In this document: positions 1 to 64,000 of the stretch, piece by piece
Layout: the number at the start of each line of letters is the position of its first letter
How positions within the stretch are numbered: position 1 is the first letter of the stretch
NCBI GenBank assembly: GCA_000697665.1
Contig: KL197723.1
Span: forward strand, 586,203 to 650,202
Origin: Jaapia argillacea MUCL 33604
Lineage: Eukaryota; Basidiomycota; Agaricomycetes; Jaapiales; Jaapiaceae
Direction: 5' to 3'
Length of the DNA: 64,000 nt
Notes under the pieces: model-generated
What the model was told of the DNA's origin: nothing
Databases searched by the model: none
Seen by the model: the letters and a program-made list of their open reading frames with translations, nothing else
Position numbers and translations under genes: made by a program

Positions 1-640
1 GAGCCATTGGCTCCATGGGGGCATAGTATACATTAGTCCTTTGATATGAGCAAAAAGTCGCGAATTTTATATGTATTTTTCGTGGCCATAGACAATACAT
101 TCGTGGTCGTCGTTGTGAACAGTGAGCACGAAGGTTTGATGTTGCCGAGAGCTTCGGGAAGCAGGCCCGGCAACAGTTCCCGGCGTTGATCAAAACGATG
201 ATCGGGTGAAAGCACATGGCCACCAGAAGACTCCGACTCGAGCCTTGGGGCCTCACTGAGGTGAGGAGCTATTGCTGGCTTTCCCGCCGGAGTCGACACT
301 TGGTACAAACCAGTCAAATAAGACTTCGTGAACTGCTCGTTCGTCAAGTCTTATAAGACTGAAAGTGTGGGAAGGTCAGGTGGCGAATGCCCCTCACCAC
401 TCTGAATCCCCGCATTGTCGTTTACCAACACAAATTCAATTGACCACTCACGGGGTTAATAAGAGACAGCGAATGGACTCGGGATCAACCTCAGAAGACC
501 TTGGACATTACGATTGAGCCGCCACCGGCACCGCACTCACGTACTTTTTGAATGATGTATGTATGTCTTATTAGACTAGTACTACTGATAAGATCGTGAT
601 TGTTCCCCAGGCCCCGAATCGGTTAACGTCGATCATCCGT
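1..640. other. Left edge, no confident gene
   Basis: There is an open frame of about 100 codons on the minus strand (positions 33-347), but it shows no recognisable domain, no clear intron signals and no copy elsewhere in the window. The inverted duplication described below begins near 650, so this stretch is unique flank. I make no gene call. Confidence 0.4.
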
Positions 641-649
641 TCTTGCAAG

Positions 650-2986
650 GAGTCGAGGTCCCCGTTGGCGCCCATCGCGAGCGTGTTCGAAAGCGACCCA
701 AAGCATTCTGCCCGAAACACTACAAGTTTGTCGTGGCTACTGATTATTGCACAATAGCCCTGCTCATGGACGTTTGTTCCACGAATCAACCTCAAGTATA
801 ATCTGAGTCCGACGATTATCCTGTGATCTGACTTCGACTTCTTTTTGAAACCTCTATCCGGCCTACCTCGGTAGTTAGCGTGCAAGGATGAGAATATATG
901 TGCGACTTGGTTATGCGCATCGCTTCCTCACTTCCCTCAATTCATTCCATCAGGTACTTGCGGCACTAATTACAGCGAACTGTCGTAAGTCCATTGGCCC
1001 CGCCTATTACCGCCGTTGTAAAAACCTCCCATATCTTCCTATGCTGACCGCCGTCGAGTTCATTCTCGCGGGCTTGGGGATTAACCTGACCCCCTCGTTT
1101 TAGCTGTGGCCCATTCCAACCCCGTTCCTTTGGTATTCATTCTCACACATGCAAAACTTTGATCCCGTCGGTTTGGTTCAACACTTGCAACTTCTCCGCC
1201 TCGGCCAACGTAAGTTCAGAGTCGAACAATGTGGAAAACCGACAATTGGCATTTAACAACCATCCGTTATTGTACTTGCTCTAGTTGCGGCAACCTTTGC
1301 CACAATTTACGATCACCGTGAGCACTTGCGATGTTTCTGCCCTACCCAATTCACTCGAAATCCTAATCCTTTGGTTAGTGATCCTCATTGACCAAGAGGT
1401 AAGTAGTTTCAACGACGTCGTCATTTTCCCCGGACCTTTTGCAAAGAATGTATGATGTCCAACGGGTTAGGTCGAACTCATCTGGGTGTGTTATTTATTC
1501 TCTTTTGCGTTCTCGACCACTGAACTGGACAATTTGGGGTCGGTAGAAGCGTCCGGGAATTGCAGCGAAGATATTCTTCCTCCTGGTACAACCATTCCCC
1601 ACTCCTCTGCGAAGTTACTGTTGATCTTGGTACAGACTCGATACTGTGGCGATGTCGTCGTTCTGTAAGTCACCAATTCGGATAGATGATTGATTATTTC
1701 ATACCATGTCCCCTTTCTCGTGGCAGCGCAATTTTGATCCGTCCGTTTGCCTTTCCGTCCGTCCGGCCCACCATTGATTTGTAACTGCGTAGTTCTCCTC
1801 ACTGAGGCAACCTCCGATAACGTGAGCTTCCCGTCTCGTCTTTTGTTCGTATTAGCACTCATGATGGGCTTGCCCCCACTGTTGTCAGGCGTGAGTCAAT
1901 AATTTGTGTAACTTATGTCATCCATCACCAACGTTGGCAACATAGATGTTAGTACACGTCCTTTCTGTTGTCCAAATACTAAACTATTATGCTCCAGGTT
2001 ACAGCCGTTTTCTTGTACAATTATGGGCTACCACAATACCTATCTTCGTAGTGCAAGGTATGTATTGAAGTCGCCCACTTGCAGGGTTATGCATGGCACT
2101 ATGATCGAATCTCATCTCGCGCTCCTGCCTCTGCCTCCAAAGTTATCATGCAATTCCGAGTCTATGCATTGTATAACCGCGCAAAATGGGTTCTCGCTCT
2201 CACCTTCACGTTTTTCATCATCCAAATGGCAACTTCGCTGACTCTTTTAGCCGAGTATCAAAAGGTCCATGGTATTGCTTGCTCCTTCGTCGGTTTTTTG
2301 TGATTTGCTGATTTAACTCTTCTCGTCAGTCATCGCCATCAAGCTCGGCATCTGGACGAATTGTGTATTGACCAATCTTCCAAAGGATGTAGTCGGGACA
2401 TGGATCTCGATGATGGTTTTTGAAGGAATCTTGTTCTTTCTCGCCCTCTATAAGACAGCGTTACATTTACTTCGGCTCAATCATCCTTGGACAAGAAACG
2501 GCGCCGTTGAGGTCCTCGTGAGAGATAACATCCTATATTTCTTGATGTTCGTCCACCCGATTTCCGTATTGTTGATTTAGCTCATCCCACAGTTCCCAGT
2601 ATGTTCTCGATTTATTGTCTCACAGTCACCGCCTGGTTCATTTTACCCGTGAGTTCGCACCTTTCCGTTCTTTTTTGGGTACCGAAGACCTAACTGTATC
2701 AACAGATAATCTGGATCGAGTTCTTAACCACTTTGAATATGACTGCAACCTGTACGCTAGGATGCCGGCTCATCCTCAATATCCGGGAGGTGTCATATCA
2801 ACACGAGCAGTGTGTAAACACGGAGGAGATCGAATTCCAGTTGAGGCAGTTGGCAGATGGAATACATCGGGGAGACTTGTCGTCGGGTGCTGATCCTGCT
2901 GAAAGTTCGGCTCGTGATAGGCACGACGATGGTGGATACGAGAGGGGTGAGGGGGGGTCACGACAGGATGTAGCATAGTCGGAGGA
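650..2986 (+). repeat. Left arm of a large inverted duplication
   Basis: This segment recurs in reverse orientation at 7794-10097. The outer edge shares a stretch beginning near 'gtccccgttggcgccc' and the inner edge ends just after the DUF6533 stop codon at 'catagtcggag'. Exons, introns and upstream flank are all kept, so the copying was at DNA level and not through RNA. By eye most positions agree, with scattered substitutions and small indels. The arms are separated by about 4.8 kb. Confidence 0.85.
1149..2978 (+). CDS. DUF6533-type multipass membrane protein (copy A)
   Basis: A multi-exon gene starting MQNFDPVGLVQ. Exons read so far are 1149-1209, 1285-1317, 1379-1398 (20 nt), 1471-1485 (15 nt), 1547-1585 and 1636-1664, then more downstream. 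The spliced product carries the DUF6533 signature: TIYDH-L-ILIDQEVELIW, then KRPGIAAKIFFLLTRY. Further hydrophobic segments follow, with a RVYALYNRAKW turn, a VVGTWISMMVFEG helix, LVRDNILYFL, and a last exon with CTLGCRLILNIRE that ends in a charged soluble tail. This matches the usual fungal DUF6533 layout of about seven membrane spans and a 'RLLLNLR' end. The molecular function of the family is unknown. The mirror copy is at 7801-9615 and further copies lie at 21027 and 39239. The middle exons (about 1790-2300) are the least certain part of the model. Confidence 0.75.
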
Positions 2987-3787
2987 CAGTGTAGTGCCGG
3001 TGTAGGCGCATCGGCGGTTGACTGGTACTAATTACCGTCCCGACAGAGTGACATTGCGAGAGAAACACGATGAGCTTGAACACGATGGTCCCGGGGTTTT
3101 ATTGACATAATGGATCCACTGTAAGCTACGTAGACGTTGAGCAGTTACCTGATCCGCCTCATGATCACCTTCACATGATGGACTTTTAAACTGCACCCTA
3201 ATGGACCGCTAGCATCTCATTCACTCATCCCATCCCATGAAGTACGATCTTCCCCCGATACCCGAATTCATCCAGCTTTCATGGCCAGTCAACTTCACGA
3301 GACTGCAGACAACATCGGGATACCTCTAACCACCAAGTAGCAACGAGACTCCAGTTGTTCGCCCACAGGCTCTGATACAACTCGCACAAAGTTTCCCCCC
3401 AAACCATGACTGTCAACGCCGTCAGAATTTCTACCGCCGTCTCCGTTCCCGCCCATCCCTGCGCCTCTCATTCCATACTATCACACCCTACTAAAACGAG
3501 CGCCCGCAAGCAAGCAGATTCACGTATGGCGCATGAGATAGGGCGAATACCTTGAGGCGTGGCTGCGGCACCTTGGCTTCCTTCGCTGCCTTGTCCCTCT
3601 CACGTCGAACGGAGGCTGTGGATAGGAAGATCAGGGAACCACTTAATCTCTACGTCGCTGATAGTGGATCATTATGACAAGTAAAACCCCCTCGCACCAT
3701 CGTGTTTCTCCCGCAATCTCGGTCGGGACAGGAAAGGGTACCAGTATATCACTGAGGTGCATCCGCCAACACCACACCGCCCTCCGA
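2987..3787. other. Intergenic stretch, nothing identified
   Basis: It lies between the end of DUF6533 copy A and a stray DUF6533 fragment. I found no long frame with family resemblance, no repeats of note and no RNA gene. It may hold the 3' flank of copy A. Confidence 0.4.
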
Positions 3788-4070
3788 TTATACTGTCCCC
3801 CGTTGTGATTGCTCTTTAGCCCTCTCGTTCCCTTCACCGTCGCGTCGACCACTAGCCGAGCTATCAGCTGGATCTCCGCCTGAAGACAGGACTCCCCGAT
3901 GAATTTCACCGTCCACCAACTCGCTCAACTGGAAATCGATCTCTTCCGTGTTTATATACTCCTCGTGTCGATAAGCTGTGTCTCGAATGTTGAGGAGGAG
4001 CCTACAGCCAAGCGTGCAGGTTGTGGTGACGTTCAGGCTGCTTAAGACCTCGACCCAGATAATCTATTGG
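3788..4070 (-). pseudogene. Solo terminal exon of a DUF6533 gene
   Basis: Read on the minus strand, this fragment starts after an 'aatag' acceptor and encodes a DUF6533 last exon: TTCTLGCRLLLNIRD, then RHEEYINTEEIDFQL and the charged tail, with a stop near 3788. It aligns with the last exons of the four full copies but is clearly more diverged from copy A than copy A' is. None of the upstream exons (DQEVELIW, RVYALYN and so on) is found in the preceding kilobase. It is best read as a relic of a fifth copy and is probably not expressed as a protein. Confidence 0.75.
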
Positions 4071-4195
4071 TATGAAACAACCGATCAGGTTCGACCCAGA
4101 AAAGAATGGGGAGAAGGGGTGTGTATTTGAACGTAGCAGTCATGGCGAACCCCTCGAAACTCCCTATCAAGCTCCCTCGACACCTCCCACTCACA

Positions 4196-5720
4196 TTAAA
4201 TTTCCACTAAATCGAATTGGTTCGGGTTCTTGTCAGCGAGGGTGGTGACGATGTCCCCAATGTAATCCATAGAGTCCCAGTCCCCATGTTCGTATATCTT
4301 GCCACCATGTTTAAGCAACGACCTTCCAGATCTATCAGCTTTTAATCTCTTCCTCCACTGTTTCTTCATTCCGGGTAGACCAGGACCGGGAGGCACCAAA
4401 AAGCCGATGCTTTTGACCTCGTGTTTCCGACAAAACTCCCTGAGTGGCTTGAGGTCGTGAACGATGTCATTACACTCCTCCGAGTCACCACAGCAATAAA
4501 GCACTCCAGTTACAGCCCTCTTGCTACACACGAATGATGTCAGTGATGGCGAGCAATTGAATGAACACCCAGACTCACGTCTTCTCCAAGATGTCAGATA
4601 CGTGGTCGTAGAAGGGAGAGCCGGGTTCGGCGACGGTAAAGTTGAGAAATTCGACGGGCTTATAAAAATTGCCACAGAATCGATACTTGATGAAATGGTT
4701 CAGGGGTGGAACCGTACCGCCATGAGCGGAGACGGAGTGGTCTTGATTCTTCGTCGCATTGACGATGAACTGGGACGCTATCAGGACGACATTGCTTCCA
4801 AATGGGGAGTGAACCTCGACTTACGGGGATAGGCGCAGATCCTGAGGGGCAAATCACTCTGGGAAACCGTGTCAGATAGTGATCGGTCGGGTTGGATTCC
4901 ATTGAGAAGGACTTACAAAACCACTGGGATATCCATTGCCTCTGTGAAAGCTGCGGCGATCCGCCTGGAGACTCGTAGTGTTTCCTCTTTCGTCTGGGAA
5001 GAGGCAGAAGCGCGTTCCAACGCCGCCATATGGACATACTGCTGAACTTTTCCAAAAGTTTGGGCGTCACATGCACCGCGATCACCTCCGCTGCTGAAGA
5101 GCCGTTGAGCCTCCAAGACTGTATTCGCTCCTTTCTCCAGATAGAAGTTCGTCGTGTCCAGGTCAGTGGTGTCGGAGAGATTGCTCCAAATGCAATGAGC
5201 AAACCACCAACAATTATACGTATAGACGTTGTAAAAGTCGGCATGATCCATGATGACAGAAAGGAGGGTGGCGAACGACCAGAGGTTGGTGGTGGAAGAG
5301 TCGTGAAATGAAATGGAGGCCACAACTTGATCTTCAGTATCACGAAGATTGGTGGGGTCGTGTGAAATGGATATCGTATCCCTGCAAACCGTCTTCAGCC
5401 CTAGGCCTAGGACAGATAGCCAACTGTCCGTATCTCTCTCAACACGCAGGTATGTGCGTCCGAATTTCATCACCAAGTACTCGTGCGAAGGAAGCCCGGG
5501 CGTCTTCATCCATACAATTTCGCGAAGCGGTAGCGTGTCGACACCGTCCAGTTCGGCGCCAGGGGACTTGATCCACCCTAGGAACGCTTCGACGCTGGCC
5601 TTACTGGTCAACTTGGCTTCTCTCGCAGATGGAAGTTGTAGCAGATCCGCGCTGGCCGCGTTGGGAATAGCGCCTGCCTTTGGAAATGGTAAATCCAGAT
5701 CAGTGGATGAAGGCTAGGGA
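4196..5720 (-). CDS. Uncharacterised protein with 'CWWFA' motif and C-terminal domain
   Basis: I do not recognise a named family. The N-terminal part (4917 to about 5716) contains YLRVERDTDSW, a region SLWSF-like (NLWSFATLLSVIMDHA) and the striking YTYNCWWFAHCIW. A 58-nt intron (4859-4916; gtaagt donor, cag acceptor) leads in frame into VICPSGSAPIP. Later exons carry FIVNAT, DHSVSAHGGTVPPLNHF, KPVEFLNFTVAEPGSPFY and a final exon with GVLYCCGDSEECNDIVHDL, ending FDLVEI. The joined product is about 445 residues with no signal peptide or membrane span seen. The first exon and start codon are unresolved upstream of 5716. Alternatively these are two genes: a TAA at 4913-4915 would end the first and an ATG at 4902 could start the second. 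A truncated duplicate of the first half lies at 10098-10560. Confidence 0.6.
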
Positions 5721-6145
5721 CTGTACCAGAGGTTGCATTTGGTGGTAAAATCAACGGCAGCTACCGAAGCAGGCAAACATGAAGGTAGGCCAGAGAATGC
5801 TGTTACAACGTGGTACAGTGGCGAAGACACTGCATCGCCTCGCAGGATGAAGAGATTGCATGATTGGGCGCTAGTTACAGCGAACAGCTTTCTAGGTTGC
5901 GCTTAACTCGGCAATTCGAAAACAACATACCGCGACATCCAGACATTGAGCATCTCGACAAGCGCCGAACGCCAGCAAGGACATCTTCACCGCCCTCCTC
6001 ATCAACCACTCACAATCTGACAGTCACTGCGGCTTACTGGCTCACGATAGCCTTGACTACAACCCTGATAGGTTCGCCGATAGCCTCCCTGTCTGTCTGA
6101 AACTTTTTCGCCTTCCTTTGTTTCCTATAAATACAGCCGAATTTA

Positions 6146-7031
6146 ATGCTCAGCTGTCTCAACAATATCAGACTCTCCCTAGCTTCACTAGCCTCCGTCT
6201 TTTCTAGAACGCCAATCGGCAAGTGCTTTAATATCGCTTCTACATCTAGTACGTCTACCTTCACTCCCTTTAACTCATTCTTGGAATCACTCGCTCTGCC
6301 GCTGACCCCCGACGGCTCACAGGCAACACCGAAGTAGCGACATTCGCCTCAGGGTGTTTCTGGGGTGTCGAGCATATCTTCCTCAAACACTTCCCTCCAT
6401 CTCAGAATAAGGGAATTGTCAATACCGCCGTGGGTTACACAGGGGGCAAGGAGAGTGCGAAGAACCCTGACTATGACAGTGTGTGTACAGGTAGCACGGA
6501 CCACGCTGAGGCTGTCAGGATCGAGTTCGATCCAAGTATTGTGAAGTACGATGAGCTAGTTGGTGAGTGACTTACATAGTCTACGTGTGGCTGCTACGAT
6601 TGGTCGAACTGACCTTGATGGTTCAGAATTCTTTTATCGGACTCACGATCCTACAACCAAGAACCGTCAAGGAGTTGATACCGGGACTCGTGCGTACTCT
6701 ATTTCCCGTTTCCCCCTCTATTTATCAATTCTATCACACTCCTGTTCCAGAATACCGCTCGGCCATCTTCACCCATTCCCCGGAGCAAGCTGCCATCGCC
6801 AAGCGAGTAACGCAAGAAGTCCAGGAAGCCCATTTTGACTCTGAGGGTACACTTTCTCATTCATCTCGCTCCTCTCAAAACTGAAATTTCTCTTTCTGTT
6901 CCAAAGGGAAGTTAATTGTTACTGAGATTCTCGAAGCCGGTCCGTGGTGGGACGCAGAAGAGTACCACCAACTCTACCTATTCAAAAATCCTTCTGGTTA
7001 TCAGTGCCCTACTCATACACTTCACTGGTAA
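6146..7031 (+). CDS. msrA: Peptide-methionine (S)-S-oxide reductase, copy 1
   Basis: MsrA reduces methionine-S-sulfoxide in proteins, using a catalytic cysteine recycled by thioredoxin. Five exons are clear: 6146-6248, 6323-6562, 6627-6689, 6751-6846 and 6907-7031, all GT-AG and in phase. The catalytic motif [10 protein letters not shown] opens exon 2. It is followed by [39 protein letters not shown] and near the end [13 protein letters not shown] and GYQCPTH, which may supply a resolving cysteine. Exon 1 encodes about 34 residues rich in Ser, Leu and Arg and free of acidic residues, resembling a mitochondrial presequence. The length of about 208 residues fits the family. An intact paralogue lies at 10903-11802, and the upstream gene is on the opposite strand. 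Confidence 0.92.
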
Positions 7032-7117
7032 GATGTTGCACGACCGTTTGTGAGCGAAAGCAGCCGTCAGCGGGAATTTAGGGAGTTTTATTGTCTCAAT
7101 GTGATGGTTGGAGGATC

Positions 7118-7460
7118 AGCTTAACCTTATAATATGTACATTTTTTATACACCATTCAATCATTGTCGAAAATCCGGGCGGGAAGTGTGGCCTTTTCAAT
7201 GCAAAGAGGCAACACTGAACACAGATGGTCGCAGACTCGGATTATGGCGAGGCACCTATAGCCAGTGTACATTCCACGAAACGATCGATTATTCTACACT
7301 TTGCTCAAGGACCGCCCACTGAACTTGAAAGGTAGGATATCTGTCACTTGGACGTGATTGAGGAGGAGTCTTACAGTGTAGTACAGAGGTTACGGTGTAT
7401 GCATTTTTTCAGCGAGCGCGGCCAGCGGATACGCTTCCGGGCCGGTCTGTCCTCCGTGTA
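7118..7460 (+). repeat. Duplicated tail downstream of msrA copy 1
   Basis: This stretch, from 'taatatgtaca' to 'cgcttccgggccggtc', matches 13798-14060 downstream of the HNH gene. A short piece of it also matches 11892-11945. It may be the 3' flank or a decayed exon of a lost gene. In the second copy the reading RSEYLDVIEEESYLYYFF is open, but no family is recognised. Confidence 0.65.
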
Positions 7461-7793
7461 ACAAGATGGGATGCTATCCCGAGATCTCGTTAGTGTAGGT
7501 AGTCGAGACAAGTGCTGGAGATAATCAACTCGTGTCAGTACCGAGTGATCAGGTCGTTACGAAGGTCCTAACGTCGAACGAGAGTGTACGAAGATAGGAA
7601 AGGAGAGTTATTTGTATTTAGTTCTGCAATGAGTACTTCGATACAAGTTTGTGGGGGGACTACGTCTAGCGTGTCTCTACGAATAACGAGAGTTTATATA
7701 CTGCTGCAGACCTAGTCCGCAGTTGCACAGTGAGCTGCGATACACAGTGCCGCAGTACGAGACGGATAACGGATATCAAATCCATTACCTTAC
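7461..7793. other. Spacer before the inverted arm
   Basis: About 330 bp of unique sequence between the duplicated tail and the right inverted arm. I see no gene or notable repeat in it. Confidence 0.4.
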
Positions 7794-10097
7794 ACTCCGA
7801 CTATGCTACATCCTGTCGTGATCCCTCCTCACCCCTCTCGTATCCACCATCGTCGTGTCTACCACGAGCCGAAATTTCAGCAGGATCAACACCTGAAGAA
7901 AAGTCTCCCCGATGTATTCCATCTGCCAACTGCCTCAACTGGAATTCGATCTCCTCCGTGTTTACACACTGCTCGTGTCGATATGATACCTCCCGGATAT
8001 TGAGGATGAGCCGACAGCCTAGTGTACAGGTCGCAGTGACACCCAAAGTGGCTAAGATCCCGATCCAGGCCATCTGTTGATACAGGTAGGTCATTGGTAC
8101 CCAAAAAGAACGGAAAGGTGCGAACTCACGGGTAAAGTGAACCAGGCAATGACTGCAAGACACTCAATCGAGAACATACTGGAAACTGAGGGATGAGCTA
8201 AATCAACAATAAAGGAAATCGGGTAGACGAACACCAAGAAATATAGGATGCTATCTCTCACGAGAACCTCAACGGCGCCGTTTCTTGTCCAAGGATGATT
8301 GAGCCGGAGTAAATGTAACACCGTCTTGTAGAGGGCGAGAAACAACAAGATTCCTTCAAAAACCATCATCGAGATCCATGTCCCGGCTACATCCTTTGGA
8401 AAATTGGTCACTACACAGTTCGTCCAGATGCCGAGCTTGATGTCGATGACTGGCGAGAAAAGTCAAATCAACAAATCACAAAAACAAATAGATGAAGGCG
8501 CAAGTGATACCATGCACCTCTCGATACTTGGCTAAAACAGCCAGTGAAGTTGCCATTTGGAAGATGAAAACCGTGAAGGTGAGAGCGAGGACCCATTTTG
8601 CGCGGTTATACAATGCATAGGCTCGGAATTGCATGACAACTTTGGAGGCAGAAGCAGGAACACGAGATGAGATTCGATCGAAGTGCCATGTAGTATAACC
8701 ATGCAAGGGCGAACCCAAAACATACCTTGCACAATGAAGATAGGTATTGTGGTAGCCCATAATTGTAGCAGAAAACAGCTGTGACCTGGAGCATAATAGT
8801 TTAGTAATTGGACAACAGAAAGGACGTGTACTAACATCTATCTAGCCAATGTTGGTGATAGATGACATATGTTACACAAATTATTGACTCACGCCTGACA
8901 ACAGTGGCAAGCCCATGATGAGTACTAATACGAACAAAAGACGAGACGGGAAGCTCACCTTATCCGAGGTTGCCTCAGTGAGGAGAGCTACGCAGTTAAA
9001 AGTCAATGGTGGGCCGAACGGACGGAAAGGCAAACGGACGGATCAAAACTGCACTGCCACAAGAAAGGGGACATTGGTATGAAATAATCATTCATCTATC
9101 CGAATTGGCGACTTACAGAACGACGCCATCACCACAGTATCGAGTCTGTACCAAGATCAACAGTAGCTTCGCAGAGGAGTGGGGAATGGTTGTACCAGGA
9201 GGAAGAATATCTTCGCTGCGATTCCCGGACGCTTCTACCGACCCCAAATTCTCCAGTTCAGTGGTCGAGAACGCAAAAGACAATAAATAACACACCCAGA
9301 TGAGTTCGACCTAACCCGGTGGACATCATACATTCTTAGCAAAAGGTCCGGGGGAAAGGACGACATCGTTGAAACTACTTACCTTTTGGTCAATGAGGAT
9401 CACTAGCCAAAGGATGTGAATTGGGTGGGGCAGAAATGTGGTAAATGCTCACGGTGATCGTGGCAAAGGTTGCCGAAACTAGAGTAAGTGCACACAAAAG
9501 ATGGCTGTTAGACGCCAAGTGTCGGTTTTCCACATTTTTCCACTCTGAACTCACGTTGGACGAAGCGGAGAAGCTGCACGTGTTGAACCAAACCGACGGG
9601 ATCAAAGTCTTGCATGTGTGAGAATAAATATCTGAGGAACGGGGTTGAAATGGGCCGCAACTAAAACGAGGGGGGTCAAAGTCCGCGAGAATGTACTTGA
9701 CAGCGGTCAGCACAGCAAGATAAGGGAGGTTTTGACAACGGCGGTAATGGGCGGGGCCAATTGACTGACGGCAGTTCGCTGCAATTGGTGCCGCAAGTAC
9801 CTGAGGGAATGAATGTAGGGAAGTGAGGGAGTGATGCGCGTAACCAGGTGGCACAGATATTCTCATCCTAGCTAATTACCGAGGTAGGCCAAATAGAGGC
9901 TTCAAAAAGAAGTCGAAGTCAGGTCACAGGATAATCGTCAAGCTCAGATTATACTTGAGGTTGATTGGTGGAACGAACGTCCATGAGCAAGGCTATCATG
10001 CAATAATCAGTAGCCACGACGAACTTGTAGTGTTTGGTGCAGAATGCTTTGGGTCGCTTTCGAACATGCCCGCGATGGGCGCCAACGGGGACCTTGA
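7794..10097 (-). repeat. Right arm of the inverted duplication
   Basis: This is the reverse complement of 650-2986. The right-hand junction falls at about 10097, where the arm's end ('ggtccccgttggcgcc' side) abuts the truncated CWWFA gene copy directly. The inverted segment therefore sits at a breakpoint of the direct duplication. Confidence 0.85.
7801..9615 (-). CDS. DUF6533-type multipass membrane protein (copy A')
   Basis: This is the inverted paralogue of copy A with the same exon plan. It starts MQDFDPVGLVQ at 9615. The minus strand keeps the KRPGI exon near 9240-9200, LVQLWATT-like segment, the VVMQFRAYALYNRAKW turn, VAGTWISMMVFEG, LVRDSILYFLVF and the last exon with CTLGCRLILNIREVSY. 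The charged tail ends at 7801. Differences from copy A are mostly silent or conservative where I compared them, which suggests both copies were under constraint for a time. The function is unknown (fungal DUF6533). The middle exons are uncertain as in copy A. The inversion places its 3' end next to the msrA copy 1 tail. Confidence 0.72.
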
Positions 10098-10560
10098 CTC
10101 AAAACTACTGGGATATCCATTGCAGAGTCCGTGAAAGCTGCGGCGATCCGCCTGGAAACTCGTAGTGTTTCCTCTTTCGCCTGGGAAGAGGAGGAAGTAC
10201 GTTCCAACGCCGCCATGTGGACGTATTGCTGAACTTTTCCAAACGTTTGGGCGTCATATCCGCCGTGATCGCCCCCACTGCTGAAAGCCGTTGAGCTTCC
10301 AAGACTGTGGTCGCCCCTTTCTCCAGATAGAAATTCGTCGTGTCCAGGTAAGTGGTGTCGGAGAGATTGCTCCAAATGCAATGAGCATACCACCAGCAAT
10401 TATATGTATAGACGTTGTAAAAGTCGGCATGATCCATGATGACAGAGAGGAGGGTGGTGAACGACCAGAGATTGGTGGTGGAGGAGGCATGAAATGAAAC
10501 GGAGGTAACAACTTGATCATGGGTATCACGAAGATTGGCGGGGTCGTGTGAAAAGGATAT
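10098..10560 (-). pseudogene. Truncated copy of the CWWFA gene
   Basis: This fragment keeps the core with YTYNCWWYAHCIWSNL, NLWSFTTLLSVIMDHA and FGKVQQYVHMAALER. It lacks the N-terminal third, removed by the 459-bp deletion at 10560|10561, and all exons after DIPVVL, cut off by the inverted arm at 10097. The frame also shifts near 10280 relative to the intact gene. With both ends missing it is a pseudogene of a host gene. An ORF running upstream (to about 10641) is fortuitous msrA-promoter sequence. Confidence 0.8.
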
Positions 10561-10902
10561 ATCGCCTCGCAGGATGAAGGGTTGTATGATTGAGCGCTTG
10601 TTGCAGCAAGCGGCTGGCCTCGACAATCCAAGAACAAACATACGTAGGGCGACATCCAGACATTGAGCATCTGGACAAGAACCGATCGATCATCAGTTAG
10701 CGGCTCACGTGGGATGACGCCACCGCATTAGCAAGGACATCCTCACCGCCCTCCGCATTAACCACTTGTAGTCCGACAGTCACTGCGGCTTACCGGTGCA
10801 CGATAGCCTTGATTACAAGCCTGATAAAAATCACCAACAGCCCCCTTTCCGCCTGAAACTTATTAGCCTCCCTTCGTTTTACTATAAGTACAGCTGAATT
10901 TT

Positions 10903-11802
10903 ATGCTCAGCCATCTCAATAGTATCAGACTCTCCCTAGCTTCACTACCCTCCGTCTTTTCTAGAACACCTATCGACAAGAGCTTTTACATGGCTTCCGC
11001 ATCTGGTACGCTCACCTTCACCCCTTTGCGCTAATCCTTGGAATCACTCTCTCCATCGCTGACCCCCGATGGCTCACAGGCAATACCGAAGTAGCGACAT
11101 TCGCCTCTGGGTGTTTCTGGGGCGTCGAACACATCTTCCTCAAACACTTCCCTCCATCTCAGAATAAGGGAATTGTCAACACTGCCGTGGGTTACACAGG
11201 CGGCAAGGAGAGTGCGAAGAACCCAGACTATCAGAGTGTTTGTACGGGGAGGACGGACCACGCAGAGGCTGTCAGGATCGAGTTCGATCCAAGTATTGTG
11301 AAGTACGATGAGCTGGTTGGTGAGTGACTTACCTAGTCTACGCGTGGCTGCTACGAATGGTCGAACTGACCTTGAACTGACTTTGATGGTTCAGAATTCT
11401 TCTATCGGACCCATGACCCTACGACCAAGAACCGTCAGGGAGCCGATACCGGGACTCGTGCGTCCTCTCTTCCTTCTTTCACCATTTATTTTCTTTAATC
11501 TCCAAATTCCGGTCTAGAATACCGCTCAGCCATCTTCACCCATTCCCCAGAGCAAGCTACCATCGCCAAGCGAGTAACGCAAGAAGTCCAGAAAGCCCAC
11601 TTCGACTCTCAGGGTACGCTTTCTCAACTATCCCGTCACTTCTCCCAAAAGCTGAACTTTCCCTTCCTGGTCAAAAGGAAAGTCAATCGTCACTGAGATT
11701 CTCGAAGCCGGTCCGTGGTGGGACGCAGAAGAGTATCACCAACTCTATCTTTTCAAAAACCCTTCTGGTTATCAGTGCCCTACTCACAGACTTCACTGGT
11801 AA
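10903..11802 (+). CDS. msrA: Peptide-methionine (S)-S-oxide reductase, copy 2
   Basis: This paralogue of the gene at 6146 has the same five-exon structure and all catalytic motifs: [48 protein letters not shown] and GYQCPTH. Exon 1 (from [11 protein letters not shown]) is again presequence-like. Introns are more diverged than exons; the intron before the FFYR exon has a small duplication ('gaccttgaactgactttgatgg' region). Exon reading frames are intact, so selection has kept both copies. The two differ at few residues, for example [12 protein letters not shown] is unchanged while the end of exon 4 reads HFDSQG instead of HFDSEG. It is presumably active, but expression cannot be judged. Confidence 0.9.
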
Positions 11803-12224
11803 GATGTTGCACGGCCGTTGTGAGCGGAAGCAATTGGCCGCGGAAATTTGGGGAGTTTTATGGTCTCAATATGATGGACGGAGGAACGGCTTAACCTCAT
11901 AATACATACGCTTTGCATACACTGTTCAGCAGAATCAATCATTCCTTTCCGCCTCAGTGAACGGAGAAGCGACTAGAAGGACAAGCAATGCTCAAGTCAT
12001 GATGCACGAGGAGAAGTGAAGATGAATCAAGCGAGCAACGTCCTCCACCCTCAAACGACGTTGGCCCGTTGGCTTGTCTCGCTCATGCATTGGCCCATCG
12101 GGCTTCGCCTTCATACCCCAGCTACTTACACGACGACGGTCGCCAATAATCTTCCGGTTGCTCCATTGATGGGAGGCGCTTAACTTGGTCTTTGAAGTAC
12201 TGTGATGATGGCTAACAGGCTATG
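11803..12224. other. Spacer with a short repeat at the HNH insertion edge
   Basis: Most of this stretch shows nothing recognisable. Positions 11892-11945 match 13797-13846 on the far side of the HNH gene (about 50 bp, imperfect, with a small gap), and both match 7118-7165. The repeat brackets the HNH segment. Confidence 0.55.
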
Positions 12225-13672
12225 TCACATGGAAGACGTCCCGATAGCGACACCCTCCCGCCACTCATTCATACCGTTGTTAAACTCCCTAACCAACCCC
12301 TCCTTCCGCACACGCACCTCCGGGTTGCGTTTCCAGAACCACATCACAGGATCAGGTCTGGTCTCACCTCCCGACACAGCAGAAATCCCATCCACATCAT
12401 ACCCATTGTCGTACTCAGCCGCCGTTGCGCCTTGATCGGCTTCATCTTCCTCCTCACTGTCTTCCGCTGGCTCATCGTCCTCATCACTCCCTTCCGGTGA
12501 CTCCTTTCGCGCTTGGCGAAGTTTCCGTCTAGCAGACTTGCGGTCGTTAGGTATTTTGGGAGCTCCAAAGTCGCGAGGAGGAGGAGAAGGCGGATGGATA
12601 ATGAAAGGATTCTTCTCGAGGATCTCCACGTTTTTACCCCAGCGTTGAATGACTGCAGTGCAATATGTGTAGTGCAGGATGACGTCGGCCGGCGGGGCAA
12701 GCTGCGCATTCGTTCGGAAGGCGGCATCCACGTTCTGTCCATCTCCCAGTCTCACAATTGGCCGATCATCAAGCCACTGGAGTGTGTAACGCGAGGTTGT
12801 TGGATAGGCTGTTCCGGGCAGAAGTGCACGTTGATGGCGTGGTTGTACATGATTGGTGGTGAGAACTCGATTGGGTGTCTGAACGTTGAACGTTGTTAGA
12901 AGAGCACACCACCGAAGGAAAGCTGCACTGACCTTGAGAACGGCCGCCGTCTTCCCATCAATGGCACGATGAATATTCGTATTCGTAAGCAACCCATTCC
13001 GAATGTCATCGATGCCTGAGATAGTCGTCGAATATGGATCGTCGAGTTCGACAGGTCGATGTTCAATCACGTTCTCCATACACTTTGAGGATAAGCATTT
13101 AGCCGATCGCAAACGCCGCAAGAGGTTACAGTGCTTACTGCATCACCTCTAGCGTTGGGAATGAAGTGAATACCATCATAATACAACCCCCCTGTGAAAA
13201 CACAGTTCGAATCACGCGCCTCGAGCAGGGTAGTGAAGCTGATGCGTCGTTGCCCGCTGGTGATCGCCGTAGTTGACCTCGCAACAACCACAATGTCCAC
13301 CGAAGCATCTGAGAGAAGATAGGTAGGAGCTAAGCAAGGCATGAGCTGGACTAAGCGAGTCCGATGGAAAGAGTAGGACAAGAACGGACCATCATCCTCG
13401 AAAGCCACATAGCGATAAACTCCTTGGTCCGCGAGGTTGCCCTGCCCTCCGATGTCGCTCCAATTGCCGGGGTCTTCCACCGCCACAAACCCACTCCCCA
13501 CACCCGTGATGTATACACCTAAGTAGAGCAGATATAGGCGCGGATGCGTACAAAGTGCTCTAATAGCACTGAGGGGAATTTGGAGATAGAAGTGCTTGTC
13601 GCCTAGGGTGGTAAGGATGAGGGCGACGTGGCCAGCGGGAACCTGCGGAGGTGAAGGGAAATCATTGTACAT
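12225..13672 (-). CDS. HNH endonuclease-domain protein
   Basis: A four-exon minus-strand gene. The N-terminal region (MYNDFPSPPQVPAGH onward) is followed by a HNH_2-type nuclease core. It has RRISFTTLLEARDSNCVFTG, then GIHFIPNARGDA with the first histidine, IDDIRNGLLTNTNIHRAID with the Asn and second histidine, and a later segment with VILHYTYCTAVIQRWG. The C-terminus (after about residue 280) is acidic and Ser-rich (ESPEGSDEDDEPAEDSEEED) and ends near GMNEWREGVAI. Proteins of this plan are common and often multicopy in mushroom genomes, but their targets are not known; DNA cleavage is inferred from the motif only. It lies between two pieces of a segment that is continuous in the first duplication unit, so it looks like a later insertion. 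Confidence 0.8.
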
Positions 13673-13797
13673 GCTTCGTCCCAAAGTCAACAGATGAATT
13701 TCGGATTCCTTTGGATGAAGTGAGGACGAACGTCGAGGTGGTGGCTCAATGGAGAACGAGGTCAGGATCGTTCTCGAGACTCAAGGTACTCGCTCGC

Positions 13798-14060
13798 TCC
13801 ACCTCGTAATATGTACGCTTTGTATACACCATTCAATCATCGTCGAAAATCCGAACAAGTATGGACTTGGACTGGACACATACGGTCGCAGATCCCCTGT
13901 ACATCCCGCGAAAAATCGATTATTCTACACTTTCCTCGAGGACCGCTCACTGAGCTTGACAGGTCGGAGTATTTGGACGTGATTGAGGAGGAGTCCTACC
14001 TGTATTATTTCTTCATGACCTCGATCTTGGGCGGAAACGCTTCCGGGCCGGTCGGGACAA
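13798..14060 (+). repeat. Duplicated tail, second copy
   Basis: Matches 7118-7460 downstream of msrA copy 1, but with deletions. It lies between the HNH gene start and the MYND gene start, so it now forms the shared upstream region of these two divergent genes. Confidence 0.65.
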
Positions 14061-14144
14061 CGCCGATCTCCGTTTCGGGAGCTGAAGGGCGGATAGGGGG
14101 TGGACAGACGCTCACTTTCATCCTCCCTGTCGTCTGAGCCTCTG

Positions 14145-14965
14145 ATGTCGTCAACCCAACCTCCCTGCGTCAAATGCGAAAAACAAAACGCGACCATGCG
14201 TTGTTCCCGATGTCGCACTGCGTTTTACTGTGTAAATTCATCTTTCCATCATAATCTCATTAATCCCTCAGAGCTTACCACACAACAGTCCTCAGAATGT
14301 CAAAAGGCCGACTGGACAAGCCATAAAGCTGCATGCTTCCCAGAGAAAGTGATTGGGATCGTCATTCGTTGTGAAGGAGAACGGCGTGGAGGGGGCCCAT
14401 TTCAAACCATCGAAATTCGTCCAAACCATGAGATCCATCGCTCCGGGATGATTTGTCCCCTATCGAAGAAGATTGGACTTCCTCTGGTGATTTATCGTCA
14501 TGAAAAGGTTCCGTGGATGAATAGAAGTTATGAAGATGCATCATTGGACAACCAGATCGCGACGTATCTGATGATTGGGCAAGATGGCTTTGCTCCTGCA
14601 GAGTAAGTCCCTTGATGGCGAATCGGTCCGACTCTCTTGACGACCACTTTGGTTTGTAGTTGGCAGAAACAACTCGGCTCGGTGCGTCCTCATTCTTGGC
14701 ATCATCCAGCGACCGCCGCCAGCTAACTTTGCGTGCCTCTGGTTAGGTTACCGTCATGCGCAAAGATGGCAAGCCCCTGACCCACGAGGCTATCGAAACC
14801 ATTTGGATGTATCACGACAGCCTCATCGAAGAATTCGGCGACGACCCGATGTTGCCTCAGCGACGCATGAACCCCAATGCTTTCCAGCGCTATTGCAAGC
14901 AGTACAAGAATGAAAGGTTATCGAATGGGTATAACCTGTTTCGTGATATGCCTGTTCCCATTTGA
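14145..14965 (+). CDS. MYND-type zinc-finger protein
   Basis: Four exons: 14145-14231, 14289-14603 approximately, a short 22-nt exon at 14660-14681, and 14748-14965. The N-terminus holds a complete MYND finger split by intron 1: CVKCEKQNATMRCSRC, AFYC, then SSECQKADW, SHKAAC. MYND fingers bind proline-rich partner peptides. The remaining 170 residues (KVIGIVIRCEGERRGGGPF, VIYRHEKVPWMNRSYEDAS, KPLTHEAIETIWMYHDSLI) have no catalytic motif that I know; there is no SET domain. The start at 14145 gives MSSTQPPCVKC; the frame is open further upstream without an ATG. Small MYND-only proteins are numerous in Agaricomycetes and their roles are mostly unknown. Confidence 0.85.
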
Positions 14966-15163
14966 TCTTTGGGCCATTGGGTCATCGCAGTGTTTGTATC
15001 ATCATTGTATACTACGTGGTTTCTGGTCTTCTATTCGAACTGAAAGCTGATGCTTGGAGCAACCTCGTTAGGCGGAGAAACCACACGATGTTTTTATGTT
15101 TTCTTTCATTGTACTTGTACGCAAGGACCTTGTATGTAATTGTAAATACAGAAAGGGCTTCTT

Positions 15164-16983
15164 TCAAAATGTCAAGATGGTGAAGGTGGGGTCGCTCTCT
15201 GAATGACCCTGGAACAATTGTTAGCACGAGTCTCCCTCTCTGGACAATTTCATGGACGTACATCGACAAGGATCAAACTATCCTCCGAGATCATGACTTC
15301 AAGATCGGGGCGTGCCAGACGTGAAGGAAGGCTAATGGTCTTCATCTTGTAACGAAGCGCGGTGAGGTATGCAGTTAGACCGATAGGCGAGTCGATGGAC
15401 ACAACGGTGTCAGAGACGATATCCTCCAAAAGTCCATCTCGAATGGCACGCCGAAGAGCCAAAGGATTGAAATCATACACGCTAACTTCCCAATCCACTT
15501 CATGCTCATCATCACCGGTATCATCATCTTCGCCCTGACGAGCGATAGAAATGAACCTCGTTCCAGATACGTAGCACGGCCACGCCTGGGAGAATTGTGT
15601 ATCGAGAAAACACGTGTTTCTACGTCCCCAGTCGCCCCATTCCATGGTGACCTGTTTGAGATGCGACACAGAGGTGAACACAGAAAGTGGGACTATATGA
15701 ATCCAGGAGACCATGTCATTGCGGGTGTGATTGAACAACCCAACACCTATAGCGACTATCCTCGAATCGGGGGTGGAATGGAATGGTGCTTTGGAGAGGT
15801 TGTCTGGGACCCACGACGGGGATGGATCCACTCTAATTGTGAGGGCACAACAAATGTATGAGCTGAAGCTGGGGTAGCAGAACGTGCACCGAGCAGGCGA
15901 GATACAATTCACCGTATCTCCCGGATCTGTGAAATCGTGCAGGTGCAATTCCCCAGTTCCTCCTCGTATCGCAGATAAAAGGACACACGAGGAGGTGAGA
16001 AAGGCGAATGATTGCAAGTAAGTTGAAGATGTGGCCTTGATGCACTGGAAGGAAAAGTTATTCAGAAGATGAAATCGTGATGGAGGAGACTTGAGGCCAC
16101 CTTGGTCAGAGTTCCGACCCTCCAATTCCAGATGTACAGTTCGTTTAATTCGAAGTCGTTGATCGGAGCTTGGAAGAGGATCCCCACATTGTCCTCAGAC
16201 ACTTGAATACTGAACTGCCAATGTCGATGGAGTCCGCGCACATCACATTCGAAGAAACCTGAGGAAGGTCCATGGGGATGTTGTTGGCCCGTCGACATTG
16301 AACGTATGTGAACGCGGCATAAATGGGTCAACGGAGTTGGCACGTTCCCGGTTTGGCTTTCACAATCAGTCAGTAACCAGAGAAACAGGAAAAATACAAC
16401 GCGCGAACCTTGGAGCACGTCTGACGATTTCAACCAAAACCAACAAATCCTGGGCTGGGTCTATCCCAAAGTCCCGAACCTCGCATCCAAGTTCATCAAC
16501 GACCCATTCCCTCGATTCGATTCCTCGCGTGCATCCACCCAAGCTCTTGAACGAGATGCCTTTCGATCCATTCTCAATCGCCAATACGCCTCCGAACAAC
16601 TCCCATAAACCGCTTCCTTTAACTCGCCAAATTTCCTCCTTCTGCCATTGAAGGCTTGCCCAAGCATTCTGGTAGTCCCTCAATCGTGTGCGACAAGCTT
16701 TGAACCGGGAGGGACCTGTTGGGTCCTTCAACCATCCCAGCGACACCCAGTTCTATCGTGAGCTGGAGACGTGGGGTATCATCTATGAGTTTGCGAATAG
16801 TTCGCGAGACCTATGTATGGGAAGGGATCACGACTCAGAACCTTGATGGAGTGAGTTGTGCAGTGATGCCAGACGAACCTGTCGACATGCTACCAGTAAG
16901 CGAAAATCAAGGCAACTCAGAACACTAATGATGAGTTCTGTGGGGAGGCATTCCAACACGAAGGAAACGAGTTCTGACTGCAT
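15164..16983 (-). CDS. F-box protein of the window's main family (member 1)
   Basis: F-box proteins bring substrates to SCF ubiquitin ligases through Skp1. Exon 1 encodes MQSELVSFVLECLPTELIIS and the F-box remainder VLSCLDFRLLVACRQ. Exon 2 has the family block TPRLQLTIELGVAGM and YQNAWASLQWQKEE. Later exons hold RVHIRSMSTGQQHPHGP, WNWRVGTLTK and a long C-terminal part (FHSTPDSRIVAIGVGL, WEVSVYDFNPLALRR, VMISEDSLILVD). A short last exon ends FTILTF. A frameshift interrupts exon 2: one surplus A/T in the run at 16699-16701 separates AGMVEGPNRSLPVQ from ACRTRLRDYQ. Removing one base restores the exact family spacing, so this is either a recent lesion or a homopolymer sequencing error. Confidence 0.75.
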
Positions 16984-17144
16984 CGTCGCGGCAGACAGAA
17001 AGCCTGAGATCCATTATAACAAACTCAAATCGAGTTCAAAATCTCGAAAAATATTAATCTCATCATTTAGATTGTGGATCGAAACGGTCAGCGCCTATGC
17101 CACTGGTGGCTCTTTCGACTGCCATAGCCACCACGATAGAAGTA

Positions 17145-19100
17145 CAGAGCGCTACAGTACAGGTCGGAGTTACGTTCGCAGGTGCTTATCAGGAAACCTT
17201 CGACAAGACCAACGGGCAGCACGACTCGACGAACAGACAGCGTCGAGGTTGACAGAAGGTAAGTGCTACTCAGAAGGATAAAACGGCGATACCAACTTTC
17301 GACTCATCATCATCCTAGGACGAGGGTTAGATGCAGTGAAATAGGCCGTAAAAGCGGACTTACATCAACCAAAATCAAGCTATCTTTGCTGATCATCGCA
17401 GTTCCAAACACGTAGGGTCCTATCGAAAGTGGGGGTATCACCACCGTCTCCTTGCGATACGGAAGCCTGGTGACATATCTCGAGTAACCGAGCAGCGCAT
17501 GATATTCATCCTCGTCACTCGATTCCGCGTCGGGTAGCTTGAGCAAAACTACACTAGCCAGTGTCACGCCACTCCGACGCCCATGAGCAAGATCATGACG
17601 GATTGCGAACTGATTGAAGTCGTAGACTGAAACTTCGAAATGGTGGTGTGGGTGAAGGCCAGTTTGGTTGATTATCCGAGTTGAGGTGACGAAGCGACTG
17701 CCTGATACACAACACGTCCAATGTAAGGAGGGAAAGGGGTTATCTATAAGACAGGTCCTTTCTGACGCCCAGTCAACCCATTCCACACAAGCGTGGTCAC
17801 TTCTGGACTGGTGGAGAAGTGATAGGAACACGGAGACCGGGATGATGTGGGTCCAGCAAACGGTCCCATTGGGGGTGAACAACTTTATCATCACAGCGAT
17901 AATTTTCGAGTCAGGGGAGAGATCGAAGGGGGCTTGAGATCCCGAGAGACCCGCGGGTGCCAGAGGAGTTGGGAGATATCTGATGGATAGACAGTAATCG
18001 CATTCCGGGGGATTCGGATAGAGGAAATAGGGGGTGAGGCCTCTTTCTCTATCCTCGACATCGTCTTTGAGGGAGTGAACACTGAGGCCCGCCCGTCCAC
18101 CTGACATAGAGGCAAGTAGAAAACTGTCACGAGTCAAAAACGTGAAAGAATGAATCTCAATGTCATCTATCGACTGCAAACACTGGGAAAAGGTGTCAGA
18201 GAATGGTAGCTGGTGTTGAGATGGTGAGAAGCTACCATTTCCAGCGCTCCCACCTTCCACTGCCACATGCAGAGATAACCATGGGGGTGATAAGTGGAAA
18301 AACCAATGGCAAGTCTATCGCCTAGGACATGGATGTGGAGCTGGGTCTCTTGGTGGCGAACGTTGAGAGGCTCGGAAATGAAATATCCCACGGGGAGCCC
18401 CGCGGGGTGTGGTTCTCCGGTTGACAGGGACCGTGTATGAATGCGGCAACGACACGGTATTCGGGATGTAGCTCCAACATGTCTAATGACTCCTTCAGTA
18501 TGAGTTATATGAGTGGTGAAACGCGGCGTACATGGGTGGGAGCATCTCCACAAGCACAACCAGGTCTTGCGTGGAATCGACTCTCAGATCCTTGAACTCA
18601 GGACCAACGCCTTTGATCTTCCAAGTCTTGCTTGGTTTACCACGCGCGATGCCAGGCAGTTGTCTCAAAGAAAGAGAGTCAGACTCTCCAGAGAGTGCCA
18701 ACACGTCTCCATCCAGTTCCCATAGATCCGAGTCTCCATCGAGGGCCTGTAGAACTTCCTCTTGCTTCCAGCGAAGATTGGCCCAGTTTTCTTGATAGGT
18801 TACCAACCGCCGCCTGCGTTCCTCGGTTGTCATATTCGAGTCGGGGCCGTCCACCATACCGGCAATGGCGAGCTCTATTTTGTATTGTAAGCCAGGGGTG
18901 GCATCGACGAGTGCTCTTGAGTCGCGCGAGACCTGGTCGACGCATGCGGAAGCTTGTAAGTTGGACCAAACCTGAGAATGAACAACTGACCTGTCGGAAA
19001 ATGAGAAGACTCCGAAAATCTAGTTCGCTAAGCACTGCGATAGTGAGCTCAGAAGGTAGTGACCCAAGCATCGTAAAGTGTCCCGTCCGACGGTAAACGC
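17145..19100 (-). repeat. Segmental duplicate carrying F-box member 2
   Basis: This segment matches 23480-25440 in the same orientation, including the 3' flank ('ttacgttcgcaggtgct') and introns. By eye agreement is very high through exons and introns, so the copying event is recent. Similarity fades upstream of the start codons. Confidence 0.85.
17270..19071 (-). CDS. F-box protein (member 2)
   Basis: Starts MLGSLPSELTIAVLSELDFRS, an N-terminal F-box. Exon 2 has TPGLQYKIELAIAGMVDGP, TEERRRRLVTYQENWANLRW and LRQLPGIARG. Exon 3 has CRIHTRSLSTGEPHP and MWQWKVGALEM. The long exon 4 (SFTFLTRDSFLLASMSGGRA, APFDLSPDSKIIAVMI, WTHIIPVSVFLS, FEVSVYDFNQFAIRHD, MISKDSLILVD) is followed by an 18-codon last exon beginning DDDESK and ending AVLSF. 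The C-terminal two thirds look like a set of propeller-type beta strands, but I see no canonical WD repeats. All frames read through. The twin gene is at 23608-25419. The substrate is unknown; membership of an SCF complex is inferred from the F-box. Confidence 0.85.
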
Positions 19101-19134
19101 GACCTGCAGATATCGATCTAGTAGGGATGCCCAA

Positions 19135-21026
19135 TGTTTGTTGTCGTTGTTCACCGTTCGACTTTCAGCTCAGTGGTACGAGCTCGCGATCCACAAGTTG
19201 TACAATATGATAGCAGAGCCTCAACCCGTTGTAACCATGTTATTTCCAATCGCTGTATCTTCCTCATTGCTCTTGCACACCCCCTCATCTCTCAGGCTTT
19301 CGATCTGTCTTTCCATTCCTCATTTCTGCGTATCACCACTGCCATTGTTGAGATACTGGACACGTCGGTCGTCTAGATACCGAGTTGCGGTATATTTTAC
19401 ATCCAATTTTGTCAACACCACCTTCTCTGGTGCGATGTGAGCTATAGTGCCCATCACGACGGGGACTCCGCGTTCAGATCTCTTACTGCCACTCGAATTA
19501 TGCGCTCTGGTGATGACGAATCACTGCTTGCGAACAGAAGTAGGGTAGCACAAATGCATACACGCCCTAACTTGGGCGATGGAGTTGCCAGATTTCCGAG
19601 CGTCAAATTGAATGTGTGATACACAGGATCCTAGGTAGACGGTCTCCTATTCCAGGCTCAGAAAACACCCTACAGGCATGTCCCATTTCCAAATGCTTCC
19701 CTGTACCGCTACCCGCTGATATGGAGAGTATCCGAAGACCGAGACAAGCATCATCCAATCAAGCCCGAGCAAGTATGTCAAAAGCTGGAAATGATGGCAG
19801 GGCAGGGGTGGCTCCATCCTTGGGCCCCATCGACAATCCAACACGACCCAGTACCGCCAATTTCGGGCGACCGGACCAAACTCACTCGGTAGAGCGCCAA
19901 GGCGCACCATGTTGACGGTGCTGCTGCTGCTGGTTCAGTATGCGAGCGGTGGGCATGTCAGCCGCGAGAGTTGCAGCGACGAGGACGGAGGTGACTGCGG
20001 CGATGAGCGAGAGGGCGAAGGTGAGGGCGACGAAGACGGCGGCGGCGAGGGCGAAGATGCATGCTCACTGGGGATTGCCTAAATTAGCGCTATGACACAT
20101 GGGCGGCATCGTGCCTGGGCTCGGGGACCCGCAATTCTATGGAATTCTCGCCCAGCGGCCTACATGTCCTCCACTATACAGTCAGGTAAATACTGCAGGG
20201 TCTTCGGGAAGTGGATCGCGAAGTTACAGCTGAATTCAGAACCTCACAGGTACAGAAGAACAGAAGTCGCCATTTTGGGACATTTTTCGGAGACCAAGCC
20301 CCATCGCAACGCGCTCCGGAGCTCCATTTTGCGAGACGACACCGAAACCATGCCGCCTTTCTAGAGAGGTCATGCTAGGAAATCACATCCACATTAGGTT
20401 CTCAAAGAGCTGCTTGTCTCGATGTCGGCCCTGGTGTTTAGCAGACAACTTGAGGAATGTTGATTGGGTGGGGTGGGCGTTGGGACGGCCGGTCAACAAA
20501 AGCACCAAAAATGGCTAAACCGGTCAGAGATGCTGACTTCTTGAATTCCGTCCCTGTGAAGGGCAGAATCCAAGTGGTCTATCGTTCTGAATTCAGCTTT
20601 AGTAGAAATCCATTTGTTGCCATTGAATCTGTCGAGACGTAAAGCATCATCAACAAGGGTGCTTCGAGCCAATCCGGCTGTGTGGACAGTAAGCACTTCT
20701 TCATCGAACTCCTTCACGGCAATTGATTCAAGAGCCGGAAACTTGTGCTGATAGGCAATCGTTTGGACGGATCTCCTGGTTGAATACACATTCGCTGATG
20801 GATGTCGCGCCCCGTGGACTTGGCGGCGTCGGCACCTTCGGCATCCAACCTAACCTGACAGTCTCCTGAGTAGTCAATCAACCCCGGCTTGTTACAGCCC
20901 GCTCAATGCAATCATAAGTATCTTCATGCTCGTGGCCGTCGTGTCGCGCTGGCTTGGTGACAGAGTTATCCACTTGACCTCCTCGTTCTAGCTGGACCAT
21001 TCCCAGCCTGTGGTATTTCTTCTCAT
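19135..21026. other. Gene-poor spacer with low-complexity and gene-fragment sequence
   Basis: Between F-box member 2 and the DUF6533 gene at 21027 I find no confident gene. Positions 19932-20066 are G/A/C-biased and built of 'gcgagggcgaag'-like units; the minus strand reads hydrophobic here. Positions 20493-20789 (minus) keep an open frame with a protein-like stretch (KFPALESIAVKEFDEEV), part of which recurs at 23260-23400. These are probably relics. Confidence 0.45.
20493..20789 (-). pseudogene. Unrecognised gene fragment, partly repeated at 23.3 kb
   Basis: The minus strand encodes RRSVQTIAYQHKFPALESIA, then KEFDEEVLTVHTAGLARSTL and DALRLDRFNGNKWISTKA. The DNA around 20720-20800 resembles 23310-23400 ('gagccggaaacttgtgctg'), where the frame is not kept. 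No family is recognised and no start or splice sites are clear. It reads like part of a gene that was duplicated and then decayed. Confidence 0.35.
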
Positions 21027-22846
21027 ATGCAAGACTTTGACCCCGTTAGCTTCGTTCAGAACTTGCAGCTTGTCCACCTTTTCCAACGTGAGTTCAGTGC
21101 CGAAACATTGGAAAGCCACCCTAGCGCCTCACGAGTCACAACTATCTTTGCGTATGCCAGTTTCGGCAGCTGTTGCCACCATTTACGATCACCGTGAGCA
21201 TTCACCACACTTTTGCCTCCCCGAACTACTGGAAGCCCAATATCTCTTGGCCAGTGATTCTCTTTGACCAAGAGGTCAGTAACGACGTCTTCTTTTCTCT
21301 GAGACTCAACTGAGAAGGACTGACGCCTAACGGGTTAGGTCGAACTTATCTGGGTATGCTATCGCTCTCCTTTGAGTTATCGATTGCTGAAGCATCGGGT
21401 TGGCAGAAACGTCCGGGAATTATTGCAAAGATCTTCTTCTTCCTGGTACAAGTAATTCCCACCCCACCGTGAACCACGGTTGATCTCGGTGCAGACTCGA
21501 TACTGCGGCGATTGTTTCGTCATGTAAGTCTCCCATTTACCACAGATGATCAATTTTATGCTGATGTCCTTCTCTCCCTCGTAGCATCATTTTGATTAGT
21601 GTGTTTGACTTCATGTCCAACCGACCCACCCGATTGACTGGATTGTCTAGTTACCTTTACTGAGGCAAACTCGGATAGCGTGAGTTCTCGTCTTACCCCT
21701 CATTCATCTGCTCACATTTGGCGACCTCAACTATTGTCAGTCGTGAGTTGAAATCAATTATCTACACTATATAATCTTCCGCCCACGTTTGTCGCATAGA
21801 TGTTAGCGCACAACTTCTCCATTGACAATATCGCTGAACTCTCATGTTTCAGGTCGTAGCCGTCTTCTCCTGCAAATGTGGGTTACCGTAATACCAGTCT
21901 GGGTCGTGCAAGGTGCGCACCAATTCTCCCTTCGAGGGCATTCCCTACGAATCTCATCTCGCGTTTGGACCTCCACCCAAGTTATCTTGCAGTTTCGAGT
22001 CTATGCAATGTATAACCGCGAGAAATGGGTCCTCGCTTTCACTCTAACATGTTTTCTAGTTCAAGTTGCAGTTATATTGGCTTTTTTTGTCTCGCGCGAC
22101 TATGTTCCAGGTATCACTTACCTTGCACACCCCTCTGCCGATCTTAACTTGCTGATTGTACCCTCCTCGTTAGTCGTCTCCGTTAAGTTCGCTAATTGGA
22201 CGGCCTGTGCAACTACCCAGACGTCGGCAGATACAGTTGGGCCGGGGTTCTCAATTATGATATTTGAGGGAATCTTGTTTTTATTCGCCCTCTATAAGAC
22301 GGTGATGCATGTGCTACGGCTGAATTATCCTTGGACAAGCGATGGCGCTATTGAGGTTCTACTGAGGGATAATATCCTATATTTCTTGATGTTCGTCTTT
22401 CTGATTTCCTTCGTCATCGATTGAGCTCATCCCACTGCTTTTAGTATGTTCTCGATTTACTGCCTGTTGGTCATTAGCTGGTTCACTATTCCCGTGCGTT
22501 CCCAGATACTCCCCATCATTCTTTCCCTCTATCTTCGAGTAACGAGGACCTGACCCTCTGTCCATGTCAACAGAGGATCTGGACTGAGCTCTTAAGCTAC
22601 TTGAATATCACAGCAACCTGCACGCTTGGGTGTCGACTCATGCTCAATATCCGAGAAGTATCGTATCGACACGAGGAGTGTGTAAATACACAGGAGATCG
22701 CCTTCCAGTTGAGGGAGTTGGTGAATGGCGTTCAACGAGGAGTTGTGTCTTCAGGTGCCGATCCTACCGACAGCTTGGCTTGTGGTAGACGCGACGACAA
22801 CGGGGTGGAAGGGGGTGAGCACGAATCGCGCGAGGTGGTTGTGTAG
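21027..22846 (+). CDS. DUF6533-type multipass membrane protein (copy C)
   Basis: Starts MQDFDPVSFVQ. Spliced exons give PVATIYDH-L-ILFDQEVELIW, KRPGIIAKIFFFLTRY, LLLQMWVTVIPVWVVQ, VILQFRVYAMYNREKW, GFSIMIFEGILFLFALYK, LLRDNILYFLMFVFLISF and the last exon with CTLGCRLMLNIREVSYRHE and a charged tail. It has the same tiny exons as copy A (15 and 20 nt). The proximal exons and overall plan equal those of copies A, A' and D; the sequence is nearest to copy D (39239) in the last exon. The role is unknown. It lies head-on against F-box member 3 (minus), a pairing that recurs with a F-box neighbour at copy D. Confidence 0.75.
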
Positions 22847-23607
22847 TTGATCTATCTTGCACACCCAGAATCTGTCACAGACGGCGGCTAATCGACTGTG
22901 AAGCATCACTTTTTAGGAACTTGTAACAACAGGCTACACATATTTGATCCCTCAAAACTTGATCTCTATGATACAGAACACTGATCGAATGAACGGCTTG
23001 ACAGTCCCCCACCTGCTGATGGATGGGTATGATCACGCACTATGAGACTTTGAATAGGGATACCATGTTGGATACGAGCCATCAAGAGTTTGCACAGTGG
23101 TTTGAGCCTGACACTGGACAGTCTCAGGGGGTGGACATGGGCCAAGAGAACGAGCAGCAACCGGGCGCCGCAGGGTCTTCAGGAAGCGGCTCTCAAAGAA
23201 ACGCTAGAAGTGCGTTCGCGGAGATGGAGTCCGTTGGGATGTAGAGGTTCTTCAGCAACGGAGTGCTCCGAGCCAGTTGAGGCATGTGGATCGTGGCTCT
23301 TTGTCGCCGACCTGCTTCATGCTGAGTGATTCGAGAGCCGGAACTTATGCTGCAAAGCAATGATTTGGACCGATCTCGGGATTGAATATCTGCCGAGGGA
23401 AAGGTGTTGAACAGCAGGTGAATGCAGATATGAGATTAATTCGGAAGCGTCTCCGGAAACAGTAAGCGAAGTCAACTGGGGGAAGTGCGCTACAGTATAG
23501 GCCGGGGTTACGTTCGCAAGTGCTCATCAGGAAGCCTTCGACAAGATTAACGGGCAGCACGACTCTACGGGCAGACAACGTCGAGGTTGACGGAAGGTAA
23601 GCCCTAG
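22847..23607. other. Spacer between convergent DUF6533 copy C and F-box member 3
   Basis: I see no gene here. Positions 23260-23400 resemble part of 20640-20800, and 23480 onward begins the segment duplicated from 17145. Confidence 0.45.
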
Positions 23608-25440
23608 TCAGAAGGATAAAATGGCGATACCAAATTTCGACCCATCGTCTTCCTAGGACGAAGGTTAGATACAGTAAAATAGGTCGTAAAAGCGGACTTA
23701 CATCAACCAAAATCAAGCTATCTTTGCTGATCATCGCAGTTCCGAAGGCGTAGGGTCCTATCGAAAGTGGGGGTATCACCACCGTCCCCTTGCGATACGG
23801 AAGCCTGGTAACATATCTTGAGTAACCGAACAGCGCATGATATTCATCCTCGTCACTCGATTCCGAGTCGGGTAGCTTGAGCAAAACTACGCTAGCCCGA
23901 GTCACGCCACTCCGACGCCCATGAGCAAGATCATGACGGATTGCGAGCTGATTGAAGTCGTAGACTGAAACTTCGAAATGTTGCTGTGGGTGAAGGCCAG
24001 TTTGGGTGGATATCCGAGTCGAGGTGACGAAGCGACTTCCTGATACACAACACGTCCAATGTAAGGAGGGAAAGGGGTTATCTAGAAGACAGGTTCTTTC
24101 TGACGCCCAGTCAACCCATTCCACACAAGCGTGGTCACTTCCAGACTGGCGAAGAGGTGATAGGAACACGGAGACCGGGATGATGTGGGTCCAGCCAACG
24201 GGCCCGTTTGGGGTGAACAACTTTATCATCACAGCGACAATTTTCGAGTCAGGCGAGAGATCGAAGGGGGCTTGAGATCCCGAGAGACCCACGGATGCTG
24301 GAGTTGGGAGATATCTGATGGATAGATAGTAATCGCATTGCGGGGGATTCGGGTAGAGGAAATAGGGGGTGAGGTTTCTTTCTCTATCCTCGACGTCGTC
24401 TTTGAGGGAGTGAACACGGAGGCCTGCCCGTCCACCTGACATGGAGGCAAGTAGAAAACTATCACGAGTCAGAAACGTGAAAGAATGAATCTCAATGTCA
24501 TCTGTCGACCGCAAACACTGGGGAAAGGTGTCAGAGAATGGTAGCTGGTGTTGAGATGGTAAGAAGCTACCATTTCCAGCGCTCCCACCTTCCACTGCCA
24601 CATGCAGAAATAACCATGGAGGTGATAAGTGGAAAACCCAACAGCAAGTCTATTGCCTAGGACCTGAATGTCGAGCTGGGTGTCTTGGTGGTGAATGTTC
24701 AGAGGCTCGGAAATGAAATATCCCATGGGGGGCCCCGCGAGGTGTGGTTCTCCGGTTGTCAGGGACCGCGTATGAATGCGGCAACGACACGGTATTCGGA
24801 ATGTTGCTCCAGTATGCCTAATGAATCCTTCAGCACGGGTTATATGAATGGTGAAACGCGGCGTACGTGGATGGGAGGATCTCCACAAGCACAACCAGGT
24901 CTTGTGTGGAATCGACTTTGAAGTCATTGAACTCAGAACCAACGCCTTTGATCTTCCAATTCTTACTTGGTATACCGCGCGCGATGCCAGGCAGTTGTCT
25001 CAAAAAAAGAGAGTCGGACTCTCCAGAGAGTGCCAACACATCTCCATCCAGTTCCCATAGATCCGCGTCTCCATCGAGGGCCTGCAGAACTTCCTCTTGC
25101 TTCCAGCGAAGATTGGCCCAGCTTTCTTGGTAGTTTGCCAATCGCCGCCTGCGTTCCTCGGTTGTCATATTCGAGTTGGGGCCGTCCACCATGCCGGCAA
25201 TGGCGAGCTCTATTTTGTATTGTAAGCCAGGGGTGGCATCGACGAGTGCTCTAGAGACGTGCGAGACCTGGTCGACGCACAGTGCGGAAACTTGTAAGTT
25301 GCACCAAACTAGAGAACAAATTGGCATGAATAACTCACCTGTCGAAAGATGAGAAGACTCCGAAAATCCAGTTTGTTGAGCACTGCAATCGTGAGCTCAG
25401 GAGGCAGTGACCCAAGCATCTTGCCAAAGTAGTCCTGTCC
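23480..25440 (-). repeat. Segmental duplicate carrying F-box member 3
   Basis: Direct copy of 17145-19100, about 6.3 kb away. Exons, introns and 3' flank are all retained. Confidence 0.85.
23608..25419 (-). CDS. F-box protein (member 3), twin of member 2
   Basis: Starts MLGSLPPELTIAVLNKLDFR and ends in a separate last exon that begins EDDGSK and finishes AILSF. The intermediate blocks are as in member 2: YKIELAIAGMVDGPNSN, YQESWANLRWKQEEVLQAL, CRIHTRSLTTGEPH, MWQWKVGALEM, SFTFLTRDSFLLASMSGGRA and MISKDSLILVD. All frames are open. Differences from member 2 are few and spread out, and several are synonymous. The protein is about 590 residues. Function beyond SCF substrate binding is unknown. 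Confidence 0.85.
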
Positions 25441-25794
25441 GACAGTCTATGGATATCGATGATGTTGCGAATGCGTTGTCGTGGTCAGTGTTTAGCGTTC
25501 AACTGTCAGCTCACTGGCAATGACACGAGCACCGAGTGGCATGATCGCCTTTGTACTTGCAGACTTCGTGCACCACCGGCATTTACTGATGGGCTCAGGC
25601 TCCACGTGTGCAGCTGCATGTCCAGACTCGAAAGATAGGGAGAATAAGTAGTGAGTAGAGAAACTACCGCGCGACTGTTTTCTAAGTTATGCATCAAGGG
25701 AGGTACGGGGTCTGAGATCTGAGGCCCAGGAAAAACTACAGTCAACGCATTTTTGCTTGAAGCAGACTGACGAAGATCCCCCTAAACCCATCCT
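25441..25794. other. Spacer, promoter side of F-box member 3
   Basis: About 350 bp between the F-box start (minus) and the end of the SGNH hydrolase gene (minus). The first part shows weak similarity to 19100-19190, the flank of the twin gene. No gene is seen. Confidence 0.4.
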
Positions 25795-26984
25795 TCAGAC
25801 CTCCGATGGTGATGAAATATACATATCCTTCAGTGCACTCTCCAGGCGACTCGCAATAATTCCCTGAACAGCACTCGTGATATGCAACTCATCGCTCCAG
25901 ATCTCTCCGCCGTCTTCCTCCGGTGCATCAGATCCGAACTCATACTCCGTCGGATCGTCAAGGATGTCAGAGAGGACCCGATGGGCTGAGAACACCACAA
26001 CCGAGGCTTGCTTGCTTTCGTCTGCGAACGAGCTTGCCTGGGATCTAAGCAGTGTGTTCCAGGTACTACATCTGCCGGCCAGTTCTGTTTGTTGATCCAC
26101 GCCTGGATGAAGAAAATGGGAGTTCCATGAGTTGCGTACTGGGAGGTTGGTGTTACTTACCACCGGGAGACCTGTCCATGGGCGGGACATCAACGAGAAG
26201 AAAGTTTCGAGCTCCAGCTTTCACATAGAGATCGTGGAGGGCATCCGAGACTACCTCCATTATCTCCTCCAAATCATCCTCCCATGTTCGCCTAGGGGAA
26301 AAATCAGCTTGGACGCTAGACACATCGCTGAGCGCTTACCCACAGTCATTAATGCCAATCCAAATAACTGCCGGATATCAGTACGGCCAACAGATAGCTG
26401 GGTGCATAAAGTGGCTGACCATAGAGTGTTTTACCCGGATTCAATGGGGGCCCGGATTTCTGCGATACCTTTGCTGGGAACTGTGCAAAGAATCGTTTGA
26501 GTTGGTCAGCGAGATCGTCCTCGGCAGTGTCCCCTGCTGATGCGAAATTGTGGAACTCGATCACGTCACCGCTGCTGGTTCGCCGCGAATGAGCGATGTG
26601 TTCTACCTATCCACTACCCATTAGCGTAGACCATGAAAGTGGGTGGCAGCCCACGTACCCAGTTTCTGGATTCAGTTTCTGCAGCGAGCTCGTCGCTTCG
26701 CGGGGTCGAGCTATAAGAATCTCCACTAGGAATGGACAAAAGCGTGTCAGGCGAGTACGTCCATGCCGTCGATTCATGTCTGACAATATTACCAAGTCCT
26801 GTATGCTCGCCCAACCAGGCCACTGTGCTCGCTTCACACACACAGGCACATCTCCTTTCGTCGAAGGTCAGCGATTCCTTTATGAGTGGATCCTTAGTAC
26901 TGCCCGAAACGCACCTGTGGTCTTGCTCCTCTTGAGGGCAGTCCCACGGAGATCGTCGTCGCTGGGTGCACGCTTGCTTGCCAT
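25795..26984 (-). CDS. GDSL/SGNH-family hydrolase (CE16-like esterase)
   Basis: The catalytic blocks are spread over several exons. Block I is LVIFGDSYSS, formed across an intron with a gtcaga donor inside the first part. Then come ESRNWVRGLPPT and EFHNFASAGDTAEDDLADQL, block III VIWIGINDCG, and EDDLEEIMEVVSDALHDLY. NFLLVDVPPMDRSPG follows, and near the C-terminus SDELHITSAVQ supplies the catalytic Asp and His (D-x-x-H). This matches fungal SGNH lipases/acetylesterases of the CE16 type. The N-terminus (MASKRAPSDDDLRG) has no signal peptide, unlike secreted CE16 enzymes, so a cytosolic role is inferred if the start is right. The substrate cannot be told from sequence. Confidence 0.8.
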
Positions 26985-27496
26985 GTCTTATGGATCCGCG
27001 GGTTTTTGAGCTTGCCAGGTGAATCCCTACTCGTTGGTCCTCCGAGTCGACGATTTCGACTCGCTAGATGCCTTGAGAGTCAGCTGTACCGTGGACGAGA
27101 ATCACAAATCAAGAGTAGCCCCACGAGAGATAGTATGGTGCAGTCTTTGAAACCACAGAATATTCGAACGCTGAGGTAGTACTAGTAGTAAGTAGGTATG
27201 GAATCGGAGGCGGGCAAATACTTGACCCCACGTGTCACCGTATAGAGCTAACATTGACAAGGACAGTTCCACTGAGTGGGCCAGCGCCCCTATCTTTTAG
27301 GACCCTTGAATAAAGCCCCTCGATTGAGATTGTTAGTGATAATACAACAAGTGTGTGCTATGTCATTGATACATTTCCGAGGTCCGACCCCTTAATCCCT
27401 TCGTAACACTCCTGTCTTTAACTTTCTTGCGATAGTTCCGGCCATCTGCCCTCCTGGATCCTTTCCATCCCCTCCATCCATCCCGCCATCCCTCCC
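26985..27496. other. Promoter of the SGNH gene and 3' flank of F-box gene 4
   Basis: Both neighbours are on the minus strand, so this 0.5 kb is the upstream region of the hydrolase and the terminator side of the next gene. No coding frame or repeat is convincing. Confidence 0.4.
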
Positions 27497-29964
27497 TTAC
27501 CCAACAAGCAAAATATCAATCCCCGTAACCCGATCATTATTCTCATCCATCTGTACAACAGCCCCAAACTATTCCATCAGTCACTCTGCCACACACAAAA
27601 AGGGGAAAAGGGATCGAAGAAAAAAGGGAAAGACAGCCCAAGGAAACAAACTCACGGTCATCCCAATAATCCTCTCCTCATCCATCAAAACAGCAGCATA
27701 ATCATACTCCTCCTCACTCACACTCTCCACATACCCAAGCTCACTCCAAACTTCCACGCCCTCCTCTCCACCAACATACAACTGTACAGGCAAAGCCGTA
27801 CGTTCCGTCACCAACCTCACTTTCTTACCTCCGCCAATATCGATTACTTTACCTGGAAGGGATGAATCCATGGTGGATGAGATAGACATTCGGTCCGGGT
27901 CGTATACGGGATAGGGGTGGTAAGAGGAGAAAGTGGATGAGGTGTCTCCGTCTTCATCGTCCTCGTCCTCCTCTTCTTCGTATGGCTCGAGGAGACTGGA
28001 AGGCGCCAACCGAGCTAGGATAGACCTGAACCGACTTACCCCTGCGCTCGCAGCGGCTTCTCCTTCCTCAGTAAGAGCCCCAGAGAAGCGACTACTCCCC
28101 TCGCCCCTCCCCTCATCAAACACACCAAAAACAGCCTCTCCAACCCTCCTCTCTCCATCTTCCTCAAGCTTCCTCCATTCCCCCTCCCTCACCTTCCCCA
28201 ACTTCAACCTCTCCTCCTCCAACTTCAACTCTTCCTCCTTCCTCCAAGCCTCCATCTCCTCTTCCTCCCTCCTCTTCTCTTCCTTCGTCCTCCTCTCCCT
28301 CCTCGCCTTTTGCTCCTTCCAAACTCCTTCCATTTTCTTAACTGCTAGCCTCCCGAAATCCCGGACTACGATGGGACTGGCGTTATCTTCTAACACGCTG
28401 ACGTAGCGTTGGCCACAAGTCGTCGTGATCCATCGCGTGGGTGTGTTGTCCGTTAGGAACCAACGGGTTGCGGGGGGACCCCAGAGGGGGAAGTCGAGGG
28501 TGGGGCAAGGTGGGTCTTCAGGCGATGAGGAACGCGATTGTGATTCAGGATCCAAGTCCATTTTGGATACGCTTGGCAGTGGCGGGAAGGAAAGAGGAGG
28601 AGAGGGAGCACGGAAGTACCGTAATAACGAACTCCGATGAACCACAAATGAAACAGAGCTAACGTGTCCAAACCTCAGCGGGACCGTATCCTGAATCAAC
28701 ATATTGAAAATCAGGATTGCATCTTCCGGTGCATCATGAAATCCCTGCGTATCCTCGTTCCCCCCCGAATTTGCTTTGCTTTCGTAGTAGGCGGCGCCGA
28801 GAGGATTGGGTTCGGCTCGACATGCCATACGGATGATTGTGCAGATTGATTTCAAAGGTGGGAGGCCGAGGGATATGGATGTGCGAAGACGGGTGGGTGC
28901 AGGTGGGTAAGAAGACGTAGGGTATGAGGCGGTGGGAGGTATTGGGACTAAGTCGAGGGATTGCGTCGTTAAGTTTGGGAGGAGGAGGACGTGTTCGGAG
29001 AGGAAAGCGAGTGTCGTATATGTCATCCAATCTGCATCGTACGTCTACCCAGAACCAAAATCAGTTTCGTTCATAAGAGATATAACTTCAACAATTCGAC
29101 ACTCACAGCTTTCAAATACCCCTTCTTCCAATCCCAAATATACAGCCAATCTTTGGTTGTTGGACCCGAATAAGGGAAGGTTAACAACAAGGCGAGGGTG
29201 TCACCCACGATCTCGATACCGAGACTGCAATGACCTTGTGCGCCCATTACTTTGCATACGAACAAGACTGGCTGGGAAGCAAGAGGGTGCGGACAGGGTT
29301 TTGATGAGGTGGACGACGCCGAGAACTGGAGGAGGTGGATTGTTATTATTTGGGGCGTTAGGGGAGTGGGGAGGAGGTCGGTTGGGTCGTCATGACTGCA
29401 GGATACAACATCAGACGTCAAAATCTTGGAAAGACGAGAGGGCAGAAGATGGGCTCACTATGCAACGACTGCGAGCAAGTCATGTTCCCGTAAAGCCAAC
29501 CCAATATCGATGATATCCTCTCCAACCTCAATACTCTTCCACTCTGGAGACTTCACCTCCCCATCATCCAACGAAGGTAACTCAACATACTTCAACCCCT
29601 TCGTAGGCCTCAAACTCCCCACCTCTGCCACGCCAAGCAAATATACACCGCCTGTAAAATCATAGATCCCCGAAGGCCTATGCTTGATCCTCACCCCCAC
29701 AGTTTTCGCGATACTCAATTTCCTCCATGCTTCGCTTCTGGCTCGAAGTTTGGAGAGTTTTTCGGAGAGCGAGAAGGGGGAGAGAGGGTTATCGGATGTG
29801 GAAGTTGATTCGAGTTCGATCAGGTACTGGAGGATGGTGGAGGTTGTTATTAGGGTGTAAAGGGATTTGCAGGTGAGGAGGCAGGATGTGAGGGAGGACA
29901 GCGGGAGGTAGCACAAGATCCGGATGAGGAGCTCGGGGGGCAGCGAGATGAGTGTTTGGCTCAT
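27497..29964 (-). CDS. F-box protein with acidic/charged insert (member 4)
   Basis: Starts MSQTLISLPPELLIRILCYL, a clear N-terminal F-box with SLTSCLLTCKSLYTLI. Downstream parts parallel the main family in order: an exon with VKSPEWKSIEV, then GIEIVGDTLALLLTFP and YIWDWKKGYLKA, then a long exon. This protein is longer and carries a coiled-coil-like charged run (QKARRERRTKEEKRREEEEM) near its middle. It has an acidic stretch (EPYEEEEDEDDEDGD) and then GYVESVSEEEYDYAAVLMDE. A short last exon (MDENNDRVTGIDILLVG) ends at 27497, again echoing the small terminal exons of the family. It is probably a diverged older member. A Ser-rich open frame on the opposite strand here is a shadow of the Glu/Lys codons. 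Confidence 0.8.
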
Positions 29965-30249
29965 TGATATTCAAGTTGGGTTTGTCGTGATGATGATGGT
30001 GGGTGAATGAGAGACAGCAACGACAGCAATGTAAACACCCAGCTACAGTGCAAATGCGCTGGAAAGCCTGGAATCGAGACAGGTTTTGGGTGACGACGGA
30101 CCTTACGAGGAGATGCACACGCGATCAATATGTGGAGCAGGTTTTCTACTCGAGCTCAGCTTCGAGCACATCCATAGAAATCATGAGCTCAATTCCATTC
30201 GTGCGTATAAGTACATCCATAACAATCATCACGGCCGTCTCAAATGTCA

Positions 30250-32826
30250 TCACAAAACATATCTAAAATCCCGGTTCTGCCTATCCGTCAAATCCAAGAA
30301 TTCCTAGACGAAACGAATCCAGCGTCAGCACCGCCCACATCGCCAAAGCCAGGATGACACGACGGAGGGAGTGCTCACCTTATCGACCTTCTTCTCGACC
30401 CTCTTCCCATTGACATCGACACTCTCGATATAAACATCATCATAAGTATCATCTGGGGGCTCATGGTCTCGCTTGGTGTTCTCAGCGGCGAGACGACGGC
30501 GGATGAAGAGGAGGAGTAAAGGGCAGATGGTGTAACAAATAGCGATGACGATCCAAGGGACGTGGTTCCTATAATTGGGCGGATCAGTGATTGAGCCAAG
30601 AGCGATCAAGGGAACCCCTTGAACGAAGAAAGGAACGTACCTCGGTTTATATTTGGCTTGCCACAAGAAAGGACCAGCAGCGTTACCAACACAATATGCC
30701 GACAACATGATCGCATTAGCTAGAGAACCAAAGTCAACAATGCATAGTGTATAAGGAGACTCGGACACGTACTAGTCACCCGCTTGGTATGTCCAGCAGT
30801 AGTTTGCGATAACCACGCCAACGACAAGACCTACACCAACAAGAGAAGACGATCAACAAAACCCTTCGCACGCAAAAACTTCAAAACATACAAATCCAGT
30901 AGTTCCAACACCTACACATCACCCCCAACACAACCGTCAGCAACATCGTAGTGAAAAAAAAGTCTCACTCACCAGTCAACCATTGCGAGAATAACAACCC
31001 AACTTTATCACTCCATGGCAATGTATTGATCAAAATACACCCCAACAAATTCGGCAAGAAATAAACAGCTCCAACATACGCTCTCGCATCTTTCCACCTC
31101 GAAGCAAAGATCACTCCAGTCCAAATGGTAGTGATCTCAATGAAACCATCTACACAACCAAGAAGGGTAGTTTGGAGAGGTGAGAAGCCGAATGAAGAAA
31201 CGATGATTTGACGTTGGTTCGTTAATGAATTGGGGACATTGTCAAGGGCGGAGAAGAGTGCGAAGAGCCATGTTTTAGGATCGGTCAGAGCTTCTATCAT
31301 TTGTTCTTTTTTGAAATGTTTGTTCTCCACTCCCGTTTGGTTTTCCTATTATTTTCGGATGAGTGGGTTGTGGTACTGACACCGGATGAGTGGTAACGTA
31401 CCTTGATGCGCTGAACGGCCTTTGCGCGTTCATCGGGTGTGAGGAACCAAGCGTTGGTGGGAGAGTCGGGGAACAAGAACCTATCGATGGCGAACGTGCC
31501 ATTCGTTAACGCCCCTGAATGGCGATGTGAGTCAAGACATGACAAACCAATAACAGATGGCGCAGATGAAGGTAATGACCCCAGTTATAATCATCAACCT
31601 GTTTACAAAACCAAGACCCTATGAGATCATAGTTCGCATCAAGGTAACAGAGGGCATACCATTGCCAAGGTTCAAAACCTGTAGTCTTGATATGCAAACT
31701 CCCAAAACTAATAAATCCCGAAATAATTTGCGCAGTCCCATTCATCAAAACTAACCCACCAATCAGTACCACCCCAACCAACACGCATACCGGGAAAGGG
31801 TACTCACACCAATACCCAGTCCTCAACGTCTGCTCCTTCCTCGTATAAAACATTGAACTGACAATCATGAACCCAGCCGTTATGCTACCTTCACAAGCCC
31901 CTAGGATGAGACGGACGATGAAGAGACCAGCAAAGTTTTTGCAGGCTGCGTGGGAGGCGAGAGCGGCGGACCAGATTAGGATGTTTATGCTGGTGGGAGG
32001 GGTTAATAGGGTAAAGGAGGTTTTAGATGAAGGGGAGAGGGGAGGAAGGAGTCGGGATGCACCCACCTCATCCATTTTCCGACTGGGAAGCGTTGTAGGG
32101 CCAAGTTTTGTGGGTACTCAAATAAGAGGTAGGAGAGGTAGAAGATCGTTCCAAGCCTTCAACACGCTCCAAGTCAGTCCCCACGAGAAGAACGAGTAAA
32201 CAGGGAGCGAAGGCGCGCTTACCAGTTATACCTGACAAGGACTAGTCGGCCATGATGGAGTAAATGAAGGTAGGAGAGAGACGTACTGGTTAGTGTTCAG
32301 GTGTGTTGCTGTCCTACATGCAACGATGGGACGTCAACGTAGGCTCGTAGGACGAGAGGCGGGAGAGAGTACGTACTCGATTCCGAGAATCGCGGAGCTT
32401 CCGAGCGTAGTCTTATCCATAAACTGAACCCTATAAAACCGAGAGGTGTGAGATCGGGATGATAGAGGGATATTTGGCGGTAATCTACCAGTAGAGTGCT
32501 AAGGTGATGATGAGTCAGTGATTTCATGGTCTTCAAGAACGGTGCCCAAGGGTAGAGCAGGAACTTACTGCACATCAAAGGTAAGATATGCCAATCAATC
32601 TTCTTTCTTCAAACACAACACACACCGATCAGTACCCCACACAAGCCATACAACGACCGTAAAACTCGCCTGATCCTCAAAGCTTCAGCCTCGTCCAACT
32701 CGATCTCACCACCCGCAACCAACTGCGCACCGGTATCGACTTCAGACACCTTGACATTATGGGCATGATGCTGTTGTTGCTTCTCATCCTCGAACCTAGG
32801 TTTTTCGCTGCTCGTTTCTGAGCTCA
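30250..32826 (-). CDS. MFS transporter, allantoate permease-like (ACS family)
   Basis: A multi-exon gene starting MSSETSSEKPRFEDEK. After a hydrophilic N-terminus come KIDWHILPLMC and VQFMDKTTLGSSAILGI, the typical start of the anion:cation symporter family (yeast Dal5 group). Next are VRLILGACEGSITAGFMIVS and SMFYTRKEQTLRTGYW, then the loop with WFLTPDERAKAVQRIK, and ALTDPKTWLFALFSALDNVP. Further spans contain FGFSPLQTTLLGC and YVGAVYFLPNLLG. The last exon ends EFLDLTDRQNRDFRYVL, a C-terminal signature of this family. About twelve spans are expected in the plasma membrane. The substrate is likely a small organic anion such as allantoate, ureidosuccinate or nicotinate, but cannot be fixed from sequence. 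Confidence 0.88.
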
Positions 32827-35148
32827 TCTTGGATCCAATCGCAGCCGAAATGACCAAAGCACGCGACAGGAGAGGTGAAGGTAAAGGGTGAAAGAGAGAC
32901 AGAAATGAAAGAAGGAGGTGGAGATCGCCCAAGGAGCGAGAAGGTCGCCCGTCCGAAGAGAAGATCCACTTAAAGTCCTCTGACCTCTTGATCCCAAGAA
33001 TGCTATCTTCCATGGCTTAAGAATGGGGCACAAGACTCCAAACATGCCCACGGCAGGCAGCCTGTCATCCCCAGGCACGCCACCTTGTACAGAGATATGG
33101 AGATAAGCAGCCTTGAGCAGCCCGTGCATGGAGGGGGAAGCATGAGAAGTGAGGAGTGGATGATGGCAGAACTCTTGTCGTAACGAAATCGTCCCTAGCA
33201 TGGAACTTATCTTTGCTATCAACCCTCCAAGCGGGGGAGTATCGTGCTGAGTTGAGCGAAGAAGTTGGTCTGTCGGACAGATTACGACCTCGGCTATGGC
33301 CCATGGCAGCAAGATATGGCAGGATTGTTCGCTATTGCGCGATGAAAAGCAGAATGCCTAGCTGGATCAGTGTGGGAGAACACTGTTCGCGCAGTTGTGC
33401 GGACCGGGATGGGTGCAATGCAGAAGCCTTCGGCAGGACGACAGACAAAAGATTCTTCCGCTATCGCTAGTTCTCTTCAACGCCAGTGAATTCGAAAAAT
33501 GCAGGTGGAAATTCAAGGAAACAATGAACAAAAAATTGCCGTCTGGGGTGAAATGATCATATTGGCATATGGTCAATTCAACATTGATCACTAAAATGTC
33601 GAGATGTTCCAATTGCTATGTTTCACTTTCATTGTTTCGACTCGCGGAAACCGTTCGAAAGGTTACCGCAGGGGCCTTCGAATAGGAGGCCCTCCCCACT
33701 GGGTTCAATAACCGCCGTTTTGACACCGAACACTGCTCCAAACATGCCACCCAAAAGATTGATTGATCGCCCCAGTCTTTGTACGAATAGCTTCCAAGCA
33801 CCTCCCGAGCATCGATTACTAAGCCAAACAGACAAAGGACATCCTGAATCTTCAATGTTCGTTGAGTGTTCGACGAAATGTTTGTTGAGTGTTAGGAGAT
33901 AGAGCAAACTCTCATTCCCATTGGATGTTTGGAGGATTTGTGGGGTCCCAACAATGGTCATTGTACCCAGTGCCCCATATATATATATTGATTCGCCACG
34001 ATTATCACAAATAGGTTGGTGGTTGAGGACATTGGGGGATCGGATGCAATGAGATCGAGTGCGATGATACATACATAGCCATCAACTTCGACGGCGGCTA
34101 TGTAGTGGTACCACAAAGATACAATATAAAGCAACGGAAAGGTACAAACGAACGCTGCATGAACGAACGCACTCAAGGTAACCCAACATGTCTCTTTCAC
34201 CTGGGATGAAACTCCAAAGCCACTGCCAGCACATCACCCATATCAATAGCGCCGTCAGAGATGAACAGCCCGCCCCTTTTAAAGGGTGGTGTAAACGACA
34301 GCCGGGCGAGCGATATCAATGCTTGACCCATCCACGGAGGAGGGTCCAGCTCATTTCGCTGCTGAGGTTTCTCGTCATTAGCGTTTCGATGATGAGAGAT
34401 TTAGAGAAACCGCTGGTGTGGGAGGCGGAGGTTTATGTAGGTTTGTGAACTCGCACGGACTTGGGAGTCTGATGGGAGACGTTGTAGACCATATCGTAGA
34501 CTCTGGACTCGTTGGAGCCTCAGGTGCCGCTCCTTTTCATCAACCTTTTATTCCACACCCTCTCGCTGGAATTGTCATGGAAGTCGAATGCTGAACTGCA
34601 AAGAAAAAGTCAGGTGGTATGGGTTGGTATGGTCAGGTCTATACCTCTGCATACCATGTCAAACCACCTCGCGATTCTATGGTGTTGGGTGTCTTGTTTT
34701 GCTGGGCGATTAATTGCCAAGTTCTTTCTCGTGGTTTCTTCCTCCTCTCACACGAACCCAAAAACACCCTGCCACGTTCTATCGGTGTATTCTGTGAAAG
34801 GAGGGCTGTGGTCAAGCAAGATTTAATATCTTGCGCGACTACCACTCGTTTTCGACTTTCTCGCCTATCGTGAGATCAGGGATCTGGATTGTGACTGCCA
34901 GATTACAATGAATCTTCTCTCGCGTTGCTCTGCCATGACTCGCCTGGACGATGTTTCCTTTTTTCGTTCCTTTCACAGATCGTCGACGGAGAGAATTTAG
35001 CATGCCGTTGATTCATGGGCGCCTCCGGTGTTGCCTTAAGGCTGGCTCATGTAGATTCCTGCGAAATCCCGGAGAGGCGTGTTGAAAAGGTTCGGAGCTT
35101 GCTTTTCCCTATCGGTATTTGCATTGCGTCTTTCTCTCAACTACCATC
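32827..35148. other. Long intergenic region, no confident gene
   Basis: About 2.3 kb between two divergently transcribed genes (the MFS gene on minus, the helicase gene on plus). Several short frames are open on both strands but none shows a family motif, a consistent splice pattern or a copy elsewhere. A short (AT)n run lies near 33977-33990. It probably holds both promoters and gene relics. Confidence 0.45.
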
Positions 35149-38100
35149 ATGGCACCACCGACGGACGTTCTCATACAGGACTACATCCCAAGTCTACCTC
35201 GTCCCGTTCCTGTTCGTCACTGTGGTTCGAATGAAGCAGGTGATCACGTCGCCTACATCCTAGGCACACAACCTGATGTAGTCGGAGTGGCGATATCACT
35301 CTCTCCAACGGGCTATATTCAGACCATGTCCTTCGCCAGCCCCCAGCGTGTTCTGTGCGTCGCATTGGACCATCGTAAAAAGGCTCCCTCTGCCTCCACC
35401 AAATTGTTCGAGCACTTCATCTCTGGAGAACTCGTGCCGTTTGCTGGGTTCGGTTTTGCGTATCAGGCGCTGGCACTGGCGTGGGATTTGAAATGCCCGG
35501 TGCAGGGAGTTGATCTTTCGACCTTTCTATCCAAGTCCACTAGGGAGCAGCGGTCACCTGGGGATTTGGTTCGAGAGGAGGTGTATCCGAAAATCGATCG
35601 CTTCAAGGTCGATTCGTTGTGGGATATCCGTGAAGATGAAGAATATGATAGCCTTTGTATTCGCGCCTGGATATCAGCTAGGTTGTTTTCTTTTCTGAAC
35701 TCAACGGTTTCCAGTTATTGACGGGTTCAAATCTCGTTTGCGATTCTAGCATATCAGCCCGCCTAGTCGATAAGATCTTGGCGTCGACCAAGGTCGACAC
35801 CACCTACCTATCCCCTGAGGTACCCGTTGTACCTTCGATCTCCATATCCTACCGCATCGCTAACATTCGCCAACAGCAACTAGTGTGCCTCGCCAAAGTG
35901 GCAGCCGAAGTTCATCGCCTCCGTTCGCTTAGGCCTACCTCTATCGAGAACGACTTCCTGCACGTCAAGGAAACCAAGGACGGAACCCTCGACGTGCAGA
36001 ATGCTAGATACAAGTCTCGAATTCGAAACAGTCGCAAGGTTAGTCGCAAACCACTCTTCCTTCGCTTCTATTCAGAATTGACTCTGAGAGTTCTACGAAA
36101 ACGTTAGACGCAGATAGAGATTCAATATCAAAATGGCCAATCATTTCGGGGGAGGAGTATTCGATCCGAAGGAAGACAGACTCAAATCAGGACCGCACGG
36201 GGGATGCCGCACGGAGGGTCGGCCCAAATCCAGAGCATAACGATTCATGGGAGGCAGGACTTGACTTCTGCCGAAAAGGCTTTCGACGAGTTTTTGCTGC
36301 TCGTCCTTCAAGGCCAACAATATCTAGATGAATCTGATTTCATCGCGGGTGTATGGTTTCCTAGTCCGTCCAGTGCCAATGCGAGAAAGGTTCATGTCGC
36401 ACCGATGAATCTAGGGCAGATTTCGGATTTGAGCCTGAACGCCAGTCAGCAAGAAGTTATTCGGGCAATGATAGACGAGATGAAGCCTATCGTCGTGACT
36501 CATGGTAAGAAGAGCACCTAGTAACTTCGTTAGTGTGTTGCAACTGACTGGTGCGTTGATGGTAGGGCCTCCCGGAACTGGGAAAACAACGACGATTTCT
36601 GTCGCCGTCAGTCACTGGGCGAGGAATAGGCTCCCTGTTTGGATCATCGCGCAGTCCAATGTCGCTGTCAAGAATATAGCAGAATCCCTCGCAAAACGTG
36701 ACGTTGACTTCACTCTCATTGTCTCAAAGGAATTCTATGTGGAATGGTGAGCCCGGACCGCTCGGCCAGTTCCGCCGCCGCCGATAGCTGATGAACTAAT
36801 GGTATTAGGCACGAACACATCTATGAAAAGATCCAAGAGCGCATTATCCGCTCGGACGAAATGCCAGAGGAGCCTTTGGATGTTCAGCGAAGACTTGGTG
36901 GTTGTTGTGTCATCTTATGTACCCTAAGTATGCTCTCGAATCCAGTTGTCGAAGACCGAGGCATCTTCGAACTTGTCCGACCGGAGCGGCTCGTCATCGA
37001 CGAGGCATCCCAAATCAATATCTCCGATTTTATGGTACGCAGCGATTGTCAACTCACCGGCCTTAAACGGTTGTTGGCTCATACGTTTCGTTTCTGGTAG
37101 CCGATATTCCACAGGTTCAAACGGCTCATCAAGGTCTGTTTCTTCGGTGACCCGAATCAACGTGAGGGCTTTTGAAGGTTTTTTTGCTCCAAATTTACTA
37201 ATACGATGAAATCTCGAAGTTCCGCCGTATGGACAGGACAAAGTGCATTTGAGGAGCGTCTTCGAAATCAAGCACCTCCGGGACTCGGCGTTTTTTCTTA
37301 ATATTCAATGTGAGTGGCGTGCGAATCTCTTTCATGAATATTGTTTGATCAACAAGGGTAGATCGAATGCCCGAACCGATTGGACATTTCTTATCAAGGC
37401 AAATGTACGAATCAAAACTATATTCGGAGCATCAAGTCAAAGACATGTCCTGTATTCGTTTCATCCACGTATCGAAAGGATGCGAGGAACAAGCTGGGAA
37501 AAGTTGGCGGGTGAGTTACCAGCGGTCATTTCGCAACATTCAAGAATGCGAGCGCTGATATAGTACATTCGTTACGGCGAAAGAATATGGAAGAGGTTCA
37601 TACTATAGTCAATCTCGTGCGCGACTACTATCGGCGCGAAAAGTTTGTCATCGTGACGCCGTACGATGCTCAGCGAGCCGAGTTGGAACGACAACTCAAG
37701 GCCGCACAACTTCCATGGGAGCGAGTCTTCAACGTCGACAGTTTCCAAGGTTTGGAGCCCTCTCCGTCATTCCTCAGGCGACAAATCTGAATCTTTGTGC
37801 ATAGGAAACGAAGAGGCATTCGTCATCATCTCTGTAGCGCGGACAGCAAGGCCAGGTTTCCTAATCTCCGACAATCGTACGAACGTCATGCTCTCCAGGT
37901 GCAAGCGGGGGATGGTCATCGTTACGAATCAGGTCTTCCTCAGGACATCTGGGAGGGATACCCTGATTGGACGATTGGCTTCGCATTGGGAAGCACATCG
38001 TGGGGAGCACGAAACTTGGGCGGATTGGAAGCATGTAGCGGAAGGCAGGGCTCATATGCCCGGTATTCCTCCTCGTACACCACGCGCCCTCCCTGTGGGT

Positions 38101-38787
38101 ACATCCATCCCCGCTCAAACGAGCACCGGGACCTCGCAGTACGCTCACGATGGTACTTGGAACCCATTTCCCAACTTTTATTCTTCGAATTGGGAAAGCT
38201 CTTTTGCCGACCATCCACAATGGATGAGTCATGGCTTTGGTCCCAGTCCGAGGGCAGAGATCGTAATCGATGATCAGAGCTTCCCGCCTCTCCCTCCCCC
38301 TGGCGCCCCGATAAGCGTCACGCCATTGCCATCTACTAGAGCGAAGAAGGCAGGGGAGAAAGATTCACGCCCTTCCGGGCGACTGCAAACTCCGAGCTCT
38401 GGCTCATCTGGTCGTCATTCGATCCAGTCGAGTGGTTGGGGGCAGCCACGACCACAACTGCAACTGCCACCGCAGCCTCATGTACAGTCCCCCCCTCAAG
38501 CTCGCCCCCAAGTAGTTCCCGCCCCGGTGAAAGAAGCGGTCTGGCGGATGGTGGACTCGTCCAGCATTCCTACACCTCCGATCCCAGCTCCTACCCCACT
38601 AGTTACCCCTCGAGCCAGACCGGCCAGCGGACAGCCAATCAGGGTTCTCCGAATCGTGAATGGTACAAGCTATGTGCCGCCACCAGCGAAGATAAAAGCT
38701 GATGAAAATCAGCTGAGTAAGGGAGGTAGGGGCGGCGGGAAGGGGGCCCGGATGAAAAGTGGGATCCTTTCGACAAGGAGATGGTAA
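35149..38787 (+). CDS. UPF1-like superfamily 1 helicase
   Basis: The helicase core is clear across many exons. Motif I is GPPGTGKTTTISVAVSHWA (near 36570), with WIIAQSNVAVKNIAESL (Ia), LVIDEASQINISDF (II), FFGDPNQLPPYGQD (III, completed by splicing at 37160|37221) and MPEPIGHFLSRQMY. Then come VIVTPYDAQRAELERQL, VDSFQGNEEAFVIISVAR (V) and NVMLSRCKRGMVIV (VI). This places it with UPF1/SETX/NFX1-type SF1B helicases. The N-terminal 180 residues (MAPPTDVLIQDYIPSLPRP; DVVGVAISLSP; LVPFAGFGFAYQALALAW) weakly resemble a RNase D-like fold. The C-terminal tail (from about 38090) is Pro/Ser/Gln-rich and probably disordered. An RNA role is likely by family; no partner is evident nearby. Confidence 0.85.
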
Positions 38788-39238
38788 ACGACGGTGATAC
38801 GCACTCGCGTCCATGTATACAATATATACCCTTGTCTTGATTTGAGCAAAGCAAAATATTAAGATATACAGTGGGCCTATGAACACTAGCGACTCGGAAG
38901 CGATGAGAACTAGCACCGAGCGTCTAGCTGAGCACGAGCACATTCAAACGTAAGGAAATTCTCCTCGCACCGCGTCCGAGCCAAACTCATCTGGCTCTTA
39001 CCCAAACCTCAAGCTAACATCGCCTGCTGGAGGCTCAGTGCTCAGGGCTCAACGACAGAAAGCGACGAACGCTATAACGGCTTGTGGCGGAGTTTGAATA
39101 TGCGACGCTCTAAACCATGTTTCCAACACGAATTATGCCAGCCTGACTACCGTCGTCGTGCACCGTCAGGTTCGGTTACAAGCCTATTTCACCTGACCTC
39201 CGCTCAGCGGCACTGGCCCCTGGGCAATTTCTGTTCAC
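38788..39238. other. Spacer between helicase and DUF6533 copy D
   Basis: 450 bp. The last 60 bp resemble the region upstream of the other DUF6533 start codons. Nothing else is recognised. Confidence 0.4.
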
Positions 39239-41138
39239 ATGCAAGGCCTTGATCCCGTCGGTTTGGTTCAAAACTTACGAATTCTCCGCCTTGTCCAAAG
39301 TAAGTCCAGAGGGAAGATGTGGAAAGTTACACTCGGCACCTCACAACCATCTTCATGTACGCCAGTCTCAGCAACCGTCGCCACCATTTACGATCACTGT
39401 GAGCATTCGCCATGTTTGTGCCTCCCCGAATTACTCGAAGTCCAGCATTCTTTGGGCAGCGATTCTCTTTGACCAAGAGGTCAGCAACGACATCAACTTT
39501 TCTATGGAACTTAACTGAGAATGATTGATGTCCAATGGGTTAGGTCGAACTTATCTGGGTATTTTGTTCAATTTCATCTTAGTTATCGATGTTTTGAACC
39601 GTAAATTCTGTAGAAACGCCCGGGAATCATTGCAAAGATATTCTTCTTACTGGTACAAGTAATTTCCACCCCGCCGTGAGCCACTTTTGATCCTGGCGTA
39701 GACTAGATACTGTGGCGATTGCCTCATCGTGTAAGTTTTCCATTCGCCTCTGATGGTCGATATCATGCCGATGTTCCCCTCCTCCGTACAGCACCATTAC
39801 GACCCGTATGTTCGTCTTCATGTCCATCCGACCCACCCGATTTATTTACAATTCTCTAGTTCTCTTCACGAAGGCAAACACAGCTATCGTGAGTTTCTCT
39901 TCTTATCCTTCATTTGTCCGCTCATGTTTGGTGTGCTCCCACTCTCAGTCGTGAGTGGAGAATCATTTGTTTATATCATGTAATCTTCTACCTATGTTGG
40001 TCCCATAGATGTCGGTACACATATCCTCTCCATTGACAAGATCACTTAACCCTCATGTTTCAGGTCATAGCCGTCTTCTGATACTCATGTGGGCTACCAC
40101 AATACCGGCCTGGGTCGTGCAAGGTGTGCATCAAAACCCCCCCCCTTGAGGGCTATCCCCACGAACCTCATCTCGTATTTCAACTTCCACCCTCAAAGTT
40201 ATCATGCAGTTTCGAGTCTATGCAATGTACAACCGCGCGAAATGGGTCCTCGCCTTCACCTTCACGTGTTTTATAACTCAAATGGCAGCTGCATCGGCTT
40301 TTTTTGTTTTGTACGAGTATGTCCCAGGTATTGGCTACCTTGCGCACTCCGTCGATTTGATTTATTGATTACGCCGTCCCCATTAGTCATCTCCGTCAAG
40401 TTCGCCACCTTGACGACCTGTGTGACCACCCAGATGCCAGCAGACGCAGTTGGAACGTGGCTCTCAACGATGGCCTTTGAAGGGATCTTGTTTTTCCTCG
40501 CCCTCTACCAGACGGTGTTACATTTGCTGCGGGTGAATCATCCCTGGAGAAGGAGCGGCGCCATTGAGGTTCTACTGAGGGATAATATCCTATATTTCTT
40601 GGTGTTCGTCTCTCCGATTTCCTTTGTCATCGATCTAGCTCACTCCACAGTTTCAGCATATTCTTGATTTATTGCCTGATGCTGATCGCCTGGTTCACTT
40701 TCTCCGTGCGTTCCCACATATATCTGTCCTCTCACCCTCTTCCAATTCTCTCTGAGTACCGAGGACCTAACGCTCTGTCCATGTCAACAGACAATCTGGA
40801 TCGAGATCTTAAGCTCCTTGAATGTCACAGCAACCTGCACGCTTGGGTGTCGGCTCATTCTCAATATCCGAGAAGTATCATATCGACACGAGGAGTGTGT
40901 AAACACACAGGAGATCGACTTCCAGCTGAGGGAGTTGGAGGATGGACGTCAACGAGGAGTCGTGTCTCCTGAAGCTGACCCTGCCGACACCTTGGCTCGT
41001 GATAGACTCGATGATAGTGGGACTCAGGGTGGTGAGGGAGAATCACGCCAGGAGGTACTGTACCATTTCGATGCATTTGACGCGCCCAGCCATCGGACGG
41101 TTTCAACATTCGGGACAGTAAATACTTATACACCATAG
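39239..41138 (+). CDS. DUF6533-type multipass membrane protein (copy D)
   Basis: Starts MQGLDPVGLVQNLRI. Splicing gives TVATIYDH-S-ILFDQEVELIW, KRPGIIAKIFF and TRY, then the RVYAMYNRAKW turn, AVGTWLSTMAFEGILFFLAL, LLRDNILYFLVFVSPISF and the last exon IWIEILKLLECHSNL in one frame or, as in the other copies, NVTATCTLGCRLILNIREVS in the right frame. The tail is longer than in copies A and C, ending TFGTVNTYTP. The same exon plan, including 15- and 20-nt exons, supports common descent by DNA duplication. A F-box gene copy follows 270 bp downstream, as also happens at copy C though in another orientation. Confidence 0.75.
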
Positions 41139-41405
41139 AAAGGATATGTAGCGTAATGTATAATGATCGTCTCCGTTCAGTCCCTCCTAGGCTAGGACCA
41201 ACCTATCTATGAGGACAACAAATCCCGTATCAAACTTGCGCCACATGGCCGTGAAAGATACAGCACCAAACCAGTTGTCTGACCGGTGTCGCTCCTCCCA
41301 CCTTGAGCCAGCGCGCGTCCATGTAAGTACATGTCACTAACTTCGGCTACCAGCCTCCTATTGACACCCACCATTACCCCACCCGGTTAGGAAGCGTACC
41401 GCAGA

Positions 41406-42085
41406 ATGTTTGACTCATTGCCAATCGAACTTCTCACAGCGTTGCTCGACGGGATAGGTTTTCGCAGCCTGCTCAACTGTCGGCAGGTTAGTGTTTCTGC
41501 CTTTTTCCGGGTTTCTTCCGTCGATGTTCATAACTGTCATTTGGCTAGATATCCCATAGATTCAAAGCAATCATAGATGCTACTCCGCGCTTACAATACA
41601 CGATAGAGCTCGCCGTTGCCGGTATGGTGGATAACCCGAAGAGGTCGATGGCAATCGAGGAACGGAGGCGTCGGCTCATAGTCTATCAAGAATACTGGGC
41701 CAATACAACCTGGAAAAGAGAAGAAATTCTACCAGGGTTTGACGAAGAAATATGGGAACTGAACGGTGACGTGATGATGTTCATGGTTAGAGGCCCGGAT
41801 ACTCTTTCCCTGAGGCAACCACCTGGAATCTCGCGTGGTGCACAAGGCAGCATTTGGACTATTGAAGATGTTGGACCTGGGTTGTTGACATCACAATCGA
41901 TGCATCGTAAGACTTGCTTGTAGACTTGTAAATCCTCCACCACCAGTCGGCCTAAGAGCCACTTCTTTCTTTCAACGGACTCCTTCTAAAGGGAGTCATA
42001 GGGACGCTGAAGAGTCACGATTCTTCGATGGATGCTATTGTCGCATTCATACGCGGTCCTTATCTACAGGGGCATCCCACCCCGA
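41406..42085 (+). pseudogene. Truncated F-box gene copy
   Basis: Starts MFDSLPIELLTALLDGIGFR and continues after one intron with ATPRLQYTIELAVAGMVDNP and KRSMAIEERRRRLIVYQEYW, close to the intact gene at 44722. The reading frame is lost near 41880-41920 (the family block KIDASQDLLVGLE is out of frame). Similarity to the intact paralogue ends at about 42085, within the CRIHTRSL exon. The C-terminal exons are absent. It is a broken host-gene duplicate of member 6, whose own locus lies 3.3 kb downstream. Confidence 0.8.
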
Positions 42086-42660
42086 GGGACTCCCTGTCGG
42101 TCCAACCTGGATTACAGCGTTAACACCAGAGCCACGGTGAGCCGTCACAATACCATGTTCACCCACAGGCAATTCTCTCCATCTGGATTGTAGGACTCCG
42201 GAGAAGGTAAGTCCAGCCATACAGGACTCGGTCGTGTCGGGATCATGAACCATCCAACGAAGTTCTTGAGCAGTTCGATAGCAGACCCATCAATGCATCA
42301 CGAGCCGAAGTTCGCCATATAAGCTAGCCTGATTTATAGCAGGCGATTATGATGAAAGTGGAGAAGATGGCGAATTGCGGTGCCGTACTAGCTGACATAT
42401 TTCGGAAAACGGTGCGTTCCACATGTATAACTGACGAGATAGGAGGAGTCAACGGAAGTATCAAAGGAATGGGAAGGCGAGGCTACTCGTTTGGCAGTAT
42501 TAGTGAACATCTCGCCACAGCGTTCCCTTCCCAGACTACCAGTTATAGTGTTTGTTGGGCTCCCTCAGACGAAACCGTAGATAGGTGGAAACAATGCTGT
42601 GGGTCGAAAGTCCCTGGGATTGGGCACGGGTGTCTCCGTAGCCGGAAGGATCGTTGTTCT
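42086..42660. other. Unassigned stretch at the end of the broken F-box copy
   Basis: On the minus strand 42100-42260 has a protein-like reading (GLTFSGVLQSRWRELPVGEH, then GIVTAHRGSGVNAV), but with no start, splice or family match. It may be a fragment of another gene that joined the truncated copy at about 42085. Confidence 0.3.
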
Positions 42661-44517
42661 TTAGAACGTCAAGACGTTATAAGTGAAATCACCGTTTTCA
42701 AGAGTCTAGGTAGACGATAATCAGATATGGCGGGACGAATGTGCAGTCAATAGGACGCACGTAAACCAAGATCACACAGTCTTCGCTGATCAGAACGTGA
42801 TGAAGTGCGCCATGCAAGTGCGGTGGAAGGGTGACTACCTTCCGCCGATATGGCATCTTGGAAGGAAACGTACACCTCGCATCTCCGACTTCCAAATGGA
42901 CGCTCCTAAACTCGGAAACTTCGCCTCCTCGTGGGTCACGTCTCAATGCAACAGGATTGAAGTCAAGGACCTCTACTTCCAATTCATCAGGCGCAAAAAA
43001 GTCTACGTTGGCTTCGAAGGGAGGAGGGCATCTTGTCCCGGAGATGACGCAATGCCAGGAAGGAAACCGACAATCGGACACAAGGCAGGTTTGGTCAGGT
43101 GCCCATTTCTCCCATTCAAAACACCCTGGTGTGGTGAGATGAGAGTCTGGAGATTGGGATAGCGCGGAGGTGAAGACGGTAATCGGAATGAAATGGTGCC
43201 ACACGCCACCCGTGTCAGCATCATTTGAGACAGCAACTGTTATAGCAACAATCCTTGAGTCGGGGGAGAAGTGGAAAGGGACGTCGACGTGCCGAGCTCG
43301 AGACGATAGAGGAGGGTCTACCACGATGGCGAGACCCGTGTACCAGGATATAGGAATCGCAGGATAGAGCAATTCCAGTCGGACACTGAACGGTCCCTCG
43401 CGCCAAGTGGTTGTGGGCCCCTCGGCGAAGTTGTAAACTTCCAGTTTTGCAACAGGGTAAGTCACGGAGATGAGAATCTGGGATTCGGTCAAAAATGCGA
43501 ACGATGAATAAAAGACGGCGGTAGTGTGGCTGATCGAATTTTCGGGGTAGGGTTTGAAACACTAATTCGTCACGGTAAACCCATGAGATAATATCTCGCA
43601 GCAAGAATGACAGACCTTCAGAAGACAACTTGTTTTCCAGTTCCATACGCAGATTTCCCTTGCCCCAAATTCATCCAGTTTGAACAAAACGCCGACATAG
43701 TCCCCTGCCACTTTGATGTCGAATCCCATGTCGGTGGGAGCGGCATGGAAAGGGATGCCAGTAATATGTGCAATGTGGTACCCAGTAAATGGGTGGCTGT
43801 CACCAGTAGTCATTGAGCGGAATTGAAGTAGAAACGCAGCGATGTCGTCGGAGGTTTTGTTATCTAGCCTGAGGTGTAACCCCATTAGCAAGAACTCAGA
43901 CGCCATTAACCTGGCAGCCAAAAGCTGACCTTTGTCCATAGGTTTCCACCAGCACTAGGAGGTCTTGAGGAGGATCCAAAGCGAAGGCATCGATTTCGAT
44001 GTCGACGAGGTCTAGTTCCCATTCCCTACCTTCCACACCACGAGAGCATCCTTCCAACTTCTTGAAAGATAGGCCTCCCGTGGAAGTCTCCGCCACCATA
44101 ACATTACCAAAAAGGTCCCAGGGCTCTCCTCCAGAAGACACTAACACCTCCTCTTTCTGCCAACATAGATCGGCCCAACCTGCTTGATACGTCTCCAATC
44201 GTGCACGGTGTTCTTCGATACCAAACTTGCTGCAAGGATTATCTTCCATTCCTGCGATGGCTAACTCAATTTTGTATTGCAAGCGTGGCGTGTGGTCCAC
44301 AAGATTCTTGACTGACCGACATAGCTGGAGACGAGGTGATTGAGAGAAGGTGAATATACGAAGTGGTCCCAGTGAGGGAGCTGGGGCTGCCTATGTAGTA
44401 ATTACTCACCTGCCTGGATCTTAATAATGTACCGACATCGAGCTCATTGAGGGCGGCAACAATTAACTCCTTGGGCAAAATTTCGATGCTGGAGTCAGGC
44501 TTTCTTCCGTGCGACAT
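42661..44517 (-). CDS. F-box protein (member 5)
   Basis: Starts MSHGRKPDSS followed by the F-box IEILPKELIVAALNELDVGT. Exon 2 carries VDHTPRLQYKIELAIAGMED, ARLETYQAGWADLCWQKEE and LSFKKLEGCSRGVEGREWE. Then come SMTTGDSHPFTGYHIAHITG, ICVWNWKTSCLLK and a long exon with SPDSRIVAITVAVSND, WHHFIPITVFTSAL, LEVEVLDFNPVALRRD and LISEDCVILVY. The last exon ends NVLTF at 42661. All exons are open, so the gene looks intact. It is a distant member compared with the 17.3/23.6 kb twins. It stands in opposite orientation between the broken copy and member 6. Confidence 0.82.
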
Positions 44518-44721
44518 AGCTTTGATACACTGGCACATCCCCGACGCAAAGGAGGGAGAGCAGGGTGAGAGTCGCGACTGGTCACGAACCTTTGAGGACG
44601 AGTGTGACGTGTGACGTATTGCTCATCCTTCTTCAGTCCATCTTACTCGACAAACACTCCACATCGTTCTACTAGGCAGGCAGCCACCCTTACCCTGTTT
44701 ATTTTGGAAGAATATCGCAGA

Positions 44722-46514
44722 ATGTTTGACTCGTTTCCAATCGAACTTCTCACAGCAGTGCTCAGTGGGATAGATTTTCGCAGCCTGCTCGTCTGTCGAC
44801 AGGTCAGTGTTTGAATCTGCCTGCTGCCGGTCCGTCATGTTCAAGTCAATCTTTTCACTAGCTATCCCATCGATTCAGAGCAATCATAGATGCTACTCCG
44901 AGTTTACAATACACGATAGAGCTCGCCATTGCCGGTATGGTCGATAACCCGAAGAGATCGATGCCTATCGAGGAACGGAGGCGTCGGCTCATGGTCTATC
45001 AAGAAAACTGGGCCAATACAAGCTGGAAAAGAGAAGAAATTCTGCCAGGGCTCGAAAAAGATTTATGGGAACTGAACGGTGACGTGATGTTCGTGATGGG
45101 ACACCCAGATACGCTTTCTCTGCATCAACTGCCTGGAATCTCGTGTGGTCTACAAGGTAGCGTTTGGACCATTGAAGGGGTTGGGCCCGAGGTTCTTGAC
45201 TTCAAAATCGATGCATCGCAAGACTTGCTTGTGGGCCTGGAAATCCTCCATCACCAGTCGGCGTAAGAGCTACTCCTCTCTTTCAACGGGCTCCTTCTAA
45301 AGAGCGTCACAGGGATGCTGAAGAGGCAAGACTCTTCGATGGATGCTATTGTCGCATTCATACGCGATCGTTATCTACAGGAGCACCCCACCCCAAAGGA
45401 CTTGCTGTCGGACATTTTCTCGATGGTCCCTTGATGTGTACCCACGACGATATGTGGTTTGACATTCATATCTCGGGTGATCTACTTGCATTTGGTTATT
45501 GCGATAATCTTGAACTATCTGTGTGGAAGTGGAAGCTCGGAGCCTTCGTCACGGTAGCTATCTCGATTCTTCAAACTACCCCCTGTTTTCTAAGCCTTCC
45601 GCCAGTACTTGGAGCCTCAAGTAAATACCAAGATTGACACCTTCACGTTTCTGGGTGACGACGCTCTCCTCCTTGCATCGGTCTCCGGCGATCGGGCTGG
45701 CCTCCAAGTCTGTTCGCTTAGTGGCCCTCGTGGGAACAAGATCCTAGTCAACCCTCATTATCTCTATCCCCCCTTATCAGACGGCGCGTATGCCAGCCTC
45801 GAAATCAAATATGATTCTTCAGGCTCCCCATCTCCCACCTACCCCAACGAATCCCAAGCTCCCTTCTACAGCTCCCCTGAATCGCGAATCTTGGCAGTAG
45901 GCGTCCAATTGACCAACAATGGGGAGGAAGTACATTGGTTCCATGTCATCCCCGTCTCCGTGTTTCTCCATGCTGCCCGACACCCTCAATCCATCGAAGA
46001 CCAGAATGGTTTCGTAGCATGGGACGATTGGGGGCCGGAAAAAACTTGCCTCGTCACCGGCCAGCCGCCATTTCTGTTCGGTTCATCCGTATCAGGAACT
46101 CGTCTTGTTACCTTGGTTCCGGTGCACAACGATGTGGGACAACTCCAACCCGCCATCGAAGTTAGCGTGTACGACTTCAACTCCTTCGCAATTCGACGTG
46201 ATCGCACGAATGGACGGGGGAGTGACATCTTCGAGACAAATGCCGTCTTCCTCAAGTCACCCGAACCTCAGTCAGATGGTGACGACCAGCTCGGGTACCG
46301 CAAAATCATCACCAGGCTTCCCTTTCACAAGAAGACTGTGCCACTACCTTCACGATTGATGGCACCCCATTCGTTCAAGCATGTTATGATCACCACAGAC
46401 AACTTAATCTTTGTAGATGTATGTGCACTTTTTTCACTCCTTTCAGGCAAAGCCTGACCTAAATTCAAGGATGAGGATGAGGACAATGTAGTCCTAGCCA
46501 TCCTATCATTTTAA
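44722..46514 (+). CDS. F-box protein (member 6)
   Basis: Starts MFDSFPIELLTAVLSGIDFR (F-box). Exon 2: ATPSLQYTIELAIAGMVDNP, KRSMPIEERRRRLMVYQENW, LHQLPGISCGLQG, VLDFKIDASQDLLVGLEIL. Exon 3: CRIHTRSLSTGAPHP and VWKWKLGAF. Exon 4: TFTFLGDDALLLASVSGDRA, APFYSSPESRILAVGVQL, WFHVIPVSVFLHAA, IEVSVYDFNSFAIRRD, MITTDNLIFVD. The final exon begins DEDEDN and ends LAILSF before a TAA at 46512-46514. Frames read through. It is the likely parent of the truncated copy at 41406. Confidence 0.85.
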
Positions 46515-46898
46515 TATTTTGGAGACCTCAAATTCAAAACATGTTATGGCCGTCATCTGCACCGGCGCCCATATCACCCTCCGCCAACCTGACTGGGGAG
46601 AGCGAATTCTGAAGTACAACCACGCTTAGATCCAATAACGCAGGCAAGACGTAACGCGAACAAGCACGAAGGGGCAAGGAATGAACTTCGGGGCCTGTGA
46701 AGGGCTAGCCTGCATCGTTGGAGTGACGATTATCTCACCCAGGCGATGGCCTTCGTCAGCTCTCTTTGGACCACGGCAAAAAATCCTCCACCTCCATTCC
46801 AGTATCCATAGTTTCATATAAGAATTACATAAAGAATCCCAGAAATAAGAATTTAACAAAGGCAATACTCGCGCGACGACTCTGAGAGCTCTGATCGA
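46515..46898. other. Spacer between convergent F-box member 6 and Arf-like gene
   Basis: About 380 bp shared as 3' flank by two convergent genes. Nothing recognised. Confidence 0.4.
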
Positions 46899-48269
46899 TT
46901 ATCTCCGAATCGTATCACGAACAAGAAGACTGGGTAAAGGCTGTTTATCGGGCAACACCATCTCTTCCTTCGCCTTTGGAGACATCATGACATCCTTCGA
47001 GTAATAGTCGGTCCACAGGTTGCTGTCCACCACATACGGATTGATAAGCAGGAAGCGGAAAAAGTCGTCGGTGGAGGGAGTAGAGGGAGGGACGGCGCCT
47101 GGGGTATCCACCAATGTCGAAGCATCTGACATGCTTGTGAGGGTGGTGGAAGAATCACTATTAGGAGGAGGTTGGTGAGATGAAGTTGCAGCGCTACTCC
47201 GGATTCCGAAATGGACGAGTTGGATCCAGAAATATGTCATGGTGACATGGAATGCTCGACTTGTTGTCTGTTTGCTGTTGGCGATGTAATGCTGGAGACC
47301 GTCGAAGATCATATTTTTTCCTGCGTACGTGGCTTAGGAAGGGGCCTCGTAGAATATCGAGAGAGGCGTACCTTTCTGGCGACCATAAGTCGTAAGTATC
47401 ACATACGCAAGTCGAATATGCGTGTAATGATCCCAAGCGGGGAGGTTCAGTTCCCTGAATTGTTGCAAAAAGACTTCCGGGGAGGAATCGCTTTCAGCAC
47501 GAATCAAGAAATCTTCAAGACGCCTGGCGAGCTTGTTCGTAGAGCCCGAATAGGTCGTCATCTCCTTGACATTCTGTTCCTGGGTCTCCGTGGAGGTCTC
47601 TTCTGAGGAGTGCTGCCCGAGGAGCTCTGCGGCTTGAATTTGGCTGTAAAGCCAAGCGAGGACAACGGGGACGCCACTCTCTTTATATGGACGACGACAG
47701 GTTGTGGGGAATATGGCGAATGGATGGGTTTTACAATGAGGCCAAAACATGCGGCGGAGCTCGTCTAAAGGGATGGGGTTTGTTAGGTCTGACTTGTGTG
47801 CCAAGCTGTATATGGCGTTAGCTGTTTGCTCTGGAGATTGGGCCGGGAAGGAAATGAGTTTGACTCACAGTACAACAGGCATCTCAGATCTTTGAGACCT
47901 CTGAAGAAAATCCATGATATGCTCGAATTCCTCCACACTCTCACTCAGCCGTGTTTTGTCAGAGGAGTCAACCACCCAAATAACTGCCGCTGAAGTGGGC
48001 AAATAAAATCTGGCTAATTGTCCGGCAAAGCGAGGTCCACCACACCCTCCACCGATATCGAATCCTGTAATGGAGACGTTTCCTTTCGCGAAATGGAGAG
48101 GGAGGCTCTCGATGTTCATTCCCATGGTGGGGTATGGGGTGATGACATCGGCTTCAGATTGGATATAATAGAGAAGGGTCGTTTTGCCAGTGAAATCGAG
48201 ACCGAGGAAGGGGACTCTGTAAGAAGTGGACGGCCAGAGACGTTGGGCCAAAGTTTGGAAGGTGAGCAT
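46899..48269 (-). CDS. Arf-like GTPase with long C-terminal extension
   Basis: The N-terminal half is an Arf-family G domain: FLGLDFTGKTTLLYYI (P-loop), YPTMGMNIESL (switch I), FDIGGGCGGPRF (in place of the usual DVGGQ, the Gln being replaced), VVDSSDKTRL and LLAHKSD (NKxD position with His for Asn). It starts MLTFQTLAQRL and lacks Gly2, so no N-myristoylation is expected. After the G domain about 230 residues follow, including DHYTHIRLAYVILTTYGRQK, FDGLQHYIANS, VTMTYFWIQLVHFGIR and FFRFLLINPYVVDSNLWTD. The Ser/Thr-rich linker lies between. Altered switch II and NKxD residues suggest changed nucleotide handling. The Arf relationship is certain; the role is not. Confidence 0.82.
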
Positions 48270-48796
48270 GGCTGCTAAAGATGAAGGGGTGTCGGCTTCA
48301 ATAGAGTCTTGGTCGACGACTGGACTCTTTATACATATATGATCTGCTGATGGTCAACTGTCAGTGGAATATAGCCACGTCATGGAGGCGAACTTGAGAC
48401 GTGTAGACAAGTCAAACCGCAGCTGTTGTATCTGTAGCCAGCGGGACAGCCTCGACGATAGCTGTGAGTCCGAGGGCGGGGAGTGACTTGGCTCCCGGAA
48501 GGTCGGTTGTATTTGGTCGAGATGTTAGGGCATCGTCGTCAACCCGATACGAGACGCTAATGACAACACTTATTCGCGAGGTAATAGGCAGGAGCAGGGA
48601 GGTCAGTGGACCTCCAGACGGCCCATAGTAGCGCACTGCTGATTTCAAGCGAGCCACGAAACCGACTCAAAATTCTGAAGGCCATACATTGCGAGTGTCC
48701 TGAATAGATGAGGAAGAAAGTCAAATCGTACACTAGTACACGGCTGTGTAGGGAAAACCACGGCGTGAACAGCTTCAGCAGCCCGAGAACACAACA
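48270..48796. other. Spacer / promoter of the Arf-like gene
   Basis: About 530 bp with an open minus-strand frame (48412-48657) that has no family features; I leave it uncalled. Confidence 0.35.
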
Positions 48797-50492
48797 TCAC
48801 ATCATCAGAACAGTAACATGACCATCACTAGATCCCAAAGCCACGACGCCCAATTCCTCCGCATAATCCATCGAAACCCAATTCCCACCCGACTCATTCA
48901 CCCAAATCGTCCTCGCAACTTCCTTCGACTCCGAGAGATCCAACGGTCCAGGAAAGACCGTCCCCACAAGTAATTCTTCGTTATTCGAGTCTCCAGGCGA
49001 TTGAACTTCCGAAGAATGAACGTCAAAGTAGGTTAGGCCGCGACGACTTGATTCTCGTGGTTGGACCCAGAGTGCGGTGCCGCATCTTCCGAGACCGATC
49101 TCTGAGCAGCTAAGGAGAGATCTTAGGCCTCGGACGGAGGGGACTTGTGATCGGAGAGTTGGGGGGAAGGAATAGGAAGGAGAGGGTGGAAGAGCGGAGA
49201 GAGTGGGTTGTATATGACTTGGAGGTTGGGCTGAACTGGGATCGAGTTCGTGAAGGTTGAGTGTGTGAGTGTTGGGTGATAATGACCACGGATCTGTGCG
49301 TTCACCACGGAGCAGGAAGGCTAGGGTTCCGTGGGACGACGATTTGGCCCGGGAATAGGCCTTTTCCGTGACTGCTACTCCGTCCATCCAACCGAAAGAG
49401 TGCGACGAGGAAGATTGGTATGTGAAAAGCTCCTCGCCAGGGAGAGACATCACAGGTTCGGGGAATATGTTCACCGAGTGAGCGCGAACGACAACAATGC
49501 ATTTACGGGCGAAGACGACTCGGAGACATTTGTTGTACTGGAAATCTCAGTGTTAGTTTGACACTATGGAGATAATGTGAACTAGACTCGCCTGCCGACC
49601 AATGTCGCTTTGGCTTCGACAGTCAAGTAAGGCTGCTTCTGCAGCCGTTTTCCAGTTAACGATTCTTGTTTCGTGTTCAGAGTCGCTCAGAGCAATCAAC
49701 TCCCCATGAAACGCCATGGGTTTCAGACGAGTTGGGATGGTTGAAACCGTTGTGAATGATGCTGAGTCTTGAGCACGTTGCACGGACAGTATTGACACTT
49801 CCATCTTCCTGGAAGGATATTCGTCAGATGACCAAAGGATAGAATGGATAGACTGTACTCCTTTATGAGAACTGATATGGCAATTGTTGCAGGTGACTTT
49901 GGATCTGAATTCACGACAAACCCATTGAAGATGGCTCCCTTCAAACTCCATTCTGCCATCTTCTTCGCGTATGCTAGTCCAAGGTACCAACATGACAGAA
50001 CGGACCAGATGCCTTTGGAGATGGCGAACATCCATTGACCATCAGAGCCGGGCAAGAACTTGATGTCCGTTATTGGGTTACTGGCGTTCGCTTTAAACAC
50101 CAGATGTGCACGCGGAGCGGGAGAAGGAGATAGCCAGTTCTCGCCCAGCTGGATTGCACGTCTAGTTCTCTTTTCCAGTTCAGGAGTGGCCAGGGAATCG
50201 ACATTTTGAGTGACGAAGGGAAATCCTCCATTCAATATGTAAGTCGTGTAGACGTTGTGCCATACGATGCGTAGTTGGGAGATGACCATCATCCGTCTGC
50301 ATGTCTTTGGCAAGATGAACATGCAAAGTCCATGACGCTACGGCTAAGATGGGAAATGACGCCCACCTGTCTGAGGACGACGATGTCTGAAACCACGAGA
50401 AAGCCAAAGAAATAGATCAGTGTGTCGTCGTCGAGATTCTCCAAGTAGCTTCCCACAGCTGTTCTGTTCTCTGTTCGAAGACTCTCTGACAT
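48797..50492 (-). CDS. F-box-like protein with propeller-type C-terminus
   Basis: Starts MSESLRTENRTAVGSYLENL with a F-box-like helix set (DDDTLIYFFGFLVVSDIVVL). Exon 2 reads CRRMMVISQLRIVWHNVYTT and has LGENWLSPSPAPRAHLVFKA and SNPITDIKFLPGSDGQWMF. Later exons hold RIVNWKTAAEAALLDCR and FFTYQSS-like strands, and the C-terminus ends VVALGSSDGHVTVLMM. The repeated 'hydrophobic-strand then WNW/W-like' pattern suggests a beta-propeller as in other mushroom F-box proteins, but it lacks the TPRLQYKIELA block and the terminal mini-exon of the main family here. It is a related but separate subfamily. It is divergent from QCR6 with 216 bp between the start codons. Confidence 0.7.
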
Positions 50493-50708
50493 CTCTGCTG
50501 CGATAATTCTGGGTGAGATAGAAATAGAACTTGAAGGCAGTTGGGAATATTGACGAGCGTCTGATCAGTAAGTGCAGGCTGCTGCGGCCTCGTTGCCATT
50601 TCCAGACTGTGTCTGAGTCTGAATATTTACCCACGATCGTGAACTTGTGTATTCCGGGCACCTCCGTCTGCAGAAAAACCAAATTATCGCACTTGAGCTG
50701 GAGATTCA

Positions 50709-51342
50709 ATGAGCGTCACATCGTTCCTGTCGTCTTTCTTTTCTCCTCTGAACGCGGACGCTCCGGAGAGCAAGGAGGAGGAGGAGAAGCCAGAGGAGAC
50801 GAGCGAAGAGGCCGAGCCCGAGGCAGAGGCAGAGGAAGAAGAAGAGGAGCCTGAGGATGTCAGTTCAGTCTTCTACTTCTTGCTTTCGCGTCTGACTTGT
50901 TTGCAGGCTGCCCCCGCTATCCGGGAGGAATGTGAGGCGACAACCAAATGCGCACCTTTGGTGAAACACTTCCAACATTGCCAGGAGAAGGTCCATGCCG
51001 GTGAAGGTTTCAAGCATGAGGATTGTGTTGAGGAACTGTGAGTATCGCGTCTACCTCCTGACCTTGTCATTTTCTGACGATATTTCTCCACCAGCTGTAC
51101 GTGTCCTTTCTTTTCCCCGTTACTTTGAACTAGTGCTCAAAACTGGCTCGCCCTTTTGTTCTTCAGTCCAGTAAGTCCCATATGCCCGAATTTTTGCTCG
51201 CATTGGTACTGAATCACGCTTCTTGATCACAGTATGATGCACTGCGTGGATGTACGTAGTTTGACTGCTTACTAGTGACGATATCTCAATGACTCCTCAA
51301 CAGGCTTGCGCCGCACCCACTCTCTTCTCCAAGCTCAAGTAG
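50709..51342 (+). CDS. QCR6: Cytochrome bc1 complex hinge protein, subunit 6
   Basis: Subunit of mitochondrial respiratory complex III that helps cytochrome c1 meet cytochrome c. The first exon (50709-50858) gives an acidic N-terminus rich in Glu. Exon 50907-51037 has CEATTKCAPLVKHFQHCQEK and KHEDCVEE. To reach the conserved end LFHMMHCVDACAAP and LFSKLK, two microexons must be joined: 51095-51096 (2 nt, CT) and 51167-51170 (4 nt, TCCA), then 51233-51251 (19 nt) and 51304-51342. These six exons total 345 nt, 114 codons plus stop. All introns are GT-AG and 48-70 nt long. The CxxxC/HCVD cysteines of the hinge family are kept. The frame fails without the 2-nt exon. Confidence 0.9.
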
Positions 51343-51774
51343 GGAGTCATCAACACCCGACATACCCTAGGTTAGTCTCGTCCTTCTTGCGTCCATCACC
51401 GCTCAAACTGATTCCACGTGTCAGGTGTTTCAAAAGTCCTAATAGCATATCTAGAGTGTTTCGGAATGACATCGTCTTTTCCTTGCCTGCCCGTCGCTCG
51501 GTGCAATGATTTCTGGGTCGCCGTTGATACACAACTTCTTTACTCCTGACGTTAAATAACGAGTGGGATGGTCTAACACTGCGACACATCTAAACAGTAC
51601 AAGTATACTCTTGCAACACCGCTCCATCCAACGGAAAACAGCATGTACAAAATCAAAGCGTGAAGGGATAGCAACCGGGAGAACAGTGAACCGCAGCAAC
51701 AACAACGCCAGCTCGCCACGAAATATACGACGTGTCCATCCACAAACCCCAGACCAACGCAGTGCACCTGGCAC
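51343..51774. other. Shared 3' flank of QCR6 and the TPR-F-box gene
   Basis: 430 bp between convergent genes. Short open frames exist but none shows a family signal. Confidence 0.4.
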
Positions 51775-53966
51775 CTAGAACGCGCATATATCAGGCCAGA
51801 GAGCGTCTTCACACCCCAACCACTCCAACATCTCAGGCGCGTTGTACTTTGCTCTCCGCCGTGGCCATTCCTCCATATCCTTGAAGGTACCATCCGGTTT
51901 CCGAACCACCGTCCAGTATCCATCCCCAACACGTACGATGCGAACCATTGGGAATCCTCGGTCGACTAGGTCTATCACGTCGCTGACGGCGAATTTTGGG
52001 AATCCGATGAGGCGGAGGGCGGGTGGTACGCCTGGTTTCATTTGCTGGATATCCGATTTCAGATTAGGTGTTCAAACGTTTCGAGCCGAGATAAACTTAC
52101 TGAGAGGAAGGACGGAAGTTCGGAAGGTTCTGGGAACTCTCCTTCGAGGAAGAGGGACGTGACACCTCGAGGTATCAGCCAAGTAGCCAAACCCGGAGCG
52201 ACATCTTTCGGAAGTGTGATGTGTATACTCTTCAAATTGATCAAGGAAGGTAGGACACCCCATACGGCCGCGTCGTAACCCAAGCGTTGTCGTGATGCAA
52301 CCACAGGAACGGTAAGGTGCAACGTGACCAAATGTTTCCGATCCCGCAAGAATTCGGATACAGCAGGGAACAAATCTGGATCAGTCGCAAGTCGACCCAC
52401 ACTTGTGATGTGTAGAGCGAATCGTTTCAGGTAAGGAACCGAGGTCCTCTGAGACCTAAATTGCGACGATGGACTACAATTGAGTGAACATGAGAGTCGG
52501 AGTGATTCGAGTTGGTGGCCGTTTGCTAGGATTTCGGCGAATACTTGACGGTCTGCTGGGAAATGGCCTGCGAAATCGAGTTGGGTGAGGTGTCGGATTG
52601 CTAGGGAGTCGGTGGAGAGGATGCATTGGGAACCACATAAGGAGAGTTCGCGGATGGAACCGTGGTGACGGGAGACGAAGCTGAAAGCTTGGGAGGCGTT
52701 GTCGCCTAATCCGTGAATGGATAACCGTTTGATGGTCTTGATGGGTGGGATGACGAGGCCTTGGGCGCCATTCGTTGGACTAGTGGTAGAACTAAGAAAT
52801 CAACCATCAGAAGGTTGAGAAGAAGAGTGGGGACGTACTTTAGTGATAGACCGCGGAGGCGTGGCTTAGCCGTTTCCATCACCCTGAGAACGGAAGCTAG
52901 CCCTTCGCGGGTCATGGTACAGTGGAAGTTGATGAGGTTCACCATCTTCGGTAGGGCATTGGCCAGCATGCCTAGAGGTAGGCTTCACATCGAGTCGGGT
53001 ATGGCGGAAAATAGGGCTCACCTGTCTGGAACGCCATTGACTGGCTTTGTGCCGTGAGGGGCGCGAAGATACGTAATGTCTTGATCAAGCTGGCAAAACT
53101 TGGGTCGGTGATAACGCGCGTCAAGATGTCGGCACTTCGCTGGGCATGCCACTTGTCCAGGACGGGATCGGGTCGGGGAGACCACTCATCCTCCTCTGCC
53201 CACACAACGAAATGTAAATCGATCTTTTGGAATAATAGCTGGCTTGCAACTCGGGAGAGTATGTGGGGAACCAATAGACACGTCTTGAGATCGTGTCTAG
53301 GGAGGAAAGTTGCGATTTGGCGCCATATTTCGATCGAGAACATCGGACAGCCTCCTGGCTGCTTGAACAACTGAAGGTGTCGATCAGAGATGATGAGGGT
53401 CATGGAGAGGTCCTTACCTTCTCTGTAGTTACGACACGTCTACTTATGAGGGAACTAGCTTCAGGATGATCAGGTTCAAATCTCAAAATCGCCTCAAGGT
53501 CTGCGGAGGCGCGGTCCACGATAAATTACCTCAACGGAGAAATGCTTCTTGAAGACCGACCTTCATGTGCTCCCACTCTTCGCCCAGCAGCCAGCCTCGC
53601 CTTTGCTCGAGTCAGGCGAGCCTTGCTGGCGTTGGCCGGCGAAAGATCCGTAATTTGTAGTATGGATTGCACCGCGTTCTCGATTGTGGTTCTAGAGCTG
53701 ATGTATCTTTGTCAGAAGGCGAATACAACGCAGAAGGAGGGGGGAAAAGTGAACCTTTCAGATTTCAGATGCTGCATTGCGTAGAGGAGGACATCAGCCT
53801 TCTGGTCGTCGGAGAGGCCGACAGTGACGTCTCGGATGCTTGCATCTAAGATCTTTGGATTAAAGACCGCCATGCTGGGCTGCCTCGACGTTGAGGCGTC
53901 GGAGACGGCAAATTTCTGAACAGGATATGAATGGGAGTGTAGGATGTTCATGAGAGTGGATTTCAT
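51775..53966 (-). CDS. TPR-F-box-LRR protein (Pof3-like plan)
   Basis: I read this as one gene. The N-terminus starts MKSTLMNILHSHS and leads to a TPR-like helical pair (NASKARLTRAKARLAAGRR; HEDLEAILRFEPDHPEAS). A 47-nt intron (53371-53417, gtaagg...cttcag) joins it in frame to the F-box MFSIEIWRQIATFLPRHDLK. Many leucine-rich repeat-like strands follow (LINFHCTMTREGLASVLRV, LVTLHLTVPV, LKSIHITLP) and the end is GCEDALWPDICAF. TPR then F-box then LRR is the plan of yeast Dia2 and fission yeast Pof3, SCF receptors linked to replication and genome stability; that link is inference from architecture. The alternative is a separate F-box gene starting at the ATG at 53403, but that ATG lies in the intron. 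Confidence 0.7.
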
Positions 53967-54170
53967 TGGAGCATGGCGACGACGTCAAAACTAAAGGGCG
54001 CTATATACTCTGGCCCGACTTTCGCCACCTTCAACCACCGAAAATTGCAATCGACGCACAAGCCTGGATCGACGCGGCCGCTTCCCATGCCCAAAAGCCG
54101 TGTGAGCCATCCAACCTAATCTTGCCTTCGCTACGCAAGCCCTTTCTATCCTACCATTGGTACTACCATC
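53967..54170. promoter_or_regulatory. Divergent promoter between TPR-F-box gene and DIS3
   Basis: The start codons of two divergent genes lie 204 bp apart (53966 on minus, 54171 on plus), so one short region must serve both. No TATA box is obvious. An upstream ATG at 53973 opens a short frame and could be an upstream ORF of DIS3. Confidence 0.5.
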
Positions 54171-57100
54171 ATGGTAAACATAACAATAAGAAAGAGACCC
54201 CAGACAGACGCGGTCATTACCCAGCGAAAGTTTTTCAAAAAAACAGCAAGGGGAAAGGTAATCAAAGGCAAGTTGAACCCTCTTCTCGTTTAAATGTCTC
54301 ACCACGAACGGTCCGCCTTTCCACAGTCCTGAGAGAGAGGTATCTTCGAGACGACGTGAGCTGTGGAATCCAAGGGTGCACTGCGTGCCCAGACTCTGCG
54401 AGGAATACCCTTCCAGCTGCAGGAGACCTTGCGCACAACCTCTTCCCGAATGGCCACTTTTTGTTACCAGACACGAATGTCTTCCTTTCTCAGGTAAGCA
54501 ATCATACTATTTCACATCCATCTCGACATGCAGGGGCACTCGCGGGGGGAGTTTGAGCCCCCCGGCGAGTATTGAGCTTGGAATGGATTAGCAGGGACGA
54601 TCCTCATCCGTAATCTCTACAGATGGACCTCATTGAATCAAATCTGTTCACGTCACCTATAATCCTCCTTCAAACTGTCTTGGAAGAAGTCAGGCATAGG
54701 TCTTTACCCCTGCACAACCGTTTGAAAGCGCTCATAACCGCCGACGACAAACAAGTATGGGTGTTCTACAATGAATTTCGCTCGTCAGTTGCGTCTTCAT
54801 CCTGAATCTCCCAACCTCAATGTTCAGAATCCTCTCAGTGAAACCGCAATCGTTCGAGACGAAGATGAGACACCTAATGATCGTAATGACCGAGGTAAGC
54901 TCATACATACCCTTCTATCCCTTGCCCCGTCTTACCCATACCCCTCATAGGCATTCGAAAAGGCACAGCGTGGTACGGCACCCATATAACCCTCTCCCAC
55001 CGTCCAATCCGTGGCCAACCCTCCCGTCCATCCCCAAAGGTGGTCCTCCTAACAGACGACGCCGCCAACAGACGTAAAGCAGAACAAGAAGGTCTCACCT
55101 GCCTCTCAGGTACACCCTCCCCCCTTTCTTTCCAAGAAACGGGCTGATTGAAGTTTGTGTGCAGTGAGGAAATATGTGGAGGGTATGAAAGAAGCTACTC
55201 AGTTGTTGGATTTGTTGTCGGCTGCTGGGGGTGATGAGGTGGAGCCTACGAGGAGTGTCGCTGCTCGGTCTGCTCTATATCCCGAGGTCTGTATTTCAGC
55301 TTATCAATTGACTCGAACTATGTTGATGACTTGTGAATAGTATTTACCTTCGTCAACCGTAATGGCTGGAGTGAAAGCAGGTCAGTTACACCAAGGACAC
55401 TTTAACGCCAATCAATACAACTACTTGGAGGTGAGTGCGGCAAGACTCGCCCAGATATCACGTTCCTGGATTGACGTGTGGTGATTTTACTAGGGAAGTG
55501 TGTCGGTACCGGCGTTCACCAAACCCATCCTCCTCGTCGGCAGGGAAAACATGAACCGATCGGTACATGGAGATGTAGTTGCCGTAGAAGTTTTCCCGGA
55601 GAGTGAGTGGAAGGCACCTGCTGATGAGGTAGTCGATCAAGAAAGTGCGTGCACCCCTTTTTTCTTTTGGTAGATATGCTTATGTGTGTGTGGGTTATAG
55701 CGACGTTGAAGAATGACGACGCGGAAGATTCTGAGGAGGAAGGTGAGGGTGATGAAGTGATTGATAAGGAGAGAAAAGTGTTAGGTACGGGAGAAGCGAG
55801 TGGCAGAGTGGCTGCCGAGAGACAACCTACTGGACGTGTCGTAGGTATCATCAAGCGTAACTGGCGAGCGTAAGCCCCACCCATACTACCCACCCCATCC
55901 TTAAACTAACCACCTATTTGTTTCCAGTTACGTATGCCACATCGACTCTACCTCCCTCTCCTCAACCCACACAACCTCCCTCTCCCTCCAAACAGTCTTC
56001 GCAACCCCAACCTCCCGTCTCCTCCCCCGAATCCGTCTCCGGACCCGCCAAGCCCCAACCCTCCTCTCCCAAAAAATCCTCGTCACAATCGATAAATGGG
56101 ATATCGCCTCACGTTACCCCGAAGGCCACTTCGTTCGCGCTTTGGGAAAAGTAGAGAGTAAGGAAGCGGAACAGGAGAGTTTGTTGTTGGAGTTTGATGT
56201 TCCGTATAGACCGTTTGGGAAGGCAATATTGGATTGTTTGCCGGTGGAGGGGGATAAGTGGGTTGTGCCTGTTAAGAGTGAGAGTTCTGTGGAGTGGAGG
56301 GGTAGAGAGGATTTTAGGGAGATGATCATTTGTAGTATTGATCCTCCTGGTGAGTAGACCTATCTTTTTGTATGCTGTGATTCCGCTAATCCTTGAGTTG
56401 CTAGGTTGTCAGGATATCGATGATGCACTTCACGCGCGAAGACTACCGAACGGTAACATCGAGGCAGGCGTCCGTAAGTATTTCTCTGGTTGTTTGCTTG
56501 TCCTCGCTGGCGCTAAGCCTATCCATGATACTTTAGACATCGCCGACGTCTCACACTTTGTTCACCCCGACACTCCCATGGATTCCGAAGCCGCAGCGAG
56601 AGGAACGACCGTCTACCTCGTTGACAAGCGTATTGACATGTTGCCTTCCCTCTTGGGAACCAATCTTTGTTCATTACGTCCCCACGTCGAGAGACTAGCG
56701 TTTTCGGTCATCTGGGTAAGGTCACACCACCCCTTTCATGTGGATTGGTTGACTTACGGTGCCCGTAGGAATTGAGTCCGGATGCCGAGATTGTGAACGT
56801 TAAGTTCACAAAGTCGGTCATTGCCTCAAAAGCTGCTTTCACTTATGAGGAAGCACAAATCCGGAAAGACGATCCGTTAGTTCCTCGTCTTTTTCAACCC
56901 AATATGCCAAGCCTAATGTCACCCCTCATAGAAATCTCCACGATGAACTAACAGAGAGTATTCGCTTGTTAAATTCGCTCGCCATAAAGCTCAAAGCGGG
57001 AAGGATGGCAGCTGGCGCTTTGAATCTTGCTTCACCTGAAGTGAAGATTCAAATGGATAGCGCGGAGTCTTCAGACCCCATTGATGTTGAGCAGAAGCAA

Positions 57101-58201
57101 CTTCGAGAGACGAATAGTTTGGTCGAGGAGTTTATGTTACTCGCCAACATCAGCGTTGCAAGAAGGATCCAAGAAACTTTCCCGCAAACAGCAGTCCTCA
57201 GGTACGTGCATATATTCTCCGCTCTTCTGTCGTTGGTGCTTACGATTTATCCTCCAAGGCGTCATATGCCTCCTCCTCGAACCAACTTTGAAAAGCTCCA
57301 AGATATCCTCAAAAAGCGCAAAGGCCTTGCATTGGACGTGTCGAGCTCAGGCGCCTTAGCCGCGTCCCTGGATAAATGCATCGTGAGTTCACCATAAAAG
57401 GTCATCCTCCCGTTCGAACCTGACTTTGCATGGTGAATCTAGGATGCAAGTGAACCAGCATTCAACACACTCGTGCGTATCATGGCCACAAGATGTATGT
57501 TATCAGCGGAGTACTTCTGCTCGGGAAGTGTCGGACGTGATACTTTCGGACATTATGGGCTTGCTACCCCCATCTACACCCATTTCACCAGTCCGATTCG
57601 AAGATATGCAGGTAGGTCGCTCCGACACATCTCATGGACCGCCAGACTAAATCTCGTTGTCAGATGTACTTGCTCATCGTCAGCTTTCGGCTTCGATTGA
57701 CTACACTCCCCTTCACGCTACCTTGCACTCCAAACCCCACGTTGAGCGAGTACTGGAGGTCGTAAATCGCCGTCATCGAATGGCCCAGATGGCTGGTCGG
57801 GCGAGTGTCGAGTTTTATGTCGGCTTGGCTCTAAAAGGACGCAAAGAGAAGCAAGGAGGACAGGTGAGGGAAGACGCATTCGTCATCAGGACCTTTAGGA
57901 ATGGGCTCGGTGTATTCGTTTCAAAGTGAGCTCATTCCATCTCGCCTCCTCATTTACGGCAGCTCAAAGTCTTGTCCTCAGGCTTGGGATCGAAGGACTC
58001 GTAATGTTCAAACGCGACATCCAATTCGATGCAGAGAACTACACGATCACCATTCCGGCGAGCCTCCCCGGCACGCAGGATGTTACAATCGCCGTGTTTG
58101 ACAAGGTGGTTGTGGATATTGAAGTCGAAAAGGACAAAAACACCCAGCGAGGGAGGGTGAAGATGACTCTGGCCAGTCCGATCAATTCTAGCGCTATGTG
58201 A
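54171..58201 (+). CDS. DIS3: Exosome exoribonuclease DIS3 (RRP44)
   Basis: Catalytic subunit of the RNA exosome, with endonuclease and 3'-5' exonuclease activity. The N-terminus has [14 protein letters not shown] and the CR3 cysteine motif [10 protein letters not shown]. The PIN domain holds [24 protein letters not shown] and [10 protein letters not shown]. Cold-shock parts include [12 protein letters not shown] and [11 protein letters not shown]. The RNB active site is complete: [19 protein letters not shown] and [20 protein letters not shown], then [20 protein letters not shown]. The S1 end reads [18 protein letters not shown] to SPINSSAM. There are roughly twenty exons with short introns. 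Intron 1 starts with GC (54268) instead of GT. I chose the ATG at 54171 because it leads directly into [10 protein letters not shown]. An acidic insert ([13 protein letters not shown]) sits near the middle. Confidence 0.93.
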
Positions 58202-58288
58202 TCGCGTTGACCGGTTGGAGATGTGGCATTGATGTATTTTTCGTTGATGTATTCTTTATATGGTGTCCATACGCGCACAAGTTCTGGG

Positions 58289-58403
58289 CTATACAGAAGC
58301 ATCAAAACTCCAGATTTTTACTGACGAGTCCAGTGTGAAGGGGTGAGGACGAATTCTCTTTCGAATGACAGGGCGAGTCTCTTCTTCAGCTTCCGACTCG
58401 GTA

Positions 58404-58434
<31 letters not shown>

Positions 58435-60296
58435 CATCAGAATCGTCGAACTCTCGATCAGGTCGGTTGGGAGATGATGGTTGTACTGATCCCGCCAGGT
58501 TATCATGAGGAAGTTTTGGCTTTTCGTCATGGTGGAAATGTCTCGACCCTGAAACCGACAGAAGGAGTGATTGCAACGGATGAAACGCGACGGATCCAAT
58601 GCCATCTGGAGGAGTTAGAATTAGGCGGGGGAAGACAATGAGAATGCTGCGATCAAACTGGACCTACCATCATGCGCGTAGAAAGTTGTGTTCGGTCCAC
58701 GCTCAGGAACAGTTTCCGCGTCGATCTCCACCTCTTGGCGATCCAGATCAAAGAAAGATATATCTCCCTTCTGCCAAGCCAATGTTCAGCCAAGTAAATT
58801 CATGATGATAAGAAGGGACGGCGAACTTGATCTCCAACAGCTAACCATTTCCCACCAATATCTACGTCGAACCTCATCTTCTGGTTGGTATCTGAAGTCT
58901 CGCGCCGCCCATCGTCGTTCTTGCGGAATTGTTGTATGGGTATCGACATGTTGCCTCGAAGGTCCCAAGCGTATATCAATCCGGTACGGCGGAACGAAGC
59001 GTACAAGAGCTGGGGTTTCGCTGGATTGAATTGGAGCTAGGGAGGGAGTAAGCACGATGCCTTTCAGGTATGAGCAGAGGATAGGTGATACCTGTGTTAC
59101 AGAGGCCCTTACCCCACCACCATTTCCATCTAAGCCAAGATAACCGATCGCCTTTTCGCCAGTCGACTCACTGAACAAGGCGATATTGGAAGAGGTGGCG
59201 GACGAAGGGGATAGACTTCCGGCCGCAAAGTAACCTAATTCATAGGATGGATAGAAAGCCAGGGCCGAGATAATCCCTGGTGTCGCCCGAGTTAATAGAG
59301 GAAGGGACCATACCAGGTGAGTCTCACCTTTCAGACCATCTTTTGTTTTCTTCGATGGTGTCGTTTGGAGGCGAGTACCTTCACCAGGGGAATGTAGGTC
59401 AAAAACTTCGATGGCATCTTCAAATCCACAGTACAACCTGACATCGTGAAATTAGTGAACGGACGATGGACCGAGGGCCAGATTTCTTACTTTGAGGCTG
59501 AGACGTTGAAAGCAAGACTGTGAGGGGCTATCTGTCGTTCACGATGGTCCACGATCTTGTACGATGCGCGAAGCTATGAGTGAATGAACCGTAGTTCAAT
59601 ATTCGCCGGAGTGATGGTGGTGATTGAGAAATACCCTGCCGTCCATAGCATCGTATAGTTTGACGGGACATTCCCTTACGGAAGCTACGAAGCAATACGA
59701 CGCGGGGTCGTACGGTGATGCCGTTGGATACCAGAGAAAGTCGAGTATCGGGGCGGCCTGTTCGTAAGTTCGCGAAAACGACGGGGGAGATGAATTTGAT
59801 GTCGAAGCGGATGTGGACGCCTCTTCCCCTGATTCTGTTGTGAGCTGAGTGTCAGGAGAGTGTAAAGCACAATGCTGAAAATTGGGGTGCATACGTGAAG
59901 AGGCGTTTCCAGGAGGAGCGATCTGCTGGGTCCTACACTCATTAGAATATCTCGGCTTTTAGGGACTGAACGGAGAACAGGGACTTACACGTCAAGAATT
60001 CGAAAACTTCGATTCTCGCATTGTGCGAGTACTACGGAACCGTCTGGAGACCTGTAAAGTAGATCAGACACTTGTTCTCCTCCAAGGCTAATTGGCGAAC
60101 GAGCTGAGGACCCGTACCATTTCGCAGCTCTGGCAAAGTTGTGGTCGGATTCAGGGGGTGGATCTGAGCTCATCCCGATAGTCGTTGAGAAAACCCGTCT
60201 GGGTAGCTTGGACGGATCGTACACAGGTGGTGACCATGTCTGGGAGGGATCGTATCCCATAGTAGTGTCAACAGGTTGGGCGTTGTCTGCACTCAT
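58289..60296 (-). CDS. WRAP53/TCAB1-like WD40 protein
   Basis: In animals this WD40 protein binds CAB-box RNAs and guides telomerase RNA and scaRNAs to Cajal bodies. Diagnostic blocks are ILDFLWYPTASPYDPASYCF, VASVRECPVKLYDAMDG, IVDHRERQIAPHSLAFNVSA, LYCGFEDAIEVFDLHSPGEG, GIISALAFYP, LLYASFRRTGLIYAWDLRG, GGKWLAVGDQKGDISFFDL and HDDGIGSVAFHPLQSLLLSV. The C-terminal exon contains a Ser run then ESEAEEETRPV, encoded by GAGGAC-type repeats, and ends VKIWSFDASV. Start at 60296 (MSADNAQPVD); the frame is open further upstream but only with a GTG. The gene is convergent with DIS3 with 87 bp between stops. Function in this fungus is inferred by homology. Confidence 0.87.
58404..58433 (+). repeat. GAGGAC hexamer/trimer run in the WRAP53 gene
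   Basis: About five tandem GAGGAC units. On the coding (minus) strand it encodes the poly-Ser run before the acidic stretch. Such runs vary in length between strains. Confidence 0.7.
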
Positions 60297-60742
60297 ATAC
60301 GACGTCGCCGAAGGTGGGGTGGCTGCAGATCGTCCGAGTAGGTATTTAGTCTTGACGGAACCAAGGAAAGAGACGAGTTGTGGCGTGTTAGATATCGATT
60401 TGGGGTAGTCCGGATTCTGCACTCATGCACATTCGACTCTTACCAGTAGATGGTCACGATCAAAAACAGACCAGGGAAGTTGCGATTCGACTGGCGACCC
60501 CGTCGAATTTCAAATCCCCAAGAACAGGGTGGCACCCTTTTATACATCAACACTAGCTGTTAGTACGAGTAAAAGACGGTGCAAAATCTATCATTAGTAG
60601 GAGTCCTCCCAAGTCCCTCCAGCGTAACCTCAGAGTCTCGAGAACATTGTGATAAATAGATCCAGCATGGTAGCACGGAGACGAGAGTGTCCTGACGTGT
60701 CCCCCTCTCCGACCATCAAACGAACCGGTGGGGAATCCTCGA

Positions 60743-61454
60743 CTATAACGCAGTCCAAGCTCCACCAAGGAGACAGGCTCCAACTGCGCCAGCGATAGCG
60801 ATGATCTGGGGCATGGATTGCCTCACAAGGAGGAATCCTGGAGCTTCGACTCCATTTGCAATGGCGGGGAATGTCGTCGCAAATGATTGAGTAGGATTTG
60901 GGCCGCTGGTGACGGTGACGGTTTCACCGGCGACAGGACTTGGTGTGGATGACGCTGATGCGACGATAGCGAATTGGTCGGAAACGACATAACCGACGCC
61001 GTGTGTGGAGTTTAGGAAGACGAGGAAATAGTCATCTGCCAACGGTACGTTGGAGAGTGCGACGTTTATCGAGGTGCTTGTCGCAGGGACTAAGAGTGAG
61101 CAACATGAGGTCTGTGTCAAGAGTGAGACTAAGCGATGGAGAGAAACTCACCATTTTTCGCAATATAGATCAGTCCATCGGTGGAAAGTCTCGCCAACTC
61201 GATATCGAAGCTAGGGATTCCATCATTGACGCCCTTGACCCATGTAACAGGATTTGTCGCGCCGTTGACCCACTGGGTCCCATTAGTGGGTGAAGTGATC
61301 TCAAAGTAGGCTTCAAATGGAGAGAAAGACGTCAGTCCGCCCGAACTAATGCAAAGGGACGCAAAGCATCAAGGAGATACGCACAATACGACGCGACGAA
61401 GGGTATCCAACACCAGGCGAGCACTAGGCTCAAAGCGGACAAGGACGTGCGCAT
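60743..61454 (-). CDS. Kre9/Knh1-like GPI-anchored cell wall protein
   Basis: Starts MRTSLSALSLVLAWCW, a signal peptide. The mature part begins AYFEITSPTNGTQWVNGATN and continues PVTWVKGVNDGIPSFDIEL, the Kre9/Knh1 N-terminal domain (PF10342 group). Next come VPATSTSINVALSNVPLADD and FLNSTHGVGYVVSDQFAIVA, a Ser/Thr-rich linker (SASSTPSPVAGETVTVTS), and a hydrophobic C-terminal tail (IIAIAGAVGACLL) that fits a GPI-anchor signal. Three exons. Such proteins are linked to beta-1,6-glucan and wall assembly in yeast; in mushrooms they are small surface proteins, often multicopy. Length about 200 residues. Confidence 0.85.
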
Positions 61455-62936
61455 CGTGAGGATGGTTTTGGTTTCTGAGGGGCGTAGATTGGGTGTAGAG
61501 TTGTCGACGATTAGAAAGATAGGATGCAGATGTGCCCCCGCGGTGCAGTCAGCTCAAGCGATGAAATGGTAAGAAGATAACTGTGAGCGAGCTGCTAGCA
61601 AATCGCGGGGGGAATAACCAAGAATAACGTCAAATGAAGGCCCTACTGCCACCAGTAACGGACACGGCTGTACAAAAGGGCTGTGGCAACATGTTTGGCC
61701 AAATTTGGATCGGTGGCGGCTATCTTTGTACATTTTATTCGTGTCCAGCGTTCCCGTATTCTCCAACTCTCTTCGATATTCAGAGCTGGTTCTTACCCTG
61801 GAGGGACCTGCTATATCTCCTGTGCTCGCATCGCATGAATTGTCCATCCACAAAACAAATCCAATCACTCGCTGAGAGTTCTCGAACAACGACAACTTGG
61901 TAGCCAGTCGCCGAAATCTGCGCAGTCTTGCCAGTCTCGGGACACATGTTTCAACTCCGAGTTCGCTAGCTTATCCGGCCGAGAACGCCAGACCTAACTG
62001 GTATCGGCCATCAACTTTTCCTATCATGGGCGGGAGAACCTCCTCTTATGACGCACACAGTACTACCAGTGCGCCCAACGAGTTCGGCAGGGTTTCGAGT
62101 GGAAGTCCATCTCCAATCCCGAGACCAGACGATCCGCCCATTCCCAAGATCCTCCGATAGTCTTTCTCTCCGTCAAGCCGGATTGCAACGATTTCATCAT
62201 TGGGATAAGTATAGGTCGGTTGCTTGGATGCTCACCAATGCCGCTCCCCTTGCCGAGGAGACACTCTCATCCCATGTGCTGTCATGATGCTTTCCTGCAT
62301 GACCATGGATCGTGCCATTCCCCTTGATTCGTGGTAACGTTGAATTCCGACCCACCAGGATGGTGGGTTCACTCTCCATCTGGTCTACGGAACGTTATGG
62401 TTCACCCCAACAACCAGACAAACCTGGAGTCAATGGTGCAGCTTCGACGGCTCGAGCAACCACTGAACTTACTTGACAACTTGCCCTGCTGGCAAATCCT
62501 TAGTTTGGCCATTTGCGATAGCCTGAAGGAGGTCTCATGACAATCGAATCGAGTCCCATTGTAAGAAGGGATGTAGAATGGGTGTGTCGTCGATGATCCT
62601 TCAATCTGCCTTGAAATCCGGTAGAGACACTGACGTCGACAATCAGTTGGTTTATATGGCTGAGACTGGTAACGCTACGACATCTGGCTGCAGAAATGTG
62701 CGGAAGTAGAGGTTATTGAGGATTATGATGATGATTTCCATGGGCAAAGATTTGAAGTGAGAAACAGGTTCCATGTCCATTGTTGTCTGATGCATGGTGG
62801 CACCAACATGAAATCCATAATCACAAAAGCGGATCCGGAGTATGACCTAGGGGACGCGGGCCACTTGTATACGTTGTTATCCTCTCTCGTCCTAACTTTA
62901 TAGTGTCACGCACCTTGAACACCCTCTGGATCACGG
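61455..62936. other. Intergenic region, no confident gene
   Basis: About 1.5 kb between the wall protein gene (minus) and the last F-box gene (plus). Short frames at 61554-61895 (minus) and 61897-62160 (plus) have no family features. Probably two promoters and relic sequence. Confidence 0.4.
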
Positions 62937-64000
62937 ATGAAATCTGACAATTTGAATCGGTTCAAATGTCTACCCACCGAACTGATAATATCCGTCTCGA
63001 GTGAACTTGACTTCCGCAATGTGCTTACATGTCGAACGGTGAGCCCCGGTGGCTCCCATCCGAGTTCACAGGTTCACAGAGATTGACCCTCCCTACGTTT
63101 CCAAAGATATCACGATATATCAAAAGCATCATCGACAATGCACCGCTCCTGCAGTACAAGATCGAGCTTGCGATCGCTAGGATGTCAGATGGTCCTAATA
63201 TCACAATGACCATCTCGGAGCGTCGCACCCGATTGCGAAACTATCAGGAGGCTTGGGCCAACCTTCAGTGGAAGGCGGAAGAGTTATTTTCAACAGCAGA
63301 GGGCGACCTTTGGGAGCTTTCAGGAGGTGTTTGGGCTCTTGCAAGCGGGTCGGAGCATCTCCTTTCACCGATTGCCCAGCGTGTCGCGTGGAATAGACTC
63401 GAAAAAGTGGACTGTTCATGATGTTGGGCTCGAAATTCGTGATTTTGTGATGGATCCTGGACAAGACCTCCTCGTGCTCGCTGAGTCTGTTGAATATGGA
63501 CCCGGGTCTGTGTTCTTCTCGTCCGAAAGCGAGCTGACGCGTGCTGACACGACCGATGGTTCGTTCCCTAGCTGTGTTCCACAACCCAACACCACCAGCA
63601 CTCACCATTGCCGAATTCATACTCGATTGCTCTCTACTGGCGAAAAACATCCCCTCGGTCCCGCACTTGGGTATTTCGATCACGAATTGGAAGAATTTAA
63701 TATTCAGTGGAGTTTCGATATGGAATTGTGCGGATTGTATCTCGGTGCTATCTTCAAATCGCCTGACCTCCAAGAGGTCTGTGTATGGGCGTGGCAGGGA
63801 GGGAGGCTCCTGATGGTAACGTGGTCTTCCCGAGGTTGATTGCCTCCCTCTGACCGTGCTCTTGTTAGTGCTTGCAATCGGCGACCAGATGTGAATTTCA
63901 CTCCTTCACGTTTGTTAGCGAAACGTTGCTGCTGCTCGCTGCCAACTACAAAGAGTGTGCACGCTTAGAAACACATAACTTCTTGGAATATGGACATGGA
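62937..64000 (+). CDS. F-box protein (member 7), cut by the window end
   Basis: Starts MKSDNLNRFKCLPTELIISV and SSELDFRNVLTCR (F-box). After an intron come NAPLLQYKIELAIARMSDGP, TRLRNYQEAWANLQWKAEE, LPSVSRGIDSKKW and EIRDFVMDPGQDLLVLAES. The next exon has CRIHTRLLSTGEKHP and VCVWAWQGGRLLM, then CEFHSFTFVSETLLLLAA at the edge. The family match is clear. One frameshift lies near 63345-63352, in the GGG run between VWALASG and RSISFHRLPS: one base too many or two too few. The window ends before the long C-terminal exon. Whether it is a working gene depends on that shift being real. Confidence 0.75.

Follow-up and report, generated by a model that had tools for sequence, protein, structure and literature searches.

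The QCR6 gene of the basidiomycete Jaapia argillacea MUCL 33604, which by homology encodes the hinge subunit of complex III, very probably contains two microexons in direct succession, CT (2 nt) and TCCA (4 nt), in the window analysed here (64,000 nucleotides of contig KL197723.1). In the favoured model, to which we assign a probability of roughly 0.9, three short U2-type introns would be spliced out individually through intron definition, leaving both microexons in the mRNA. As judged from the enumerated exon paths and from homologous proteins, the conserved QCR6 protein needs CT and TCCA alike, and the double layout is beyond chance.

Gene layout

Six exons join in one frame to give a product of 114 residues, and the introns between them lie in phases 0, 2, 1, 2, and 0 (Table 1). 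Exon 2 reads ...GAGGAACT up to position 51037. Three consecutive codons are interrupted, each by one intron: CTC (Leu), TTC (Phe), and CAT (His). Sequence, reading frame, and splice-site consensus are observed directly: the two exons of at most 15 nt, CT and TCCA, are both bounded by a YAG acceptor and a GTRNGT donor, and the donors and acceptors of introns A to D are each contiguous in the primary sequence. An earlier note on this DNA had given the same coordinates, letters, and frame, with introns of 57, 70, 62, and 52 nt that all run from GT to AG, and these were reproduced throughout. Where TCCA meets intron C, the final A of the microexon and the initial G of the intron make up a second AG, 5 nt past the intron B acceptor (TTCAG, up to 51166); this AG is a possible tandem-acceptor competitor, and its paths are among those listed below (window 51162-51171).

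Table 1. Exons and introns of QCR6 in the favoured model (positions in the window).
Feature	Position	Strand	Basis
QCR6 exon 1, start codon and acidic N-terminal part	50709-50858	+	open frame, GT-AG intron after
Intron 1, 48 nt, phase 0, GTCAGT...TTGCAG	50859-50906	+	splice sites
QCR6 exon 2, first helix, turn, and start of ...EDCVEEL	50907-51037	+	profile match, frame
Intron A, 57 nt, phase 2, GTGAGT...CACCAG, CTGAC branch-like site 17 nt before its end	51038-51094	+	
2-nt microexon CT, completing Leu codon CTC and opening Phe codon TTC	51095-51096	+	
Intron B, 70 nt, phase 1, GTACGT...CTTCAG, branch-like site CTCAA (weaker)	51097-51166	+	
4-nt microexon TCCA, completing Phe codon TTC and supplying the first two bases of the His codon	51167-51170	+	
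Intron C, 62 nt, phase 2, GTAAGT...TCACAG, CTGAA branch-like site 20 nt before its end	51171-51232	+	
19-nt exon, end of His codon and MMHCVD	51233-51251	+	frame, path listing
Intron D, 52 nt, phase 0, GTACGT...CAACAG	51252-51303	+	
Final coding exon ACAAPTLFSKLK with the stop codon	51304-51342	+	frame, path listing

Intron lengths and signals

The usual intron length was estimated by a motif count, covering lengths up to about 150 nt, in a genome sample of 264 kb, made up of the window plus 20 further pieces of 10 kb each. The genome as a whole comprises 43.7 Mb in 95 contigs and includes a match to Mating_N, a mating-type domain of basidiomycetes. A peak was found at 45-69 nt, with 9, 25, 31, 28, and 11 counts per 5-nt bin as compared to 2.5, 4.5, 4, 9.5, and 4.5 in the control, while the 70-74 nt bin showed little excess (11 vs 8.5). 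The introns had been described as normal for this genome, which holds for A, C, and D, all inside the peak; B, in contrast, is only at its edge. The weak branch-like site of intron B is likewise a point against the 2+4 model.

Intron duplication was considered as the origin of the arrangement and rejected, as introns 1, A, B, C, and D are no more alike than chance, A versus D excepted. Introns A and D have the short stretch TGACGATAT in common; this likeness, one of ten comparisons, was equalled by 3 of 300 shuffles, was not counted, and is probably due to chance. A DNA search listed, at its sensitivity, no further copies of introns A to D.

Homology and the conserved tail

A match to the UCR_hinge family (PF02320), the one such match in this genome, falls within 50910-51038 of the window. 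Ten sequences, all without exon 1, were scored against this profile, namely the 2+4 product, the products of eight other paths, and the part up to VEEL. The 2+4 product obtained 95.5 bits (cut-off 27.2) in an alignment covering positions 4-65 of the 65 in the profile, in agreement with the earlier identification of the gene as QCR6. The other eight paths scored 87.3 (6-nt exon CTGTAC), 84.9, 82.8, 81.6 (no microexon), 81.3, 81.2, 75.1, and 72.8 bits, and the part ending at VEEL alone reached 52.0 bits. With the whole protein, 31 distinct PDB sequences were matched at E values up to 0.001, the best being chain H of 7rja (Ubiquinol--cytochrome-c reductase subunit 6), which aligns from residue 16 on.

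The tails of nine of these 31 sequences, which are not independent of each other, were compared; we take them to be four of vertebrate type, three from yeast, and those of Candida and Yarrowia. All nine extend 24 residues past the helix-2 cysteine (EDC/EQC motif) and carry a Phe at +5. When four possible products of the gene were set beside them, both features were found together in the 2+4 product alone; the fungal PDB tails read FFH where QCR6 of this genome reads LFH. The two cysteines are spaced by 14 in the 2+4 product and by 12 without the microexons, and this spacing should matter, given that disulfide bonds join the cysteines of helix 2 to helix 1. The cysteine at +14 is absent from the yeast and Yarrowia tails. 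A scan of viral contigs returned no relatives for a comparison of exon structure.

The same tails bear on a reading in which the gene has a single 6-nt microexon, CTGTAC (51095-51100), with TCCA being intronic and the tail reading EELCTMMHCVD. This path is in frame, has the right length, and ranks second of the nine spliced paths scored, 8.2 bits below 2+4, but its product is devoid of the Phe that occurs in all nine PDB tails compared, and it would have to employ the donor GTGTCC instead of GTACGT together with a 132-nt intron. We consider it extremely unlikely.

Exon paths and the effect of dropping exons

Exon paths were listed for introns of 40-260 nt that have a GT donor and an AG acceptor, while exon 1 and the beginning of exon 2 were kept constant. 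Among 6,991 such paths, 443 stay open through to the normal stop, 45 of which keep both VEEL and AAPTLFSKLK, and just one of the 443, the 2+4 microexon path, produces the intact tail EELFHMMHCVDACAAPTLFSKLK. The intact VEELFHMMHCVDACAAPTLFSKLK is also obtained from one path alone among those listed, and LFHMMHC occurs in four, three of which lose VD, part of exon 2, or both. Allowing stepwise or nested removal instead (at most four steps, introns of 40-100 nt) gave 7,162 states, in which the tail is reached via a single exon set, again 2+4. It had been proposed that the conserved tail depends on both microexons, and this is borne out in so far as neither the GT-AG listing nor the nested-removal model contains another exon path to the intact tail.

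Retention of intron A, B, C, or D singly leads to an early stop (at once in the case of intron A), and if TCCA is dropped, a stop follows one residue later. The earlier note had stated that the frame is lost without the 2-nt exon. This applies when CT alone is dropped, which spoils the protein with an unrelated tail, but not when CT and TCCA are dropped together: the frame is then kept (EEL-MMHCVD...) and the loss is limited to Phe-His. The frame alone thus does not force the 2+4 model; the conserved residues and the length do.

A protein lacking Phe-His is precisely what would arise if a single 195-nt intron (51038-51232) were removed and the gene had no microexons. Such a structure is simpler, holds the frame to the normal stop, and might, in our opinion, be picked by an automatic annotator. 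Its product, however, scores 13.9 bits lower against PF02320 and has a tail of 22 rather than 24 residues with a cysteine spacing of 12 rather than 14. Moreover, the 195-nt intron would be far beyond the 45-69 nt peak (in a length count that reached about 150 nt), and the consensus donors and matching acceptors inside it would be left unexplained. All in all, this structure appears very unlikely.

Chance expectation

The 195-nt stretch was compared with 20,000 dinucleotide shuffles in which its six first and three last bases were fixed. Under a strict rule (donor GTRNGT, acceptor YAG, introns of 40-100 nt), the real stretch holds one open chain, which is the 2+4 chain; any open chain was found in 67 of the 20,000 shuffles, three of which add exactly two residues, and LF[HD] appeared in none of them. 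Under a loose rule (GT and AG, introns of 40-100 nt), five open chains exist in the real stretch, and the 20,000 shuffles included 8,108 with an open chain, 868 with two residues added, 93 with LF plus any residue, and 3 with LF[HD]. As the donor of intron 1, GTCAGT, fails the strict rule, this rule is to be understood as a filter and not as a law.

On a larger scale, the strict double layout (two exons of at most 6 nt, introns of 45-75 nt) occurs once on both strands of the 264-kb sample, at QCR6, and in none of 12 first-order random replicas. Strict single candidates of at most 10 nt number 13 in the sample, two of them from QCR6, as compared to 1-8 per random replica, so that single matches alone mean little. 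The double-microexon layout of QCR6 exceeds what chance provides.

A partial copy and other microexon candidates

A partial copy of QCR6 is located on the minus strand of contig C5 (39814-39973, corresponding to L003 1501-1660), about 40 kb from the contig start, and matches 50783-50932 of the window. It spans intron 1 together with the adjoining parts of exons 1 and 2, with 81% identity over 160 bases, and since the intron is kept, it looks like a duplicate made at the DNA level. As a second copy or allele for comparing the microexons it had to be discarded because it ends short of them, and the DNA search gave no other.

Further microexon candidates of at most 15 nt in the 264 kb amount to 32 combinations, with an open frame in ten rows at seven loci; our impression is that the open-frame candidates are mostly due to chance. 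The filter applied, with its 75-nt flanks, misses the QCR6 pair itself, hence these numbers are no census. One of the candidates, a 9-nt microexon at L015 6864-6872 (plus strand), has strict sites and introns of 62 and 60 nt, and its frame resembles a membrane protein by eye. The case is weak because the frame also stays open if the 9-nt exon is skipped or the second intron retained.

Comparison with known systems

A review sets microexons at 3-15 nt (PMC13149111), and PMC12940212 cites exons of 2-5 nt in Arabidopsis, Drosophila, and humans. Exons of 1 nt have also been reported, namely those of Arabidopsis APC11, with proof from cDNA and minigenes (PMC4674806), and of plant VPS55, with proof from RNA-seq and RT-PCR (PMC8831610). 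QCR6 resembles both in that an ultra-short exon appears to be needed for the proper protein; they are, however, single exons of plants and proven at the RNA level, whereas QCR6, a fungal gene, has a predicted pair of successive microexons (PMC4674806, PMC8831610). Closer in lineage is the 1-nt exon of Fusarium CYP621A, for which the same candidate exon was found in 24 genes and supporting SRA reads are reported (PMC12940212). Like QCR6, it belongs to a fungal gene and was deduced via a conserved motif, but CYP621A is an ascomycete P450 with one microexon, while QCR6 would have two (PMC12940212). In Trichoderma, a regulated microexon has been described (PMC11121469).

Two or more microexons in succession, as predicted for QCR6, are known from a plant and algal peptidase M1 gene (adjacent 5+12 nt; PMC11096116), with 5+12 nt microexons also in a rice transcript (PMC8831610), and from human RPS24 (successive 3, 18, and 22 nt; PMC11162997). 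The QCR6 pair is smaller than these sets, with 2+4 nt or 6 nt in all, and its exons look constitutive, in contrast to the alternatively spliced exons of RPS24 (PMC11162997). Among basidiomycetes, the P450 genes of Phanerochaete chrysosporium commonly have microexons and frequently small introns of 45-55 bp (PMC1184071); they share the small introns with the present gene, yet the shortest exon given for them is 6 bp as compared to 2 nt in QCR6 (PMC1184071).

The matches listed in the literature searched, mostly titles and abstract openings with few subscription papers, included no gene in which two exons shorter than 5 nt follow one another. The same matches contained no QCR6 microexons, with 'ubiquinol-cytochrome' and 'microexon' nowhere together, and by titles, abstract openings, and passages, the literature on basidiomycete microexons and on stwintrons revealed no pair as small. 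The sole mentions of 'microexon' in the passages of PMC3990503 and PMC4014442 are software settings. Summed up, the QCR6 pair is more extreme than the published adjacent pairs found in these sources, yet it represents a known phenomenon.

Proposed splicing mechanism and implications

According to the favoured 2+4 model, three ordinary short U2-type introns (57, 70, and 62 nt) have been inserted 2 and 4 coding nucleotides apart, and the retention of both microexons in the mRNA would give rise to the conserved second helix. The splicing itself, its order, and the steric exclusion are inferred. Only 2 nt separate the acceptor of intron A from the donor of intron B; their joint occupancy would hardly be possible, and the introns would most likely be removed singly by intron definition. 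Once intron A is out, CT would be part of a 133-nt exon and the next intron could be spliced routinely; once intron B is out, TCCA would likewise belong to a longer exon. Pairing of short introns by intron definition has been stated for S. pombe and Ascomycota (PMC6616335), and if this may be carried over to the present fungus, exon size need not be measured.

The earlier note had also raised recursive splicing, and one may conceive of the stretch as a stwintron or recursively spliced unit that must be removed from the inside outwards. The short introns of stwintrons in Ascomycota are indeed documented to be removed stepwise, and QCR6 shares with these stwintrons several short introns packed together and a presumed successive removal by intron definition (PMC6616335). 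In a stwintron, however, a splice signal belonging to one intron is broken by a second intron (PMC6616335), whereas the signals at QCR6 are unbroken and coding bases separate its introns. Assignment to the stwintron class was rejected accordingly, as no splice signal of an outer intron is broken up by an inner one. Furthermore, no splice signal needs to be created by earlier splicing, since the introns are complete in the primary transcript, and the nested paths converge on the 2+4 exon set; a strict stwintron is hence not needed, and we give very little credence to an obligatory order of this kind, although removal may follow some fixed order. As the splice signals used are intact before any splicing takes place, neither a recursive nor a twin-intron device needs to be invoked, and removal of short introns one at a time is enough and the simplest explanation.

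A more speculative idea is that the two microexons are coupled. As the tail is spoiled when one of them is missing but the frame survives when both are, splicing would yield either normal Qcr6 or a form shorter by two residues in its second helix, and regulated production of the shorter form might tune complex III in an all-or-none manner. We regard this as very improbable; if true, it would constitute a two-microexon switch built from three introns in three consecutive codons.

The constitutive 2+4 model would also be a warning that the annotation of such genomes may lose conserved residues. If transcripts confirm the model, three whole introns would reside within six coding nucleotides of a gene for a respiratory-chain protein. 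The locus would then offer a natural test of the minimal distance between a 3' splice site and the next 5' splice site as well as of strict one-intron-at-a-time splicing of short introns, and it would bear on how introns come to sit 2 and 4 nt apart.
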